From the NCBI GenBank assembly GCA_001595385.3, contig LVEI03000001.1, positions 2,075,501-2,139,500 on the forward strand: a DNA stretch of 64,000 bases, written 5' to 3'. The position numbers and the translations under genes are program-made. Below, piece by piece: positions 1-64,000 of the stretch. The stretch is from Deltaproteobacteria bacterium GWC2_55_46. Lineage in GTDB: Bacteria; Desulfobacterota; GWC2-55-46. The notes under the pieces are model-generated. The model searched no databases, was not told the origin of the DNA, and saw only the letters and a list, made by a program, of their open reading frames with translations. Every line of letters starts with the position of its first letter. The first letter of the stretch is position 1.

Positions 1-131
1 TTGACCAGTATCCGCTCGCCGCGCTTAACCAGGCCCGCGATGCCTCCGAGAAGGGTTACGGCTTCGGTAACGGATGCCTCTACCGAAGCTCTTTCATATG
101 AACGGCATCTTTTGATTGCGACCCTGGACAC
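1..131 (-). CDS. DUF362 family protein, 5' part only
   Basis: The reading frame begins with a GTG at 129-131 and runs off the left edge of the window. A GGAAGG ribosome binding site lies a few bases upstream of the GTG. The 43 or so visible residues start MSRVAIKRCRSYERASVEAS and continue with a lGGi..lvKrGERiLvK pattern. This is the hallmark N-terminus of DUF362 proteins (VaxVrCxsY, then GGI, then a VKPGxrVLxKPN-like block). Family members often carry a ferredoxin domain further on, but none can be seen here. Function is unknown. The gene is divergent from nothing visible and lies downstream of the GGDEF gene on the same strand, 97 bases away, so it could be the last gene of the tol transcript. 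Confidence 0.6.
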   Translation of the reverse strand, partial: MSRVAIKRCRSYERASVEASVTEAVTLLGGIAGLVKRGERILV

Positions 132-227
132 AAAAGTCCTTCCATAAGAATGGCATGGCGGCCGTTATAAACGGCCAGATATCATTATGTCATGATGTTT
201 GGGATTTTTCCAGAATGAGTGGGGAAT

Positions 228-1184
228 TCAGGCTTCGACGGGTCCGGAGTCCTCGAAAACGGTCACCCGGTCCCTGCCCGCTGTCTTGGATGCGTACAGG
301 GCCTTGTCCGCGGCCCGCGTAAGCTCGTCTATCGTGATTATCCTGTCCTGGGGGTACAGTGCCAGCCCGGCGCTTACGGTTATACTTATCCCGGGGGCTA
401 CCGAGGAGAAGTCGTATTCCTTCACAAGCTTCCTGAACCTCTCAGCCGCCAGGAGAGCGCTTTGCGAGTCGGTGTTAAAAAGGCATATTATGAACTCTTC
501 CCCGCCGAACCGGGCAAGGAGCTCTCCCCCTCTTTTGCAGGAGTTGAAGAGGGCGCCGATCTCTTTCAATATCTCGTCCCCGGCGGCATGGCCGCAGGTG
601 TCGTTTACCTTCTTGAAGTGGTCTATGTCGAGCAGGAGGCAGGCTATCTTGAACCCGTGGCGGAGCCCCAGCGCCATCTGCGTCTTGACCGACTCGAAGA
701 AGTGGCGCCTGTTGTTGAGGCCCGTAAGCTCGTCCGTTACGGCGAGCTTTTCAAGGAGCGCGTTCTTCTCCTTCAACTCCTCCATGAGCCCCTTCATCCT
801 GAGGAGCGACTTTACCCTTGCTACCAGCTCCTCGTTATCAAAGGGCTTTATGAGGAAGTCGCTCGCCCCGAGATTGAAGCCCGCGAGTTTTTTCTTGAGG
901 GAGTCCTTCGTCCCTGAGATGAGGATTATGGGGATATCCCTGCCGTCTTCCATGGCGCGGATGGTAGAGATGAACCTGTAGCCGTTTATGCTCGGCATCT
1001 CTATATCCGTGATTATGAAACCGGGTTTATCCTCGACGAAGGACTTTATGGCGGCAAGGCCGTCTTCCGCCTCTATGAAAGATGAGAAGATATCCTTGAG
1101 GGCAGCACGTATGGCTGCCCTGGCCTGGCTTGAATCATCGACCAGCAGGACTTTTTCGTGAGCATGGTTGCTCGTCAGCATCAT
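228..1184 (-). CDS. Response regulator with GGDEF domain (diguanylate cyclase)
   Basis: The 318-residue protein has an N-terminal receiver (about residues 11-128) with the acidic pair D16/D17, phosphoacceptor D60 in FIITDIEMPS and K113 in the LIKPF motif. A short helix joins it to a GGDEF domain (about 145-315) with the active-site signature GGEEF at 227-231, so it should make cyclic di-GMP when phosphorylated. The inhibitory I-site position, five residues before GGEEF, reads RGGE (218-221) instead of RxxD, so product inhibition may be weak. It lies 58 bases after cpoB on the same strand and may be cotranscribed with the tol genes. The start is ATG ATG with only a weak ribosome binding site. 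Confidence 0.9.
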   Translation of the reverse strand: MMLTSNHAHEKVLLVDDSSQARAAIRAALKDIFSSFIEAEDGLAAIKSFVEDKPGFIITDIEMPSINGYRFISTIRAMEDGRDIPIILISGTKDSLKKKLAGFNLGASDFLIKPFDNEELVARVKSLLRMKGLMEELKEKNALLEKLAVTDELTGLNNRRHFFESVKTQMALGLRHGFKIACLLLDIDHFKKVNDTCGHAAGDEILKEIGALFNSCKRGGELLARFGGEEFIICLFNTDSQSALLAAERFRKLVKEYDFSSVAPGISITVSAGLALYPQDRIITIDELTRAADKALYASKTAGRDRVTVFEDSGPVEA

Positions 1185-1242
1185 CTTTTATCGACAGAGC
1201 GTAGTAAGAACTTGAAGAAAAAAGAGCGGTGGGGGGTGCGTC

Positions 1243-2190
1243 TTACCTGAGGGCGTCGAGCCTTTTCTTCGCGAGGTCGGCCTCAGTGGTATTGGGGTAC
1301 TTTTTCACGACGTCACGCAGGAGCACCCTGGCCTCTTTTTTGGCTCCTATCTTTTCAAAGGCGAAGCCCTGCTTCAGAAGCGACGCAGGGATCTTCTCGC
1401 TCTCAGGGTACTTCTTTACGGCCTTGTCGAATTCGAGTATCGCCATCTCCCAGTCGCCCTTGGCGTAATATATCTCCCCGAGCCAGTACTGGGCGTTGCC
1501 GGCGTATTTGTGCTCCGGGTAAGAGGAAAGGAACTTCTGGAAGGTCTCTACGGCCTTGGGGTATTCTTTTGAGGCTGTCTCCTTATAGCCCTTTTGATAG
1601 AGGGTCTCGGCCTCTCCGGGCCTTGTCTGCTTTTCATCGTTTGCTTTCGGCGCGGGCTCCCTCGCCTCTGTCAGCGCCTTTTCAAGCTGAGTGGCCTTCC
1701 TGTCAAGGGCCGCAACAGTTTCCATGACCTCGGCGTAAGTCTTGTCGTTATTCCGGAAGGAGGCCTCAAAGGAGGCGAGCCTGTCCTGGACCGACCTGAC
1801 CGAAGACTCGATCGAGGCGAGCTTCTGGTTAAGCGCCGCCGAGTCCTCCCCGGCGGCGCCGAGAGCGTCCATCATCTTTTCCCGGTCGTGGGCGCCTTCC
1901 TCGATATTGCCGTTGACCACGGACAACTCATTGCGTAGCTTGTCGAGGCCCAGGTTCGCGTCAGCCAGGCTCCTCTTGAGCACGTCAAGTTCTTCCCTGA
2001 TGGCAGGGATGCCGCCAGGGCCTTCGAGCTTCGCGAGCCTGTTCTTAAAGGACTCGTTATCTTTCCTGAGCCTGTCTACGTCGGTTATGAGCTGCTCCTG
2101 CTCGCCGGTCATTATGGGAAAGCCGGGGCCGCAGCCCTGTATGGCAAGCGTCAGGAACAATATCGATACGAAGAGCGCGCGTCTTTTCAT
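1243..2190 (-). CDS. cpoB: Tol-Pal system protein CpoB (YbgF), lipoprotein form
   Basis: This 315-residue periplasmic protein coordinates Tol-Pal constriction with septal peptidoglycan synthesis in the family. The N-terminus MKRRALFVSILFLTLAIQGC looks like a lipoprotein signal, so it is probably lipid-anchored, unlike the soluble E. coli protein. Residues about 30-175 are predicted coiled coil, the trimerisation region of the family. The C-terminal 120 residues are TPR repeats in the classic YbgF arrangement (YQKGY...YPKAVETFQKFL, then YWLGEIYYAKGDW). An in-frame start 54 bases further upstream would overlap pal. The ATG at 2190 leaves 8 bases after the pal stop and gives the signal peptide, so it is preferred. 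Confidence 0.9.
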   Translation of the reverse strand: MKRRALFVSILFLTLAIQGCGPGFPIMTGEQEQLITDVDRLRKDNESFKNRLAKLEGPGGIPAIREELDVLKRSLADANLGLDKLRNELSVVNGNIEEGAHDREKMMDALGAAGEDSAALNQKLASIESSVRSVQDRLASFEASFRNNDKTYAEVMETVAALDRKATQLEKALTEAREPAPKANDEKQTRPGEAETLYQKGYKETASKEYPKAVETFQKFLSSYPEHKYAGNAQYWLGEIYYAKGDWEMAILEFDKAVKKYPESEKIPASLLKQGFAFEKIGAKKEARVLLRDVVKKYPNTTEADLAKKRLDALR

Positions 2191-2198
2191 GGGTGGTC

Positions 2199-2813
2199 TT
2201 AGTTCGCTATTATGACGAACTCCGCCCTCCTGTTCTGTGACCATGTAGCTTCGTCATGCCCTTCGATGGCGGGTTTTTCCTCGCCGTAGCTCACCACGTC
2301 CATCCGGTCGACCTTTATCCCCATATCCTGGAGGTACTTAAGTATGCTCCGCGCCCTTTTGTCGCCGAGGGCGAGGTTGTAGTCGGTCTCACCGCGCTCG
2401 TCGGCATGCCCTTCGATCCTGACCTTTATCGCCGGGTTGATCCCGAGCCATTTGGCGTTCTTGGTCAGGTTGTCCATGTCGGTGTCCCTGACCGTGTAAT
2501 TGTCATAATCGAAATAGATGGTATAAAGATGTCCTTTTTCCATGGCCTTTGCCGTCAGGGTGTCGCCGCCGGGCGTTAAAGAGGCGTAGCTGCCGCCAAG
2601 CCTGGCGTCCGTGGTGCCCTTTATGTCCTCGGAGGTCACTCCCTCGGCTGATACCCCGGCCTCAGGCACGACCTCGGCGCCGGCTATCGCGGCGTCGTTT
2701 TTCTGCTGCGCGCCTCCGGCTATGTCCTCTGTCACGATCCTTTTTTCGCATCCCGCCATGAGCAATGCACCAAGAAAAACGGCAGGCAATATCTTTAAGA
2801 AGTCCTTTTTCAT
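2199..2813 (-). CDS. pal: Peptidoglycan-associated lipoprotein Pal
   Basis: This 204-residue outer-membrane lipoprotein has a signal ending in the lipobox LMAGC. A spacer of about 80 residues leads to an OmpA-like peptidoglycan-binding domain with the signature IYFDYDNYTVRDTD and, further on, RIEGHADERGETDYNLALG followed by RRAEFVI. It links the outer membrane to the cell wall and interacts with TolB. The ATG at 2813 is preceded by AAGGAGG at a spacing of about seven bases. A GTG nine bases further upstream overlaps that ribosome binding site and is unlikely to be the start. It sits between tolB and cpoB in the standard order. Confidence 0.95.
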   Translation of the reverse strand: MKKDFLKILPAVFLGALLMAGCEKRIVTEDIAGGAQQKNDAAIAGAEVVPEAGVSAEGVTSEDIKGTTDARLGGSYASLTPGGDTLTAKAMEKGHLYTIYFDYDNYTVRDTDMDNLTKNAKWLGINPAIKVRIEGHADERGETDYNLALGDKRARSILKYLQDMGIKVDRMDVVSYGEEKPAIEGHDEATWSQNRRAEFVIIAN

Positions 2814-2847
2814 TCTCAGCACCTCCTTGCGGTTGAAATGGTCCCGG

Positions 2848-4170
2848 TCACTTAAGGTAAGGCGACCAGGCGGGGGCCAGCTCGCCCCCGATACCAGTAT
2901 TAAGCCTCATTACCTCACCGCCGTCCGCGCGTATTATCTTGAGAGAAGCCGCGCCGCCGGCTGTAGAGCTATAGACGATGTTGCGGCTGTCAGGAGACCA
3001 CGACGGGTTCCTGTTGTTGCCTTCGAAAGTAAGCTGAGAGAGTCCATCGCCGTCAGGCCGCACGACCCAGATATTGAATTTTCCGCTATCGGAACGGGAT
3101 AAAGCGATCAGCTTGCCGTCCGGGGACCAGGACGGGCTCGAATTGTACTTGCCGCTGAATGTTATTCTCTTTGACTTCTTGGTAAGTAAGTCTAACACAT
3201 GAATCTGTGGATTTCCAGCGCTATCGGAAACATAGGCGAGTTTGGTGCCGTCCGGGGACCAGGCCGGCGAGACGTCTATACCGTGGTTGTCCGTAAGCTG
3301 GCTGTAGACCTTGGTCGCGAGGTCAAGGAGCATGAGCTCAGGGGACCTTTCCCCGGTAAGCGTAAGGGCCACCTTGCCGCCGTCAGGGGAGAACCTGCCG
3401 GCTATGTTTATGCCCGGTCTGGATGAAAGCGGCTCGTCTTTGCCGTTAGTAAGGTCGAGGAGGTACATGGCCGGGGTCCCTTTTTTGTAAGAGACATAAA
3501 GGGCCTTCCTGCCGTCCGGGGACCATTGGGGCGCGAGGTTTATCGACCTGTTCCTGGTGAGCTTCATGGCGTTTTTGCCGTCGTAGTCGGAGACGTATAT
3601 TTCCTTGTTGCCGCCGCTGCCGGATACGAAGAGTATCTTCGTGGTGAAGACCCCACGGGTGCCGGTAAGCTCCTCGTAGAGGGAATCAGAGAAGTAATGG
3701 ACAATCCTTCTCGGGTTCTTCGTTGACCCGACGAGCCTTTTGCCTATGACCTGCCTTTCAGTGGCCGTGTCGAAGAACCTCAGCTCAACGGTAAGCCTGT
3801 CGCCCTCGGCTATGAAGCCTCCCTTAAGGACCCCGTCAGCCCCGATGGCCCGCCAGTTCCTGAAGTTGGTCTCGGCCGCGGTAATGCCAGAAGTGTTCGG
3901 GTCCTCGAGATAGGCCGCCCTGTCTATGACGCTAAAAAAGCCCGAGAACCTCAAGTCGGTTATGGCTGCGTCCAGAAGATTTTTTTTGATAGCTTCCCGT
4001 TCGGCCTTCTCTGCCGGGCCTTGCGCCGGGGCGCCGAGGTCTTTAAACTCCGGGACGCCGATGGGGAGCTTCCTGAAGGCCGGGGCGGCCAGGTCGATGT
4101 AGACCTTTGCCCACGCGTCAGGGAGGAATACCGGGAAGAAGAGTATTATGGCTAAAAGGATCTTTTTCAT
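2848..4170 (-). CDS. tolB: Tol-Pal system periplasmic protein TolB
   Basis: This 440-residue protein has a cleavable signal (MKKILLAIILFFPVFLPDAWA). Its N-terminal alpha/beta domain (about 25-170) begins VYIDLAAPAFRKLPIGVPEF, as in other TolB proteins. A six-bladed beta-propeller follows, with repeated WSPDG motifs (QWSPDGRKALYVS, AWSPDGTKLAYVS, SWSPDGKLIALSR, SWSPDSRNIVYSS). It binds Pal and is controlled by TolA. The length matches the family (about 430). The start lies only 3 bases after the tolA stop, which fits translational coupling in the tol operon. Confidence 0.96.
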   Translation of the reverse strand: MKKILLAIILFFPVFLPDAWAKVYIDLAAPAFRKLPIGVPEFKDLGAPAQGPAEKAEREAIKKNLLDAAITDLRFSGFFSVIDRAAYLEDPNTSGITAAETNFRNWRAIGADGVLKGGFIAEGDRLTVELRFFDTATERQVIGKRLVGSTKNPRRIVHYFSDSLYEELTGTRGVFTTKILFVSGSGGNKEIYVSDYDGKNAMKLTRNRSINLAPQWSPDGRKALYVSYKKGTPAMYLLDLTNGKDEPLSSRPGINIAGRFSPDGGKVALTLTGERSPELMLLDLATKVYSQLTDNHGIDVSPAWSPDGTKLAYVSDSAGNPQIHVLDLLTKKSKRITFSGKYNSSPSWSPDGKLIALSRSDSGKFNIWVVRPDGDGLSQLTFEGNNRNPSWSPDSRNIVYSSTAGGAASLKIIRADGGEVMRLNTGIGGELAPAWSPYLK

Positions 4171-4173
4171 TTT

Positions 4174-5010
4174 TTATACGCAGCCAGGGCAGAACCTGAG
4201 GCCTGTTTCAAGATAGTTCCCTTCGAACTCGACCGGCAGGGGCGGGAAGGGGGATGCCTTCCAGACGGCGCTAAGGAGCGATTCGTCGAACGCCTGATTG
4301 CCGGAGCTTTTCTCTACAGCGGCCTCAAGTATCTTGCCGGACCTCGCTATTCTTATGGAGACTATCACCGATATACTCCGGTCCTTAAGGCCCGGCGGAT
4401 ATACCCAGTTGTTCTCGACACGCGCCTTTATTACCCCGTAGTAGGCCGGGTATCTGGACTCCAGGTTCGGCCTTTGCCCCGCGCCATATTCGCGGGCTTG
4501 CGTGGGCAGAGGGGGCGCTGCCTTGGTCTCGACCCTGGCGGCTTCGCGTGAGCTTATCTCGTCTTTAAGCTTCGCAAGGCGCTTCCTGCGCTCTTCCTCG
4601 GCCTGCAGCTTCTTCCTTATATCATCGACCCTGCCATCTACCAGCTCGTCATTTTTTCTGTTGCGGAGCTTATCGGATATGCTTTTTACCGCCTGATCGA
4701 CCGAAGGGCTCTTCTCTTTTATCTTGACGGTCTGAGCGCTCTTTTCAGGCGCCGCCTGAGCTCTGCTGGCGGCCTCATCAGGAGCTTTCGCGGCGGCCTC
4801 TTTCCTGGCCGGTATTTCTTTGGGCGCTCTCTTCTCCGTCCGTTCAGCCCTTGGCCCCGGCGATTGCACGAGGTCTACCGTGTAGACCGGGGTTATGAAG
4901 GCCCGCTTGGCCTCAGAGCCGAAGACAAAGACCGCTAAAGAGATAAGGGCCGCGTGGAAGATGGCGCTCCCGGCGACCGTCCTTCCGAAGCCCTTCATGG
5001 GCGTGTTCAT
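4174..5010 (-). CDS. tolA: TolA-like cell-envelope protein with TonB C-terminal domain
   Basis: This 278-residue protein has one N-terminal membrane segment (about residues 13-32, ending FVFGSE). A long Lys/Glu/Ala/Arg-rich helical periplasmic arm follows (about 55-175), then a TonB-type C-terminal domain (about 185-278, with YYGVIKARVENNWVYP and a FPPLP motif). It would transmit TolQR energy to TolB and Pal. The arm is shorter than in E. coli TolA (421 residues), as is usual outside Gammaproteobacteria. The ATG overlaps the tolR stop by four bases. The last residues are FCPGCV, so a CxxC lies at the very C-terminus. Confidence 0.88.
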   Translation of the reverse strand: MNTPMKGFGRTVAGSAIFHAALISLAVFVFGSEAKRAFITPVYTVDLVQSPGPRAERTEKRAPKEIPARKEAAAKAPDEAASRAQAAPEKSAQTVKIKEKSPSVDQAVKSISDKLRNRKNDELVDGRVDDIRKKLQAEEERRKRLAKLKDEISSREAARVETKAAPPLPTQAREYGAGQRPNLESRYPAYYGVIKARVENNWVYPPGLKDRSISVIVSIRIARSGKILEAAVEKSSGNQAFDESLLSAVWKASPFPPLPVEFEGNYLETGLRFCPGCV

Positions 5011-5420
5011 TGCCTTTGGCCGGAGGGCTCCGTGACCATGCCCACCTTGCTTATCCCGGCCTTCCTTATCTCCGCCATGGCGCCGGCGACAAACCCGTAC
5101 GGCACCGATTCATCCGCGCGGAGCAAGACCATCCTGGACTTGTCCCCGCTGGCTATGGCCTCGAGCTTGGCCCGGAGCTCTTTTTGCCTGAACTGCCTGC
5201 CGTTGAGGAATATCTTCCTGTTCCTGTCTATGGTGACCACAAGAGGCTCGTCCCCGGAGCTTATGGCTGTCGCCTCCACCTGAGGGAGGTTTACGTCAAG
5301 CCCTTCCTGCATCATGGGGGCCGTGACCATGAAGATGATGAGGAGGACCAGCATCACGTCGACGAGCGGAGTGACGTTTATCTGGGACATGAGCCTGTGG
5401 TTCCGGTTGCCTGTCACCAT
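5007..5420 (-). CDS. tolR: Biopolymer transport protein TolR (ExbD family)
   Basis: This 137-residue inner-membrane protein has one N-terminal membrane segment in INVTPLVDVMLVLLIIFMV. D21 is the conserved proton-path aspartate of ExbD/TolR proteins. The periplasmic domain follows, with LPQVEA and later ILLRADESVPYG-like sequence typical of the family. It pairs with TolQ as the proton-driven motor of the Tol system. It overlaps the tolA start by four bases and follows tolQ after 3 bases. Confidence 0.94.
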   Translation of the reverse strand: MVTGNRNHRLMSQINVTPLVDVMLVLLIIFMVTAPMMQEGLDVNLPQVEATAISSGDEPLVVTIDRNRKIFLNGRQFRQKELRAKLEAIASGDKSRMVLLRADESVPYGFVAGAMAEIRKAGISKVGMVTEPSGQRQ

Positions 5421-5423
5421 GCC

Positions 5424-6119
5424 CTATCCCTTTTTGCCGGCCTGCTTCTCGATAACGTTCATTATGTCGGAGGAGAAGTTGTTCATCTCCGTAGTAAGTC
5501 GCCCTATCCTCGTCACAAGGTGATTATAGCCCATGACCGCCGGTATCGCGGCCAGCAGCCCCATGGCTGTAGCCACAAGCGCTTCCGAGATGCCTGGGGC
5601 CACGACCGCCAGGTTGGCTGCGCCTTTCGCGCCGATGTCCCTGAATGAGGCCATTATGCCCCAGACGGTCCCGAACAGGCCTATGAACGGGGCGGTGTTG
5701 CCGGTTGTCGCGAGAAAGCCCAACGCGTATTCCACCCTGGCAGTCTCCGTGTCGATCGCCTTCCTGAGTATCCTCTGGAACCTCTCAAGGTCTTCTCTTT
5801 TAAGCCAGGGCTCCCCTCCGTCGGCGGATTTCATGAGCCCGGTTATCTCTGTGTACGCGGCCCCGAAGATGTTTACAAGGGGCGTATATTTATAGCCCTT
5901 GCTCGCGGCGGATAGATGCGCGAACTGGCGCTTTTCCCAGAAAAGGTCGTAGAAGGAGGCCGTCTCCTTCTCTATCTTTCTCAGGAGGAGCATCTTGTAC
6001 GCTATTATCGCCCATGAGAAGACCGAGAAGAACAGGAGGACGAGGAGCACGAACTTGACCATGGGGCCCGCGCTCAAAACCATCTCCCAGAGCCCCGAGT
6101 TAGCGGAAACTGAAGGCAT
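5424..6119 (-). CDS. tolQ: Tol-Pal motor subunit TolQ (MotA/TolQ/ExbB family)
   Basis: This 231-residue protein has three membrane segments: about 20-42 (VKFVLLVLLFFSVFSWAIIA), then a pair near 145-205. The latter lie in the family signature TTGNTAPFIGLFGTVWGIM. TolQ pentamers surround the TolR dimer and drive the motor. The ATG at 6119 has an AAGGAG ribosome binding site nine bases upstream. It is the first gene of the minus-strand tol operon. No convincing -35/-10 pair was found in the 290 bases between it and crcB. Confidence 0.95.
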   Translation of the reverse strand: MPSVSANSGLWEMVLSAGPMVKFVLLVLLFFSVFSWAIIAYKMLLLRKIEKETASFYDLFWEKRQFAHLSAASKGYKYTPLVNIFGAAYTEITGLMKSADGGEPWLKREDLERFQRILRKAIDTETARVEYALGFLATTGNTAPFIGLFGTVWGIMASFRDIGAKGAANLAVVAPGISEALVATAMGLLAAIPAVMGYNHLVTRIGRLTTEMNNFSSDIMNVIEKQAGKKG

Positions 6120-6413
6120 TACCTAATGTTCTCCTTTTTATTGCCTTTCTGGAAAGGCTTTTGAGAAAAACTTGTTATAGCCCATAGCTGGAGGGTGTTC
6201 TGTGACTTTAAAGGTAACATCATTATGGGCCGTAGTCAATCACATCCGGCCTGAAAGGCTCTCTTGAAATGGGCATGCAACGGCTGTCGCTCCGGGGAAA
6301 AAGCAGGGGGTCCGCCGGCGCGCTCAGCCGGTGACTCTTCAAAAAAAAAATTGCGTTGGGCGCGCGATTAAAATAGAATGTCCCGAGGGGCAGAAGGCCC
6401 CGTTGGTGTAAAA

Positions 6414-6788
6414 ATGTCCAAGCTCGTCCTCATAGCCGCGGCAGGCGCCGCCGGCACCCTTGCCAGGTACTTTCTTGGCGGCCTTGTCCAGAGGCTCTAC
6501 GGAGGCGCCTTCCCCTGGGGCACCTTCGCCGTGAACATGACCGGCACATTTCTTTTCGGGGTCGTCTGGGCGCTTGCCGAAGAGAGGCTCGTGATAAGCG
6601 GCGAGGCGAGGGCGATCGTCCTCGTAGGCTTCATGGGCGCCTTCACCACATTCTCGACCTTCATCTTCGAGACCGGCGAGCTCTTAAGGGACTCCCAATG
6701 GGCGCTTGCCATCGGCAACCTCGCCATTCAGAACATAACGGGCGTTATATTCCTTATCCTGGGCCTTGCCATCGGCAGGCTCCTATGA
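6414..6788 (+). CDS. crcB: Fluoride channel CrcB/FluC
   Basis: This 124-residue protein has four hydrophobic segments and the signature GAFTTFSTFIFETGEL of Fluc channels, with NMTGTFLFG earlier. It exports fluoride as a dual-topology dimer. The ATG at 6414 gives the usual start (MSKLVLIAAAGAAGTLARYF). An in-frame alternative begins 36 bases further upstream. The DUF190 gene starts 10 bases after its stop, so the two form an operon. The upstream region contains a small GC hairpin near 6317-6333, but nothing matching the fluoride riboswitch core. Confidence 0.93.
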   Translation: MSKLVLIAAAGAAGTLARYFLGGLVQRLYGGAFPWGTFAVNMTGTFLFGVVWALAEERLVISGEARAIVLVGFMGAFTTFSTFIFETGELLRDSQWALAIGNLAIQNITGVIFLILGLAIGRLL

Positions 6789-6798
6789 AGGAGGATAT

Positions 6799-7140
6799 AT
6801 GCAACTGCCGGAAGACGCGGAACTGCTGAGGGTCTTTATCGGGGAGAGCGACAAGTTCGAAGGCCGCCCGCTTTACCAGGCCATAGTAGAGGAGGCGCGG
6901 CGCCTGGGGCTCGCTGGCGCTACGGTCACAAGGGGGCTCATGGGCTTCGGAGTCCACAGCAGGCTCCACACCGTCAAGGTCCTTAGGCTCTCCGAAGACC
7001 TCCCGATAGTGGTAGAAATAGTCGACAAGCCAGGGCGTATAGAGTCCTTCCTGCCAACACTCGACGGAATGGTCGGCGACGGGCTCATAACGCTCGAAAA
7101 GATAAAGGTGATAGCTTACAGGGGCAGGAAAGAGTCCTAA
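6799..7140 (+). CDS. DUF190 family protein
   Basis: This 113-residue protein begins MQLPEDAELLRVFIGESDKF and contains ATVTRGLMGFGVHS and LPIVVEIVDKPGRIESFLP, the characteristic blocks of DUF190. The fold is related to PII-like ferredoxin domains. DUF190 genes are often found next to crcB, and that is the case here, so a role in sensing or modulating fluoride export is plausible but unproven. The ATG at 6799 is preceded by AAGGAGG at six bases. An in-frame start further upstream would overlap crcB without a ribosome binding site. Confidence 0.9.
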   Translation: MQLPEDAELLRVFIGESDKFEGRPLYQAIVEEARRLGLAGATVTRGLMGFGVHSRLHTVKVLRLSEDLPIVVEIVDKPGRIESFLPTLDGMVGDGLITLEKIKVIAYRGRKES

Positions 7141-7216
7141 AGGGCCTTCTATCATCTTGATGCCTCAAGCCATTTTCCCCTCGGTGATTATTTTTACACT
7201 TCTGTCCAATTTCCCC

Positions 7217-7270
7217 TTGACAGGCACAATATGTTGTGGTTTACTAACGCTCATACACAATATGGGCGAT
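7217..7270 (+). promoter_or_regulatory. nrdJ promoter with tandem NrdR boxes
   Basis: A -35 element TTGACA (7217-7222) and a -10 element TTTACT (7240-7245, four of six matches) are separated by 17 bases. The spacer contains the palindrome gCACAATATGTTGTGg (7224-7239), which fits the NrdR box consensus acaCwATATwTwGtgt. A second, half-conserved box aCACAATATgggcgat lies at 7255-7270. The two boxes start exactly 31 bases apart, the three-turn spacing typical of NrdR box pairs. NrdR bound there would block RNA polymerase, so nrdJ is probably repressed when dATP/ATP-loaded NrdR is active. No nrdR gene is in the window. Confidence 0.75.
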
Positions 7271-7375
7271 TACTCAGGTAAATCAACGACTTATTAAATC
7301 TGTGGGATCTACCCCTGCCTCCCCGGGCAGGGACCTTCCGCAACACTCAATAACAACACGCCTCAGGGGGTAAAA

Positions 7376-9739
7376 ATGGACCAGGACGTCTACAGCCGTT
7401 TGCTTGGCGCCGAATCAGCCGCAAAGGAAAAGAAAAAAAGCGATGCCCCGGTGGCACGTATAGAAGTTAATGACAACGGGCGCAGGGTCCTTGAGAAAAG
7501 ATATCTCAAGCGGGATGCCGACGGCAAACCCCTTGAGACGGTCGAGGAGATGTTCTGGCGCGTGGCCACGAATATCGCCCAGGGCGACAAAAAATTCGAC
7601 CCTGACGCGGACGTGCAGGCAACCGCGTCAGAGTTCTACAAGATGATGGCCTCCCTCGAGTTCATGCCTAACTCCCCGACCCTCATGAACGCCGGCAGGG
7701 ACCTCCAGCAGCTCTCCGCCTGCTTCGTCCTCCCGGTCGAGGACTCGATGGAGTCGATATTCGAGGCTGTGAAGAACACGGCGCTCATCCATAAGTCCGG
7801 CGGCGGCACCGGGTTTTCGTTCTCAAGGCTCAGGCCCTCAGGCGATTCCGTCGGCTCCACCTCCGGGATATCCTCCGGCCCCATCTCATTCATGACCGTA
7901 TTCGACAGCGCCACAGAGGCGATAAAGCAGGGCGGCACGAGAAGGGGCGCCAATATGGGCATCCTCCGCGTTGACCACCCGGACGTAATGAGCTTCATAA
8001 CCTGCAAGGAGGACAACTCCAAGCTCAACAACTTCAACATCTCCGTCAACATCACCGAGGATTTCATGAAGGCGGTCGAGGCCGACGGCGAGTACTCCCT
8101 CATAAACCCCAAGGACGGTAAGCCTTGCGGCTCTCTCAAGGCCAGAGAGGTCTTCGATATGATAGTCAAGATGGCATGGAAGAACGGAGACCCGGGCATA
8201 ATATTCATAGACAAGATGAACGAGAACAACCCCACCCCCCGCGTGGGACAGATAGAGTCCACGAACCCCTGCGGCGAGCAGCCGCTCCTTCCTTACGAGT
8301 CCTGCAACCTGGGCTCGATAAACTTGAGCCGCATGGTAGACCAGGGCGGCTCCGCGATAGACTGGGCGAGGCTCGATGAGACCGTAAGGAAGTCCGTACA
8401 CTTCCTCGACAACGTCATCGAGATGAACAGGTACCCCATCGAGCAGATAGAGAAGGTCACCAAGTCCAACAGGAAGATAGGCCTCGGCGTCATGGGCTTC
8501 GCAGACCTCCTCATACGCCTCGGCATACCGTACAACTCGGATGAGGCCATAGCGCTCGCCGAAGATGTCATGTCTTTCATACAGGACAAGGGCAGGCAGG
8601 CGTCACGCGAGCTTGCGGAGGAAAGGGGAGGCTTCCCCAACTTCAAGGGCTCCATATTCGACGGCAAGGGCAAGCCCGTGAGGAACGCAACCGTCACCAC
8701 TATCGCCCCAACAGGCACCATCTCCATAATCTCCGGCTGCTCTTCAGGCATAGAGCCGCTCTTCGCGCTGGCCTTTACCAGGAACGTAATGGAAGGGACC
8801 GAGCTACTTGAGGTAAACCCGCTCTTCGAGGAGTTTGCCAGGGACAGGGGCTTCGACAGCCCGGAGATAATGAGGGAGGTCGCCAAAAAGGGCACGCTCC
8901 ATGACGTCGACGGCATACCTGACGACGTAAAGAGCGTCTTCGTGACGGCACACGACATCACCCCCGAGTGGCACATAAAGATGCAGTCCGTCTTCCAGAA
9001 GTACACGGACAACGCCGTCTCCAAGACCGTGAACTTCCCCAACGAGGCGACGGTAGAGGACGTGGCATCCGTCTACATCATGGCCTACAAGCTCGGTTGC
9101 AAGGGCGTCACCGTTTACAGGGACGGCTCAAGGGACGTGCAGGTCCTCACCAAGGGGAGCGAGAAGGAAGTGAAGGCCCCTCAGACAGCCCCGGTCGAGG
9201 CCCATGCGATAGCCGAGTACGCGCCCGCCAGGCCAAAGGCCAGGGGCGAGGTCGCCTTCGGCATAACCAAGAAGATGTTGACAGGCTGCGGTAACCTCTA
9301 TATCACCATCAACGAGGACGAAGAGGGCAGGCCCTTCGAGATATTCACCCAGATAGGCAAGGCCGGCGGGTGCGTTGCCTCCCAGTGCGAGGCGATGGGC
9401 AGGATGACATCGCTGGCCTTGAGAAGCGGCGTGGAGGCGCATGAGATAGTAAAGCAGATGCGCGGCATAAGCTGCCACCTGCCGGTAGGCTTCGGCCCCG
9501 GAAAGGTCAGCTCCTGCGCCGACGCGATGGCCCAGGCCATGGACTGGTACCTCGGCTACAAGAGACAGAGCGGCAGCGTTACCGTCGCGGACATGGACGC
9601 GGTCAACAGCCTGCCAAAGAGCTTTACCCTGGGCCACGAGGTCCTGAAACGCGGCGCGTGCCCTGACTGCGGCAGCGCGGTAGAACACTCAGACGGCTGC
9701 CTCGTCTGCAGGGGCTGCGGCTACAGCGAGTGCGGCTGA
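7376..9739 (+). CDS. nrdJ: Adenosylcobalamin-dependent (class II) ribonucleotide reductase, long form
   Basis: This 787-residue enzyme reduces ribonucleotides to deoxyribonucleotides. The catalytic barrel holds C116 (LSACFVLP) and C310 (YESCNLGSINL), the redox pair. N297, C299 (thiyl radical) and E301 lie in NPCGEQP. The loop TTIAPTGTISIISGCSSGIE is also present. After the barrel (about 590) comes a linker, a TSCPD domain (about 630-735, GCGNLYITINEDEEG and ISCHLPVGFG) and a C-terminal Cys-rich ribbon (CPDCG...CLVCRGCGYSEC) that probably passes electrons to the active site. No ATP-cone is visible at the N-terminus. The ribosome binding site is AGGGGG four bases before ATG. Confidence 0.96.
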   Translation: MDQDVYSRLLGAESAAKEKKKSDAPVARIEVNDNGRRVLEKRYLKRDADGKPLETVEEMFWRVATNIAQGDKKFDPDADVQATASEFYKMMASLEFMPNSPTLMNAGRDLQQLSACFVLPVEDSMESIFEAVKNTALIHKSGGGTGFSFSRLRPSGDSVGSTSGISSGPISFMTVFDSATEAIKQGGTRRGANMGILRVDHPDVMSFITCKEDNSKLNNFNISVNITEDFMKAVEADGEYSLINPKDGKPCGSLKAREVFDMIVKMAWKNGDPGIIFIDKMNENNPTPRVGQIESTNPCGEQPLLPYESCNLGSINLSRMVDQGGSAIDWARLDETVRKSVHFLDNVIEMNRYPIEQIEKVTKSNRKIGLGVMGFADLLIRLGIPYNSDEAIALAEDVMSFIQDKGRQASRELAEERGGFPNFKGSIFDGKGKPVRNATVTTIAPTGTISIISGCSSGIEPLFALAFTRNVMEGTELLEVNPLFEEFARDRGFDSPEIMREVAKKGTLHDVDGIPDDVKSVFVTAHDITPEWHIKMQSVFQKYTDNAVSKTVNFPNEATVEDVASVYIMAYKLGCKGVTVYRDGSRDVQVLTKGSEKEVKAPQTAPVEAHAIAEYAPARPKARGEVAFGITKKMLTGCGNLYITINEDEEGRPFEIFTQIGKAGGCVASQCEAMGRMTSLALRSGVEAHEIVKQMRGISCHLPVGFGPGKVSSCADAMAQAMDWYLGYKRQSGSVTVADMDAVNSLPKSFTLGHEVLKRGACPDCGSAVEHSDGCLVCRGCGYSECG

Positions 9740-9758
9740 TTCAGCGTTGATTCGGGAA

Positions 9759-9794
9759 TTTAGAGAACCTTTTTTGTAAAAAAGGTTCTCTAAA
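9759..9794 (+). terminator. Perfect 17-bp hairpin after nrdJ
   Basis: The arms 9759-9775 and 9778-9794 are perfectly complementary with a two-base GT loop. They contain AGAACC followed by six T, and six A followed by GGTTCT. The structure lies 20 bases after the nrdJ stop. The T-run sits inside the stem rather than after it, so it may act as a transcript-end stabiliser or bidirectional terminator rather than a textbook intrinsic terminator. Confidence 0.6.
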
Positions 9795-9817
9795 ACTCTC
9801 CAAAAAACCTTCAGTTC

Positions 9818-9862
9818 TTCCCGTCGGGCCCCCCAGGAACTTTGGGAGGGGCCCGACGGGAA
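9818..9862. repeat. Large GC-rich hairpin, second of three in the nrdJ 3' region
   Basis: The 15-bp arms TTCCCGTCGGGCCCC (9818-9832) and its exact complement (9848-9862) enclose a 15-base loop that can pair partly as well. No T-run follows. It directly abuts the dispersed repeat at 9862-9917, so it may be part of the same composite intergenic element. Confidence 0.5.
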
Positions 9863-9917
9863 CCAAAAGTCTTTGAAGGGGGTCTGGGGGAACCTTTCTA
9901 TAGAAAGGTTCCCCCAG
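9862..9917 (+). repeat. Dispersed intergenic repeat, copy 1
   Basis: The core AAAAGTCTTTGAAGGGGG (from 9865) is followed by TCTGGGGG and a perfect 34-base palindrome (9884-9917) centred on CTATAG. A diverged copy lies at 15718-15768 in the same orientation. Both copies sit just after genes, in noncoding DNA. I know similar elements from intergenic regions of deltaproteobacterial genomes, but no family name can be assigned from the sequence alone. Confidence 0.7.
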
Positions 9918-9969
9918 TTCTTCCGTACCATGCCGGAAACTGCCGCACAACGACCGAGAGGGGAGTTTG

Positions 9970-10188
9970 ATGGACATAGAGATGGAGTTCGAGTGCAGGG
10001 AGTGCGGCTGGGTCTTCACGCGGAGCTTCCTCCAGATGGAGCACGGCAGGGTCTTGAAGTGCCCGTTCTGCATAGGGACAGTCCTTGGTGTAAGGCGCGA
10101 GGTGGCTGTGGAGGAGAGCACGGAGCCGGGCATGGTAGAGCATTCCCCTGAGGGAAGGTATCTGGCTGAGAACAAGATTAAGCTCTAA
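9970..10188 (+). CDS. Small zinc-ribbon-like protein, unknown function
   Basis: This 72-residue protein begins MDIEMEFECRECGWVFTRSF and contains a second Cys pair (LKCPFCIG), so two CxxC pairs could bind one zinc. The acidic tail (EVAVEESTEPGMVEHSPEG) is probably disordered. The ATG at 9970 follows GAGGGGAG at four bases. A TTG directly before it is also in frame. The gene stands alone between repeat elements and a strong terminator. I do not recognise a named family. It resembles short rubredoxin- or FmdB-like zinc ribbons only in its Cys spacing. Confidence 0.65.
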   Translation: MDIEMEFECRECGWVFTRSFLQMEHGRVLKCPFCIGTVLGVRREVAVEESTEPGMVEHSPEGRYLAENKIKL

Positions 10189-10215
10189 GCAGGCTGCTGA
10201 AAAAGGCCAATCTGC
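10189..10215 (+). repeat. Short dispersed repeat B, copy 1
   Basis: The sequence CAGGCTGCTGAAAAAGGCC followed by aATCTGC directly follows the stop of the zinc-ribbon gene. An inverted copy with one difference over about 26 bases lies at 45121-45148, after the HD-GYP gene. Both are noncoding and sit just downstream of a stop codon. Confidence 0.7.
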
Positions 10216-10228
10216 GCATGGCTTAAAA

Positions 10229-10262
10229 AGACGCCGGGAGAAATATCCCGGCGTCTTTTTTT
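10229..10262 (+). terminator. Rho-independent terminator before glmU
   Basis: An 11-bp stem AGACGCCGGGA / TCCCGGCGTCT with a six-base loop is followed by a run of T to 10262. It would end transcription from the small zinc-ribbon gene and isolate the glmU-glmS unit. Confidence 0.88.
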
Positions 10263-10370
10263 ATTCTCCGCCCCCAGGTGTGTGGAGTATCAAAAACGTA
10301 TAAGTCCTTTATTTTTATAATATAATCAATTTTCTTGACGTATGGTGGAGCTTCATATATCTTTGAACCT

Positions 10371-11765
10371 ATGAGGAATCTCGCAGCTGTAGTCCTTGCC
10401 GCTGGCAAGGGTACGAGGATGAAATCGGATATGCCGAAGGTCCTGCACAGGGTAGCGGGCCATCCGATGCTCTTTTATCCCGTAAGGCTTCTTAAAAAGA
10501 TGAAGGTGGGCAGGGTGCTGGTGGTCATAGGCCACGGCGCGGACGATGTCAAAAAGACATTCCAGGCTGAAGGATTGGTCTTTGTGGAGCAATCCGAGCA
10601 GCTCGGCACCGGCCACGCCGTAATGTGCGCCTTGAAAGAGCTTAAGGGCTTTGATGGCGACGTGCTCATCCTTTCCGGGGACGTGCCACTTATAAGGGAG
10701 GAGACCCTGGCGGCCCTCATAGGGCTTCACAGGGCTGGCAGGAAGAAGGCCGCCCTTTCCCTTGTCACCACTGTAATGGACGACCCCAACGGCTACGGCA
10801 GGATCATAAGGGACGACAGCGGCAGGATCACGAGGATAGTCGAGGACAAGGACTGCAGCCCCCTGCAGAAAAGGATAACAGAGGTGAACTCCGGCATATA
10901 CCTCGCTGGAGCCGGGTTCCTCCATGAGAACATACGGCGTATCGGGAAGGAGAACGCCCAGGGTGAATATTATCTCCCTGATCTCGTGCACCTTGCCGCA
11001 TCGGAGGGTGGCAGGGTCGAATCGCTTAAGGCGGACGAGCCTCAAGAGGTGATGGGCATAAACAACAGGGTAGAGCTCGCGCGCTCCGATAAGCACCTGC
11101 GCCTGAGGGTCGCCGAGGCGCTCATGCTCTCCGGCGTTACGATAGTAGACCCTGAGGCGACCTATATAGAGTACGGAGCTGCGGTCGGGATCGATACGGT
11201 CATATACCCCGGCGCGCGGATATCAGGGAATAGCGTTATCGGGGCCAACTGCCTTATCGAGGAGGGCTCAAGGATAGAGTCGTCGAGGATAGGCGACAGG
11301 AGCACCGTTAAAAGCTATTCGGTCATAGAGGATTCTAAAGTCGGGCAAGAGGTATCGATAGGCCCATTTGCGCACCTGCGCCCCGGCAATACTATAGGAG
11401 ACAAGGCGCGGATAGGCAACTTCGTCGAGGTCAAAAAGAGCGTTGTCGGGAAGGGCTCCAAGGCGAACCACCTCACGTACCTTGGGGACTCTTTTATAGG
11501 CGAGGGAGTAAACATAGGCGCGGGCACGATCACCTGCAACTATGACGGCGTGAAAAAGTACCAGACGACCATCGAGGACGGGGCGTTTATCGGCAGCGAC
11601 TCCCAGCTCGTGGCGCCGGTCCGGGTGGGCAAAGGCGCTTACGTCGGCTCCGGCACGACGGTCACGAAGGACGTGCCGCCGGGCGCGCTCGTAATAACGA
11701 GGGCGCCGGAGAAGGTCGTGGAGGGCTGGGTTGCAAGGAAGCTCAAAGGCAAGGAGAAGGACTGA
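10371..11765 (+). CDS. glmU: Bifunctional UDP-GlcNAc pyrophosphorylase / GlcN-1-P acetyltransferase
   Basis: GlmU acetylates glucosamine-1-phosphate and joins it to UTP, giving UDP-GlcNAc for peptidoglycan and lipid A. The 464-residue protein starts MRNLAAVVLAAGKGTRMKSD with the nucleotidyltransferase loop. The uridylyltransferase domain extends to about 230 and is followed by a left-handed beta-helix of hexapeptide repeats. The acetyltransferase region includes HLRPGN, NFVEVKKS and NYDGVKK. The ATG at 10371 is preferred to an in-frame start 36 bases upstream because family members start with this loop. Two overlapping TATAAT hexamers at 10316-10326 could be -10 elements but have no good -35. 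The stop is followed at once by the glmS ATG. Confidence 0.96.
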   Translation: MRNLAAVVLAAGKGTRMKSDMPKVLHRVAGHPMLFYPVRLLKKMKVGRVLVVIGHGADDVKKTFQAEGLVFVEQSEQLGTGHAVMCALKELKGFDGDVLILSGDVPLIREETLAALIGLHRAGRKKAALSLVTTVMDDPNGYGRIIRDDSGRITRIVEDKDCSPLQKRITEVNSGIYLAGAGFLHENIRRIGKENAQGEYYLPDLVHLAASEGGRVESLKADEPQEVMGINNRVELARSDKHLRLRVAEALMLSGVTIVDPEATYIEYGAAVGIDTVIYPGARISGNSVIGANCLIEEGSRIESSRIGDRSTVKSYSVIEDSKVGQEVSIGPFAHLRPGNTIGDKARIGNFVEVKKSVVGKGSKANHLTYLGDSFIGEGVNIGAGTITCNYDGVKKYQTTIEDGAFIGSDSQLVAPVRVGKGAYVGSGTTVTKDVPPGALVITRAPEKVVEGWVARKLKGKEKD

Positions 11766-13586
11766 ATGTGCGGCATAGTAGGCTATGTAGGCCCGAAGGA
11801 CTCGGTTGAGATACTCCTCGAGGGGCTAAAAAGGCTTGAATACAGGGGCTACGACTCATCAGGGATCGCCGTCGTAAAGGAAGGGAAGATTGAGCTCAGG
11901 AGGAGCGTCGGAAAGCTTGAGAAGCTCACCGCGGTGCTTCAGAAAAAGCCCCTCGACGGCAATATAGGCATAGGCCACACACGCTGGGCCACGCACGGCA
12001 GGCCATCGGAGCAGAACGCGCACCCGCACATCGAAGGCGGCGTGGCGGTAGTGCATAACGGCATAATAGAGAACTACCTCGCATTGAAGGAAGAGCTCAT
12101 CGATGAAGGGGCGAAGTTCAAGTCCGAGACCGATACCGAGATACTGAGCCACCTCATCCAGCGCGAGATAAAAAAGGGCAGGACGCTCGTCGAGGCTGTC
12201 CGCGCGGCGATAAGGCTGGTGAAGGGCACATACGCCCTTGCCGCCGTATGCGAGAGCGAGCCTGACAAGATCGTCGGCGCGCGCATGGAATGCCCGCTCA
12301 TACTCGGGGTGGGGAAACACGAATCGATACTATCTTCCGACATACCCGCCATACTGAGCATCACCAGGAACGCCATCTTCCTCAAGGACGGGGAGATGGT
12401 CGTCATCTCAAGGGAGGGCGCGGAGATAACCACGTTTGACGGAGAGTTGGTCTCGAGGGAGCCTATCGCCGTCAACTGGTCGCCGGTCATGGCCGAGAAG
12501 GGCGGGTACAAGCATTTTATGCTCAAGGAGATATTCGAGCAGCCCAGGGCCATAACGGACACCTTCCGCGGCATCGTCATGGAGGAGGCCGGGGATATCT
12601 TTTTAAACAAGTTCGACATCCCGCTCGACCAGGTAAAGAGGATATACATAGTGGCGTGCGGCACCTCCTGGCATGCCGGGCTGGTGGGCAAATCCCTCAT
12701 CGAATCGTTCTTCAAGGTCCCCACAGAGGTAGACCTGGCCTCCGAGTTCCGCTACCGGGACCCCCTGATAGACAGGGGGTCGCTTGTGATATCGATATCC
12801 CAGTCAGGGGAGACCGCCGACACCCTTGCCGCCGTAAAGGAGGTAAAGAGGAGGGGGGCGCGTACCATATCTATCTGCAATGTGATGGAATCGAGCCTCA
12901 CGCGCGAAGCCGACTGGTCTTTCATGACGCACGCCGGCCCGGAGATAGGCGTTGCCTCTACAAAGGCCTTCACCACGCAGCTCACGGCCCTTTACCTGAT
13001 AGCGCTCTACATGGGCAGGACCTCCGGCAAGGTAGACCGCGAGGCCGGGGTCTCGCTCATACAGGAGCTTGTGAGGCTCCCCAAGAAGATAGAGCGGGTG
13101 CTGGACGGGAGCGCTGAAATAGAGGCGCTCGCCCGCAGGTACTTCCATTACAGGGACTTCATATACCTGGGCAGGGGGCTCAACTTCCCGATAGCCCTCG
13201 AAGGGGCCTTGAAATTGAAGGAGATATCATATATCCATGCCGAGGGCTATGCCGCAGGCGAGATGAAGCACGGCCCCATAGCCTTGATAGACGAGAATAT
13301 GCCCGTGGTGGCGATGGCCCCGGGTGATCTTAGCTATCCGAAGATGCTCGGCAACATGGAGGAGGTCAAGGCCAGGGGAGGCCGCCTTATCGCTATCGTG
13401 AGCGAGGGCGACAGCCTTGCCTCCGCAAAGGCCGACGACGTTATCTTCGTCCCGGCTGCATCTGTATTCCTTACGCCGATACTCATGGCAGTGCCCCTGC
13501 AGCTCCTCGCGTACCATATCGCGGTCCTGAAGGGCACCGACGTCGACCAGCCGAGAAACCTTGCAAAGAGCGTTACGGTGGAGTAA
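11766..13586 (+). CDS. glmS: Glutamine-fructose-6-phosphate aminotransferase
   Basis: This 606-residue enzyme makes glucosamine-6-phosphate from fructose-6-phosphate and glutamine, the first committed step to UDP-GlcNAc. The N-terminal glutaminase domain starts MCGIVGYVG, so Cys2 is the nucleophile after Met removal, and HTRWATHG follows. Two SIS domains come next (SISQSGETADTLAAVK; RGLNFPIALEGALKLKEIS), and the protein ends DQPRNLAKSVTVE as in almost all GlmS proteins. The ATG abuts the glmU TGA, so the pair is an operon. No glmS ribozyme can be present upstream, because the glmU coding region lies there. Confidence 0.97.
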   Translation: MCGIVGYVGPKDSVEILLEGLKRLEYRGYDSSGIAVVKEGKIELRRSVGKLEKLTAVLQKKPLDGNIGIGHTRWATHGRPSEQNAHPHIEGGVAVVHNGIIENYLALKEELIDEGAKFKSETDTEILSHLIQREIKKGRTLVEAVRAAIRLVKGTYALAAVCESEPDKIVGARMECPLILGVGKHESILSSDIPAILSITRNAIFLKDGEMVVISREGAEITTFDGELVSREPIAVNWSPVMAEKGGYKHFMLKEIFEQPRAITDTFRGIVMEEAGDIFLNKFDIPLDQVKRIYIVACGTSWHAGLVGKSLIESFFKVPTEVDLASEFRYRDPLIDRGSLVISISQSGETADTLAAVKEVKRRGARTISICNVMESSLTREADWSFMTHAGPEIGVASTKAFTTQLTALYLIALYMGRTSGKVDREAGVSLIQELVRLPKKIERVLDGSAEIEALARRYFHYRDFIYLGRGLNFPIALEGALKLKEISYIHAEGYAAGEMKHGPIALIDENMPVVAMAPGDLSYPKMLGNMEEVKARGGRLIAIVSEGDSLASAKADDVIFVPAASVFLTPILMAVPLQLLAYHIAVLKGTDVDQPRNLAKSVTVE

Positions 13587-13605
13587 AATACGTTTGTTCC
13601 TTATC

Positions 13606-13629
13606 CGGGCCAATGCTTGCCCGCTTTTT
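13606..13629 (+). terminator. Probable terminator after glmS
   Basis: A short stem CGGGC / GCCCG with an eight-base loop is followed by CTTTTTG, 20 bases after the glmS stop. Confidence 0.5.
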
Positions 13630-13780
13630 GCACCGGTTCGCTATTTCGTCCTCAAGCTGTCTACGAAAGCGCATCTTTCCTGATACCGCAGCCCTCATCC
13701 TGATATTCCCCCTTGAGCGTGCCTGAAGCGTTTGGCCCTAACGGTTCTTTTGCCGATCTACCAATCGCGGAGTGTGTGAT

Positions 13781-14962
13781 ATGGGGGAACTGAATGCCGG
13801 GAAAACGATCCTTGTAGTTGAAAAGAGCGATACCGTATCTCTTAAACCCATGCTCCAGGGCAGGGGCTACGATGTCGTAGTGGCGAGAAATGGCGCGGAG
13901 GCCATTAAGCTTGCGCGTATCTCCCCGCCTGCCCTTGTGCTGAGCGACGTGGTAATGCCTGTCATGGACGGTTTTACCATGTGCAGGAAGCTCAAGGCCG
14001 ACGAGGGCCTGAAGCACATCCCCGTAGTCCTCATTACCAACCTTGCCGCACCCGAGGACATAATCAACGGGCTCGACAGCGGGGCAGACGGGTACGTTAC
14101 AAAGCCCTTCAGCCCGGAGTTCCTTTTGGCCAAGGCCGAGACGCTCCTTACCCGCCCTGTCTATGTCACAAACAACCCTGAAGAGAGAAGGATAGAGATC
14201 GAGTACGGCGGAAGGCGTTTTGAGATATACGCGGGGAGGGCCCAGGTCGTGAGCTTTCTCCTGTCCACCTACGAGAACGCGATAATACAGAACAGGGAGC
14301 TCAACAGGGTCCATGAGGAACTTAAGTCCCTCTATGAAAAGCTCGAGGACAAGGTAAAGGAGAGGACCTCGGCCCTCCTCGCCGAGATAGGCGAAAGGAA
14401 GGCCGCGGAAAAGGCCCTTAAAGATAACGAGGAGAGGTTCAGGGCGGTAGTGGAGGCCGCCAACGACGCCGTCATCTGCCTCGGAGCCCCGGACACCATC
14501 TTCCTGTGGAACAGGAAGGCGGAGGAGATGTTCGGTTATTCGGCGAGCGAGGCGATAGGCATGCGGCTGCACGAGATTATAGTCCCAGAGAAATACCGGG
14601 AGAGGGCCTATGAGAAGCTCGCGAAGTTCTTTAAGACCGGGGAAGGAGAGATGCTTGGTAAGACCATCGAGGTAACGGCGCTCAAGCGCGACGGCACAGA
14701 GTTTTCAGTCGAGGTCTCCTTCTCAGCGTTCAATGTAAGCGGCAGTTGGAACTCGGTCGGAATAATAAGGGACATAAGCGAGCGCAGGCGCCTGGAAGAG
14801 AACCTGAGGCAGAACCTGGGTGACGTTGAGAGGATGAACAGGCTCATGGTGGGCAGGGAGCTAAAGATGGAAGAGCTCCGGGACGAGGTGCGTAAACTCC
14901 GGAGCAGGCTGAAAGAGGCCGAGGGGGCGGGCCTTGCCAGTGGCGCTTTCAAGACCGGGTGA
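13781..14962 (+). CDS. Receiver-PAS signalling protein without an output domain
   Basis: The 393-residue protein has a receiver at about 5-125 with the phosphoacceptor in LVLSDVVMP and the Lys in VTKPFSPE. A helical linker (about 160-205, LEDKVKERTSALLAEIGERK) and one PAS/PAC domain (about 210-335, ending GIIRDISERRRLEE) follow. The C-terminal helix contains GRELKMEELRDEV. There is no kinase, GGDEF or DNA-binding domain. The same helical ending occurs in the PAS proteins at 25722-26447 and 41719-42480. No partner gene follows directly, because a terminator and plsY come next. The start could also be a GTG nine bases upstream. Confidence 0.85.
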   Translation: MGELNAGKTILVVEKSDTVSLKPMLQGRGYDVVVARNGAEAIKLARISPPALVLSDVVMPVMDGFTMCRKLKADEGLKHIPVVLITNLAAPEDIINGLDSGADGYVTKPFSPEFLLAKAETLLTRPVYVTNNPEERRIEIEYGGRRFEIYAGRAQVVSFLLSTYENAIIQNRELNRVHEELKSLYEKLEDKVKERTSALLAEIGERKAAEKALKDNEERFRAVVEAANDAVICLGAPDTIFLWNRKAEEMFGYSASEAIGMRLHEIIVPEKYRERAYEKLAKFFKTGEGEMLGKTIEVTALKRDGTEFSVEVSFSAFNVSGSWNSVGIIRDISERRRLEENLRQNLGDVERMNRLMVGRELKMEELRDEVRKLRSRLKEAEGAGLASGAFKTG

Positions 14963-14990
14963 AAATTCTCTCACGGCCATCGATTGACCA

Positions 14991-15023
14991 AAGGCCCTGC
15001 GGCTAAAGCTGCAGGGCCTTTTT
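14991..15023 (+). terminator. Rho-independent terminator after the receiver-PAS gene
   Basis: The stem AAGGCCCTGC / GCAGGGCCTT with a ten-base loop is followed by a short T-run, 29 bases after the stop codon. Confidence 0.85.
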
Positions 15024-15111
15024 ATAATACCACCGCCTCAGGGTTTGCCAGCCGGAACGCAGGGTGGTATAATGCGGGCCTTCATATTTATTGCCCGGAG
15101 GCATGGACCTG

Positions 15112-15711
15112 ATGGACGATTTGACATTATATGCTCTAATACCAGTAGCCTATCTCCTTGGCTCGATACCTACCGGCGTCATCATGGCCAGGGCCTTTGG
15201 CAAGGTCGACCCGAGGACCGTGGGGAGCGGGAACATCGGCGCGACTAATGTCGGACGCACCTCAGGAAAGCTCGCGGGAGCGCTTACCCTCACCGGAGAC
15301 ATATTGAAAGGCGCCCTGCCTGTGCTTGCGGCGATACTCCTTGGCGGCGGCAGCGCCCTTGCAAGCCTCACAGGGCTCGCGGCATTCCTCGGCCATCTCT
15401 TCCCGGTCTTCCTTGGCTTCAGGGGCGGAAAAGGTGTTGCCACGGCCTGCGGCGTTCTTGCCGTCGTAAGCCCAGCAGCGACGGTCCTTGGCGCGATAGT
15501 CTTCATACTCGTCGCCGCCATCAAAAGGTACGTCTCCCTCGCCTCTATCACATCAGCGGCCATGATGCCGGTCTTCCTCTCCTTCCTCTATAATGGCAAG
15601 GAGTACGTCCCGCTCGGGGTCGCCATAGCCGTCCTCATAATAATCAAGCACAAGGAGAATATCAAAAGGCTCGCCGCAGGGACAGAGAACAGGATAGGCG
15701 GCGGGAAGTAG
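15112..15711 (+). CDS. plsY: Acyl-phosphate:glycerol-3-phosphate acyltransferase PlsY
   Basis: PlsY makes lysophosphatidic acid from acyl phosphate and glycerol-3-phosphate at the inner membrane. The 199-residue protein shows the three family motifs: LLGSIPTG near the N-terminus, GSGNIGATNVGR, and HLFPVFLGFRGGKGVAT. The C-terminal membrane helices end IIIKHKENIKRL. The ATG at 15112 lies ten bases after GGAGG. Another ATG at 15103 and a TTG at 15091 are in frame, but one is too close to the ribosome binding site and the other lies before it. Confidence 0.95.
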   Translation: MDDLTLYALIPVAYLLGSIPTGVIMARAFGKVDPRTVGSGNIGATNVGRTSGKLAGALTLTGDILKGALPVLAAILLGGGSALASLTGLAAFLGHLFPVFLGFRGGKGVATACGVLAVVSPAATVLGAIVFILVAAIKRYVSLASITSAAMMPVFLSFLYNGKEYVPLGVAIAVLIIIKHKENIKRLAAGTENRIGGGK

Positions 15712-15717
15712 GGAAAT

Positions 15718-15768
15718 AAAAGTCTTTGAAGGGGGTCTGGGGTAAACCTTTCTACAGAAAGTTTCCTC
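15718..15768 (+). repeat. Dispersed intergenic repeat, copy 2
   Basis: AAAAGTCTTTGAAGGGGG is identical to copy 1 at 9865. The palindromic half that follows is diverged (AAACCTTTCTACAGAAAG) and the right arm carries changes that weaken the hairpin. It lies between plsY and the convergent NYN-domain gene, where it could serve as a shared transcript end. Confidence 0.7.
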
Positions 15769-15790
15769 CTGGGGATTTTCAGCAAGCCGT

Positions 15791-16294
15791 TCACGAGCCT
15801 CGGAGCTTTCGTATCCTGCCCTGTTTCCGTCGCTCCTCTTTAGGGGGCTTGCGGGAAGGGCCTTTTTTTCCGGGGCCGGAGCCCTCTTCCTCATCAAGCG
15901 GGTCAACGCCTTTCATATCCTGGTAAAGGGCGTCGTCAAGGAGTATCTGGAACTCATCCGAGGCAAGTACTACCGCCCCTTTTGCCCTGGCAAAGGAGGC
16001 CACATCCCTGTCGGATGTGACTACCGTGGCCCCGCCGCCCTTTTTCGCTACCAGCTCTTTTATGACCGAATCGGCATCCCGCCCGCATGAGAAGAGCACC
16101 TCGATCCCGGCTGGCCCCCGCTCCGGGTAGCTCATCGACGGGCCATCGAATACGACGGTAATACGCGCCTTTTTAAGCCTCTTGTAGGCGACCAGGCAAT
16201 CGATGAGGTATTCTCTTGCCTCTTCTATATCACCGAGCGTGCCGCTCCTCGACCCTATGAGGTTATAACCGTCTATCAGAAGGTGTACGGCCAT
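15791..16294 (-). CDS. NYN-domain (YacP-like) PIN-fold protein
   Basis: This 167-residue protein begins MAVHLLIDGYNLIGS, the signature of NYN/YacP nucleases. ITVVFDG, a DADSVIKELV block and VVTSDRDVASFA supply the conserved acidic residues of the PIN-like active site. The C-terminal 35 residues are very basic (KKGPSRKPPKEERRKQGR), which suggests RNA binding. In Firmicutes the related Rae1 cleaves mRNA on ribosomes. Here the substrate is unknown. The ATG at 16294 is chosen because the fold starts there. A GTG 15 bases upstream is possible. Confidence 0.88.
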   Translation of the reverse strand: MAVHLLIDGYNLIGSRSGTLGDIEEAREYLIDCLVAYKRLKKARITVVFDGPSMSYPERGPAGIEVLFSCGRDADSVIKELVAKKGGGATVVTSDRDVASFARAKGAVVLASDEFQILLDDALYQDMKGVDPLDEEEGSGPGKKGPSRKPPKEERRKQGRIRKLRGS

Positions 16295-16436
16295 TTGCTG
16301 ATTATACACAGAAAGCGGCGCGAGGTGAACCCCTTGCCATTGAGTAAAATCTATGCAGTTGAAAGCACCCGTTGCTTATTTTTTAAGCTTTAAGGGGCCT
16401 CTGGTAGTGGAAAACCGCCTGTTTTTCAAGAGGGAA

Positions 16437-16456
16437 TCCCGGCATGGATATTGCTA
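16437..16456 (+). promoter_or_regulatory. Sigma-54 promoter for glnB-glnA
   Basis: GGCATG (from 16441), four bases, and TTGCTA form a -24/-12 element: GG at 16441-16442 and GC at 16453-16454 are 12 bases apart, as required for sigma-54. It lies about 90 bases before the glnB start codon. Nitrogen-regulated transcription of glnBA through NtrC fits, but no clear NtrC site was recognised upstream. Confidence 0.72.
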
Positions 16457-16514
16457 AATATATTGTACACCTGTCTTATTAAAGGCTCTTTACAAGCGGG
16501 CTACCGTATGTTAG

Positions 16515-16886
<372 letters not shown>

Positions 16887-16981
16887 AGCCGTTGTAGCGC
16901 CGCCCCCGGGACGCTGCCGGATCGAGCCTGTTGTTTATTTTGAAAAGGAATTTTTCAGGAATATAAAAGGAGGGTATTGGG

Positions 16982-18394
16982 ATGACGCCGAAGGACGCAT
17001 TGAAGTTAGCACAGGAAAAAAACGCGAAGATGGTCGATTTCAAGTTCCTCGACTTTGTCGGTATCTGGCAGCATTTTTCCGTTCCGATAGGCGAGCTCTC
17101 GGAGGACATCTTCGAGGAAGGGCTCGGGTTTGACGGCTCCAGCATAAGGGGCTGGCAGCCGATACACGCAAGCGACATGCTCGTGATACCGGACCCGACG
17201 ACGGCCCTGATGGACCCGTTCCATGAGACCCCTTCCATGAGCCTCATATGCAATATCGTGGACCCGATAACCAAGGAGCCCTACTCCAGGGACCCGAGGA
17301 ACATCGCGCAGAAGGCCGAGGCGTTTCTTAAGTCCACCGGCATCGGCGACGTCGCCTACTTCGGCCCTGAGCCGGAGTTCTTCATATTCGACGATATCAG
17401 GTACAGCCAGGGGCCCAACCAGGGCTTCTATCACATAGATTCCGTCGAGGGCACCTGGAACACCGGCAGGGAAGAGTGCCCGAACCTCGGCTACAAGCCC
17501 AGGCATAAAGAAGGATACTTCCCCGTCCCCCCGACAGACAGCCAGGAGGACATCCGCTCCGAGATGAGCATGGTGATGGAATCTGTCGGCATCCGCGTCG
17601 AGAGGCAGCACCATGAGGTCGCCACCGCCGGACAGGCCGAGATTGACATGCGCTTCGACAGCCTCCTTAAGATGGGCGACAAGCTCATGTGGTTCAAGTA
17701 CATCGTCAAGAACGTCGCGAAGAGGTGGGGCAAGACAGTGACCTTCATGCCCAAGCCCATATTCGGCGACAACGGCAGCGGCATGCACGTCCATCAGTCG
17801 ATATGGAAGGGCGGCAAGCCCCTTTTCGCCGGCAACGAATACGGCGGAATGAGCCAGCTCGCCCTTTACTACATAGGCGGTATCTTGAAGCACGCCAGGG
17901 CCCTGAACGCATTCTGCAACCCGGGCACCAACTCCTACAGGAGGCTCGTGCCAGGCTTTGAGGCGCCCATAAACCTCGCCTACTCATCGAGGAACCGTTC
18001 CGCGTCGATCAGGATACCGATGTACTCGCCCTCACCGAAGGCGAAGAGGATCGAGGTCAGGTTCCCGGACCCGTCCTGCAACGGATACCTCGCCTTCGCC
18101 GCCATGCTCATGGCCGGGCTCGACGGCATACAGAACAAGATAGACCCGGGCAAGCCGCTCGATAAGGACATCTACGGGCTTTCGCCCGAGGAGCTTTCCA
18201 AGGTGCCTTCAGCCTGCGGCTCACTCGAAGAGGCGCTTCAGGCGCTTCAGAAGGACCACGAGTTCCTCCTGAAGGGCGATGTCTTTACGCAAGACGTCAT
18301 CGACACCTGGATAGAGTACAAGAAGAAGGCCGAGCTTGACCCGATAAGGCTCCGTCCGGTGCCTTATGAGTTTGCCCTCTACTACGACTGCTAA
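16982..18394 (+). CDS. glnA: Glutamine synthetase type I (beta)
   Basis: This 470-residue enzyme condenses ammonia and glutamate. Visible signatures are the N-terminal beta-grasp with [13 protein letters not shown], the metal-binding [11 protein letters not shown], the ATP-binding [16 protein letters not shown] and the substrate-binding [13 protein letters not shown]. The adenylylation loop DIYGLSPEE places a Tyr where E. coli has Tyr397. The length (470) and the adenylylation site indicate the GSI-beta class controlled by GlnE. The gene follows glnB and ends in a strong terminator. Confidence 0.97.
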
Positions 18395-18410
18395 GTTTCA
18401 AGGGAAATGA

Positions 18411-18448
18411 AAAAAAAGCCCCGCGATTTAACATCGCGGGGCTTTTTT
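18411..18448 (+). terminator. Rho-independent terminator after glnA
   Basis: A ten-base-pair stem GCCCCGCGAT / ATCGCGGGGC is flanked by an A-run on the left and a T-run on the right, so it can work in both directions. Confidence 0.92.
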
Positions 18449-18458
18449 ATTTTGCGGG

Positions 18459-18640
18459 CAGGCTGTTCCAAAAGTCCCTAAAAGGGAGCGAAGCAACCGA
18501 AGAATCTCGTAACTTGCTAATTTTCAAAGGCGAGATTCTTATCTCGCCCCATCCATGGGGCTTGACCCTGACGGGGCTGCCTCGCTTTTGGCTCGGCATT
18601 CAATTTTGCTATCCCGCAAAAATTGTCGCTTTGCTCAGAA
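18459..18640. repeat. Non-coding degenerate repeat-like region
   Basis: This stretch between glnA and the secreted-protein gene has no credible gene. It contains an inverted pair AAGAATCTCG (18500-18509) / CGAGATTCTT (18531-18540) and then GCTTTGCTCAGAATGAC. I recognise this composition from degenerate intergenic repeats in many environmental genomes. A 66-codon open frame across it has no ribosome binding site and no protein-like composition. Confidence 0.45.
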
Positions 18641-18677
18641 TGACTGCCAAGGTTGGTTTTTTTAACAACTCAAAACA

Positions 18678-19196
18678 TCAGTCGTCGTGCCTGCCCCTGC
18701 CCTGTCCGGGATGATCCTTCCTGTGCTCCTGCTTGTGCTCCCGCCTTTCTTCTTTCATCTCTCGCTTCATCTCGTGCCTTGCCTTATCCCACCTGCGTTC
18801 CTTTTCCCATTGACGCCAGTTCTTCTTGAGCTGTCCGTAGGGTATCCTGTCATGTCCCGGAGGGATATCGCGCCACCTTGGGGGGATCCTCAGGAGCGGG
18901 CCAGGGACCTTGCGGGCATCGATGACTATCCAGGGGTCGCCGAACTCTACCGCCCTGTACCATCTGCCGTGGTGGGGGCGCCACCAGTAGCCGCCGAAGA
19001 AGAAGACGTCGATATTGATGACGTCAGGGGCGAAGTAGATGTACGTGCCGGGGATGACTACCACGCTCGGAGGGGCCGCAATCCCTATTACGGGCAGGTT
19101 TATCCCTATGTTCACGTTCACTTCCGCTTTTGCGGGGCTCGAGGCCAGGAAGACGGCAGCCGCCGCGGCCGCAAGGAATAAAAAGGCTTTCTTCAT
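18678..19196 (-). CDS. Secreted protein with Tyr/Trp-rich core and charged tail, unknown function
   Basis: This 172-residue protein has a clear signal peptide (MKKAFLFLAAAAAAVFLA, cleavage near SPAKA). The mature part has a beta-rich segment (VVVIPGTYIYFAPD), an aromatic stretch FFFGGYWWRPHHGRWYRA and a C-terminal tail of about 50 residues dominated by Lys, Arg, His and Glu. The WWRPHHGRWYRA pattern recalls YXWXXGXW-type periplasmic proteins. Its role is unknown. The ATG at 19196 follows GAGGAGG at about seven bases. The gene is divergent from the large kinase at 19353. Confidence 0.75.
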   Translation of the reverse strand: MKKAFLFLAAAAAAVFLASSPAKAEVNVNIGINLPVIGIAAPPSVVVIPGTYIYFAPDVINIDVFFFGGYWWRPHHGRWYRAVEFGDPWIVIDARKVPGPLLRIPPRWRDIPPGHDRIPYGQLKKNWRQWEKERRWDKARHEMKREMKEERREHKQEHRKDHPGQGRGRHDD

Positions 19197-19283
19197 CAAC
19201 GTCCCTCCTCTATTTTTTAACAATTATATATCAAAATACCAGTGCTGTTGAGTATAAATCTGTGCCAAAAGATACAGCCGCGA

Positions 19284-19311
19284 TTGACAACCTAAGCTCT
19301 TACAGTAGACT
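19284..19311 (+). promoter_or_regulatory. Possible promoter of the kinase gene at 19353
   Basis: TTGACA (19284-19289) and TAGACT (19306-19311, four of six -10 matches) are 16 bases apart, 41 bases before the ATG. Confidence 0.4.
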
Positions 19312-19352
19312 CGAAAAATGGCTCAATTTGATTGTGTGTAAAAGGGAAGAAA

Positions 19353-22300
19353 ATGGTAACCCACGGGATATCCCTTGTACATAAGGTCATTATAGCATTT
19401 CTTCTGGTCCTCCTGCCTATCCTCATCGCCATAGGCTTGATCTTTATCCATAACAGGGACTTCCTCGAAAGCCAGCTTTTGAGCAACCTCGAGCGTTTGG
19501 CCGATGAGAGGGAGGCGTACGTGCTCCTGTATATCGAGATGACCAGGAACAGGATACTGGACTTCTCTAGCGATGATTTCATAGTAAGGACCCTCGAGGA
19601 CGCCCCCATGGACCAGGAAAGGGCAGGACGCCTTCTTGGCGATTATATGAAGAGGTACAAGCTCCCGCTCCTGCGGAAGATGTACCGTCTCAACATAATC
19701 ACCGGAAATGACGGGATGGTCGTCGCCTCTACCGCCCCGGGGTTTGTCGGCAAGGACTACTCGAAGGAGGAGTTTTTCCTTAAGGGCAAAAAGGGGCCGT
19801 CCGTGGTCGAGGTGACCCGCGGGATGATGGGAGGGCCGGAGATCGCCGTATCGGCGCCTATCTACGGCAGGGGAAACGGGGGAGATGTCATCGGGGTCAT
19901 CACCGGCTTTACGGAGCTTTCGACATTCGGAGAGTTCTTCACCGGCGAGTACATAAGAGAGATCGGGGCGCTTTCGTGGGGTACTATATATCAGTGGAAG
20001 ACCATGGAGGTTTACCTCGTGAACAGGGACAAGCTCATGCTGACCGAATCGAGGTTCATACCCAACGCGGTCCTCAGGCAAATGGTCGATACCCTTCCTG
20101 TAAGGGCCTGCATCGGCGAGACCAGAGAGGTCACCGGCATCTACAGGGATTACAGGGGCGAGGAGGTTGCCGGCGCCTCCATGTGCATCCCAACGCTCGG
20201 CTGGACGCTCGCTGTCGAGGTAGATACCAGTGAAGTCTTTGAGCCTTTACGGCAGATCCGTAACTACACCATCATCCTTGTTGCCACCGTCTTTTTGTTC
20301 ACGGGCGCGCTTGTGCTCTTTGTTCTCAAGATAATAGTGGCCCAGTTGAGGTCCCTTGTGAAAGGGGCAAGGGCTGTGGCTGAAGGGAGCTATGATGTAA
20401 GCGTCCCTGTAAGGACAAGTGATGAGATAGGGGCGCTTGCGGGTAGCTTCAACGAGATGGCAAGAAGTATTAAAGAGAGGAACGCCGAGCTTGAAAAGGA
20501 AAGGTCGATCCTCGCCAACGCCCAGAGGATAGCGCACCTGGGGAGCTGGGAATGGGACATCGTGTACGACCTGCTCTATTGGTCTCAGGAGACGTACAGG
20601 ATATTCGGGCTTTCTCCTGATCTGCCAAGTCTTACATATCAGCTTTTTTTGGAGTTCGTGCACCCTGATGACAAAGACCGGGTCAGGAACAGGGTGGACG
20701 AGGCCCTTTACGAGAGGAAACCTTATTCGGTAGAGCACAGGATAATCAGGAACGACGGGGGCGAGAGGACCGTCTATGAGGAGGCCGAGGTCGTCTATGA
20801 CGGGAACGGGACGCCGGTAAGGATGTCCGGTACCGTGCAGGACATTACCGAGCGCAGGCTCGCCGAGCGGGCCCTTGGGGAGAGCGAGCTCCGCTACAGG
20901 ACCCTTATCGATAACATGCTTGAAGGGATAATGGTGGTGGATAATCAGGATGCGATCATATTCTTAAACCCCAACATGGCGGCGATGCTCGGCTACACCA
21001 TACAGGAGATGATGGGCAGGCCGCTATTTGATTTTATGAGTGAGGAAGAGGCAGAGAGGGCTCGGATAAGGCTTGAGCGGAGAAGGAGGGGCATAAGGGA
21101 GCAGTTTGACGCCGAGTTCTTGAGAAAGGACGGGACCCTGGTCTATGCCGCTGTCGCCGCCGCGCCCATGATGGAGGGTGGAAAATACATGGGTGCGATA
21201 GCCGGAATAATAGATATAACCGAAAGGCGCAAGGCTGAGGAGGCTGTGAGGGAGAGCGAGGAGAGGCTACGGGCCATACTTGATAATATGGGGAACCCGG
21301 TCTACATGCGGGACATAGAAGGGAGGCTGATATTCGTAAACAATATAGTCCTAAAGATGGTGGGCGCCAAGGCCAAGGAGGAGCTTTACGGTAAGACGAT
21401 CTTCGATCTCTTTGCGCCCGAGGTCGCAAGTGACCTCCAGCGGACCGACCTGGAGGCTATGGCCGCTGAGGGGCCGCTTCAGGTCGAGGAGAAGGTCCCT
21501 TTCCATGATGACGGGGTGCACGACCTTATTACCATGAAATTCGCCTTGAAAGACTCGAAGGGGGATAAGTACGCCCTATGCGGCGTGGTAACCGATATCA
21601 CCTCCCTTAAGCGCGCCGAGGATGCCTTGAGGAAGAGCGAACAGGGCTTGAGGGAGGCGCAAAGGATCGCCCACATAGGGAGCTGGGAATGGGACATTAT
21701 AAATAAGCATGTAGACTGCTCTGAAGAGGTCTATATGATATTCGGCTGGCCAAAGGACGAGCCCCCTTCATACGAGAACCTTATCTACTCCATCCATCCA
21801 GACGACAGGAGCAGGGTAAGAATGGCGGTCATGGAGGTCCTCAAGGGGGAGCGTTTCGCCATCGACAGCAGGATAATGAGGCCGGACGGGAGCGGGCGCA
21901 GAGCCTACCTCCAGGGCGAGCTCTTAAGGGACCCTTCGGGCAACCCTCTTCGCATGATAGGGACGGTCCAGGACATAACCGAACGGAAGATGGCGGAGGA
22001 TGAGGTCATTAAGCTGTCGCGAGAGCTTGAGAAGAGGGTCGAGGAGAGGACGATGGAGCTAAAAAAGGCCATGGAAGGGCTTGCGGCCGCAAACAGGGAG
22101 ATAGAGACCTTCACCTACACGGTAGCGCATGATCTCCGTTCGCCGCTCCGGCTCATAGACGGCTTCAGCATGCTGCTGCTGAAAAAACAGAAAGAGAGGC
22201 TCGACCATGACGGGCAGGACCAGCTCGACCGGATAAGGGGCGCGGTCAAGCGCATGGGACAGCTCATAGAGGACCTCCTTAATCTCTCGTACGTGATGAG

Positions 22301-22769
22301 GGCCGAGGTCTCCTGCGAAAAAGTGGACCTGAGCGCGCTTGTCTGGGCGATAACATCCGACCTCATGAAGGCCTCGCCAGAGCGGGCCGTGAAGCTCAAG
22401 GTCGAGGAAGGGCTCGTTGCCAGAGGTGATAAGAAGCTCCTCCGTATGGTGCTGGAAAATATCCTTGGGAACGCCTGGAAGTTCACCTCCAAGACCCCGG
22501 AGGCTCTTATCGACTTCTGCGCGGCAGGCCAGGAGAACGGGAAAGAGGTCTTCCGTGTCTCTGACAACGGGGTGGGCTTCGACATGAGGATGGCCGAAAA
22601 GCTCTTTCAGCCCTTCCAGAGGCTCCACACGGATGAAGAGTTCCCGGGCACAGGCGTAGGGCTTGCCACCGTGCAGAGGATAATCAACAGGCACGGGGGC
22701 AGGATTTGGGCTGAGAGCGAGCCCGGCAGGGGCGCTACCTTTTTCTTCACCCTCGAAAGGGAGAGATGA
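19353..22769 (+). CDS. Membrane sensor histidine kinase with Cache-like, HAMP and four PAS domains
   Basis: The protein has 1138 residues. A first membrane helix (about 8-32) and a second (about 302-328) flank a Cache-like periplasmic sensor of about 270 residues. HAMP follows (about 329-380), then four PAS/PAC units (about 390-510, 515-640, 645-765, 765-885). After a coiled coil comes a HisKA with His in VAHDLRSPLRLID, then an ATPase domain with ENILGNAWKF, DNGVGFDM and GTGVGLATVQRI, of the phytochrome-kinase type. The sensor contains VRAC and ASMCIPTLGW, a Cys pair also found in the kinase at 56804. The ATG at 19353 follows AGGGA. Its stop overlaps the next response regulator, its likely partner. 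Confidence 0.92.
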   Translation: MVTHGISLVHKVIIAFLLVLLPILIAIGLIFIHNRDFLESQLLSNLERLADEREAYVLLYIEMTRNRILDFSSDDFIVRTLEDAPMDQERAGRLLGDYMKRYKLPLLRKMYRLNIITGNDGMVVASTAPGFVGKDYSKEEFFLKGKKGPSVVEVTRGMMGGPEIAVSAPIYGRGNGGDVIGVITGFTELSTFGEFFTGEYIREIGALSWGTIYQWKTMEVYLVNRDKLMLTESRFIPNAVLRQMVDTLPVRACIGETREVTGIYRDYRGEEVAGASMCIPTLGWTLAVEVDTSEVFEPLRQIRNYTIILVATVFLFTGALVLFVLKIIVAQLRSLVKGARAVAEGSYDVSVPVRTSDEIGALAGSFNEMARSIKERNAELEKERSILANAQRIAHLGSWEWDIVYDLLYWSQETYRIFGLSPDLPSLTYQLFLEFVHPDDKDRVRNRVDEALYERKPYSVEHRIIRNDGGERTVYEEAEVVYDGNGTPVRMSGTVQDITERRLAERALGESELRYRTLIDNMLEGIMVVDNQDAIIFLNPNMAAMLGYTIQEMMGRPLFDFMSEEEAERARIRLERRRRGIREQFDAEFLRKDGTLVYAAVAAAPMMEGGKYMGAIAGIIDITERRKAEEAVRESEERLRAILDNMGNPVYMRDIEGRLIFVNNIVLKMVGAKAKEELYGKTIFDLFAPEVASDLQRTDLEAMAAEGPLQVEEKVPFHDDGVHDLITMKFALKDSKGDKYALCGVVTDITSLKRAEDALRKSEQGLREAQRIAHIGSWEWDIINKHVDCSEEVYMIFGWPKDEPPSYENLIYSIHPDDRSRVRMAVMEVLKGERFAIDSRIMRPDGSGRRAYLQGELLRDPSGNPLRMIGTVQDITERKMAEDEVIKLSRELEKRVEERTMELKKAMEGLAAANREIETFTYTVAHDLRSPLRLIDGFSMLLLKKQKERLDHDGQDQLDRIRGAVKRMGQLIEDLLNLSYVMRAEVSCEKVDLSALVWAITSDLMKASPERAVKLKVEEGLVARGDKKLLRMVLENILGNAWKFTSKTPEALIDFCAAGQENGKEVFRVSDNGVGFDMRMAEKLFQPFQRLHTDEEFPGTGVGLATVQRIINRHGGRIWAESEPGRGATFFFTLERER

Positions 22770-23206
22770 CAATGGGCAAGACCATACTTCTGGTAGAGGA
22801 CAGCGCCGAGGCGGTCGAGCTTACCAGATACGCGTTTTCAGAATGCGCCAGGGGAGTCCAGGTCGTTGTGGCTTCTGACGGGCAGGAGGCTCTCGATTGG
22901 CTGACCGGCACCGGCAAGTATGAGGGCAGGAACGCGGATGAAAGGCCTGACCTGGTGCTGCTCGATCTGAAGCTCCCGAAGGTGAGCGGCTTTGAGGTGC
23001 TTGAAAGGATGCGAAATGACAAGCGCACGAGGGTCGTGCCTGTGGTGATGCTGACGGTATCGAGGCTTAAAAGCGATATAGAAAGAGCGTACGGGCTGGG
23101 GGCGAACAGCTACCTTGTGAAGCCGCTGGAGTTCGAAAAATATTCGGAGCTGGTATTCAGGCTCTGCGATTGCTGGCTTTACATGAACGAGCGCCCTTAT
23201 CCCTGA
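22766..23206 (+). CDS. Single-domain response regulator (Rcp1-like)
   Basis: This 146-residue protein is a receiver only, with the acidic pair in LLVEDSAEA, phosphoacceptor in LVLLDLKLPKVSG, Thr in MLTVS and Lys in YLVKPLEF. The extended spacing before the Asp (TGTGKYEGRNADERPD) is typical of Rcp1-type regulators that serve phytochrome-like kinases. Its ATG overlaps the stop of the upstream kinase by four bases, so it is almost certainly that kinase's phosphorylation target. The 3' end overlaps the convergent heptose gene by ten bases. Confidence 0.92.
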   Translation: MTMGKTILLVEDSAEAVELTRYAFSECARGVQVVVASDGQEALDWLTGTGKYEGRNADERPDLVLLDLKLPKVSGFEVLERMRNDKRTRVVPVVMLTVSRLKSDIERAYGLGANSYLVKPLEFEKYSELVFRLCDCWLYMNERPYP

Positions 23207-23688
23207 CCGCGGCCTTTGTGAAGTTCCAATATCCTGCGTATTATGTTGGTGGTGGACCTGCCCTTGAGTAAGGTTATGCGGGCGACCTTCCCGCCGTTCT
23301 TCCTGACCGACTCCCCGCCCACTATCTCCTTCGCGGCCCAGTCAGCCCCCTTGGCGAGCACGTCCGGCCTTATCGCCTCGATGAGCTTAACCGGGGTGCT
23401 GTCGTTAAAGACCACGACGTAATCGACGCATTCGAGGGCAGAGAGCACCTCTGAGCGTTCTTTGCCCGGGACTATCGGCCTCTGGTCGCCTTTTATAGAG
23501 CGTACCGACGAGTCGCTGTTGAGGCCGACAACGAGGATGTCGCCTAAAGAGCGCGCCTTTTTAAGGTACCTTACGTGGCCGGCGTGCAGTATGTCGAAGC
23601 ACCCGTTGGTGAAGACGACCTTCTTCTTTTTTTTCCTCAGGGCCTTAAGCTCAGGCATGAGCCCTTTAAGAGATATTACCTTCCCCAT
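23197..23688 (-). CDS. rfaE2: D-beta-D-heptose 1-phosphate adenylyltransferase (HldE C-domain type)
   Basis: The 163-residue protein is a stand-alone cytidylyltransferase-fold enzyme that makes ADP-heptose for lipopolysaccharide core. It contains VVFTNGCFDILHAGHVRYL with the HxGH motif, LVVGLNSDSSVRSIKG, RPIVPGKERSEVLSALE and the nucleotide-binding RSTTNIIRRI. In E. coli this domain is fused to the kinase HldE-N, but here it is separate. The ATG at 23688 follows GGAG. An in-frame start nine codons upstream lacks support. comF lies 23 bases upstream on the same strand. Confidence 0.93.
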   Translation of the reverse strand: MGKVISLKGLMPELKALRKKKKKVVFTNGCFDILHAGHVRYLKKARSLGDILVVGLNSDSSVRSIKGDQRPIVPGKERSEVLSALECVDYVVVFNDSTPVKLIEAIRPDVLAKGADWAAKEIVGGESVRKNGGKVARITLLKGRSTTNIIRRILELHKGRGQG

Positions 23689-23711
23689 TTTTTCTCCATG
23701 ATTCGAAATTA

Positions 23712-24419
23712 TCACACCTTGAGCGCCCTCGCAAGTGTAAGGGCGGCAACTGTAGCCCCGTCCTTTTTAAGGGCCCTGGCGCATTCCATGACCGTGGCGC
23801 CGGTAGTGTATACGTCATCGACGAGTAGTACCGTCTTCCCGTTGAATGCCCCGGGGGCGATTACGCCAAAGGCTCCGGCGACGTTTTTTTTACGTTCTTC
23901 TGCCGTGAGGCTCGACTGCTGTTCGGTCTGCCTTACCCTCCTGAGGGAGGCGTAGTCCACAGGCGCGTTCAATATCTTTGAAAGCTCGCGGCTTAGCAGG
24001 AGCGACTGGTTGAAGCCGCGCTCTCTGAGCCTGCCCGGGTGAAGAGGGACCGGCACTATCACATGGGGGACGAGCGGAGGCAAGGCTCCGGCGGCAAGCC
24101 TGCCGAGCGGGCGGGCGAGGTTTACCTCTCCAGAGTACTTGAACCTGTGCACGGCATCGAGCACCGCGCCGCCGTAGGCAAGGGCGCTTCGCGCTGACGT
24201 GAAAGGCGGGGTCCGGGTAAGACAGATGCCGCACGCGTGGTCAGGGCCGCTTGAGTCGGGGAAGGGCTCGCCGCAGATCGTGCACAAAGGCGAGCTTATC
24301 TTTTTTTCAACGAGGCTCAGGTCGCAATCCGCGCAAAGCCCTGAGGCTATCGCGTCAGAGCCGCAAAGGAGGCATACGCGGGGGAGTATTATGTCGAGAA
24401 GGGTGGCGAGCATGGCCAT
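23712..24419 (-). CDS. comF: ComF family phosphoribosyltransferase-like protein
   Basis: This 235-residue protein has an N-terminal zinc finger with paired CxxC motifs (CLLCGSD...LCADC and CTICGEP...CGIC). A phosphoribosyltransferase-like domain follows, with VPVPLHPGRLRERGFNQS and the PRPP loop VLLVDDVYTTGAT. The family (ComF/GntX) is linked to DNA uptake or scavenging, but its exact reaction is not settled. The start is ATG at 24419 or at 24413, with no strong ribosome binding site. Confidence 0.93.
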   Translation of the reverse strand: MAMLATLLDIILPRVCLLCGSDAIASGLCADCDLSLVEKKISSPLCTICGEPFPDSSGPDHACGICLTRTPPFTSARSALAYGGAVLDAVHRFKYSGEVNLARPLGRLAAGALPPLVPHVIVPVPLHPGRLRERGFNQSLLLSRELSKILNAPVDYASLRRVRQTEQQSSLTAEERKKNVAGAFGVIAPGAFNGKTVLLVDDVYTTGATVMECARALKKDGATVAALTLARALKV

Positions 24420-24544
24420 GCTTTTTTTGTCAAGCTAAAGCCGCGAATCCCTAAAGAGCCTGGGCTGTAGGCGCCGCTGTCGTTATTTTGAATTGTCCGG
24501 GTCAGCTGCTTGCAGACCGATTCTGCCATTTCAGGAGGCGGAGT

Positions 24545-25771
24545 TCAACATTTCTCAAGGGCGGGTATGAAGACGTGGAAGGCTGTGCCATGGGGGTCGC
24601 TCTCGACCTTTATATAGCCCCTGTGCTCTTTCACTATGCCGGCCGTTATGGAAAGGCCAAGGCCGGTCCCCTTGCCCGCCTCCTTGGTGGTGACGAACGG
24701 GTCGAATATCCTGTCGATTATCTCCCTCGGTATCCCTGTGCCGGTGTCCTCTACGGTGAGCACTGCGTACCTTTTGCCGTCGCGCTCCGAGGTGAGGCTC
24801 ATGACCTTGAGCACGCCGCCATCCGGCATGGCGTCTCTTGCGTTAGTGACGAGGTTTATTATCACCTGTTCGAGCCTGGTCTGGTTCCCGGCTATCCCGG
24901 GCACCGGAGCAAGGTCGATGACTGTATCTATGGAATGAGCGATGAGCATCTCTTTGAGGATAAGGAAGGCGTCCCGCACTACTGAGTTAAGATCAACAGG
25001 CTCAAAGGCCGGGGGCGTGACTCTGGTGAATACCCTCAAGTGCTTGACGATGGCCTCCATCTTTCTCGCGGCCTCCGATATGAGGTTCACCTTCTCAAAG
25101 GCCAGCGCGCCAGCTTCACCCGCGGTCATCGAACGGAGCATCCCCTGCGAAACGCCCCGGATGACCGTGAGGGGCTGGGCTACCTCGTGAGCGAGGCTTG
25201 CCGCGAGCTCTCCCAGCGCGGTCATCTTGCTCGACTGCATCAGCTGCATCTGCGTCTCGCTCAGTTTCTGCAGCGCCCCCTTTAGCTCGCTTTCGCTCCT
25301 GTCGAGGTCGCTTATCATCCTGAAGACCCCTTCCCTGAAGTCCTCGAGGTATCTCTGGCGGGTAGTGAGCTCCGCCCTTGCCGCCACAAGGGAGTCGGCA
25401 AGCTCCTTTTCCCTTTCAAGGGGATGGAAGATGATGAGTACCGCTCCTGATGAAGAGGAGGCGCAAGCCCTGACCAGTACCTTGCCGCCGTCTTTCGTGA
25501 AGAGCCATGTCTCCGATACACCTTCCGGAAAAGGTCTGCCGTCCCCGGCGATGAGGCCCAGGGGCATGCGGCTGAGTTCGCGGCTGCAGTAGCCGGTAAG
25601 CTCACGGAGCCCCGCGCTTGCCCGGAGTATCTTCCCGCTATTGTCCGCTATTATGGCGGGCATGGCTGAAAGAGTTACCGCCTCCGGAAAAGCCCCGCCT
25701 TCTTCAAGGCAGGGCCCTGCCTTAGCCGGGGAACTCCCTTTTGATCTCGTGCTCTTCCTTGAGTTGAACAA
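24545..25771 (-). CDS. PAS histidine kinase, partner of the upstream membrane PAS protein
   Basis: The 408-residue soluble protein has a PAS domain (about 33-115), a coiled coil (about 115-175), HisKA with His in [15 protein letters not shown] and an HATPase domain ([33 protein letters not shown]). All kinase boxes are intact. The most likely start is TTG at 25771, which overlaps the end of the upstream gene by 50 bases and has GGGAGAG just before it. The first ATG in frame (25663) would cut into the PAS domain. The long overlap suggests coupled translation with the membrane protein at 25722-26447. Confidence 0.85.
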
Positions 25772-26447
25772 ATCTCTCCCTCAGCTCCTGCATCTTGAAC
25801 TCTCTTCTTACGGCAAGGAGCGCGAACTCTTCGAGGTCGCTTACGGTCTTTTTAAGGTTCCTGGAGGTTTCTTCGGCCTGCGTGCGTGCCGAGGTAAGCT
25901 CATCGAGAAGCCGCTTCCTGCCGTCAGAGTCCCTCCCTATGCAGAGGTAGCCAGAGGCGCCATCCCCGTCCTTTAACGCTATCGAGAACTCGAAAAAACG
26001 ATCGCTGCCGTCCTTGAGCCTTACTGGAAGCTCCAGGATGGAGCACGGGCGCGCCACCGACAGATCCTTTGTCAGGGCCGGTGTGAAGTCATACAATCTT
26101 TTCCCGACGACCTCGGCAGCGGCGTAGCCGGTCTGTTTAAGCGCGGCCTCGTTCGCGAAGAGTATCCGGCCGCGCCTGTCTATCTCAAGGAGCGGGTCAG
26201 GAAGGCGGTTAAAGAAGGCGTTCCGGGGCATGTTGCGCTCTCGGCCAAGGGTGGAAGAGGGCTCTCCTGTCTGGCGGGTGAAGACGCGCACGGCAGCCCA
26301 AGCGAGCGCCGAGACTGTAATCGAATAAACAGCGATAACGGCAGATAAGGGCGTGAGTCCGCCTTCGTAGAAGCGTAGCGCCAAAAGCGGCGCTACCGAT
26401 AGAACGAGGGCCGACGCCAGGGATATCGCGATCCATTGTGCGGACAT
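25722..26447 (-). CDS. Membrane PAS protein without kinase domain
   Basis: The 241-residue protein has two N-terminal membrane helices (about 5-25 and 33-57), then one PAS domain (about 75-185; PDPLLEIDRRGRILFANEAA). A coiled coil follows, and the C-terminal helix contains [13 protein letters not shown]. It has no catalytic domain. The downstream gene, overlapping by 50 bases, encodes a soluble PAS kinase. The pair looks like a membrane sensor split into two polypeptides. The same ending occurs at 13781-14962 and 41719-42480. Confidence 0.82.
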   Translation of the reverse strand: MSAQWIAISLASALVLSVAPLLALRFYEGGLTPLSAVIAVYSITVSALAWAAVRVFTRQTGEPSSTLGRERNMPRNAFFNRLPDPLLEIDRRGRILFANEAALKQTGYAAAEVVGKRLYDFTPALTKDLSVARPCSILELPVRLKDGSDRFFEFSIALKDGDGASGYLCIGRDSDGRKRLLDELTSARTQAEETSRNLKKTVSDLEEFALLAVRREFKMQELRERFVQLKEEHEIKREFPG

Positions 26448-26698
26448 CCGTGCCTTCTTCCGGGCTTACGTGACGCGGCGTCGAGATGTTGCCCTGTTAT
26501 TTTGCGATGTTGGGTGAATGGTCGAGGTGAGTCTCTGATGTGTAAACATATCTTTAACATTTCTCTTCTTAATAATCAAGCGGAAAGCTCTTTCGGTTAT
26601 AATCTATGTGAGGGGCAGGGCTCCTCAGGCGCAAAAAACTTTAAATGAACTGTTTTTTGTGCTAAAAGTGAATGACGCCAGACAAAGAGGAAGACAGG

Positions 26699-27604
26699 AT
26701 GTTTAAAAAGCTCAAGGCCGGCTTCGAGAGCCTCAAAGCCGGTCTCGCGAGGACCCATAACTCCATTATGGGGAGCGTAGAGGCGGCCTTTACCGGTAAG
26801 TCCAGGGAGGACATACTCGAAGCCCTCGAAGAATCGCTCATACTCGCCGATATCGGCGCGAAGGCGTCGGCGGAGATAGTCGACAACCTGAGGGAGAGGC
26901 TTGTTGGCAAGGACGAAGAGAAGCTAAAGGCCCTTCTCAAGGACTCGATATACGATATCCTGAAGCGCGTGGAGAAGCCTGTCGAGCTGACCTCCAGCCC
27001 GTTCGTCATCATGGTGCTCGGCGTGAACGGCGTCGGCAAGACGACCACCATCGGGAAGCTCGCAGCGAAGTACTCCGCAGAGGGCAAGTCAGTGATACTC
27101 GCCGCGGGAGATACATTCAGGGCCGCCGCCATAGAGCAGCTCGAAGGCTGGGGGGAGAGGGCCGGCTGCCCTGTCATAAGGCAGGCACAGGGCGGCGACC
27201 CAGGGGCTGTCGCGTACGACGCCATGAGGGCGGCCTCCGCGCGGCGGGCTGATATCGTACTTCTCGATACCGCCGGGAGGCTCCATACGAAGGTAAACCT
27301 GATGGAGGAGCTGAAGAAGGTGAGGAAGGTGGCCGGGAGGGAACTACCCGGGGCCCCTCATGAGAACCTCCTCGTGCTCGACGCCTCCACGGGGCAGAAC
27401 GCGCTCAGCCAGGCGAGGCTCTTTAACGAGGCGGTAGGGGTGACCGGCATAGCGCTTACGAAGCTCGACGGCACCGCGAAGGGCGGCATTATCGTGGCTA
27501 TAGCGAGGGAGCTGGGCATACCCATAAGGTACATCGGCGTCGGGGAGACCGTCGAGGACTTGAAGGAGTTCGACGCCAGGGAGTTCGTAGAGGCGCTTCT
27601 ATAG
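26699..27604 (+). CDS. ftsY: Signal recognition particle receptor FtsY
   Basis: This 301-residue GTPase docks SRP-ribosome complexes to the inner membrane. The short N-domain begins MFKKLKAGFESLKAGL, and the acidic A-domain of E. coli is missing, as is common. The G-domain shows GVNGVGKTTTIGKLA, the DTFRAAAIEQL insertion-box start, VLLDTAGR and LTKLDGTAKGG. The ATG at 26699 follows GAGGA. TATAAT at 26598-26603 could be a -10 element, but no -35 was found. The nitroreductase gene follows after 22 bases. Confidence 0.96.
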   Translation: MFKKLKAGFESLKAGLARTHNSIMGSVEAAFTGKSREDILEALEESLILADIGAKASAEIVDNLRERLVGKDEEKLKALLKDSIYDILKRVEKPVELTSSPFVIMVLGVNGVGKTTTIGKLAAKYSAEGKSVILAAGDTFRAAAIEQLEGWGERAGCPVIRQAQGGDPGAVAYDAMRAASARRADIVLLDTAGRLHTKVNLMEELKKVRKVAGRELPGAPHENLLVLDASTGQNALSQARLFNEAVGVTGIALTKLDGTAKGGIIVAIARELGIPIRYIGVGETVEDLKEFDAREFVEALL

Positions 27605-27626
27605 CACAGTGCCGGGAGAGGCGCGA

Positions 27627-28160
27627 TTGGACGAAAGGCTAAAGGTATTCTACGAGCTCTACGACAGGAGAAAGAGCGTAAGGGAGTTTGCTGAAAGGCC
27701 GGTCGAGGCCGCTTTGCTCGACAGGCTTCTTGTTGCGCTCAATAGGGCCCAGAGCGCGGCAAACCGCCAGCCCTGGCACTTTATCGTGCTCGGAAGCGTG
27801 GAGGAAAGGGGCAGGGTCAATGACATACTCACGAAAGAAGGCTTCAGGAAGGCCCCGCTCCTTATAGTGGCATGCGCCGACCCGGCCCAGGCCTGGACCA
27901 GGAAGACCGACAAGGTCAATTACTCCTGGGTTGACGTGACCATCGCGATAACCGAGATGATCGGGGCCGCGACAGCCGAGGGGCTCGGCGCCTGCTGGAT
28001 AGCCTCACTGGACGCCGTCGAGGTGAAGCGGAGGCTCGATATCCCGGACCAGATCGAGATAGTCGCGATAATAGCCATGGGCTATCCGAAAGAGGAGCTT
28101 AAGAAAGAGGAGAAGGCAAGAAAGCCTCTTGGGGAGATAATACATTATGGGAAGTGGTAA
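27627..28160 (+). CDS. Nitroreductase-family flavoprotein
   Basis: This 177-residue protein belongs to the FMN-binding nitroreductase family. Signatures are YDRRKSVREFAERPV with the conserved FMN-phosphate arginines, AQSAANRQPWHFIVLGS, and AEGLGACWIASLD near the C-terminus. The substrate cannot be deduced. The preferred start is TTG at 27627, because GGGAGAGG lies five bases before it. A GTG 18 bases upstream is also in frame but lies before that ribosome binding site. The PilZ gene start overlaps its end by 14 bases. Confidence 0.9.
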   Translation: MDERLKVFYELYDRRKSVREFAERPVEAALLDRLLVALNRAQSAANRQPWHFIVLGSVEERGRVNDILTKEGFRKAPLLIVACADPAQAWTRKTDKVNYSWVDVTIAITEMIGAATAEGLGACWIASLDAVEVKRRLDIPDQIEIVAIIAMGYPKEELKKEEKARKPLGEIIHYGKW

Positions 28161-28518
28161 AAAGCCGGAAGACCAGTACGTCCTGCTGAGGTCTGACAGG
28201 AGAAAGAACCTCAGAAAGCAGTTGCTTGTCCTGAAGATCAGGGGCGAGGACACACGCGGCGTTTTCTTCGGCTATGCCAAGACCATAAGCAGGGGAGGGA
28301 TGTTCATTGGCTCCGTGAACCCGCGGAAGGTGGGCGAAGAGTTCGACATCACTTTCAACCTGAGCGAGATAGGCAGGGAGATAAAATGCAGGTGCGTGGT
28401 GGTCTGGTCGAGGGAGTACGACTCGATGACCAAGCAGGAGCCTGGCATGGGGATAAAATTCATCGACCTGCCCGACGAGATACGGGAAGAGCTGGAGGAG
28501 TATATTAAAAAGAAATAG
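28147..28518 (+). CDS. PilZ-domain protein (probable cyclic di-GMP binder)
   Basis: The 123-residue protein is a single PilZ domain. The N-terminal switch contains RSDRRKNLRKQ (the RxxxR motif), and the second motif ISRGGMFIG replaces the usual D/NxSxxG block, keeping Ser and Gly. A VVWSRE segment and the end FIDLPDEIREELEEYI match the family. It probably binds cyclic di-GMP, with a GGDEF and an HD-GYP enzyme encoded elsewhere in this window. It is the last gene of the ftsY unit and is followed by a terminator. Confidence 0.87.
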   Translation: MGSGKKPEDQYVLLRSDRRKNLRKQLLVLKIRGEDTRGVFFGYAKTISRGGMFIGSVNPRKVGEEFDITFNLSEIGREIKCRCVVVWSREYDSMTKQEPGMGIKFIDLPDEIREELEEYIKKK

Positions 28519-28547
28519 ACACAGGGTCTTTTGATTCGATCCGGACA

Positions 28548-28586
28548 AGAAAAAGGCGGACAGCGTTTATGCTGCCCGCCTTTTTC
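28548..28586. terminator. Bidirectional terminator between PilZ gene and a small minus-strand gene
   Basis: GAAAAAGGCGG-a-CAGC pairs with GCTG-c-CCGCCTTTTTC around a six-base loop with one mismatch. A-run and T-run flanks let it end transcripts from both sides. It is 30 bases after the PilZ stop and 13 bases after the end of the small gene on the other strand. Confidence 0.85.
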
Positions 28587-28598
28587 TCTTTTTCGCGT

Positions 28599-28724
28599 TT
28601 ACTGGAGAACGCCTCCTATGACAGCCGGGGCCGCGGTGACATTCGGCCTTGTACCGCCGCCAAGCGAAGCGGCGAGTGTCAAGGCCAGCCCAAAGGCCAG
28701 GCCTCGGTGGATAGTACTGTCCAT
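28599..28724 (-). CDS. Small 41-residue membrane or exported peptide
   Basis: ATG at 28724 is preceded by GGAGGT at six bases, one of the best ribosome binding sites in the window. The 41 codons give a positively charged start (MDSTIHRG), a hydrophobic helix (LAFGLALTLAASLGGG) and a short polar/Ala-Gly end (NVTAAPAVIGGVLQ). The peptide could be a single-pass membrane peptide or a very small secreted one. A terminator follows within 15 bases. The codon pattern matches neighbouring genes. I do not recognise a family. Confidence 0.6.
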   Translation of the reverse strand: MDSTIHRGLAFGLALTLAASLGGGTRPNVTAAPAVIGGVLQ

Positions 28725-28928
28725 TTTTTTACCTCCGGGGTGTCTACAGGCGAGGCGGAGGTAAGGCGGAATAGACAGACGGAGCCGGGGAAGGATGGAG
28801 AGTGAATACGCGAGAATACGTGAACAGGCGTTAAGATCCGGGGCTTACTTCAACCTCTTTCTGGGTTTGCGATAATGGTAACCCCGCCGGTTCAAGCCTT
28901 CCGTGACTTTCGTCACAGAGCGTCCGGG

Positions 28929-30371
28929 TCAGCCCCGGACGCTCCAGGTAGTACCCTTAGCCGAGTCCTCAAGGAGGATGCCCTTCTCAAAGAGCTCTTT
29001 TCTTATGGCGTCGGCGCGGGCGAAGTCCTTGCCCTTCCTCGCCTCGTTACGCTCGGCTATGAGCCTTTCTATCTCTTCTGGCGGTACTGCGCTCCTGCTT
29101 TTTTTATCGTTGAAATATTCCTCAGGCTTTCGGTTGAAGACGCCGAGGAACCTGGATGCCTCCCTTATAACGGCAAGAGAGTTGGTCATCTCGTCCCATA
29201 CCCCCTTGCGCTCTCCTGTGGCCTTTGCCTCGTCCATCGCCTTATTCATCCGGGTGATCTCCTTGAAGATGTTCCCGATGACCTCGGCGGTATTGAAGTC
29301 GTCGTCCATGGGGCCGAACGCCTTGTCGAGCCTGTCCTCGACGCAGTTGACGCAGAGCTCGCCCGCAAGGGCCGCGGGGTACTCCTCGGCGGCGCGCTGA
29401 AGGGTCTTGTAGAACCTCTCTACCGCAGCCTCCGCGTCCTTAAGGGACTCTGCCGTATAGTCTATCGGAGAGCGGTAGTGGCTTGAAAGGAGGAATAGCC
29501 TTATCGCCTCGGCGGTGTGCTCTTTAAGAGCGTCCCTGATGTTCAGGATATTGCCCAGGGACTTGCTCATCTTCTCTTTCTCTATGTTGACGAAGCCGTT
29601 GTGGAGCCAGTACCTGACGTAGGGTGTTTTGCCTGTGGCGGCCTCGCTCTGCGCTATCTCGTTTTCGTGGTGCGGGAATATCAGGTCCTTTCCGCCTCCG
29701 TGGATATCGATAGTCTCGCCGAGCCATTCCATCACCATCGCGCTGCACTCTATGTGCCAGCCGGGCCTTCCGTTGCCCCAGGGGCTCTCCCACCATGGCT
29801 CCCCCGGCTTGCTCGCCTTCCAGAGGGCGAAGTCCAGCGGGTCCTGCTTCCTCTCGTCGACCTCTACTCTCGCCCCGGCCTCAAGCTCGTCTATGTTCTT
29901 GCCGGAGAGCTTGCCGTAGTCCTTTTTCTTCCTCACGGAGTAATAGACGTCGCCTTCGACGGCGTAAGCGTATCCGTTGTCCATGAGGGCCTTCGTGACC
30001 TCTATTATCTTGCCGATACTCTCGGTGGCCTTTGGCCTTAGGTCGGGAAGGCTCACGTTCAGGGCTGCCATATCATCGTCAAAGGCCTTTATATACCTCT
30101 CGGCGACCTCTTCGGATGTCGACCCTTCCTGGTTCGCTTTCCTGATTATCTTGTCGTCTACGTCCGTATAGTTGCGGGCGTATTTTACCTCGAAGCCCCT
30201 GTACCGGAGGTACTTCTGTATGACGTCGAATGAGACGGCGCTCCTGGCATGCCCTATGTGGCTCAAGTCGTAGACTGTCGGCCCGCAGACGTACATCGTG
30301 ACCTTTCCGGGCAGCGCTGTCTGGAACTCTTCCTTGGACTTTGTAAGAGAGTTGTATACCTTTATAGCCAT
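28929..30371 (-). CDS. cysS: Cysteinyl-tRNA synthetase
   Basis: The 480-residue class I enzyme begins [16 protein letters not shown]. It shows [10 protein letters not shown] with the zinc Cys, HIGHARSAV (HIGH motif), [19 protein letters not shown] and KMSKSLGN (KMSKS motif). The C-terminal anticodon-binding region ends with [12 protein letters not shown]. The chosen ATG gives the usual family N-terminus. Another ATG at 30389 overlaps the gltX stop as ATGA and would add six residues. A GC-rich inverted repeat (28918-28945) spans the stop codon, without a T-run. Confidence 0.95.
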
Positions 30372-30385
30372 ATCTCCCCCCGGTC

Positions 30386-31756
30386 TCATTTTTCTGACTT
30401 CTTAAGCCTTCTTATCATTTCGTCCCTGCCGAGAAGCTTCATGACCCTGGCAAGCTCTATGCCCTCGTGTCTCCCGGTGAGGGCGAGCCTTATGGGCATC
30501 AGGAGCCTCCTGCCCTTCTCGCCGGTCGCGTTCTTTACAGCCTCTATTACCGACTTGCATGAGCCTTCGTCGAGGGAAGTAGCCCTTTCAAGCTCAGAGA
30601 GTAACGAGCTCAAGACCTTCCTGGCGTACTCTTCTGACAGCTCGGCTTGCTCGGCCTCTCCTATCCGTGGCCCGGTTGTGAAAGGCTCCAACAGGCCCTC
30701 AAGCTCTTTTAAGGTTGAGGCGTTGCCCTTGAGCGCGTCTATGAGCGCGGCGCTCCCGGCGCCAGGGCCCATCAGGGCGGCAAGGCCGTCTCCGCTTCTT
30801 TTCTGTATCGCCTCTTTATTGAAAGACTTGAGCCTGCCCTCGTCGAACGCGGAGGCGGACCTCGAAAGCTTATCCAAAGAGAAGAGATGCGACATCTCCT
30901 CAAGGCCGACGGCGCCAACACCAGGGTCCCAGCCGAGCCTGGCTACAGTGTTTATTACCGCCTCGGGCAGGTAGCCGCCGTCGCGGAGCCCCTTGACGGA
31001 GAATTCCCCGTGGCGCTTGCTCAAGGGCGTCCTGTCAGCGCCGAGCACCAGCGGCACGTGGCTGAACGCCGGGGTTTTTAATCCCATGGCCTCGAACAAG
31101 AGGAGCTGCCTCGGGGTGTTCGAGAGGTGGTCGTCCCCCCTTATTACGTGTGAGACCTCCATCATGGCGTCATCTATTACGACGGCGAAGTTATATGAGG
31201 CGACGCCGTCAGAGCCTATTATGACGAAGTCCCCGAAGGCGCTTGTGTCGAACTTCAATGGGCCGTGTACGAGGTCGGTGAAGGCGACCTCTTTCCGGGG
31301 GACCAGGAACCTGACTACAGAAGGCTCCACGGAAGGAGGATTGACGAGCTCCCTGCACCTGCCGTCATACCTTGAAGGCGCTCCGGCGGCCGCCTGAGCC
31401 GCCTTCAGCTCCTGAAGCCTATCTTTCGTGCAGTAGCACCGGTAAGCCTTGCCTTCGCCTATGAGCTGTTCGGCCTTGCCGCTGTAGATCGAAAGCCTCT
31501 CCGATTGCCTGTATGGGCCGTATCCTCCGCCTATGTCAGGGCCCTCGTCCCAGACGAGGCCGAGCCACTTGAGGTCGTCGCATATGGCCGCCTCAAAGCT
31601 GGAAAGCGAACGGGCGATATCCGTATCCTCGATCCTCAGTATGAAGCTGCCGCCGTGGCGGCGCGCGAAGAACCAGTTGAAGAGCGCTGTCCTCGCGTTC
31701 CCCAGATGGAGCGCGCCTGTGGGGCTTGGCGCGAACCTTGTCCGGACGGTCCTCAT
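30386..31756 (-). CDS. gltX: Glutamyl-tRNA synthetase
   Basis: This 456-residue class I synthetase begins MRTVRTRFAPSPTGALHLGN (HIGH-type motif). LRIEDTD follows, and later LSKRHGEFSV provides the KMSKS equivalent. The Cys cluster CYCTKDR near residue 100 is a zinc-site remnant. The ATG overlaps the ispF stop by one base (TGATG). A much longer open frame extends upstream through ispF in another frame but is a shadow. The C-terminal helical anticodon-binding domain is complete. Confidence 0.95.
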   Translation of the reverse strand: MRTVRTRFAPSPTGALHLGNARTALFNWFFARRHGGSFILRIEDTDIARSLSSFEAAICDDLKWLGLVWDEGPDIGGGYGPYRQSERLSIYSGKAEQLIGEGKAYRCYCTKDRLQELKAAQAAAGAPSRYDGRCRELVNPPSVEPSVVRFLVPRKEVAFTDLVHGPLKFDTSAFGDFVIIGSDGVASYNFAVVIDDAMMEVSHVIRGDDHLSNTPRQLLLFEAMGLKTPAFSHVPLVLGADRTPLSKRHGEFSVKGLRDGGYLPEAVINTVARLGWDPGVGAVGLEEMSHLFSLDKLSRSASAFDEGRLKSFNKEAIQKRSGDGLAALMGPGAGSAALIDALKGNASTLKELEGLLEPFTTGPRIGEAEQAELSEEYARKVLSSLLSELERATSLDEGSCKSVIEAVKNATGEKGRRLLMPIRLALTGRHEGIELARVMKLLGRDEMIRRLKKSEK

Positions 31757-32235
31757 CAACCCTCTTTCGCCGTGATCATCGCTACCGCGTAGGCGGCTAT
31801 GCCGTCGCCGCTCCCGGTGAAGCCAAGCCCTTCCTCTGTCTTTGCCTTGACGTTCACCTGTGCCTCGCCGCATTTGAGGACACGGGAGATATTCGAGACC
31901 ATGCCGGGGATAAACCCAAGCAGCTTCGGCGACTGGCAGACTATGGTGGAATCGAGGTTGCCTGTCTTGAACCCCTTGCCATCTATCAAGGAGGCGGTCC
32001 TGGCGAGGAGGTCGAGGCTTGAGGCGTCTTTCCACCTCTGGTCGGTCGGCGGGAAGTGCTTGCCTATGTCCCCCAGGCCAGCGGCGCCGATGAGGGCGTC
32101 TATTATGGCGTGCAGGAGCACGTCCGCGTCAGAGTGGCCGAGAAGCCCTTTTTCGAAAGGCACCACGACACCTCCCAGTATAAGGGGCCTGCCATCCACA
32201 AGCCTGTGTACGTCGTATCCGAAGCCTACTCTCAT
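31756..32235 (-). CDS. ispF: 2-C-methyl-D-erythritol 2,4-cyclodiphosphate synthase
   Basis: This 159-residue enzyme of the MEP isoprenoid pathway begins MRVGFGYDVHRLVDGRPLIL with the zinc ligands D and H of GYDVH. LGHSDADVLLHAIIDALIGA and the CDP-binding VNVKAKTEEGLGFTG end complete the signature. Its ATG overlaps the ispD stop as ATGA. A start ten codons upstream would overlap ispD more deeply and is not needed. Confidence 0.96.
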   Translation of the reverse strand: MRVGFGYDVHRLVDGRPLILGGVVVPFEKGLLGHSDADVLLHAIIDALIGAAGLGDIGKHFPPTDQRWKDASSLDLLARTASLIDGKGFKTGNLDSTIVCQSPKLLGFIPGMVSNISRVLKCGEAQVNVKAKTEEGLGFTGSGDGIAAYAVAMITAKEG

Positions 32236-32942
32236 TTGTTTGCCGTCCTGTATTTTAATATGCACTCGGCTATGGCCAGGTCTTCAGGGGTGGTTATCTT
32301 GATATTCTCGTAAGAGCCATGGACTACCCGCACCGGGTGGCCCGTCCGCTCTACAAGCGAGCTTTCGTCAGTGCCTGAAAACGCGCTCTCTCTGGCCTTT
32401 CTGAAGGCCTCTTTAAGGACCTGGCTTTTAAAGCCCTGAGGGGTCTGCGCCGACAGGAGGGATTCTCTTGCAAGTGTAGCCTTGACAAGACCGCCCGCAG
32501 CCTCTTTTATCGTGTCCTTTACAGGGACAGCCGCTATCGCGGCGCCGCTCTCAGAAGCGGCCTTGATGGTATCTTCTATGATATCCGTTGTGACAAGCGG
32601 CCTGGCGCCGTCGTGCACAAGTATGACTCCGAACTCGTCGCCGGCAGCGGCCAGGCCGTTTTCAACGGAGTCCTGCCGTTCGGCCCCGCCGGGGATTATA
32701 GCGGAGACCTTCCTGAAGCCGTAAGCCTCTACGATGGACCTTCTGCAGAACTCTTCATCTGACGGGGGTACGACTATGATCATGGAATCGATGGACGAAC
32801 GCTCGAACGCCTCTATCGTCCAGGCCAGCACCGGCCTGCCGAGGAGCATGAGGTAGTTTTTCTTAAGCGACCCCATCCTGCGCCCCATGCCAGCGGATGG
32901 TATTATGGCGAGCGTCTTTATCTTCTCCGGCGATACATTCAT
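32232..32942 (-). CDS. ispD: 2-C-methyl-D-erythritol 4-phosphate cytidylyltransferase
   Basis: This 236-residue enzyme transfers CMP to MEP. The nucleotide loop IIPSAGMGRRMG is followed by SLKKNYLMLLGRPVLAWTI. ILVHDGARPLVT and VPVKDTIKE contain conserved catalytic residues, and the end DENIKITTPEDL is represented by ENIKITTPEDLAIAE. It overlaps ispF and lies 101 bases after the PIN-TRAM gene. Confidence 0.95.
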   Translation of the reverse strand: MNVSPEKIKTLAIIPSAGMGRRMGSLKKNYLMLLGRPVLAWTIEAFERSSIDSMIIVVPPSDEEFCRRSIVEAYGFRKVSAIIPGGAERQDSVENGLAAAGDEFGVILVHDGARPLVTTDIIEDTIKAASESGAAIAAVPVKDTIKEAAGGLVKATLARESLLSAQTPQGFKSQVLKEAFRKARESAFSGTDESSLVERTGHPVRVVHGSYENIKITTPEDLAIAECILKYRTANK

Positions 32943-33043
32943 TCTTTCAGGCCTGGGAATATCGTTATGATCGGACAGTTTAATATTATTTCAATGACAT
33001 GAAAAGCGATTTTTGGGCTGGATGCGGTAAGCCGGGAGGGGTA

Positions 33044-34072
33044 TTACTGGTATACTGCCTTCTTCGATTCCTCCTTGACCTTCGAGAATATCATGCGCCC
33101 TCCGGTGGTCTGCAGCACGCTCGTTATCGCCACGTCTATGGTCTTGCCCACGAACTCGCGCCCGTTGTCTATTACGACCATGGTGCCGTCTTCGAGGTAG
33201 CCCACCCCCTGGCCGTGCTCCTTGCCTTCCTTCAGCACCAGGATGTGGAGGGCCTCCCCGGGAAGCACCACTGGCTTCATGGCCGTGGCGAGCTTGTTCA
33301 TGTTGAGGACCTTGACGCCGTGCAGCTCCGCCACCTTGTGGAGGTTGGCGTCATTCGTGAGTATCCTCGCAGCCGATTCCTTCGCCAGGGCAACGAGCTT
33401 TGAGTCGACCTCCTTTATATCCGGGAAGTCCTTGTCCGTTATCTCGACTACGGTCTTTTCGTTGGCCTGTATCTGCTTGAGGACGTCAAGGCCCCTTTTG
33501 CCGCGGGTCCTCTTTATGGCGTCAGGGGAGTCGGCTATATGCTGTAGCTCGCGCAGCACGAACTGCGGGACGATGATGGACGTGTCGATGAAGCCAGTTT
33601 CGCAGACCTCGGCTATCCTGCCGTCGATTATCACGCTCGTGTCAATCACAAGCGGAGAGGCCGACCTTGGCGCGGCCTCAGCGTTTCTGTGCTCGGTAAA
33701 TTGCTTCACCGTCTTGTGCCAGTCGAACTCGTCCCCCTTTTTCATCCCGACGCTGAGGCCCAGGTAGCCGACGATGATGTTGGTGACGAGATAGACCGCA
33801 AGCTCGACGTATCCGCTCTTGAACTTGAGCATCAGCGGATATGTGAGGAGGTTGGCGATGGTGAGGCCGAGGATAAGGCCGATGGCGCCGCCGAGGACGA
33901 TCCTTAACGGAGTCCTCCGGACGCGTTTTTCGAATATGAGGGCTAATACGGATATGAGGAGGCCGCTTGCGAGGCCGGCGAAGGCGAGGGTGTTGTCGAA
34001 TATGTGGAGTACTATAAGGTACCCGCTGGCAGCGGCGAATATCACCAGCAGGGAACGCATCAGAAGATACAC
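33044..34072 (-). CDS. Membrane PIN-TRAM domain protein (YacL-like)
   Basis: The 342-residue protein has four N-terminal membrane helices (about residues 5-110). A PIN domain (about 140-255) has the acidic residues in LVIDTSVIIDGR, VDSKLVALA and RILTNDANL, and a TRAM domain follows (about 265-330; VLPGEALHILVLKEGKEHGQGVGYL split by a turn). The architecture equals Bacillus YacL, also encoded next to ispD. A ribonuclease role is inferred from the PIN domain and the target is unknown. The GTG at 34072 follows GGAGG at seven bases. An ATG four codons later is too far from it. Confidence 0.92.
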   Translation of the reverse strand: MYLLMRSLLVIFAAASGYLIVLHIFDNTLAFAGLASGLLISVLALIFEKRVRRTPLRIVLGGAIGLILGLTIANLLTYPLMLKFKSGYVELAVYLVTNIIVGYLGLSVGMKKGDEFDWHKTVKQFTEHRNAEAAPRSASPLVIDTSVIIDGRIAEVCETGFIDTSIIVPQFVLRELQHIADSPDAIKRTRGKRGLDVLKQIQANEKTVVEITDKDFPDIKEVDSKLVALAKESAARILTNDANLHKVAELHGVKVLNMNKLATAMKPVVLPGEALHILVLKEGKEHGQGVGYLEDGTMVVIDNGREFVGKTIDVAITSVLQTTGGRMIFSKVKEESKKAVYQ

Positions 34073-34086
34073 CGGGGGACCTCCCT

Positions 34087-34593
34087 TCAGCGCTGCATCA
34101 AGCGGACAAGCTCTTCCTCGACCTTCTCCTCCCGGACGTTCCTGGCTATCGAGAGTTCTTTTACGAGGAGGTTCTTGGCGGTGTCCAGCATCCTGCGCTC
34201 GCCGAAGGAGAGTTCCTTGTCATACTTGAGGATGTAAAGGTCCCTCAGCACTCGCGCGACTTCCATGACGCAGCCGCTTTTGATCTTGTCCGTATACTCC
34301 CGGTATCTCCTGTTCCAGGTCTGGTTGTCAAGGCAGACGTCCGTGCGGTCCTTCAATATGTCGTATATCTTCGGGACCATCGACTTTTTAACGATCTTGC
34401 GGAGCCCTACTGTAGAGGCCGTATCGGTGGGGACCATTATGGTGGCTTCGGTGTCGAGGATCTTTATGATGTAGAAGTTCTTGTGTAACCCCGACACTTC
34501 CCTCGTCTCCACGCCCATTATCATGCCTACGCCATGGGCAGGATATACGGCGAGTTCGCCTGTTTTGAAGATGTCGGCAATGATTTTAGACAT
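34087..34593 (-). CDS. carD: CarD-family transcriptional regulator
   Basis: The 168-residue protein has an N-terminal RNA-polymerase-interacting Tudor-like domain (FKTGELAVYPAHGVGMIMGVE). A helical C-terminal DNA-binding domain (about 75-165; MEVARVLRDLYIL, KELSFGERRMLDTAKNLL) follows. CarD/CdnL stabilises open promoter complexes, notably at rRNA promoters. The ATG follows AAAGGA, and a consensus promoter lies just upstream. The order carD-PIN/TRAM-ispD-ispF-gltX-cysS combines features of the mycobacterial carD-ispDF-cysS and the Bacillus yacL-ispDF-gltX-cysS clusters. Confidence 0.95.
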   Translation of the reverse strand: MSKIIADIFKTGELAVYPAHGVGMIMGVETREVSGLHKNFYIIKILDTEATIMVPTDTASTVGLRKIVKKSMVPKIYDILKDRTDVCLDNQTWNRRYREYTDKIKSGCVMEVARVLRDLYILKYDKELSFGERRMLDTAKNLLVKELSIARNVREEKVEEELVRLMQR

Positions 34594-34628
34594 GAAGATC
34601 CTTTAGAGAGGGGAAAAAAGTATAACTT

Positions 34629-34657
34629 TTTATACCATATCCCAGTTTTTTAGTCAA
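34629..34657 (-). promoter_or_regulatory. Promoter of the carD operon
   Basis: On the minus strand TTGACT (34657-34652) and TATAAA (34634-34629) are separated by exactly 17 bases. Transcription would start near 34622, about 28 bases before the carD ATG. The -35 overlaps the last codons of the upstream LolB-like gene, so carD can be expressed apart from that unit. Confidence 0.75.
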
Positions 34658-35315
34658 CTTTATTACTTTCAGCCGTCCCGGCCCCCGTAAACCTGAAGGC
34701 CTCTTCATCGAGCCCCGGGTTGACCTCGATCTCCCTGTACCTTATCATAACGCTCCTTTTGCCGTCATCTATGGTGATCTTGCCGGGTATGTTCGCGCCG
34801 GAAATCACCCTGTAGTCTTCTATGGCGACCTTGAGCGGGGGGCGGCCTTCGACGTCTCTGGTAAATGACTTCAGGCGGCCGTACTCGTCCCTTGAGGCCT
34901 CTGTGGCCTGTCTGCCGTTTTCGCTTTCAGCAAGAGGGGTTCCGAGGAGAAAGGATACTATCTCTTCCGGTTTTAGCGGGTAAGGTATCTCACCATCTTT
35001 TAAGGTGGCGTCCCTGCCGTACTCCACCACCCCTTCGTCGGTGAGCATGTAGATGGTCTCGCCATCGCTTCCAAGAAGGGCGGCGGTCTGCCCGAAGGGG
35101 CCAAAGACCTCGACCCTGAAAGAGGCCGGGCTCTTGGCCAGGACACGGGCCCGGCCGACTACGGAGAAGGCCCTTTTTATCTCAACCGTGGCCTCTGCCC
35201 TTAAAGACGATGGGACCAGTCCCGGGAGATCGGGTTTTTCTGGCGGTTTAACTCCGGCGCAGCCTGCGATGAAGACCAGTACTGTAAGGACAGAGAGCCT
35301 GTGCCGCGCCCTCAC
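34650..35315 (-). CDS. LolB/DUF4292-like outer-membrane lipoprotein
   Basis: This 221-residue protein has a lipoprotein signal ending FIAGC. A LolA/LolB-like half-barrel follows: residues 38-60 (RAEATVEIKRAFSVVGRARV), FRVEVFGPFGQTAALLGSDG, and a late ITIDDGKRSVMIRYREIEVN. It may receive or insert lipoproteins in the outer membrane, but similarity to LolB is only at fold level. The start is GTG at 35315, which overlaps the TPR gene stop as GTGA, so the two are translationally coupled. Confidence 0.8.
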   Translation of the reverse strand: MRARHRLSVLTVLVFIAGCAGVKPPEKPDLPGLVPSSLRAEATVEIKRAFSVVGRARVLAKSPASFRVEVFGPFGQTAALLGSDGETIYMLTDEGVVEYGRDATLKDGEIPYPLKPEEIVSFLLGTPLAESENGRQATEASRDEYGRLKSFTRDVEGRPPLKVAIEDYRVISGANIPGKITIDDGKRSVMIRYREIEVNPGLDEEAFRFTGAGTAESNKVD

Positions 35316-37042
35316 TTGCTCGCCTTGAACTCTTCCTTGAGCCGGTCGAGCTTGCCCTGCAGGTCGGCGTTCCCGGGGTTTGTGCGAAGCGCCGCCTCGT
35401 AGGCGGAAAGCGCCTTCTGTTTGTTGTTGTGCTTCAGATACGCGTCCCCGATGTGCTCGTTTACTATCGGGTCTTCCGGCAAGAATTTGAGGGCCTTCTC
35501 AAGTTCCGCTATGGCCTTTGCGGTCTCGCCCTTCTTGAAGTATACCCATCCGAGGCTGTCCAGGATATGGCCGCTATCGGGCTTAAGCTCCAGCGCCTTC
35601 TTTATGAACTCCTCGGCCTTGTCGAGCTGTATCCCTTTTTCAGCGTAGGCATAGCCTATGTAGTTGAGCGCGTTGGCGTGGGCCGGGTCGAGGTCAAGGA
35701 CCTTGAACATCGACGAGAGCACCTTGTCCTCTATCTTCGCCTCGTCGTAGACGACTCCAAGGAGGAAGTAGAGCTCAGGGTCGTCAGGCTTGATCTTGAC
35801 CGCCCGATCGAGGCTGTCGATAGATTCGCCGTACTTCTTCGAGTCGCGGTATATCGACGCGAGGAGCCTCAATAGCTCTACACTTTCGCCCCTTACCCTG
35901 ATGGCCTCCTTGAGCTCGCTTATGGTGTTATCGAGCCTTCCCTGGCGCTCGTAGATGTACGCGAGGTGTATCTTGGAGTCTATGAAGCTTGTGTCCTTCT
36001 CCGGTATCTTGCTGAACTCGGCGGCGGCGCTGGCGAGGTCCCCCTTCTCCTCGTAGGTGGTGCCGAGGTAATAGCGGACCCTGTGAAGGTCGGGGTTGGC
36101 CGAAAGTATTCCGGCGAACTTGGCCGCGGCCTCGTCGAAGTTCTTCTTCTCGAAGTAGATGAGGCCTGTCTTGACCATCGCGTCGAGCCTGGTGTCATCG
36201 TTCTTCTCAAGCTCGCCAAACTGCTTCAGGGCCTCGTCGAGCATGTTCTGCTGGATGAAAAGGGTGCCAAGGCGCGTAAGCATGCCCGCGTCGTTGGGCA
36301 TGAGCTCGATGCCCTTTTTATAGGTCTCGATAGCTTTGTCCGTCTTCTTGTCGAGCTCGTAGGTGATGCCGAGCTCGAAGTAGACCGTCCCGAAATGCGA
36401 GTTGATGGCCAGCGCCTGCTGGTAATGCTCGGCCGCCATGGAGTAGTTGCCCCTGTCGAACTCGGTCTTGGCGAGATAATAATAGGCCATCACCGAGTCG
36501 GGGTTCTCCGCAAGGAGGCGCTTGAGCGCATCTACGGCCTTGTCGTATTCCTTCGCCTTGACGTGGATGGAGCTGAGCATCAGGTAGTTCTTGGTATTGG
36601 AAGGGTCGAGCTCTATGGCCTTGCCGTAGTTAAGCGCCGCCGCGGCGTTGTCCTTGAGCATGGCCTGTATCTCGGCGAGCGAGGCGTATGGCGGCGCGTA
36701 ATCGGGTTCTTTTTCGATAGCCGTCTCAAGGAGTTTTCTGGCGCTCTCAAAGTCGCCGGAGCCCATGTAAAGTCCGCCGAGCTCCGAGTACAGGAGCGCC
36801 GAGCCGGGGTCTTTCTCGATGGCCCTCCTGTAGAAGTCTATGGCGCCGGGGAGGTTGCCGGCCTTCCTGAGCATCTGGGCGGCGGTATAGAAGTAATAGG
36901 CATCGCCCGTGCTGCCGGGCCTGTGGCTTGCCTTGTGGCCGTTGGGTTCCTTGGCAGGGGCCTTCGTAGCAAATGAAGGGAGCAGGAAGACGGCCGCGAA
37001 GGCGGGCAGCATCAATTTCTTGAGATAATTTTGGTCTTTCAC
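35312..37042 (-). CDS. Periplasmic tetratricopeptide-repeat protein
   Basis: The 576-residue protein begins with a signal-like segment (MKDQNYLKKLMLPAFAAVFLLPSFA). From about residue 47 to the end it consists of some fourteen 34-residue TPR units (for example AAEHYQQALAINSHFGTVYF and YIGYAYAEKGIQLDKAEEF). It probably acts as a scaffold in the periplasm or at the inner-membrane surface. Translational coupling to a LolB-like lipoprotein suggests an envelope-assembly task, which is inference. The region upstream (37043-37335) is non-coding, with TATAAT at 37163-37168 and an inverted repeat CCGGCG/CGCCGG at 37199-37222. Confidence 0.88.
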   Translation of the reverse strand: MKDQNYLKKLMLPAFAAVFLLPSFATKAPAKEPNGHKASHRPGSTGDAYYFYTAAQMLRKAGNLPGAIDFYRRAIEKDPGSALLYSELGGLYMGSGDFESARKLLETAIEKEPDYAPPYASLAEIQAMLKDNAAAALNYGKAIELDPSNTKNYLMLSSIHVKAKEYDKAVDALKRLLAENPDSVMAYYYLAKTEFDRGNYSMAAEHYQQALAINSHFGTVYFELGITYELDKKTDKAIETYKKGIELMPNDAGMLTRLGTLFIQQNMLDEALKQFGELEKNDDTRLDAMVKTGLIYFEKKNFDEAAAKFAGILSANPDLHRVRYYLGTTYEEKGDLASAAAEFSKIPEKDTSFIDSKIHLAYIYERQGRLDNTISELKEAIRVRGESVELLRLLASIYRDSKKYGESIDSLDRAVKIKPDDPELYFLLGVVYDEAKIEDKVLSSMFKVLDLDPAHANALNYIGYAYAEKGIQLDKAEEFIKKALELKPDSGHILDSLGWVYFKKGETAKAIAELEKALKFLPEDPIVNEHIGDAYLKHNNKQKALSAYEAALRTNPGNADLQGKLDRLKEEFKASK

Positions 37043-37335
37043 GACTGGACCTCCGACCGGCCCGTTCTTTGGAGTGGATCAAACGGGGCCTGATTGGCGC
37101 CTTACGGCTGGCGGTTGTGGGCTCGACGGAAGCCCGCTGCTCAAAGCTACTCTGCCGCTTGTTATAATAGCATTTGAGTTATACAGAGTCAACGTAAACC
37201 GGCGTCCCGTATATATCGCCGGACGGCCTGTAGCAAAAGCGTAAGCGGCCTTCTGAAGGGCCTGGAACAGGAGGATTACAAGTGTGTTTCGTGCGCGGAT
37301 TATGAGCGGGAGGTGGATGCGTGTCGATTGTGAGT

Positions 37336-37629
37336 TCAGGCCCTGGCCGCCTCGGGGACCAACTTAAGCCTGGCCTTCTCAAGCCTCTCCCTTACCTCGG
37401 GGGGCAGATGTACGCCGGTGGAGTCCACCCCGGAGAGGATCTCGGCCAGTACCTCGACCCTGTCCGCCGGGGGCAGGCCCCTGTGTATTATTATCCTCTT
37501 CTCGCCCCGGAGCAGGAAGAGTCCTCCCGGTGTTGAGACCTCCCCCTTGCGGAGGTCCTCATACGAGAGCTTTATATCGAGCCGTTCGGCGGCGTCTTCA
37601 AGCAGCTGTAGAACTGTCTCATTCTTCAT
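37336..37629 (-). CDS. Conserved hypothetical protein, about 97 residues
   Basis: This short soluble protein reads MKNETVLQLLEDAAERLDIK, then LSYEDLRKGEVSTPGGLFLL, RGEKRIIIHRGLPPADRVEV and LPPEVRERLEKARL. The pattern (helix, GGLFxLrGekrIiihr beta-hairpin, helix) recurs in small proteins of unknown function in this bacterial group, as far as I recognise. The ATG at 37629 is preferred, because the 39 codons before it have an unrelated composition. There is no strong ribosome binding site. It is divergent from trxA. Confidence 0.7.
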   Translation of the reverse strand: MKNETVLQLLEDAAERLDIKLSYEDLRKGEVSTPGGLFLLRGEKRIIIHRGLPPADRVEVLAEILSGVDSTGVHLPPEVRERLEKARLKLVPEAARA

Positions 37630-37695
37630 GGCCGCTATATTTTCCCGAAAAGGTATTTTGCTGTCAAGTGTAAAAGAGCTCCGGGACAAATTAAG

Positions 37696-37724
37696 TTGAC
37701 ACATATTGGGCGTTGGATTATATT
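37696..37724 (+). promoter_or_regulatory. Promoter of trxA
   Basis: TTGACA (37696-37701) and TATATT (37719-37724) are separated by 17 bases. The predicted start near 37731 leaves a leader of about 89 bases before trxA. Confidence 0.72.
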
Positions 37725-37819
37725 CCTTACAGGTTTTTATAAACATACGGGCTTAAATCAGCCAGCCAGGCGAAGGCTTGGGAAAAGGCTGTTAAGTTTG
37801 AAGGGAGCGATAGAAGAAA

Positions 37820-38146
37820 ATGGGTGAAAACATAATAAACGTAACTGATTCCACTTTCGAATCCATGGTGCTCAAATCCGATGTCCCCGCCCTCGTGGAT
37901 TTCTGGGCGAGCTGGTGCGCCCCTTGCAGGGCTATCGCTCCGCTCGTTGAGGAAATGGCGCAGGAGTATTCCGGCAAGATCAGGGTGGCCAAGATGAACG
38001 TGGACGATAACCCGGCGACCCCCGGCAAGTACGGCGTAAGGGGCATACCGACCCTCATACTTTTCAAGGGCGGGAAGGTCATCGACCAGCTCGTGGGGGC
38101 GGTGCCGAAAAACCAGATAAAGGACCTTATCGACAAGGGTCTTTAA
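37820..38146 (+). CDS. trxA: Thioredoxin
   Basis: The 108-residue protein has the full thioredoxin fold with VDFWASWCAPCRAIAPLVEE, the buried Asp of LVDFWA and the cis-Pro in RGIPTLILFKGG. The active site is WCAPC rather than the usual WCGPC, a natural variant that may change the redox potential. It is a candidate electron donor for the ribonucleotide reductases in the window. A strong terminator follows, so trxA is its own transcription unit. Confidence 0.95.
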   Translation: MGENIINVTDSTFESMVLKSDVPALVDFWASWCAPCRAIAPLVEEMAQEYSGKIRVAKMNVDDNPATPGKYGVRGIPTLILFKGGKVIDQLVGAVPKNQIKDLIDKGL

Positions 38147-38165
38147 AGGCCACAGGACCTTGCAT

Positions 38166-38196
38166 GGCAGGCCAGTCCTGGCCTGCCCTTTTTTTT
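38166..38196 (+). terminator. Rho-independent terminator after trxA
   Basis: GGCAGGCCA / TGGCCTGCC with a four-base loop is followed by C and eight T, 20 bases after the trxA stop. Confidence 0.93.
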
Positions 38197-38259
38197 GCCT
38201 TTTTCTTGTAAAAGACGCTGATTAAAGATAAAATAACGCATCAAACGACGGGGTCCGAA

Positions 38260-38820
38260 ATGCTTCATCGCACAAATGCGCGCGGAGTTCTCCTTAAAAG
38301 CGCCTTCCTTATACTTGTCATCCTCGGAGCCTCGCTCTACGGCTGCCGGAAAGAAGAGAAAAAAGAGGCTGCGGTCTCCGCCGCTCAAGTTACCCCCGCC
38401 CAGGCCATCCCCTTTAAGTTCACCGCCTTCGATGGAAGAGAGGTCTCATTGCAGGGGCTTCGCGGCTCTCTCGTGGTACTTAACTTCTTCGCGAGTTGGT
38501 GCGGCCCATGTAAGATAGAAGCCCCGGAGATCGAGGCCGCCTGGAAAGACCTTGGCGGCAGCGGAGTCCGGTTCGTCGGTATAGCCGTAGACGATACAGA
38601 GGCCGCGGCGAGGGAGTTCGTCAGAAAGTTCGGCCTTACTTTCCCCACAGGCATTGACGCCACCGGCCAGATTGCCGATGATTACAAGATAAGCTTCATA
38701 CCCGTCACCTACTTCATTGGAAGAGACGGAACGGTTTTGCGCGTGCACTCAGGCATGGTGACCCGTGATATCATCTCATCCACCATCGCCGAGCTTGATT
38801 CCGCGGCGGCGTCCCGCTGA
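38260..38820 (+). CDS. TlpA/ResA-like thioredoxin-fold lipoprotein
   Basis: This 186-residue protein has a membrane/lipoprotein signal ending SLYGC. The AhpC/TSA-type thioredoxin domain contains LVVLNFFASWCGPCKIEAPE (active site WCGPC), IAVDDTEAAAREFVRKF and IPVTYFIGRDGTVL with the cis-Pro. It probably reduces disulfides in the periplasm, for instance in cytochrome c maturation or for redox-sensitive envelope proteins. It lies between trxA and the short ribonucleotide reductase, but acts on the other side of the membrane. Confidence 0.9.
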   Translation: MLHRTNARGVLLKSAFLILVILGASLYGCRKEEKKEAAVSAAQVTPAQAIPFKFTAFDGREVSLQGLRGSLVVLNFFASWCGPCKIEAPEIEAAWKDLGGSGVRFVGIAVDDTEAAAREFVRKFGLTFPTGIDATGQIADDYKISFIPVTYFIGRDGTVLRVHSGMVTRDIISSTIAELDSAAASR

Positions 38821-38936
38821 CCTTCCTGCCCAGACCTGCCTGCTTGCGCGCAGGTTCCTTCGCTGATAAACTGGTTTTAGCAATATTCCGCATTCCGCAT
38901 CCTGAAACCTGAAATTACTCTGGACCGGAGTAGATC

Positions 38937-40667
38937 ATGGCAGTGAGGCTTTCGCCAGGCGCCCTTACCGTTCTGGAGAGGCGGTACCTTAAAAAGGACG
39001 AATCCGGCCGTGTCATCGAGACCCCTGAGGATATGTTCAGGAGGGTAGCCTCGAATATCGCCAAGGCAGAGCCGCTCTTCGGAAACAATGGCGATGAAGG
39101 GGGCTACGAAGAGGCCTTCTGCTCCCTCATCTCCGCGCTTGAGTTCCTCCCTAACTCCCCGACCCTCATGAACGCCGGAAGGAGGCTTCAGCAGCTCGCG
39201 GCCTGCTTTGTCCTGCCTGTCGGAGATTCGCTCGAATCGATATTCGATGCCGTAAAGGATACCGCCATCATACACCAGTCGGGAGGAGGGACCGGTTTTT
39301 CCTTCTCGAGGCTCCGGCCGGCGGACGACCTGGTAAGCTCCACCGGAGGCCTTGCCAGCGGGCCGGTATCCTTCATGCGGGTATTTAACGCGACCACAGA
39401 GGCGATAAAGCAGGGAGGTACCCGAAGGGGCGCGAACATGGGCATCCTCAAGGTGGACCACCCGGACATAATGCAGTTCATAACCGTCAAGGAAGACCCT
39501 GCCGAGTTCACCAACTTTAACCTCTCTGTGGCGGTGACGGACGCGTTCATGAAGGCGCTCGAAGAGGGCGCAGAGTACGAGCTTGTGAACCCGAGGACCG
39601 GCAGGCCGGCCGGAAAGGTCGGCGCTGATGAAGTCTTCGGGCGCATAGCCGAATGCGCGTGGAAGAGCGGGGAGCCGGGGGTCCTTTTCATAGACCGTAT
39701 AGAGAGCGCCAACCCGACGCCGCATATCGGCCGGTTCGAGGCGACAAACCCGTGCGGCGAGCAGCCGCTACTGAGTTACGAGCCTTGCAACCTGGGGTCG
39801 ATAAACCTTGGCAGGATGGTAAGGGAGTTCGGCGGCAGGTGGGTGCTCGATTGGGAAAAGCTCGCCGCGACCGTATCCCTTGCGGTGCGCTTCCTCGATA
39901 ACGTCATCGAGATGAGCAGGTACCCGACGGCCGAGATAGACGCGATGGCGAAGGCAAACAGGAAGATAGGCCTGGGCGTCATGGGATTCGCCGACCTCCT
40001 TGTGCGCCTGCGCATCCGGTACGGAAGCGAGGAGAGCTTCGCTCTGGCCGAAGAGGTGATGAGGTACATAAGCGCGAGGGCATGGGGGGCCTCACGCGCC
40101 CTTGCCAGGGAGCGTGGCCCCTTCCCTAATATAAAGGGGAGCGTCTTCGACAAGGCGGGGGTGGAGCCGGTCAGGAACGCCACCGTCACCACTATCGCGC
40201 CGACCGGCACTTTAAGCATCATCGCCGGATGCTCTTCGGGCATAGAGCCCTTCTTTTCGCTGAGCTACATAAGGCAGGTGCTCAATGGGGTGAGGATACC
40301 GGAGGTAAACCCGCTTGTGGCAGAGGTCGCGATGGAAGAGGGCTTCTACAACGAAAGCCTCATAGAGCATGTCTCGAACGGGGGCGATATAAAGGAGAGG
40401 GACGAGGTGCCGGAGCGCGTAAAGGAGATATTCGTCACCGCTTACGAGATCCCCACGGTGGACCATATAAGGATGCAGGCGGCCTTCCAGAAGCATACCG
40501 ACAACGCCGTCTCCAAGACCATAAACCTGCCGCCTGAAGCGACGGTCGCCGACGTGCGGGAGGCATATCTTGCCGCGTGGAGGCTCGGCTGCAAGGGTGT
40601 GACCGTTTATAGATCAGGGACAAGGGCCGAGCAGGTGCTCACATGCAAAAGCCCTCTGTACTGCTGA
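38937..40667 (+). CDS. Class II ribonucleotide reductase, short form
   Basis: The 576-residue protein aligns with the barrel of NrdJ at 7376 along its whole length. It has C90 (LAACFVLP), N271-C273-E275 in NPCGEQP, C284 (YEPCNLGSINL) and the TTIAPTGTLSIIAGCSSGIE loop, so the catalytic set is complete. It stops where the long form continues into its TSCPD domain. Instead it ends TCKSPLYC, a CX5C pair that could act as the C-terminal redox shuttle. It thus looks functional rather than truncated. The ATG follows GGAG at about six bases. No clear NrdR box precedes it. Confidence 0.92.
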   Translation: MAVRLSPGALTVLERRYLKKDESGRVIETPEDMFRRVASNIAKAEPLFGNNGDEGGYEEAFCSLISALEFLPNSPTLMNAGRRLQQLAACFVLPVGDSLESIFDAVKDTAIIHQSGGGTGFSFSRLRPADDLVSSTGGLASGPVSFMRVFNATTEAIKQGGTRRGANMGILKVDHPDIMQFITVKEDPAEFTNFNLSVAVTDAFMKALEEGAEYELVNPRTGRPAGKVGADEVFGRIAECAWKSGEPGVLFIDRIESANPTPHIGRFEATNPCGEQPLLSYEPCNLGSINLGRMVREFGGRWVLDWEKLAATVSLAVRFLDNVIEMSRYPTAEIDAMAKANRKIGLGVMGFADLLVRLRIRYGSEESFALAEEVMRYISARAWGASRALARERGPFPNIKGSVFDKAGVEPVRNATVTTIAPTGTLSIIAGCSSGIEPFFSLSYIRQVLNGVRIPEVNPLVAEVAMEEGFYNESLIEHVSNGGDIKERDEVPERVKEIFVTAYEIPTVDHIRMQAAFQKHTDNAVSKTINLPPEATVADVREAYLAAWRLGCKGVTVYRSGTRAEQVLTCKSPLYC

Positions 40668-40749
40668 TTTACGGGTGGACAAAGCGTCTTTAATCTGTTA
40701 AAAATTGCCTTGAACGAGCGTTTGCAGACCAACACAGGGCAAGGTGGCG

Positions 40750-41418
40750 ATGAAGATATCCCCTTCGATACTTTCGGCTGATTTCACGAGGCTTGCGGAC
40801 GAGCTTAAGGCTTTAGAGGACGGCGGCGCGGATTACGTGCACGTGGACGTGATGGACGGCAGGTTCGTGCCCAATATCACCATAGGCCCTTTCATAGTCG
40901 AGGCGATAAGGAGGGGGACGAAGCTCCCTCTCGACGTCCACCTCATGATAGAGGAGCCGGAGAGGTATATAGACGATTTCGCCAGGGCCGGAAGCTCCAT
41001 CATAACCGTCCACGTGGAGGCCACGAAGCACCTCAACAAGGTATTGCAGGCCATAAAAGGTCACGGCTTGAAGGCCGGGGTCTCCATAAACCCGGGCACC
41101 CCGGTCAATGCGCTGGAAGCGGTAATGGACGACGCCGACCTGATACTCGTCATGTCGGTGAACCCGGGCTTCAGCGGCCAGGGCTTCATACCGTCGAGCA
41201 TCGTAAAGATCAGGGCCGTTGCCGCCAGGATAGCCTCTTCGGGAAGAAGGATCGAGCTTGAGGTGGACGGCGGCATAAAGGCCGGGAACATCGATGTAGC
41301 CGCGGCAGCCGGCGCGGACGTCTTCGTTTCAGGCTCAGGCATATTCTCTACCCCCGACTACGCCCGGACCATCTCCGAGATGAAAAAGAAGGCGGCCTCT
41401 GTCGCGGCAAAGGCCTGA
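40750..41418 (+). CDS. rpe: Ribulose-phosphate 3-epimerase
   Basis: This enzyme interconverts ribulose-5-phosphate and xylulose-5-phosphate. The 222-residue TIM barrel starts MKISPSILSADFTRLADEL and contains VDVMDGRFVPNITIGP, LPLDVHLMIEEPERYI, MSVNPGFSGQGFI and EVDGGIKAGN. The ATG at 40750 follows AAGG at five bases. A GTG two codons upstream overlaps that site. It lies 82 bases after the ribonucleotide reductase gene. Confidence 0.96.
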   Translation: MKISPSILSADFTRLADELKALEDGGADYVHVDVMDGRFVPNITIGPFIVEAIRRGTKLPLDVHLMIEEPERYIDDFARAGSSIITVHVEATKHLNKVLQAIKGHGLKAGVSINPGTPVNALEAVMDDADLILVMSVNPGFSGQGFIPSSIVKIRAVAARIASSGRRIELEVDGGIKAGNIDVAAAAGADVFVSGSGIFSTPDYARTISEMKKKAASVAAKA

Positions 41419-41449
41419 AGAAAAGTTCTTACCTCAAATAGTTGAATTC

Positions 41450-41479
41450 TGCTATAATACGGCCAGAATGAATTCTGGC
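41450..41479 (+). promoter_or_regulatory. Extended -10 promoter with palindromic operator at the start site
   Basis: TGcTATAAT (41450-41458) is an extended -10 element without a good -35. Directly after it GCCAGAAT-GA-ATTCTGGC (41462-41479) is a perfect 8-bp inverted repeat that would cover the transcription start. The remaining part of this 300-base gap (to 41718) has no gene, is AT-rich near its end and would form a leader of about 250 bases for the PAS gene at 41719. Confidence 0.55.
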
Positions 41480-41718
41480 TTGAAGGCCCGAAAGGAGTCC
41501 GCCTCTTAAAGAGTAAAGGTACTTACAAGTTGTATCGCCGCAAATGAACACGCCATTGACGGCCACCGGCTGCTTTATCCACCTCTGTTTGATCCGACCA
41601 CTTCCTGAAACCTCTTCAGCGGCAAAGCCATATCTTTAAAATCACTTGATCGCGTTCAAGGGATCTCGCATTTAAGTTAAATAAAATAGAGATAATTATA
41701 TTTAATTGTAGATGCCCA

Positions 41719-42480
41719 TTGAAAAGCCTTCGTAAAGTCCCGTACAAGATAGCCATTACCGGCACCCTCGTCGCCGTGATCTTCTGGGTTTTCGAGGGCA
41801 CGCTCCATCGTTTAGTCTTCGACGCTGACACAAACCCAGGCGTAATAGGTATTTTAGTGCCTTCAGACCCGAATGAGTTATGGATGAGGGCCTTCATCTT
41901 TTCTCTTATCCTGTCTTTCAGCCTATACGTCCAATCTGTTGTCATGAAGCTCGGGAGCGCGGAAGCCCTTCTGAGGGCGAGCGAAAACAGATACCGCGAT
42001 ATCGTTGAGACCGCTGAAGAAGGCATCTGGATACTCGACAAGGCCAACAGGGTCTTTTTCGTGAACCGGAAGATGGCCGGAATGCTAGGGTACTCTGTAG
42101 ATGAGGTGAAAGGCCGGCATATCTTCGAGTTCATGGACGAAGAGGAGCGGAAGGTCTGCGGGGCCAGGCTGGAGGCAAGTAAAAGGGGGGAAAGGGACCA
42201 GTATGAGATCAGGCTCAGAAGGAATGACGGCTCCGCGCTATGGGTCCTGGTCTCAGGCGCTCCGTATCTTGATGAGGCAGGCGAGTACGCCGGGGCGCTC
42301 GCCATGGCCACCGATATTACCGGGCGGAAGAAGTCGGAAGAGGCCTTGAGCGAAAGGGTCGAAGAGCTTGAGAGGTTCAGGAAGGCTACGGTTGAGAGGG
42401 AGTTCAGGATAAAGGAGCTAAAGGAGACCGTGGCGAAGCTCGAGGGCGTGCCCGCAAAGGGTCCAGAGGAGAAATTTTAA
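41719..42480 (+). CDS. Membrane PAS protein without kinase domain, partner of HD-GYP gene
   Basis: The 253-residue protein has two membrane helices (about 9-28 and 54-74) around a short periplasmic loop, a layout I know from deltaproteobacterial sensor kinases. One PAS domain (about 85-205; ENRYRDIVETAEEGIWILDK) follows, and the C-terminal helix contains EREFRIKELKETV. No catalytic domain is present. The HD-GYP gene begins one base after its stop, so it probably acts as the membrane input for that enzyme. The only suitable start is TTG at 41719, without a clear ribosome binding site. Confidence 0.78.
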   Translation: MKSLRKVPYKIAITGTLVAVIFWVFEGTLHRLVFDADTNPGVIGILVPSDPNELWMRAFIFSLILSFSLYVQSVVMKLGSAEALLRASENRYRDIVETAEEGIWILDKANRVFFVNRKMAGMLGYSVDEVKGRHIFEFMDEEERKVCGARLEASKRGERDQYEIRLRRNDGSALWVLVSGAPYLDEAGEYAGALAMATDITGRKKSEEALSERVEELERFRKATVEREFRIKELKETVAKLEGVPAKGPEEKF

Positions 42481-42481
42481 A

Positions 42482-45112
42482 ATGGACAAGCTGGCCCGGA
42501 TAGACGACCCTCTGGCCGAGATAGAAAGGCTCAAAGAAGAGATAGAGAAGGCGAACGAGAGGGAGCGGGAGTTCGAGAGGACCCGCAGGGCCATGCTCTA
42601 TCTCCTTGAGGACAATAACGAGTACGCCGAAGGCCTCCTGAAATCGAAAAAGGAATGGGAGACCACCTTCGACAGTATCCTGGAGCCGATCCTCATCCAT
42701 GACGAGGATATGAGGATATTGAAGTGCAACAGGGCCTATAAGCTCCTGGCAGGCATGCCTTTCAAGGAGATAATCGGGAAGAGGTATTTCGAGGTCTTCC
42801 CCAGGATGGAAGGGCCGTTTGCCACCTGCAAGGGGATAATGAATGACAATGGACCGCATCTGGGCGAAGAGGAGATCTCGGTACTTGAGATCGACAGGAT
42901 ATACAGGATCAGGTTCTATCCCATAAGCGGACTTCAGACGACATCCGTGCACGTGCTTGAGGATATTACCGAAGAGAAGAGGGCCGCCGGCAAGGAGAGT
43001 ATCCTGTACGAGTTCTCCAGGGAGATGACAGACCTGGACCTTGACTTCAGGCTGGAGAAGATATGCGAGACCGCCGTAGCCCTGGGCCACAGGATGGCGT
43101 GGATAGGGCTGCTGGACCATGAGACCAGGGAGATAGCCCCGAAGGCGCACGCCGGCCTTGAAGACGGCTATCTCGCGGCCATAAGGGTGACATTTGACGA
43201 CTCGCCTTCGGCGAACGGCCCTTCAGGCAGGGCTGTAAAGTCCGGCAGGCCGGAGGTGCAGAACAATATAGAGGCCGACGAGGGGTTCGCCCCATGGAGG
43301 CAGGAGGCCTTGCGGCGCGGCTACAGGTCTGCCGCGGCCTTCCCTATAATCGAAAGCGGCAGGCCGATAGCCATATTGAGCGTCTATAGCTCTAAAGACG
43401 AGTTCCCTGAACGGGAGGTCCAGTTCCTCCAGACCTTCGCCAACCAGACCGCCGTCTATATAAGGAACGCCAAGCTCTTCAAGGACCTTAAGGAGACGTC
43501 CCGCAGGATGGAAGAGGAGATGGTGCTCTCAAAGCATCTCCTCATGATATCCTTTGCCACGGCTCACACGACAGATATCGAGAAGTTGATGGAGCACGTG
43601 GTGGACTGTCTCGGCAGGATAATGGAGACCGATTACTGCCTTGCGTACCTTTGGGACAGAAAGCGCGAGTCTTTCCAGCCGTCAGCGCAAACAGGGCTCG
43701 GCGCCGATGTTTCTCCGGTTTTCAGCATAAGCTCGCTTGAACCCGATACCCAGGTCCTTCAAAAGGCCCTTGCGGACAAAGGCCCGGTTGTAGAGATATT
43801 CGATGGGGATGTTCCCGCGCCTTTCGATTGGATACCGGGTCTTGGCACCCTCGTACTGATCCCGCTCATCAGGAAGGAAGAATGGCTTGGGGTGCTCCTC
43901 TGCCTTTATTCCGGAGACCGCCCGAGGTATGCCCCCGGGCTTACCGACAGGGACAGGGAGGTCCTCGGAGGCATCTCCTACCAGGTCTCAACGGCCCTCG
44001 ACGAGGCGAAGCTCTACCGGGAATCGATAGACAAGGCCCTGGACCTGTCCCGGAAGGCAGAGACGATAAGGGTGATGAACGAGATAGACAAATCCATACT
44101 CTCGACCCTCAAGCCCAAAGAGATACTTGAAATAGCCGCGAGGATGGTATCAAAGATAGTATCCTGCGACAGGGCGACGGTAGCCCTCATAGACCGGGAA
44201 AGGGGCGGGTTCGTCTACGAGGCCGGCTTCGGCATCCAGCTCCAGAAGGGCAGTTTCGTGCCTTTTAAGGACACCACCTCGACAGAGGTAGTGAGGACCG
44301 GGAGGCCGCAGTTCGTCTCCGATACGGCCGAATCGGCGCGCCTTCCCCTTGAAGAGGGTTTTTTCGCGGAGGGCTTCCTTTCGCACCTGAGGGTGCCGCT
44401 CTCGGTAAGGATGGAGATCGTCGGCGTGCTGAGCGTCGGCGCCAGGAGAAAGGCGGCCTTCACCTCGGAGGACCTCTCCGTTATCGAAAAACTTGCCTCC
44501 CAGATAGGCGTCGCGCTCGAGAACTCGAGGCTTTTAACCGACCTGAGCGAGCTTTTCATCGGCATCGTGAGAACACTTTCGGAGGCTATAGACGCGAAGA
44601 GCCCGTGGACAAAGGGCCATTCAGACAGGGTCACGAAGTACGCCCTCGACATAGGCCGCCAGATGGGCTTTACGGAGCAGGACCTTCATGCCCTGGAGCT
44701 TGCCGGGCGCCTCCACGATATCGGGAAGCTCGGGACCTATGAGGCGATCCTCGACAAGCCCGGGAAGCTTACCGACGACGAGATCGAGATAATAAGAAGG
44801 CACCCGCAGAAGGGCGCCGACATACTCGCCCCGATAAGGCAGATGCAGGATATAGTGCCGGCTATAAAGCACCATCACGAGTTCTACGACGGAAACGGTT
44901 ATCCTGAGGGCCTTAAGGGTACCCAGATACCCCTTATGGCGCGGATACTTGCCGTGGCCGACACGGTCGACGCCATGAGCGCCGACAGGCCTTACAGGAA
45001 GGGGAAGAGCATGGAGGTAATAATAGCCGAGCTCAAGAGGTGCTCAGGCACCCAGTTCGACCCGGACATGGTGCGCGCCTTCCTTAAAACACCTTTCGCA
45101 AGCGGGGGGTAG
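42482..45112 (+). CDS. PAS-GAF-GAF-GAF-HD-GYP cyclic di-GMP phosphodiesterase
   Basis: The 876-residue soluble protein has an N-terminal coiled coil (about 10-50), a PAS domain (about 55-170) and three GAF domains (about 180-335, 350-510 and 530-695). The C-terminal HD-GYP domain shows GHSDRVTKYALDIG, LHDIGKLG (HD pair), RRHPQKGADIL, HHHEFYDGNGYPEGLKG (GYP motif) and ILAVADTVDAM. All metal ligands are present, so it should hydrolyse cyclic di-GMP. GAF input suggests small-ligand or redox control. It is coupled to the membrane PAS protein upstream. Confidence 0.93.
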   Translation: MDKLARIDDPLAEIERLKEEIEKANEREREFERTRRAMLYLLEDNNEYAEGLLKSKKEWETTFDSILEPILIHDEDMRILKCNRAYKLLAGMPFKEIIGKRYFEVFPRMEGPFATCKGIMNDNGPHLGEEEISVLEIDRIYRIRFYPISGLQTTSVHVLEDITEEKRAAGKESILYEFSREMTDLDLDFRLEKICETAVALGHRMAWIGLLDHETREIAPKAHAGLEDGYLAAIRVTFDDSPSANGPSGRAVKSGRPEVQNNIEADEGFAPWRQEALRRGYRSAAAFPIIESGRPIAILSVYSSKDEFPEREVQFLQTFANQTAVYIRNAKLFKDLKETSRRMEEEMVLSKHLLMISFATAHTTDIEKLMEHVVDCLGRIMETDYCLAYLWDRKRESFQPSAQTGLGADVSPVFSISSLEPDTQVLQKALADKGPVVEIFDGDVPAPFDWIPGLGTLVLIPLIRKEEWLGVLLCLYSGDRPRYAPGLTDRDREVLGGISYQVSTALDEAKLYRESIDKALDLSRKAETIRVMNEIDKSILSTLKPKEILEIAARMVSKIVSCDRATVALIDRERGGFVYEAGFGIQLQKGSFVPFKDTTSTEVVRTGRPQFVSDTAESARLPLEEGFFAEGFLSHLRVPLSVRMEIVGVLSVGARRKAAFTSEDLSVIEKLASQIGVALENSRLLTDLSELFIGIVRTLSEAIDAKSPWTKGHSDRVTKYALDIGRQMGFTEQDLHALELAGRLHDIGKLGTYEAILDKPGKLTDDEIEIIRRHPQKGADILAPIRQMQDIVPAIKHHHEFYDGNGYPEGLKGTQIPLMARILAVADTVDAMSADRPYRKGKSMEVIIAELKRCSGTQFDPDMVRAFLKTPFASGG

Positions 45113-45120
45113 CCGATATT

Positions 45121-45148
45121 GCAGATCGGCCTTTTTCAGCAGCCTGTT
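45121..45148 (-). repeat. Short dispersed repeat B, copy 2 (inverted)
   Basis: The minus strand reads CAGGCTGCTGAAAAAGGCC followed by gATCTGC, matching copy 1 at 10189-10215 with one difference. It lies between the HD-GYP stop and the end of the convergent Slp gene and touches the latter's stop codon. Confidence 0.7.
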
Positions 45149-45644
45149 AGTCTATGTGGGTATAGCCCAGCCCTATGCCGATCCCTATAGAGGGCTCCCT
45201 GCCGTAGCCGCCGGGCTCCCATAGATGATACTCCCGTGGCCTTATGACCGGATAGGTGTAGCTCCCCTTTCCGAGCTTCATCTTCTCTGTCCTGACTACC
45301 TCTCCCGCTACCGTCAATCCCTTTCCGACTGAATAGATAGCCGGGTCCAGGAAGCCTTCGATTTCGACCAGGAACCTTCCGGCTGATTCTTCCCGTACTA
45401 CGGGCTTGAGCTGCGAGTTGAGCCCTTCCTGCAGGACTTCGATGATGGTCTTGTTCTCCTCGTTCTCGACATTCAGGATGCTGCCTCCGAAGACGACCTG
45501 TTTGCCCACATAAGAGGCGGGCGAGCGCGCTATCTCCTTGAAGGCGAGAGTCCTGTCAATGCCGCTTAACGTCTCCTTCGAGATGACCGGGGCGCATCCG
45601 GTTAAAATTATGGCGGTCAAGAGAAGCACTAAGAGCTGTCCCAC
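45147..45644 (-). CDS. Slp-family outer-membrane lipoprotein
   Basis: This 165-residue protein has a lipoprotein signal with lipobox ILTGC. The Slp domain contains ISKETLSGIDRTLAFKEI, GKQVVFGGSILNVENEEN, RFLVEIEGFLDPAIYSVGKG and YPVIRPREYHLW. E. coli Slp is a stationary-phase, stress-induced lipoprotein, but the molecular task is unknown. The start is GTG at 45644 with AAAGGA eight bases before. Its promoter is face to face with that of the phosphoesterase gene. Confidence 0.88.
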   Translation of the reverse strand: MGQLLVLLLTAIILTGCAPVISKETLSGIDRTLAFKEIARSPASYVGKQVVFGGSILNVENEENKTIIEVLQEGLNSQLKPVVREESAGRFLVEIEGFLDPAIYSVGKGLTVAGEVVRTEKMKLGKGSYTYPVIRPREYHLWEPGGYGREPSIGIGIGLGYTHID

Positions 45645-45661
45645 GATTTCCGTCCTTTCAT

Positions 45662-45690
45662 TTGAGCAACGGCGAAGATGCCGCTATAAT
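45662..45690 (+). promoter_or_regulatory. Promoter of the phosphoesterase gene
   Basis: TTGAGC (45662-45667) and TATAAT (45685-45690) are 17 bases apart. The start would be near 45697, about 41 bases before the TTG start codon of the gene at 45738. Confidence 0.62.
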
Positions 45691-45693
45691 CTG

Positions 45694-45721
45694 AAAATAG
45701 CATGGTAATGAGAACTGTCAA
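45694..45721 (-). promoter_or_regulatory. Promoter of the slp-like gene
   Basis: On the minus strand TTGACA (45721-45716) and TATTTT (45699-45694) are 16 bases apart, with a TGc extension before the -10. The start would be near 45687. The -10 elements of this and the opposite promoter are only three bases apart, so polymerase can occupy only one at a time. Confidence 0.58.
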
Positions 45722-45737
45722 CCGGTAGGAGGCTCTT

Positions 45738-46121
45738 TTGAAAAAGCCCCTGAAGTACGTGATACACAGGCACCAGGCAAGGCACCTGCACTATGACCTT
45801 AGGCTTGAGCGGGAAGGGGTCTTGAAGAGCTGGGCCGTGCCGAAGGGCATGCCGGAGGCCCCCGGCATAAAGAGGCTCGCGGTGGAGGTCGAGGACCATC
45901 CCCTTGGTTACTTTGATTTCGAAGGCGTTATACCGGAAGGGCAGTACGGGGCCGGCAAGGTCGAGGTCTGGGACAGCGGGACCTACGTTGCAGAGGCCTG
46001 GGATAAGGGCAGGATCGAGGTCGAAATCCTGGGCAAGAGGCTCTCCGGCAGGTACGCCCTGATACTTTTCAAGGAAAGGAGCTGGCTTGTAATGAAGCTC
46101 AAGGGGCGCGCGAAGAGGTAA
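45738..46121 (+). CDS. Stand-alone LigD-type 3'-phosphoesterase domain protein
   Basis: The 127-residue protein equals the N-terminal phosphoesterase domain of bacterial LigD. It shows FVIHRHxARHLHYDLRLE-type sequence (IHRHQARHLHYDLRLEREG), SWAVPKG, EVEDHPLGYFDFEG and IPEGQYGAGKVEVWD, all with the conserved His, Asp and Arg of the metal site. The family trims 3'-phosphate or ribonucleotide ends before ligation. No Ku, ligase or polymerase domain is fused or nearby. The TTG start is supported by AGGAGG five bases before it. Confidence 0.9.
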   Translation: MKKPLKYVIHRHQARHLHYDLRLEREGVLKSWAVPKGMPEAPGIKRLAVEVEDHPLGYFDFEGVIPEGQYGAGKVEVWDSGTYVAEAWDKGRIEVEILGKRLSGRYALILFKERSWLVMKLKGRAKR

Positions 46122-46150
46122 GTGGAACGAGAGGTTATGCGCGGGCCGAA

Positions 46151-46262
46151 GATGGGGTACCCCTCTTTCATAAAGAGGGGGCAGGGGAGATTATCTTTGA
46201 AAAATTTACAATCCCCCTATTTATAATCCCCCTTCATCCCCCTTTAGAAAAGGGGGAAATTT
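46151..46262 (-). repeat. Hairpin-rich intergenic repeat overlapping the udp 3' end
   Basis: This stretch contains a 9-bp hairpin CCCCTCTTT/AAAGAGGGG (46160-46180), three CCCCCTnnn-type blocks and a hairpin CCCCCTTT/AAAGGGGG (46238-46256). The combination of repeated GGGGGAT blocks and AAAAGGGGG is a common intergenic repeat in several phyla. Its right half is translated as the last twelve residues of the nucleoside phosphorylase. Confidence 0.65.
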
Positions 46263-47024
46263 CAGGAACTCAAGGGCTGCTACGGCGGCCCTTACCGCGC
46301 TATCCTCGCCAATCCTCAATGCCTCCGGCGTTATCTTTCCGGTGCTCCCCTTGTTTACCACCCCCGTTATGCAGCCGCCCCTCAAGCCCATCGCCGATGT
46401 CATGGTAAGGATGGTCGATGATTCCATCTCGTAGTTGAGGACGTGAAGCGCCCGCCATTCGGCCGTTGCCCCCCGGAACCTCCTCAACTTGTACTTCATG
46501 AACGCGTCGGTCCTCTCCTCGCCGGGGTAGAAGGTGTCTGACGACGCCGTTATCCCCAGGTGGAACCTGACGCCCGCTTTCCTTGCCCCGCTTATAAGGG
46601 AGGCCACTACTGAGAAGTCGGCTACAGCCGGGAACTCTATCGGGGCGTAGTGTGTCGAGGCGCCGTCAAGCCTCACGGAGCCGGTCGTGATGACGCAGTC
46701 GCCGTTTTTGACGCCGTTTTGTATCGCGCCTGTCGTCCCGACCCTCAGGAAGGTGGTCACCCCGAGCTGCGCCAGCTCGTCTACCGCTATGGAGGCCGAT
46801 GGGCCACCTATGCCGGTGGAGGCAACAAGCACCTTTTGTCCCATGGCCTCGGTTAAGCAGGTCGTGAACTCCCTTTTTGACGCGATCATGGCGAAGCGCG
46901 CGCCATAGGCCTTTGATATCGCCCCGGCTATAACGGCGGACCTTTTCGGGTCGCCGGGCAGGAGGGCTATCTTCGCGCCCTTTATGGCTTTTTTGTCCAA
47001 GTCAAGGTGATAGACCCTCGCCAT
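46221..47024 (-). CDS. udp: Uridine phosphorylase-family nucleoside phosphorylase
   Basis: The 267-residue protein is close to E. coli Udp over its length: HLDL start, IALLPGDPKRSAVIAGAI, SKREFTTCLTEAMGQKVLVA, STGIGGPSASIAVDELAQLG, LRVGTTGAIQ, SVRLDGASTHYAPIEFPAVADF and ASSDTFYPGEERTD. YEMESSTILTM contains the ribose-binding Glu-Met-Glu. It should cleave uridine or a related nucleoside with phosphate. The C-terminus FPPFLKGDEGGL comes from an intergenic repeat and exceeds the E. coli protein's end. The gene is the last of the dsrE2-tusA-udp unit, 4 bases after tusA. Confidence 0.93.
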   Translation of the reverse strand: MARVYHLDLDKKAIKGAKIALLPGDPKRSAVIAGAISKAYGARFAMIASKREFTTCLTEAMGQKVLVASTGIGGPSASIAVDELAQLGVTTFLRVGTTGAIQNGVKNGDCVITTGSVRLDGASTHYAPIEFPAVADFSVVASLISGARKAGVRFHLGITASSDTFYPGEERTDAFMKYKLRRFRGATAEWRALHVLNYEMESSTILTMTSAMGLRGGCITGVVNKGSTGKITPEALRIGEDSAVRAAVAALEFLKFPPFLKGDEGGL

Positions 47025-47028
47025 GCGG

Positions 47029-47268
47029 CTATGACCCCTTCTTGAGGAATATCTTTATGGTCTTCTCCTCTTCCATTACGCCGAGGACGGTGTTGCCTGT
47101 AGACTGGGCCCAGACAGGGAGGTCTTTTTTCGAGACCGGGTCGTCTGTGAGCACCACGAGCACCTGTCCCGTGGCCATCCCCTCGAGCGTAAGGGCCGTC
47201 TTGACCGACGGCATGGGGCAGCTCAAGCCCCTTGCGTCCAGTGTTTTGTCTACCAAAAGATCTTTCAT
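47029..47268 (-). CDS. TusA/SirA-family sulfur carrier protein
   Basis: This 79-residue protein reads DKTLDARGLSCPMPSVKTAL, with the persulfide-carrying Cys in the CPxP motif. VLVVLTDDPVSKKDLPVWAQ and a late FLKKG complete the family pattern. TusA-like proteins pass sulfur in tRNA thiolation, molybdenum-cofactor synthesis or dissimilatory sulfur metabolism. The neighbour dsrE2 nine bases upstream favours the sulfur-trafficking group linked to DsrE-type partners. The ATG is well defined. Confidence 0.93.
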   Translation of the reverse strand: MKDLLVDKTLDARGLSCPMPSVKTALTLEGMATGQVLVVLTDDPVSKKDLPVWAQSTGNTVLGVMEEEKTIKIFLKKGS

Positions 47269-47277
47269 ACGCCCTCT

Positions 47278-47766
47278 TTATATGAAAAGGTTGATATCGC
47301 TCTCTTTTGCCATCGCTATATAGCTGACCGCGCCTATGACATCCTGGCACTCGCCTATGAAGTCCTCTTTCCTCAAGCCCATCACCGTCATGCTCATCTC
47401 GCATGGATAGAAACTTACCCCAAGGGCGGCGGCGGTCTTTATGAACTCGTCGAGGCCGGGCACCCTTTTCATGGACATCATCGTCTTGAGCATCACCGGG
47501 CCCATGCCCATCATATTGAGCTTCGAGATGGCGAGCCTCCTCGCGTGGCCGTAGTTCATGATATTCAGCATCTTCTGCATCCAGTTCTGCCCTTTTATGA
47601 GCCCGCCTTTCTTTTTTATGGCGTTAAGCCCCCAGAAGGTGAAGAAGATGTTCACCGGCATGCCCATGGAAGCGGCGGCGGTGGCTATGACAAACGCGGC
47701 TATGGCCTTGTCCAGGTCGCCGCTGAAAAGTACTATCGTAACACCTTTTTTGGTGTCATTCGGCAT
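47278..47766 (-). CDS. DsrE/DsrF/DrsH-like protein (DsrE2 type)
   Basis: This 162-residue protein begins MPNDTKKGVTIVLFSGDLDK and continues AAFVIATAAASMGMPVNIFF with the typical TFWGLNA motif. The Met-rich hydrophobic region (LNMMGMGPVMLKTMMSMKRV) and FYPCEMSMTVMGL, containing the conserved Cys, define the DsrE2 type. It is thought to exchange sulfur with TusA, encoded next to it. It is the first gene of the minus-strand unit. Confidence 0.92.
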   Translation of the reverse strand: MPNDTKKGVTIVLFSGDLDKAIAAFVIATAAASMGMPVNIFFTFWGLNAIKKKGGLIKGQNWMQKMLNIMNYGHARRLAISKLNMMGMGPVMLKTMMSMKRVPGLDEFIKTAAALGVSFYPCEMSMTVMGLRKEDFIGECQDVIGAVSYIAMAKESDINLFI

Positions 47767-47796
47767 ATTGACCCCCTTGAATCGCTATCATTATCA

Positions 47797-47826
47797 ATAA
47801 TAGCCCATACTCTGCACTCTGTTCAA
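47797..47826 (-). promoter_or_regulatory. Promoter of the dsrE2-tusA-udp unit
   Basis: On the minus strand TTGAAC (47826-47821) and TATTAT (47802-47797, five of six matches) are 18 bases apart, giving a start about 25 bases before the ATG at 47766. Confidence 0.5.
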
Positions 47827-47949
47827 GGGCTTTTGGCCCTGCCTTCCGCCAGCCCCTTTAAACATGGGGTTGTAAAAAAAACGGCTACATGATATAAAAC
47901 AATATTGACTCAGCTTCAGGATACTCAATAAAGCGCGGTATATGCAGCC

Positions 47950-48792
47950 ATGAACGTTCTTCCTGGGATCCTCCACAGCGAAACCTTCACACACAAAGCG
48001 GTCATCCCGCATGACGGCCTTACGCGCCTGCTTGAAAAGGTCTATGCCGCGAAGGGCTGGGATTTTCGCGACTATAAAAGGTCGACCCTCTCCAGGAGGC
48101 TCTCGAAGCTCCTGCATTCCAGCAGGGTCTCTTCATGCAAGGAATACTCCCGGATACTTGACCATGACCCGTCCGAGTATAACAGGCTCTTCTCGGCCTT
48201 TACCATAAAGGTGAGCGAGTTCTTCAGGGAGCCCGAGGTCTTTGACGTCATAGAAAAGGTGTTAAGGGACGAGTTCTCCGGTGCCCCGGCCAAGGCATGG
48301 TGCTGCGGCTGCGCTTACGGGGAGGAGGCCTATTCGCTCGGGATACTCTTCTCTGAGCAGATGAGCCGGAAGGTCCTTTCAGAGTCCCGTATCTTCGCTA
48401 CCGATATCGACTGCGAAGCCCTGGAGCAGGCCCGCAGGGCCGTCTACAGGGAGGAAGCCGTCCAGAACGTGCCGCGCGGGCTGAGGGAGAAGTACCTCAT
48501 GCCTTCCGATGGGCTCCACAGGGTCGGCGCTGGTCTGCGCGGCACGGTGAGGTTCGGCACGCTCGATATCGTGCAGAACCACTCCATAAGGGGCGTAAAC
48601 ATACTCCTTTGCAGGAACCTCTTCATCTACTTCAACAAGGCCCTGCAGGAGAAGGTCTTCCAGAAGCTCGATTACGCGCTGAAGGAAGGCGGTATATTGG
48701 TGATGGGAAAGGCCGAGGTGCTGCCCGGACCATACGCGGACAGGTACACCCCGGTAGTTCGCGGCCTTAATGTCTACAGGAAGAACAGATGA
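47950..48792 (+). CDS. cheR: CheR-type protein-glutamate O-methyltransferase
   Basis: The 280-residue protein has the helical CheR N-domain (about 20-75; YKRSTLSRRLSKLL) and an S-adenosylmethionine methyltransferase domain. The latter shows FTIKVSEFFREPEVFD, WCCGCAYGEEAYSLGIL, IFATDIDCEALEQAR, VNILLCRNLFIYFNKALQ and EGGILVMGKAEVL. It methylates receptor glutamates in chemosensory systems. No receptor, CheA, CheB or CheW gene is nearby. Instead the hybrid kinase gene begins inside its stop codon (ATGA), so the two are coupled. Confidence 0.93.
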   Translation: MNVLPGILHSETFTHKAVIPHDGLTRLLEKVYAAKGWDFRDYKRSTLSRRLSKLLHSSRVSSCKEYSRILDHDPSEYNRLFSAFTIKVSEFFREPEVFDVIEKVLRDEFSGAPAKAWCCGCAYGEEAYSLGILFSEQMSRKVLSESRIFATDIDCEALEQARRAVYREEAVQNVPRGLREKYLMPSDGLHRVGAGLRGTVRFGTLDIVQNHSIRGVNILLCRNLFIYFNKALQEKVFQKLDYALKEGGILVMGKAEVLPGPYADRYTPVVRGLNVYRKNR

Positions 48793-51686
48793 TCCCTGTC
48801 TTAAGACATTTCGCGAGGAAGCCGGTCGGCTTCAAGCTCACGGTGGTATTCCTCTCCGTAGTGCTCGCCCCCATGCTTCTGCTGGCCTTCATCTCCTACA
48901 GGGTCGTCGATTCCAGGCTCATCGAGCACGCCAGGGACCAGCTTTCAACCGGCATGAAGGCCGCGTGGACGGAGTATTACATCCGTGGCGAGCAGATGCG
49001 CTACGGCATGCTCCAGGCCGCCTCAATGAACGAGATAAAGCGCGCGGTGGCAGGGAAGAACGTGCCGTACTTGAAGGGCATAATGTCCGCCTGGAAGCAG
49101 ATGAGGCCGTACGTCGACATCTGGGCGGTGACCGATTCCGACGGCAGGGTGATAGCGAGGGTCAATAGCGCCAATCACGGCGACAGGCTTCAGCTCGGCG
49201 GCATGGTCAAGGAGGCGCTCGAGACCAGGGAGCCTCAGACGGCGACCGAGCGCCTCGATGAGGCCATGATCAGGCTAGAGGGCGATGATCTCGCTGAAAA
49301 GGCGCTTCGTCCGGCAAAGGACAGGGGCGTTGCGCAAGCCGGGGGCGCTCCCGCGGCGCTGGCCCTTACGGTCGTAACCCCGGTCCTCGACGATAAAGGC
49401 GCCGTTGCCGGCTTCATAGTGACCGCTGACGTGCTCGACGGGGATAGCTTCGTGCCGGATATGCTCTCTTACAAGATGCCTGGTTTTTTTACCACCATAT
49501 CCGCTGACGGCGTAAGGGTCTCCACCAATATCACGGACGCGGGCGGCAAGGGCGCGGGCGGCACCCGCCTTGACGGCGATACGCTCTCGCAGCTGGCCGC
49601 AGGAAAGTCCGTTTTCATGGAATGGGCCCTCCCGGGGCTCAACCTTATCTCCATCTTCGAGCCTATAAAGGACTTCAGGGGCAACGTCATCGGGGCGCTC
49701 GACGTAGGGATATCGAAGGAGCGGATGTGGGCGGTACAGAGGGAGAACCAGCAGGTCATAGCGGTAGTGACGCTCATCGCGCTAAGCCTTTCTCTTGTCG
49801 CCGCTTTAGTGTCTACTTACAGGATAACCAAACCGCTTAAGGACCTGAAGGAGAAGCTTTCGGCTTACGGCGGCGGCGACCTGGGCGTGAGGGTCAACCT
49901 GGAGGAGGGCGAGGCCGGAGACGAGATAACGGTGCTCGCGAAGTCGTTTAACAGGATGGCCGACGAGGTAAACCGGAGGGAATCTGAAAAGGCCAGCTAC
50001 CTCGTCGAGATAGAGAGCAAGAATAGCGAGCTGGCCGAACTGAACGAACAGCTGAGGATAGCCAATGAAGAACTCGAGGTAGCCTATGAGGAGACCCAGA
50101 GCCAGACAGAGGAGCTGCACGCCATAAACGAGGAGCTCAAGCTCCTGAACGAGGACCTGGACAGGAAGAACTCCGAGCTGCAAAACGCCAACAGGATAAT
50201 AGTCAAGGAGGAAGAGGAGCTAAAGAACGCGAGGAACAAGCTGAGGCTCATATACGACAGCATCCGTGACTTCATACTCCTGGTGGGCTATGACTACAAG
50301 ATAATCGAGGCGAACAGGTCTTTCCTCGAATCAGCAGGGCTTTCACAGGCCTCAGCCGCGGGCAGGAACATTTACGCGGCCTTCGGGCTCGAGCCCCCGG
50401 CAAGGAGCTGCCCGGTGAGGAGGTCGATAGACACCGCCGAGCCCTCGGAGACTGAGTTCACCACCCCGGACGGCAAGGTTCTGCTCTGGCAGTCCTACCC
50501 TATTCTCGACGGGGTCGCCCAGCCGATGAACGCTGTCGTCTACGTCCAGGACGTGACGGAGAAGAAGCTCCTTACGCAGAAGCTCATCCAGACCGACAAG
50601 CTATCCTCCCTCGGGGAGCTTGTCTCAGGTGTCGCGCACGAGCTCAATAACCCCCTTACCGGGATAATGTGCTTCTCCGAGCTTCTCATGGAAGACAAGC
50701 TCGGCGAGAGCGCCAGCTCGAAACTCAGGAAGATCAACGACGCCTCGCACCGGTGCAAGAAGATAATAGAGAACCTTCTTACGTTCGCGAGGTGGAAAAG
50801 GCCGGAGAAGGCCTACGGCGACGTGAACCGGATAATAAGGGACAGCATAGATTTCAGGGGCTACCAACTGAAGCTCGACAACATCCATGTGGAGCTTGAC
50901 CTTGAGGAGAACGCTCCATGGACCATGGTCGACGCCAACCAGGTGCAGCAGGTATTCCTGAACATCATCAACAACGCGAGCGACGCCATAAAAGAGAGCG
51001 GGGCGCCCGGTAAGATAAAGATATCGAGCAGGCACGCCTCCGGCAAGTTGGTCATAAGCTTCGAGGACACAGGCAAGGGCATCTCCGAAGAGATAGCGAC
51101 GAGGATATTCGACCCCTTCTTCACTACCAAGGCGGTGGGAAAGGGCACCGGGCTTGGCCTTTCGATATCCTACGGGATAATCCATGAGCACGGCGGCAAT
51201 ATCTACGCGTCGAGCAGGCTTAGAGGCGGCACCACGTTCATCGTGGAGCTGCCGGTAGTCGAGGACTCCTCATGCACAGGCGATACCGAGGCGCCCGCGC
51301 CCTCTGTCAGGATGAGGGCCGACGGAAAAAGGGCGCTTGTCCTTGACGACGAGGCCATACTGCTGGACCTGCTGAACGAGTCCCTTACCGGCTTCGGCTT
51401 CATCGTGGACAGGTGTTCTTCAGCCGAGGAGGCCCTTAAAAAAGCGGCCAGCCTCGACTATGACATCATAATCAGCGACATAAAGATGCCGGGGCTCGGC
51501 GGCAGGGGTTTCTACAATGAGATGCAGTCGGTAAAGCCCGAGGCGTTGAAAAAGATGGTGTTCATCTCCGGGGACAGCATGAACAGGGAGACGCAGGCAT
51601 TCCTTTCAGAGGTGGGGACTCATTCCCTCAGGAAGCCTTTTACCATCGACGAGCTTAATGATGTCATCTTCAAGGTAGTGAGTTAG
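48789..51686 (+). CDS. Hybrid membrane histidine kinase (Cache-HAMP-PAS-HK-REC)
   Basis: The 965-residue protein has a first membrane helix (about 14-37), a double-Cache-like periplasmic sensor (about 40-320) and a second helix (about 322-345). HAMP follows (about 345-400), then a long coiled coil (about 400-485; repeated EELHAINEELKLLNEDL) and PAS (about 490-600). The HisKA has His in VAHELNNPLTGI, and the HATPase domain shows NIINNASDAIKESG, FEDTGKGIS and [10 protein letters not shown]. The C-terminal receiver (about 845-965) has DIIISDIKMPGLGG and LRKPF. It sits between cheR and an NtrC-type regulator, whose receiver is a likely phosphotransfer target. Confidence 0.93.
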   Translation: MIPVLRHFARKPVGFKLTVVFLSVVLAPMLLLAFISYRVVDSRLIEHARDQLSTGMKAAWTEYYIRGEQMRYGMLQAASMNEIKRAVAGKNVPYLKGIMSAWKQMRPYVDIWAVTDSDGRVIARVNSANHGDRLQLGGMVKEALETREPQTATERLDEAMIRLEGDDLAEKALRPAKDRGVAQAGGAPAALALTVVTPVLDDKGAVAGFIVTADVLDGDSFVPDMLSYKMPGFFTTISADGVRVSTNITDAGGKGAGGTRLDGDTLSQLAAGKSVFMEWALPGLNLISIFEPIKDFRGNVIGALDVGISKERMWAVQRENQQVIAVVTLIALSLSLVAALVSTYRITKPLKDLKEKLSAYGGGDLGVRVNLEEGEAGDEITVLAKSFNRMADEVNRRESEKASYLVEIESKNSELAELNEQLRIANEELEVAYEETQSQTEELHAINEELKLLNEDLDRKNSELQNANRIIVKEEEELKNARNKLRLIYDSIRDFILLVGYDYKIIEANRSFLESAGLSQASAAGRNIYAAFGLEPPARSCPVRRSIDTAEPSETEFTTPDGKVLLWQSYPILDGVAQPMNAVVYVQDVTEKKLLTQKLIQTDKLSSLGELVSGVAHELNNPLTGIMCFSELLMEDKLGESASSKLRKINDASHRCKKIIENLLTFARWKRPEKAYGDVNRIIRDSIDFRGYQLKLDNIHVELDLEENAPWTMVDANQVQQVFLNIINNASDAIKESGAPGKIKISSRHASGKLVISFEDTGKGISEEIATRIFDPFFTTKAVGKGTGLGLSISYGIIHEHGGNIYASSRLRGGTTFIVELPVVEDSSCTGDTEAPAPSVRMRADGKRALVLDDEAILLDLLNESLTGFGFIVDRCSSAEEALKKAASLDYDIIISDIKMPGLGGRGFYNEMQSVKPEALKKMVFISGDSMNRETQAFLSEVGTHSLRKPFTIDELNDVIFKVVS

Positions 51687-51720
51687 GCAGGCCTGAAAAG
51701 CCGGGTTTTAATCGGCGCGA

Positions 51721-51751
51721 AAGCCCTTCCCGTAAGACACTGGAAGGGCTT
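51721..51751 (+). terminator. Hairpin after the hybrid kinase gene
   Basis: AAGCCCTTCC / GGAAGGGCTT with an 11-base loop, 35 bases after the stop. No T-run follows, so termination strength is uncertain. Confidence 0.55.
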
Positions 51752-51876
51752 CACTTTGCCGTATTTACTTTTCAGCCCTGATTCTGTATAACGTATACTT
51801 CTGTGCTTCGGCTGCTTAAGCTTTTTTCAAGTCCAGCGAGTGTTTTGAAGAGAAGCATCAGGAAGGGAACGAGTCG

Positions 51877-53292
51877 ATGACAGCCAGGTCCGCCAAGACG
51901 CCTCTGCCCATCCTCCTTGTGGACGATGAGCCTCAGATACTCAAGAGCTACAGCATAATGCTCCGGAGCGCCGGGGTGAAGCAGGTCATCGCCCTCAACG
52001 ACGCAAGGGAGGTGCTGCCGCTTCTCGCGGAGCAGGAGGTCGCCGCAGTGGTCCTCGACCTCTCCATGCCGCATGTCTCGGGGGAGAAGCTCCTCGCCGA
52101 TATCGCCGACAGCCACCCCATGGTGCCCGTTATCATAATGACGGCCGTGAACGAGATAGAGAAGGCTGTGGATTGCATGAAGGCGGGCGCCTTCGATTAC
52201 CTCGTCAAGCCCGTTGAGCGCGGCAGGTTCGAGACCTGCCTTAAAAGGGCCATGGACTTCTTCGCGCTCAAGGCCGAGGTCCTCTCCCTCAAGCGCCATC
52301 TCCTTCAGGGCGAGCTCGAGCACGAGGAGGCCTTCTCATCGATCATGACCATAGACAGGAAGATGAGGGCCGTCTTCCAGTACGTCGAGGTCATAGCGGC
52401 CACACTTCAGCCGGTCCTCATAACGGGGGAGACGGGGGCAGGCAAAGAGCTCTTTGCCAGGGCTGTCCACGACATAAGCGGAAGGAAAGGCGAGTTCGTC
52501 GCCGTGAACGTGGCCGGCCTTGATGACACCATGTTCTCGGATACGCTCTTCGGCCATAAAAAAGGGGCGTACACCGGGGCCGATGAGGCGAGGGAGGGCC
52601 TTATCGCCTCTGCCGCGGGCGGCACGCTCTTCCTTGACGAGATAGGCGACACCAAGGAATCATCCCAGGTGAAGCTCCTCCGGCTCCTCCAGGAGCAGAA
52701 GTATTACCCGCTCGGCTCGGACGTGCCGAAAAAGAGCGACGTCAGGATAGTGGTCGCAACCAACAAGGACCTGCAGAGGCTCATAGCCGAGGGTGGCTTC
52801 AGAAAGGACCTTTACTACAGGCTCCGCGCTCACCAGATATCCATCCCGCCGCTTAGAGACCGGCTTGACGACATCCCGGTCCTGCTCAATCACTTCCTCG
52901 CTGAAGCGGCCGCCTCGATGAAAAAGAAGAAGCCGACCCCTCCGCCGGAGCTTATCACCCTGATGTCTACTTACGGCTTCCCAGGCAATGTAAGGGAGCT
53001 TCAGGCCATGGTCTACGACGCCGTCGCAAGGCATAAAGGCGGGGTCCTCTCAACGGAAAGCTTCAAGGATATCATCGGGCAGGAGAGGACGTCGGCTGCC
53101 GCGCCCATGGCCGGGGACCAGTCCTCCCCGTTCCTTGCCGGAGAGCGCATCCCGACCCTCAAAGAATCGGAGAACGCCCTCATAGAGAAGGCCCTCAAGC
53201 TTGCCAACGGCAACCAGGGCATCGCGGCAAGCCTCCTTGGCATAACGCGCCAGGCGCTCAATAAAAGGCTTAAGAGGAAAGACGCCCGCTAA
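51877..53292 (+). CDS. NtrC-family sigma-54-dependent response regulator
   Basis: The 471-residue protein has a receiver (about 10-130; LLVDDEPQ, VVLDLSMPHVSG, YLVKPVERG) and an AAA+ domain (about 160-395). The AAA+ domain contains Walker A GETGAGKE, the sigma-54 contact loop GAYTGA (a Tyr variant of GAFTGA), GGTLFLDEIGD and RKDLYYRLRAHQISIPPLRDR. The Fis-type helix-turn-helix at the end (NQGIAASLLGITRQALNKRL) binds DNA. It should activate sigma-54 promoters, and one lies 250 bases downstream of its own stop. The start is ATG at 51877 with AGGAAGGGA upstream. Confidence 0.95.
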   Translation: MTARSAKTPLPILLVDDEPQILKSYSIMLRSAGVKQVIALNDAREVLPLLAEQEVAAVVLDLSMPHVSGEKLLADIADSHPMVPVIIMTAVNEIEKAVDCMKAGAFDYLVKPVERGRFETCLKRAMDFFALKAEVLSLKRHLLQGELEHEEAFSSIMTIDRKMRAVFQYVEVIAATLQPVLITGETGAGKELFARAVHDISGRKGEFVAVNVAGLDDTMFSDTLFGHKKGAYTGADEAREGLIASAAGGTLFLDEIGDTKESSQVKLLRLLQEQKYYPLGSDVPKKSDVRIVVATNKDLQRLIAEGGFRKDLYYRLRAHQISIPPLRDRLDDIPVLLNHFLAEAAASMKKKKPTPPPELITLMSTYGFPGNVRELQAMVYDAVARHKGGVLSTESFKDIIGQERTSAAAPMAGDQSSPFLAGERIPTLKESENALIEKALKLANGNQGIAASLLGITRQALNKRLKRKDAR

Positions 53293-53383
53293 GTTGTCAG
53301 GCAACTGATTTTTTAGAGGCACCCGGCAGAAAGTATGGAAGTTCCCCTCCCTTTTTGATTATCCGCTAAAACCCCTGAGACAT

Positions 53384-53481
53384 TTTTTGCACCTGCGATT
53401 TTTGTTGCACCTCCAGTAACCCCTTGCAGGCAAAGCTTTTAAGCGCCATCCGCTAAAAAGGTTTGAACAACCGTCGCACCT
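53384..53481 (+). promoter_or_regulatory. Candidate upstream activator sites (three GCACCT repeats)
   Basis: TTGCACCT occurs at 53387-53394 and 53405-53412, 18 bases apart, and CGCACCT at 53475-53481. The last is followed ten bases later by TGGTG, an imperfect inverted partner. They lie about 60-155 bases upstream of a sigma-54 promoter, the normal position for enhancer sites of NtrC-type activators. The 467-base gap from 53293 to 53759 holds these sites, the promoter and an AT-rich leader. There is no gene, and a weak hairpin with a T-run follows the activator gene at 53291-53312. Confidence 0.5.
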
Positions 53482-53539
53482 CGCTCAACCTGGTGAGTTC
53501 TGTTTTTTTCGATTTTCCCTCAAAAGCCGTCACCTCTTC

Positions 53540-53560
53540 CCATGGCATGCTTCCTGCAAT
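53540..53560 (+). promoter_or_regulatory. Sigma-54 promoter upstream of the receiver-sigma factor genes
   Basis: TGGCATG, four bases, CTGCAA: GG at 53544-53545 and GC at 53556-53557 are 12 bases apart. This agrees with the consensus TGGCACG-N4-TTGCA in nearly every position. It faces the receiver gene at 53760, with a leader of about 190 bases. Confidence 0.75.
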
Positions 53561-53759
53561 TGTTATCATTCAATTGTTGCAACGGCCAGGCGAAGCAGTG
53601 TAAAGCCCTGCACGGATTTTCCTTACGGATACCTGCGAAGGCAAGACCTTCCCTCAAGAGCCGTTTTAAAAATCTGTCGCTCAATCTGAAGTTCATCCGT
53701 TGACAAATTCGAATCCGATGCGCATTGAAAATTATATAAACCAGCAAAGGGAAATGGAC

Positions 53760-54191
53760 ATGCTCAACTCGTCGAGGAAGATCCTCGTCGTCGACGATGA
53801 CGACAGCGTACGGGACCTGTGCACGGAGGTCTTGAGCGTCGCAGGTTACCAGGTAGATACGGCCAGCCAGGGTGTTGAGGGCCTTGAGAGGCTCCGGCGC
53901 GGCAGCTACGACCTCGTCATCTCCGACGTCAACATGCCGGAGCTTGGCGGCGTGGAATTTTACGAAAACGCCGTGGAGGCCTGCCCGGGCCTTAAAGAGA
54001 GGTTTCTTTTCATGACAGGGTGCCTTACGGGCAAGCTGGGAGAGACCATCACGGAGCACAAATTGAGCTGCCTGCAAAAGCCATTCAGGATAACCGACCT
54101 CATCGGCACCGTCGAGGGTCTCATGTCCAGGCCCATGGATGGCATGACCGGGCTCTCAGGGGCCAAGGGCCAAAGGAAGGCCCGGCACTGA
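53760..54191 (+). CDS. Single-domain response regulator
   Basis: The 143-residue receiver starts MLNSSRKILVVDDDDSVRDL, with phosphoacceptor in YDLVISDVNMPELGG, Thr/Ser position in LFMTGC and Lys in CLQKPFRITDL. The C-terminal 20 residues are a short basic tail. AAAGGG lies eight bases before the ATG at 53760. Another ATG at 53754 and a TTG at 53700 are in frame. It is 81 bases upstream of the RpoS-like sigma factor gene on the same strand. Its D-x-x-M-P-x-L-GG pattern resembles the receiver of the hybrid kinase at 48789. Confidence 0.88.
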   Translation: MLNSSRKILVVDDDDSVRDLCTEVLSVAGYQVDTASQGVEGLERLRRGSYDLVISDVNMPELGGVEFYENAVEACPGLKERFLFMTGCLTGKLGETITEHKLSCLQKPFRITDLIGTVEGLMSRPMDGMTGLSGAKGQRKARH

Positions 54192-54272
54192 GAAAGACCG
54201 AATGATACGGGCAAGGGCTTTTTTAAATCGAGACAGACAACACGCCTCAGGGCGGAGCACAGGAGGAGCAAA

Positions 54273-55361
54273 ATGTTCAAGAAGAGCAAGAAGAAGTTCG
54301 TCGGTTTCGGTGAGGCCGAATCAAAGACTTTCGTTCCGATGAAAAAGATCTCCAACGGAGGCCATGCCCATGACCCGCTCAAATGGCCGATGCCTTTTCG
54401 CAAGAACGACTCCAAAAGCGTTGCCCCTGCCGGCCGCGCGGGGATGACCGATACCGTGATAGACGTTGAAGCGGCTTCGAAGACCGGGGCGAGGAGGCGC
54501 GGCAGGAAGGAGGACCGGGAAAGAGAGAACACGGCGACCGATTCCGTCAAGGTCTATTTCAGCGGGATAAAGAGGTTTACGCTCCTTACATCCGACGAGG
54601 AGAAGACACTGGCAAGGAGGATAGCCAAGGGCGACAACGAAGCCCGCAGGATGATGATAGAGGCCAATTTGCGCCTCGTCGTGAATATCGCCAAAAGGTA
54701 CCTCAACAGGGGCCTTCCCCTTCAAGACCTCATAGAGGAAGGCAACATAGGCCTCATAAAGTCGGTCGAGCGTTTCAAGGCCACCAAGGGCTGCAAGTTC
54801 TCCACCTACTCCACCTACTGGATAAAGCAGGCTATAGAAAGGGCCATAGCCAACCAGTCCTCGATAGTGCGCCTCCCGATACACGTTACAGCCGACATCT
54901 CGAAGCTTACCAGGGCGAACAGGGAGCTTACGAGGACCCTTAAAAGGGAGCCCAGCCTGACGGAGCTTTCCGACATGACCGGCCTTTCAGGAAAGTACGT
55001 GAAAAAGCTCAATACCATAAGCAAGAAGAGCTACTCGCTTGAGGCGAGCTTTCCGGACGACACCGACCAGTCTCTCCTGGACAGGCTCGAGGACGACCGC
55101 TTCCCGGCCCCCATGGATATCATAGACGAATCGAGGAGGAGCGAGAGGATAACAGACTGGCTGGGGATGCTCGATGAGAACGAGAGGACGATACTGAAGC
55201 TCAGGTTCGGCCTCGACAAGGATGAGCCGCAGACCCTTGAGTCCATAGGGAAGTCCTTCGGGGTCACAAGGGAGCGCGTAAGGCAGATCGAGGTAAAGGC
55301 CCTTGACAAGCTCAAGAAGATAATACGCCAGTCGGATATCCTTTCCTTTGACGCGATATGA
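54273..55361 (+). CDS. rpoS: RpoS-like group 2 sigma-70 factor
   Basis: The 362-residue protein has region 1.2 from about residue 90 ([20 protein letters not shown]) and no region 1.1. Region 2 is complete ([53 protein letters not shown]). Region 3 has [20 protein letters not shown], and region 4 has [20 protein letters not shown] with [18 protein letters not shown]. The first 89 residues are Lys/Arg-rich, unlike other sigma factors, and probably flexible. The absence of region 1.1 and [14 protein letters not shown] agree best with RpoS-type factors, but an alternative vegetative-like paralogue is possible. AGGAGG lies six bases before the ATG. Confidence 0.85.
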
Positions 55362-55440
55362 CGGATTCCTTCCGGCAAGGTAAAGGGGAAAAAGCGGCAA
55401 TTGGCGGTTTTCAGCCCGTTGCCGGCATAAAGAGGATTAA

Positions 55441-56073
55441 ATGATCAAGGTACTGCTCGCTTTCAGTAATCTCCTTTTCGCCGAGGGCATCAGGAAGCTC
55501 CTGGAGGGGGCCGAGGATATAAAGTCGATCGAGGTCTTAAGGCCCGGCGAAGACCCTGCCGGGGCGATAGAGGCGCTAAGGCCGGACTGCGTCCTGGTCG
55601 ATTTCACCACGCTCTTCAACGTCTTCGGCGAGCCAGCTTCCATAGGGCATAAGTTCATCCTCATCGATTCGAGCTGCGGAGAGGAGAACATAATATCCGC
55701 CGTCCTTACAAAAGGGCTCAAAGGGGTGCTCGTGGCCAATTCCACCCCCTTGCTCCTGAAGAAGGCCGTAAGGGCGGTTGCTGGCGGTGAGGTCTGGCTC
55801 GACAAGATAGACGTCAAAAACCTGCTCGCCGGGCTGCATGCCCTGAAAAAGTCGACGAGGCCGGCCCTTTCGGAAAGGGAGTGGGATGTGGTGCGCCTTG
55901 TAGGGCAGGGCTACAGGAATAAGGAGATAGCCGGAAAACTGTGCATAAGCGAGCCTACGGTAAAGACCCATCTGCAGCGCATCTTCCATAAGCTCGATAT
56001 CCAGAACAGGCCCCAGCTCATAACCTACGCCATAAGAAACCAGAACGACAGCCAGGCTATGATTACCGAGTAG
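55441..56073 (+). CDS. LuxR/NarL-type regulator with degenerate receiver
   Basis: The 210-residue protein ends in a LuxR helix-turn-helix (about 140-200; LSEREWDVVRLVGQGYRNKE followed by IAGKLCISEPTVKTHLQRIF). The N-terminal 125 residues have a receiver-like fold pattern with D54 in CVLVDFTTL. However, the acidic pair at the start is replaced by AFSN (7-10), and the usual Lys-Pro after strand five reads ANSTP. Phosphorylation is therefore unlikely, and it may respond to ligand or protein binding. It follows the sigma factor gene after 79 bases. Confidence 0.87.
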   Translation: MIKVLLAFSNLLFAEGIRKLLEGAEDIKSIEVLRPGEDPAGAIEALRPDCVLVDFTTLFNVFGEPASIGHKFILIDSSCGEENIISAVLTKGLKGVLVANSTPLLLKKAVRAVAGGEVWLDKIDVKNLLAGLHALKKSTRPALSEREWDVVRLVGQGYRNKEIAGKLCISEPTVKTHLQRIFHKLDIQNRPQLITYAIRNQNDSQAMITE

Positions 56074-56099
56074 CACGCCCACCCTTGCGGTTCTCTTGT

Positions 56100-56128
56100 T
56101 TGACAGAACCCCAGCCCTAATATAAAAT
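56100..56128 (+). promoter_or_regulatory. Promoter of the pyrophosphatase gene
   Basis: TTGACA (56100-56105) and TAAAAT (56123-56128) are 17 bases apart, a near-consensus housekeeping promoter with a leader of about 50 bases. Confidence 0.75.
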
Positions 56129-56186
56129 CTTTTAGAGCCATGTCGTCATTTGTCCCTTCCTCCGGGAGCCGGACAAAGGAGGCATT

Positions 56187-56684
56187 TTGAGCAATGAGGC
56201 CGTAACTACCGTAATAATCGAGATCCCGAAGGGGTGCCGGAACAAGTACGAGTACGACCCCCTGAAGCAGGTCTTCAGGTTCGACCGCATGCTCTTCTCG
56301 TCGGTCCACTACCCGAGCGATTACGGCTTCATACCAGATACCCTTGGAAGGGACGGGGACGCGCTCGACGCCCTTGTGCTCTTGTGGGAGCCAACCTTCC
56401 CGGGCTGCCATATAGATACCAGGGCGGTGGGCCTTTTCAAGATGTGGGATGAAAAGGGGCCCGACGAGAAGATACTCTGCGTGCCCTTGAAGGACCCGCT
56501 CTGGAATTATATAAAGGAATTGAATGACGTGCCGCCGCACCTGTTGCGGGAGATAGGGCATTTTTTCAGGATATACAAGGACCTGGAGAAGAAAAAAACA
56601 GGCATCGAGGGTTGGGCGGGGCGCGAGGCGGCCTTGAAGATAATCGAAGAGGCGAGGGGCAGGTTCCGCGATAGCCAGAAGTGA
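56187..56684 (+). CDS. ppa: Family I inorganic pyrophosphatase
   Basis: This 165-residue enzyme hydrolyses pyrophosphate. Family signatures are VIIEIPKGCRNKYEYD, the YPSDYGFIPDTLGRDGDALD block with the metal-binding Asp cluster, and KILCVPLKDPLWN. The C-terminal helix IGHFFRIYKDLE is typical. The start is TTG at 56187, with AAAGGAGG about four bases before it. It has its own promoter. Confidence 0.94.
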   Translation: MSNEAVTTVIIEIPKGCRNKYEYDPLKQVFRFDRMLFSSVHYPSDYGFIPDTLGRDGDALDALVLLWEPTFPGCHIDTRAVGLFKMWDEKGPDEKILCVPLKDPLWNYIKELNDVPPHLLREIGHFFRIYKDLEKKKTGIEGWAGREAALKIIEEARGRFRDSQK

Positions 56685-56803
56685 CAGGCCGAGGTAGAAA
56701 GCCATAAAAGGCTTTCTACCTGTCAAGGCCAAGGCTTTTCAAGTATACGTTTTTAAATAAAACCAGGCAAGGCCTTGCCACCCGGCTTTTCCTCCGAGAG
56801 AGT

Positions 56804-59032
56804 ATGAAAAGGTCTTTCCCCCTCGCCTACAAGGTCATCTTAGCCTTTGCCATAGTGCTCCTTCCTATCCTCGTCACCTTTATACTGACCCTTGGCAGTA
56901 TCAGCAAAAATATCGAGAGGCTCATGCTCGAGGAGCTCCGCGGGCTGGCAGAAGCCCGGGCCGAGGACGTACAGCTCTTCTTGGAGATGACAAAGAACAG
57001 GGTGCTGGATTTCTCAAGCGACGGCTTAATAAGGGAAAGCCTGGAGCGGGACATAGAGGCCGGGATAAAGGAGGATGCCGGGCTCAGCCGGTACCTGCTC
57101 GAATCCAAGCTCCCGCTCGCCAAGGGCTTCTACAGGTTAACGATCCTGGGTACGGACGGCCTGGCGGCAGCCTCCACCAACCGCGCACGGGTAGGCGCCG
57201 ATGAATCGGCAGAGGAGTTCTTCAGGAAAGGCCTTGAGGGTCTGTCGATATCGATGCGCTCCAAGGGCTTTGAGAATAAACCTGAGATAGCTATATCCGC
57301 CCCAATCTACGGCTTGAACAACGGCAGGGTAACCGGGGTGATGGTGGGCTTTGTGCCTATCGAGAAGCTGGATATTTTCAGGGTCCCCTTAATGATCGAA
57401 CCCGATGTCATCCACGTAGCGGCCCCCAGGTACAGGACCATGGACATATACCTGGTAGGAAGCGACAAGCTGATGCTGACCCCTTCCTGGCTTTTGCCGG
57501 ACACGGTAATGGCCCAGTCCGTAGATACGAGCGCGGTGAGGGCGTGCTTCAGCGAAAACAGGGACTTTACCGGCTTCTACAAGGACTACAGGGAGGTGAT
57601 GGTCGCCGGAGCGTCGATCTGCATGCCAACGCTTGGATGGGTCCTCATTACAGAGTTGGACAGGGCCGAGGTCCTCGCGCCTGTAAGGCGGATACAGGTG
57701 AACGCGCTGCTGACACTCATTGTCACGGTCGCCCTTATCTCCGCCCTGGTCGTATATTTTTTCAGGCTTGTCCTGATGCAGCTCAAAGGGTTTGCCTCCG
57801 CCTCCGCAGAATTGGCCTCAGGCAATTATAGCGTCCGGGTGCCGGTTAGGACGAGCGACGAGATAGGCCTCCTTGCGGAGTCGTTCAACAGGATGGCAGG
57901 GGAGATAAAGCAGAGGACCGAGGCGCTTGCCGCCAGCGAGGAGAGCTTCAGGGGCATAATGGACAACACCACAAGCGTTGTCTATCTAAAGGACCTCGAG
58001 GGCAGGTATGTCCTTATAAACAGGAGATACGAGGAGCTCTTCCATATAAGCAGGGAGGAGTTAGCCGGGAGGACCGATTACGATATCTTCCCGAAGGAAA
58101 CGGCCGACAGGTTCAGGGCCAATGATCTGGCGGCCCTTGCCTCCGAACGGCCACTTGAGTTCGAGGAGATCGTCCCGCAAGAGGACGGGATGCATGCCTA
58201 TTTCTCCGTAAAGTACAGGCTAAAGGGGCCTGACGGCAAGCCCTTTGCGGTCGCCGGGATATCGACGGACATAACCGAGAGGAAGAGGGCGGAGGATCAG
58301 GTGAGAAGGCTCAATCTGGACCTCGAGCGGAAGGTCTCGGAAAGGACCGCGGAGCTGGAGGCGGCCAACAGGGAGATGGAGGCCTTCAGCTACAGCGTCG
58401 CGCATGACCTCAAATCGCCTCTCAGGACCATAGGCGGCTTCTCAAGGATACTCGCGAAGGACTATGCAGGAAGCCTTGACAGTACGGGACTGGATTATTT
58501 GGGCCGGCTCCAGTCGGCGAGCGCGCGCATGGGAGAACTGATAGACTCTCTTTTGAGGCTCTCGCAGGTGATGAGGGCAGAGATGACGCTTGAAAGGGTC
58601 TACTTGAGCGGCATGGCGAGAACGATCGCCGAGGAGCTTAGGAGAGCGAGCCCGGAGCGCGTATCCGAGTTCATCATCCATGATAACCTCGCTGCCGTTG
58701 GCGACCAGCCCCTGTTGAGGATAGCGATGGAGAACCTCATGGGAAACGCATGGAAGTTTACCGGCAAAAAGGGGGCCGCCCGGATCGAGTTCGGATCATC
58801 AGGGGAGGAGGGCGGCAGGACCGTCTTCTTCGTCAGGGACAACGGCGCCGGCTTTGAGATGAAGCACGCCGAGAAGCTCTTCATCCCGTTCCAGAGGCTC
58901 CACGGCGAGGACGAGTTCCCCGGCACCGGCATAGGCCTGGCGACCGTTCAGAGGATAATACAGCGCCACGGCGGGAGAATTTGGGCTGAAGGAGAAAAGG
59001 AGAGCGGAGCGACTTTTTATTTTACTCTTTAA
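56804..59032 (+). CDS. Membrane sensor histidine kinase (Cache-like, HAMP, PAS)
   Basis: The 742-residue protein has helix one (about 8-32), a periplasmic sensor (about 33-300) and helix two (about 300-325). HAMP, PAS (about 385-500), a coiled coil, HisKA with His in VAHDLKSPLRTIGG and an ATPase domain (ENLMGNAWKF, DNGAGFEM, GTGIGLATVQRI) follow. The sensor closely resembles that of the kinase at 19353: FLEMTKNRVLDFSSDG against YIEMTRNRILDFSSDD. It contains the same Cys pair (VRACFSEN; ASICMPTLGW). The next gene, 37 bases downstream, encodes a soluble kinase with an N-terminal receiver that may be its target. Confidence 0.93.
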   Translation: MKRSFPLAYKVILAFAIVLLPILVTFILTLGSISKNIERLMLEELRGLAEARAEDVQLFLEMTKNRVLDFSSDGLIRESLERDIEAGIKEDAGLSRYLLESKLPLAKGFYRLTILGTDGLAAASTNRARVGADESAEEFFRKGLEGLSISMRSKGFENKPEIAISAPIYGLNNGRVTGVMVGFVPIEKLDIFRVPLMIEPDVIHVAAPRYRTMDIYLVGSDKLMLTPSWLLPDTVMAQSVDTSAVRACFSENRDFTGFYKDYREVMVAGASICMPTLGWVLITELDRAEVLAPVRRIQVNALLTLIVTVALISALVVYFFRLVLMQLKGFASASAELASGNYSVRVPVRTSDEIGLLAESFNRMAGEIKQRTEALAASEESFRGIMDNTTSVVYLKDLEGRYVLINRRYEELFHISREELAGRTDYDIFPKETADRFRANDLAALASERPLEFEEIVPQEDGMHAYFSVKYRLKGPDGKPFAVAGISTDITERKRAEDQVRRLNLDLERKVSERTAELEAANREMEAFSYSVAHDLKSPLRTIGGFSRILAKDYAGSLDSTGLDYLGRLQSASARMGELIDSLLRLSQVMRAEMTLERVYLSGMARTIAEELRRASPERVSEFIIHDNLAAVGDQPLLRIAMENLMGNAWKFTGKKGAARIEFGSSGEEGGRTVFFVRDNGAGFEMKHAEKLFIPFQRLHGEDEFPGTGIGLATVQRIIQRHGGRIWAEGEKESGATFYFTL

Positions 59033-59069
59033 TGAGTTGTGAGTACAATATAGCGCGCTCCATCATGAA

Positions 59070-61598
59070 ATGTTTATAGGAAAAACAGCTTTGAACAGCG
59101 GCAACAGACCACTGACCCATTTAAAGGCACTTATAGCCGAGGACTCGGAAGACGACCTCATACTTATCATGCGCGAGCTGAGGCGCGGCGGCTACGAGAT
59201 GTCGTTTATCCGGGTAGATAACGAAAAAGACCTTGCCGAGGCCCTCAAAAAGGGGCCGTGGGACTTTGTCATCTCCGATTACGCGATGCCGAAGCTCAAC
59301 GGCCTCGATGTGGTGAAGGCGGTAAGGGAGTCCGGCCTTGAAGCGCCGGTCATCATCGTATCGGGCCTCATGGGAGAGGACTTCGCCGTGACAGCGATGA
59401 AGGCCGGCGCCGACGACTATGTCCTCAAGGACCGGATGTTCAGGCTCGTCCCGGCCATAGAGCGCGAGTTCCGGGATTACGGGATCAGGCGGGAGCACAA
59501 AAAGGCGCGGGAAGAGGTCTTTCTCCTTAACCGCCTTCTGAAGACCATAATAGAGGTCGATAAGATGCTGGTGAGGGAGACCGACAGGTCACGCATCTTA
59601 AGTGAGACCAGCCGCATCCTCGTGGAAAGGGCCGGCTTCATGATGGCATGGATAGGGGAGGCCGACCTCTCAACCGGCGAGATAATCCCTGTCGCCCAGG
59701 CGGGTGGCGGTTTTGAGGGCCTTGGGCCGATCCCCTTCAAGCGCGAGGGCGCGCAACCCTGCCATCTGGACCCGGTAGGGGAGACCCTCCTTTCAGGCGG
59801 CCACGTCATCTGCTTTGACATGGGAAATGAAGATTGCTTGAGCCTTTGCAGGAATGAGGCCGGAGCGCGCGGCTACGGCTCTTGCGCCTCGTTCGGCCTC
59901 AAGGCCGGAGGAAAGCTCTTCGGGAACATCGCCGTCTATTCCTCGGACACTGACATCTTCACCGAAAAGATGATAGACCTCATGGACAGCCTCGCGGCCG
60001 ACATAGGGTTCGCGATCCAATCGCTCGATGAGATAGCCGAGCGCAAGAAGGCGGTCCTGGCCCTTAAGGAGAGCGAGGAAAGGCTCAGGACTATCTTCGA
60101 GTCGGCTATGGACGGCATGTTCGTCATCGACACCGAGGGGCGCTATGTGGACGTGAACCTGGCCGGGTGCCGGATGGTCGGGTACACAAGGGACGAGATA
60201 CTTTCTTCCGACATAACCCTGCTATTGCCCGTGAGCACGGAAGATATAGAAAAATACAGGGCGTTATGGGCTACAGGGGGCTTATTGCCCGGAGCCCCTT
60301 TGAGGAAGAAGGACGGCTCTACCGTATGGGTGGACCTGGCCATCACGCCCTTCAAGGTCGGGGACAGGGAGCTCGTGCTCGGCGTCAAGCGCGATATAAC
60401 CGGCAGAAAGAAGGCAGAAGAGGCGATCCGCGAAAGCGAAGAGAGGTTCAGGCAGATATTCGAACAGAACGAGGACGCGCAGGTGCTGTTCGAGTACGGC
60501 GGGTGCAGGGTCCTCGACGCCAACCCGGCCGCCGTAGCCCTCTTCTGGTACTCGAGGGATGAGCTTGCCGCCTTCGAATGCCCGTCTTTCCTGGCCGGCG
60601 AAGACGTCTGCGAACCCCTCAGGAAGCTTACGGGGGCAGGGGTAGGGTTCAGCATAGAGAAGGTCCGTGGGATGAGGAAAGACGGGGCCAGGGTCACCGT
60701 TGCGCTACGCGGCCAGACGTTAAAGCTAAGAGGCGGCAGGGTGGTGCTCTGCACGATCAAAGACATGACCGAGATGCTCCGCATGGAGGAAGAGGCCAGA
60801 AATATGCAGGCCAAGCTCATCCACGCGAACAAGATGACTTCCATAGGCACGCTCGCCTCAGGCGTGGCGCACGAGATAAACAACCCCAATAACTTCATCC
60901 TCTTCAATTCCACCCTCCTGTCTGACGCGTGGAAGGATGCCGTAAAGATACTGGATGCGTACTACCGGGAAAACGGCGATTTCTCGATGGGCGGGCTGCC
61001 GTATTCCGAGATGGGCGAGGTCGTCCCTGAGCTTCTCTCAGGGATAACGGACGGGTCGAGAAGGATAAAGGGGATAGTGGACACCCTTAAGGACTTCTCC
61101 AGGGGCGGCGCGGGCGCTCTCGACGGTGAGATGGACGTGAACCGGGCTATAAGGTCTTCGATATCGATGCTCTCAAGCCAGATAATGAAGTTCACGGACT
61201 GCTTCGAGCTCTCCTGCGCGGAAGGCCTTCCGGCGGTCAAGGGCAGTTCACAGAAGATAGAGCAGGTCATCATCAACCTGGTCCTGAATGCGCTTCAGGC
61301 GCTTCCGGCCAGGGAAAAGGGGGTAAAGGTCTCGACGTACCTCGACGAGGCCGCCCGTCAGGTCGTAATAGAGGTGAAAGACGACGGGGCCGGCATGACC
61401 AGGGAGGTGCTCGATAGGATCACGGAGCCGTTCTTCACCACGCGGGGCGAGCGCGGAGGCACAGGCCTCGGCCTTTCGATATCCTATTCCATCATAAGGG
61501 AGCACAACGGTACCCTTGAGTTCTCATCCGCCCCCGGCAGCGGCACCACCGCCTCGATAAGGCTGCCTTTGATGCTGTCTCAGGGCTTTCAGGGATGA
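59070..61598 (+). CDS. Hybrid kinase with N-terminal receiver, GAF and two PAS domains
   Basis: The 842-residue soluble protein has a receiver (about 18-140; LIAEDSEDDL, FVISDYAMPKLNG, DYVLKDRMF), a GAF domain (about 160-315) and two PAS domains (about 335-455 and 460-580). The HisKA has His in VAHEINNPNNFILF, and the HATPase domain shows NLVLNALQALPA, VKDDGAGMT and GGTGLGLSI. The receiver is of the type found in front of PAS/GAF kinases and could accept phosphate from the kinase at 56804. The ATG at 59070 lacks a good ribosome binding site, and a TTG at 59091 is an alternative. The DUF155 gene begins inside its stop codon. Confidence 0.9.
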   Translation: MFIGKTALNSGNRPLTHLKALIAEDSEDDLILIMRELRRGGYEMSFIRVDNEKDLAEALKKGPWDFVISDYAMPKLNGLDVVKAVRESGLEAPVIIVSGLMGEDFAVTAMKAGADDYVLKDRMFRLVPAIEREFRDYGIRREHKKAREEVFLLNRLLKTIIEVDKMLVRETDRSRILSETSRILVERAGFMMAWIGEADLSTGEIIPVAQAGGGFEGLGPIPFKREGAQPCHLDPVGETLLSGGHVICFDMGNEDCLSLCRNEAGARGYGSCASFGLKAGGKLFGNIAVYSSDTDIFTEKMIDLMDSLAADIGFAIQSLDEIAERKKAVLALKESEERLRTIFESAMDGMFVIDTEGRYVDVNLAGCRMVGYTRDEILSSDITLLLPVSTEDIEKYRALWATGGLLPGAPLRKKDGSTVWVDLAITPFKVGDRELVLGVKRDITGRKKAEEAIRESEERFRQIFEQNEDAQVLFEYGGCRVLDANPAAVALFWYSRDELAAFECPSFLAGEDVCEPLRKLTGAGVGFSIEKVRGMRKDGARVTVALRGQTLKLRGGRVVLCTIKDMTEMLRMEEEARNMQAKLIHANKMTSIGTLASGVAHEINNPNNFILFNSTLLSDAWKDAVKILDAYYRENGDFSMGGLPYSEMGEVVPELLSGITDGSRRIKGIVDTLKDFSRGGAGALDGEMDVNRAIRSSISMLSSQIMKFTDCFELSCAEGLPAVKGSSQKIEQVIINLVLNALQALPAREKGVKVSTYLDEAARQVVIEVKDDGAGMTREVLDRITEPFFTTRGERGGTGLGLSISYSIIREHNGTLEFSSAPGSGTTASIRLPLMLSQGFQG

Positions 61599-62689
61599 TT
61601 TCCGTAGACAAGGGCAGGATACTCATATACAGGCTTTTCGATGTGGCCTTTGAGATAGACCTGGCGAAGATAGAGGAGAGGGCGAAGGAGGGGACCAGGA
61701 GGCTCAAGCTCTCGAAACAGCCGTATATGAAGGCCCTTGAGTTCGCAAACCCGCCTGTCGCTCTCGAGTTGCAGCCCCTCAGAAAAAGTTATTTCGGGGT
61801 AGAGGCCGCCGTAACGGTGATAGCCAAGGCCTTTGACTTCGGCGTCCTCTCGATAATGTTCGATATCCCTGTGCCCCCAGGCACCCCTGTCGGCGCCCTT
61901 GAGAGGGCGGTAAGCGGCCTCGACGGCGACGACACCATAGACTTCCACGCAAGAGAGTACGTCAACAGCCTCATGGAGACCCTTGGTCCGGCCATAGTCG
62001 GCCCTGAGATAAAAGAGGGTTTTCTTGAGGACTACATGATCATCTATGTCGAAGAGCTCGCCGGGGGGGTAAAACCCGCGGAGCTTCTCGAACAATACGA
62101 CCCTTCGCGGCTGCTGCTCTATGAGTCGCGAAGCTTGAGCAGGTTTACCACCGAAGAGACACTCAAGAACAGCTTCAGCTACTACCCGGACGACCTTGTC
62201 ATAGTCCACGTTGACAACGCCTTCATAATCGACCCTTCCGGGAGCTTTGACCTGCCCGACATACTGGAGTTCGCCAACGCCCAGATATTCGAGCTAAGGT
62301 ATTACGACAGGGTCATAGACAAGGAGATGAACTGGATATACAAGCAGATATCCGGAAGGCGCGTGGTCTCTTTTTTGAGGCTCAGGGAGTATGAAAAGCT
62401 CGCGAGAAGGCTCGTAAGGACCGTAACGGACATAACCGAGGTGACAGAGCGGGTCAATAATTCGCTCAAGGTCACGGAAGACATCTATTACGCGAGGATA
62501 TACAGGACGTTCATGACGGTGCTCCGCAGCAGGGACTGGGAGACGAGCATAAAAGAGAAGCTCCAGACCGTTATGAACACCTATAACATGGTACACGACG
62601 AGATATCGATAAGGCGTGCCTATATCATAGAGCTCGGCATACTCATCCTTATCGCCCTTGAAATGGTGCTTGCCTTTTACGTAAGGTAG
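61595..62689 (+). CDS. RMD1/DUF155 family membrane protein
   Basis: The 364-residue protein begins MISVDKGRILIYRLFDVAFE. DUF155 blocks follow: DDLVIVHVDNAFIIDP, then DILEFANAQIFELRYYDRVI, helical region LARRLVRTVTDITEVTERVN and VMNTYNMVHDEISIRRAYII. A single C-terminal membrane helix (IELGILILIALEMVLAFYV) anchors it. Yeast Rmd1/Rmd8 and bacterial YagE belong here, and the function in bacteria is unknown. Its ATG overlaps the stop of the upstream hybrid kinase by four bases, so it is cotranscribed with a signalling gene. Confidence 0.9.
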   Translation: MISVDKGRILIYRLFDVAFEIDLAKIEERAKEGTRRLKLSKQPYMKALEFANPPVALELQPLRKSYFGVEAAVTVIAKAFDFGVLSIMFDIPVPPGTPVGALERAVSGLDGDDTIDFHAREYVNSLMETLGPAIVGPEIKEGFLEDYMIIYVEELAGGVKPAELLEQYDPSRLLLYESRSLSRFTTEETLKNSFSYYPDDLVIVHVDNAFIIDPSGSFDLPDILEFANAQIFELRYYDRVIDKEMNWIYKQISGRRVVSFLRLREYEKLARRLVRTVTDITEVTERVNNSLKVTEDIYYARIYRTFMTVLRSRDWETSIKEKLQTVMNTYNMVHDEISIRRAYIIELGILILIALEMVLAFYVR

Positions 62690-62698
62690 GACGCTGCG

Positions 62699-62821
62699 CT
62701 AAAGCCTTGCCTCCTTCTCCCCTTTCGCCAGGGCGGCTTTTTTCCTGAGCCCTTCTATCTTTTCGCCCCACTCCTGTGCCTGCCTCTCCTGCCGTTCCTG
62801 GCAGCTTTTCTTTTTTTCCAT
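62699..62821 (-). CDS. Possible 40-residue coiled-coil protein or gene remnant
   Basis: The frame MEKKKSCQERQERQAQEWGE followed by KIEGLRKKAALAKGEKEARL resembles the N-terminal helix of small coiled-coil proteins of the sll1863 type, which usually run to about 70 or more residues. It stops ten bases before the convergent DUF155 gene ends. There is no good ribosome binding site before the ATG. It may be a truncated remnant or chance reading frame. A second in-frame start lies 63 bases upstream. Confidence 0.3.
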   Translation of the reverse strand: MEKKKSCQERQERQAQEWGEKIEGLRKKAALAKGEKEARL

Positions 62822-62957
62822 CTGAGGGCGTCTTTTTGTGAAATGCTTATATATAAAGCATATATCCGCCTGATAAGAGGTCAAATAACGGGCGCGGTAT
62901 TCCCGCCTCGCCTGCCCTCCCGATTGATTTCATCTGAATCTCTTATAGAATTGAAGT

Positions 62958-64000
62958 ATGGCTGATGAAAGAAAATACCCGGATGGCGTTGACAGGGGTT
63001 CCGGCTGGAAGGTGCTCATAGCCCTCATGCTATTCGGCGTTCTCATATACTTCTGGGGAGAGGCTGTCGATACCGGAGCGCAAGTCGAGAGGCAGAGGAT
63101 AACCTATACCGAGTTCAGGGGACAGCTCGACTCCGGCAACATCAGCTCCGTTACCATTAAAGGGCAGGAGGTCACAGGAGAGTTCAGGAAAACGGTGGAG
63201 GTAAAAGGGCCGGAGGGCGAAGGCAAAGCACCCGCGTCCGCTTTCCTGACCTACATGCCGCCTTTCCAGGGTGATGAAATAATAACGGAGCTTGCTAAAA
63301 ATGGGATATCGATCAACGTCGAGCCGGAAGCCGGGGGGTCGGCCCTCTGGCAGTTTGTAGTGCTCCTTCTGCCATGGGTGCTTATCATAGGGATATGGGT
63401 TCTTATAATCAGGAGGGTCCAGCAGGGGCAGGGAGGCGCTCAGCCAGGCCTGTTCAACTTCGGGCTCAGCAAGGCCAAGCTCTATAGCCTGAGGAAGTCG
63501 AGCGTCACCTTCAAGGACGTCGCCGGGCTCGAGAACGCCAAGGCGGAGCTTCAGGAGACGGTCGCCTTCCTGAAGAACCCGGCAAGGTTCACCATGTTAG
63601 GGGCGAAGATCCCGAAGGGCATTTTATTGGTAGGGCCTCCGGGCACCGGGAAGACGCTGCTCGCGAGGGCCACCGCCGGGGAGGCGGGAGTGCCCTTTTT
63701 CAGCATAAGCGCCTCCGAGTTCGTCGAGATGTTCGTGGGCGTTGGCGCCTCGAGGGTCAGGGACATGTTCAGGAAGGCAAGGGAGACGAAGCCCTCGATA
63801 ATATTCATAGACGAGATAGATTCAGTCGGCCGGGTGAGGGGGGCGGGCCTTGGCGGAGGGCATGACGAAAGGGAGCAGACCTTGAACCAGCTCCTGAGCG
63901 AGATGGACGGCTTCGAGCCGCACGAGGAGATAATCGTAGTAGCCGCCACCAACAGGCCGGACGTCCTCGACCCGGCGCTTCTGCGCCCCGGGCGCTTCGA
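62958..64000 (+). CDS. ftsH: ATP-dependent zinc metalloprotease FtsH, 5' part
   Basis: The frame is open to the right edge, giving 347 codons. The N-terminus ([20 protein letters not shown]) leads into membrane helix one (about 15-35). A periplasmic domain ([18 protein letters not shown]) and helix two (about 135-155, [20 protein letters not shown]) follow. The AAA+ domain begins [16 protein letters not shown], with Walker [10 protein letters not shown], pore-loop [17 protein letters not shown], Walker B IIFIDEID and [18 protein letters not shown]. The zinc protease domain lies beyond the window. The ATG at 62958 has only a weak GAAG upstream. Confidence 0.93.

Follow-up and report, generated by a model that had tools for sequence, protein, structure and literature searches.

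Results

The nrdJ gene and its promoter

The window (the whole stretch of DNA analysed here, 64,000 nucleotides) contains two genes for class II ribonucleotide reductases (RNRs). The longer one, nrdJ, is preceded by a promoter with two putative NrdR boxes and a further conserved element. The features are as follows, all on the + strand.

7217..7222, +, -35 hexamer of nrdJ, TTGACA, from the sequence; identical in 28/28 relatives
7223-7239, +, -35/-10 spacer of 17 bp, GGCACAATATGTTGTGG, from direct sequence reading
7224..7239, +, putative NrdR box 1, GCACAATATGTTGTGG, occupying the -35/-10 spacer; the TGG at its right end doubles as the TGn of an extended -10
7225-7238, +, inner palindrome of box 1, CACAATATGTTGTG, from direct sequence reading
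7240..7245, +, -10 hexamer of nrdJ, TTTACT; TCTAAT etc. in relatives
7255..7270, +, putative NrdR box 2, ACACAATATGGGCGAT, 31 bp past box 1
7280..7293, +, conserved element in the nrdJ 5' region, AAATCAACGACTTA, ~10 bp past box 2
7376..9739, +, nrdJ, class II adenosylcobalamin-dependent RNR, 787 aa, with PF02867, PF00317 and TSCPD domains
38937..40667, +, second, shorter class II RNR gene, 576 aa, without the TSCPD domain, 3' of a thioredoxin-like gene (38260-38820)

The product of nrdJ matched NF006417 with 1234.9 bits, in agreement with an earlier note on this DNA that had taken the gene downstream of the boxes to encode the B12-dependent enzyme. A domain search of the NrdJ protein found no ATP-cone. 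Rfam searches of the nrdJ 5' region, in the window and in 20 relatives, returned neither a B12 riboswitch nor another known RNA, and this region folded no better than its shuffles. Directly 5' of nrdJ lie a crcB-like fluoride channel gene and then a DUF190 gene (6378-7140). Directly 3' of it is a strong inverted repeat (9756-9798), probably a terminator hairpin, with weak Rfam matches on both strands below the gathering threshold. An intergenic repeat of 40 nt occurs in two copies that are 88% identical (9858-9897 and 15711-15750).

We then read the promoter itself. Box 1 lies between TTGACA (7217-7222) and TTTACT (7240-7245), just where the earlier note had placed a palindrome in a 17-base spacer, and the weaker copy it had reported 31 bases further on was found as well: box 2, whose core CACAATATG begins at 7256, is offset by 31 bp from the first copy. 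Box 1 is a full match to the core of the 16-bp NrdR box, CwAtATaTwG. Box 2 is one-sided and matches in the left half only, its left half CACAATAT being good and its right half degenerate. The gap between the two 16-mers (7224-7239 and 7255-7270) is 15 bp, which gives the spacing of about three helical turns. Box-to-box gaps of 15-16 bp are the rule for NrdR in most bacteria (PMC12051234), and the likeness to known NrdR tandem sites that had been claimed for this pair is thus borne out. An RNR gene therefore carries here both boxes expected of an NrdR-regulated RNR promoter, and the boxes overlap that promoter. Box 2 sits around the predicted transcription start of nrdJ. The -10 hexamer, TTTACT, is weak, having no A at position 2, and a generic promoter scan did not call it.

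The nrdJ box is unique in the genome and the pair is conserved among relatives

To judge how specific the nrdJ site is, we searched the window and the 2.79-Mb genome. The inner palindrome CACAATATGTTGTG has one exact occurrence in the window; it matches its own reverse strand with 2 mismatches and is therefore an imperfect palindrome. The spaced pair ACAATATG-N22-24-ACAATATG occurs once in the window against 0.00 expected from shuffles. Allowing at most 1 mismatch, ACAATATGTTGTG is found at the nrdJ site alone in the genome. The genome-wide NrdR motif scan suggested in the earlier note returned nrdJ as the only site with at most 2 mismatches to the 16-mer consensus. Sites with 3 mismatches occurred at background frequency, which makes one box by itself poor evidence; the case for an nrdJ operator rests on the box pair and its conservation.

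Conservation was followed in the nrdJ genes and upstream DNA of relatives, the named ones being uncultured MAGs labelled Deltaproteobacteria; counts cover the 28 loci with sufficient upstream sequence. TTGACA was invariant, and an NrdR box lay between the -35 and the -10, in all 28. Box 1 was GCACAATATRTTGTGG or a close variant in the same place, followed by TTTACT, TCTAAT, TTATAT or a similar -10, and box 1 stood ~130 to 610 bp ahead of where the protein match begins. Box 2 was offset by 31-32 bp in nearly all relatives, with the consensus ACAATATA on the left and gRCgAT on the right. In most relatives the right half lacks the G usually retained in NrdR boxes. This counts against an NrdR operator at nrdJ: in Streptomyces coelicolor, swapping the conserved GC pairs of the boxes strongly weakened binding (PMC9110341). 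In the same scan, nrdJ in many other phyla also had box pairs at 30-32 bp, which indicates that the tandem arrangement at nrdJ is general. Past box 2, the AAATC/AATCA motif (AAATCAA...TTA) of the element at 7280-7293 recurred in 22/28 relatives with hardly any shift in position.

The second RNR, ~60% identical to the first, is present in many relatives. Upstream of it we found no NrdR boxes in the window (gene at 38937-40667) or at 20 related loci. It would therefore escape NrdR and is a candidate NrdR-independent RNR.

We also observed tandem NrdR-like pairs upstream of genes that resemble anti-phage defence genes; such pairs are few, and part of them could be coincidental. Among these genes are an AAA_21/AriA-like ATPase, DNA methyltransferases and genes of the metallo-beta-lactamase fold that weakly match LmuA/RTasMBL, and several of the pairs resemble the nrdJ site in that one box lies between the -35 and the -10. 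The loci are:

G000:C1:1029899-1029940, tandem pair at a defence-like gene
G001:C3:12120-12159, tandem pair at a defence-like gene
G014:C5:74549-74590, tandem pair at a defence-like gene
G031:C110:3067-3109, tandem pair at a defence-like gene
G018:C114:323-368, tandem pair at a defence-like gene
G006:C36:6235-6280, tandem pair at a defence-like gene
G051:C59:9257-9298, tandem pair at a defence-like gene

The genome encodes a single NrdR

Absence of an nrdR gene had been named in the earlier note as fatal to its proposal. We located one:

C1:2345523-2345963, nrdR, single copy in the genome; TIGR00244, 204.7 bits (cut-off 124.65)

The protein has a Zn ribbon and an ATP-cone, the sole ATP-cone match found in the genome, and almost all of it aligns with solved NrdR structures (1e-46). 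It retains C3/C6/C31/C34 as well as D15, R17 and R26-29, the residues reported as DNA contacts in S. coelicolor NrdR (PMC9110341). Thus, an NrdR with Zn ribbon, ATP-cone and contact residues is encoded in the genome. The gene adjoins riboflavin genes and is unlinked to nrdJ. No boxes were found upstream of nrdR (0/21 loci), in agreement with the studied Proteobacteria, where NrdR has never been found to be autoregulated (PMC5343134).

Among the relatives, 51/59 had nrdR. The eight without a match speak against an NrdR operator; they are mostly incomplete MAGs, yet they include one genome (G048) that is listed as 100% complete and nevertheless has the nrdJ boxes.

A second tandem site lies upstream of smc

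The genome consensus scan also gave a tandem pair directly upstream of smc:

C1:1311497-1311544, tandem pair with boxes at C1:1311497 and 1311529, 32 bp apart; adjoining smc identified by TIGR02168, 1098 bits

We allowed the spacing to vary freely between 24 and 41 and observed that the best pair stood at 31 or 32 bp in 27/29 smc upstream regions from relatives of the family and order. Downstream of the pair lies a conserved TTTACA-N17-TACGAT-like promoter, and in most cases the boxes end 6-8 bp upstream of TTTACA. The pair was present in 10/15 further genomes at the order or class level. In other classes of the phylum, 29/63 smc upstream regions had a pair at 31/32 bp above 15 bits, as scored with a single-box weight matrix whose weights we chose by hand after the published consensus and whose bit scores are relative. 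Outside the class, TTTAC/TTGAC usually lay 6-8 bp downstream. Not every genome of the class or of the phylum has the pair. Overall, smc has conserved tandem boxes of the NrdR type at 31-32 bp.

A model trained on the nrdJ and smc pairs (R1) returned exactly two sites in the genome at E<=1, smc (2.5e-8) and nrdJ (8.4e-8), a result that is circular for those two sites. We therefore built a model trained only on nrdJ pairs from other phyla (R2). R2 recovered nrdJ in the majority of genomes; by our count it detected the smc site in 18/38, with no other non-RNR gene recurring in more than two genomes. In this genome it placed the smc site at E 0.89, behind the site at C1:1029899 (0.036). When upstream regions of long ORFs were scored (n=113), five exceeded 15 of the relative bits, namely nrdJ, smc and three loci that the models had selected; the next stood at 10. 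The free-spacing test and R2 depend less on the hand-set matrix. Weak matches at flagellar genes were judged to be chance or another promoter type.

Discussion

Taking the explanation as a whole, we consider it very likely that 7217-7270 is the NrdR operator of nrdJ and that NrdR most likely acts at smc too. In studied systems, an NrdR tetramer loaded with dATP/ATP occupies the two boxes and introduces a bend in the DNA (PMC9110341). By analogy with these NrdRs, binding, nucleotide dependence and repression at nrdJ are highly likely, in line with the nucleotide-controlled repression that the earlier note had predicted. When dATP is plentiful, NrdR carrying dATP and ATP would bind the two nrdJ boxes as a tetramer, and the bound protein would block RNA polymerase and repress nrdJ; as dATP is drawn down in replication, nrdJ would be expressed. 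Because box 1 lies between the -35 and the -10 and overlaps the TGn, exclusion of RNA polymerase by bound NrdR would be the simplest mechanism. Repression by NrdR would also be the chief overall route by which dATP feeds back on dNTP synthesis, since the only ATP-cone found in the genome is in NrdR and there is none in NrdJ. At the tandem pair 5' of the smc promoter, bound NrdR would allow condensin to be expressed together with dNTP synthesis.

That the nrdJ repeats reflect a chance likeness, or mere AT-rich promoter sequence that no regulator recognises, is scarcely credible: single boxes with 3 mismatches are indeed as frequent as background in the genome, but the exact pair is unique in the window, where none is expected, and it holds fixed positions in 28 relatives despite differing flanks. 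The identity of the protein at smc invites more doubt. NrdR might act at nrdJ only, with the smc pair serving as the operator of an unrelated regulator that uses similar tandem palindromes at the same spacing. In the family and order of the window the smc boxes deviate, with CCCC at the left end of box 1 and TTTSTA in box 2, and the independent model gave this genome's smc site only 0.89. Against an unrelated regulator, the conserved C and G at both ends of the box core are retained, the spacing of 31/32 is that of NrdR, near-consensus boxes such as CCACTATATATAGTGG and ACACAATATATTGCGT occur at smc in relatives of the class and phylum, and the model built from nrdJ pairs alone recovers smc again and again and other non-RNR genes in two genomes at most. 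We regard the unrelated regulator as improbable, and on the sequence evidence NrdR is probably the protein that acts at the smc pair.

The direction of control can be weighed in the same way. NrdR might bind but activate, at least at smc, as has been proposed for topA in Pseudomonas aeruginosa. The idea arises because the smc pair sits upstream of the -35, both boxes ending short of TTTACA in most cases, and topA was reported as NrdR-activated (PMC4409342). On the other hand, Streptococcus pneumoniae nrdHEF also has both boxes upstream of the -35 and is an RNR operon of the kind that NrdR represses (PMC12051234), the topA case involves a single box and has been questioned (PMC12051234), and box 1 at nrdJ lies within the core promoter. 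Activation therefore seems to us unlikely, though a reading to be taken seriously, and we lean towards repression by NrdR at smc.

NrdR has been described as an RNR-specific repressor, and the non-RNR target met in the literature that we searched is topA, which is disputed. Nothing in the papers searched describes control of smc by NrdR. With a widely conserved operator of the NrdR type, smc would join topA as a non-RNR target and would offer a directly testable link between nucleotide pools and chromosome organisation. We think there is a good chance that NrdR in this phylum is a regulator of replication state that senses dATP and sets both RNR and the condensin SMC through tandem operators, and not a repressor of RNR only. 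If so, dNTP supply would be linked to chromosome organisation through NrdR.

Comparison with known NrdR systems

Relative to known NrdR operators, the novelty would be the smc site and not the nrdJ operator, which is ordinary in type but unusually clean, its spacer-filling box geometry being fixed through an order. The closest parallel to the nrdJ site is nrdRJ of S. coelicolor, where a class II RNR promoter likewise carries two boxes and NrdR has identical Zn-ribbon contact residues (PMC9110341); here, in contrast, nrdR is unlinked to nrdJ and boxless (0/21), and box 2 has a single good half. The nrdDG and proximal nrdAB operators of Listeria monocytogenes similarly consist of a pair, with a 16-bp spacer, over the RNA polymerase site (PMC12051234). 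The RNR classes differ, however, and in our case box 1 exactly fills the -35/-10 spacer, an arrangement conserved through an order. For smc, the nearest comparison is topA of P. aeruginosa, also a DNA-metabolism gene outside the RNR family that has been assigned to NrdR (PMC4409342). Whereas topA has a single box and was reported as activated, smc has a tandem pair with canonical spacing that is found widely in the phylum.
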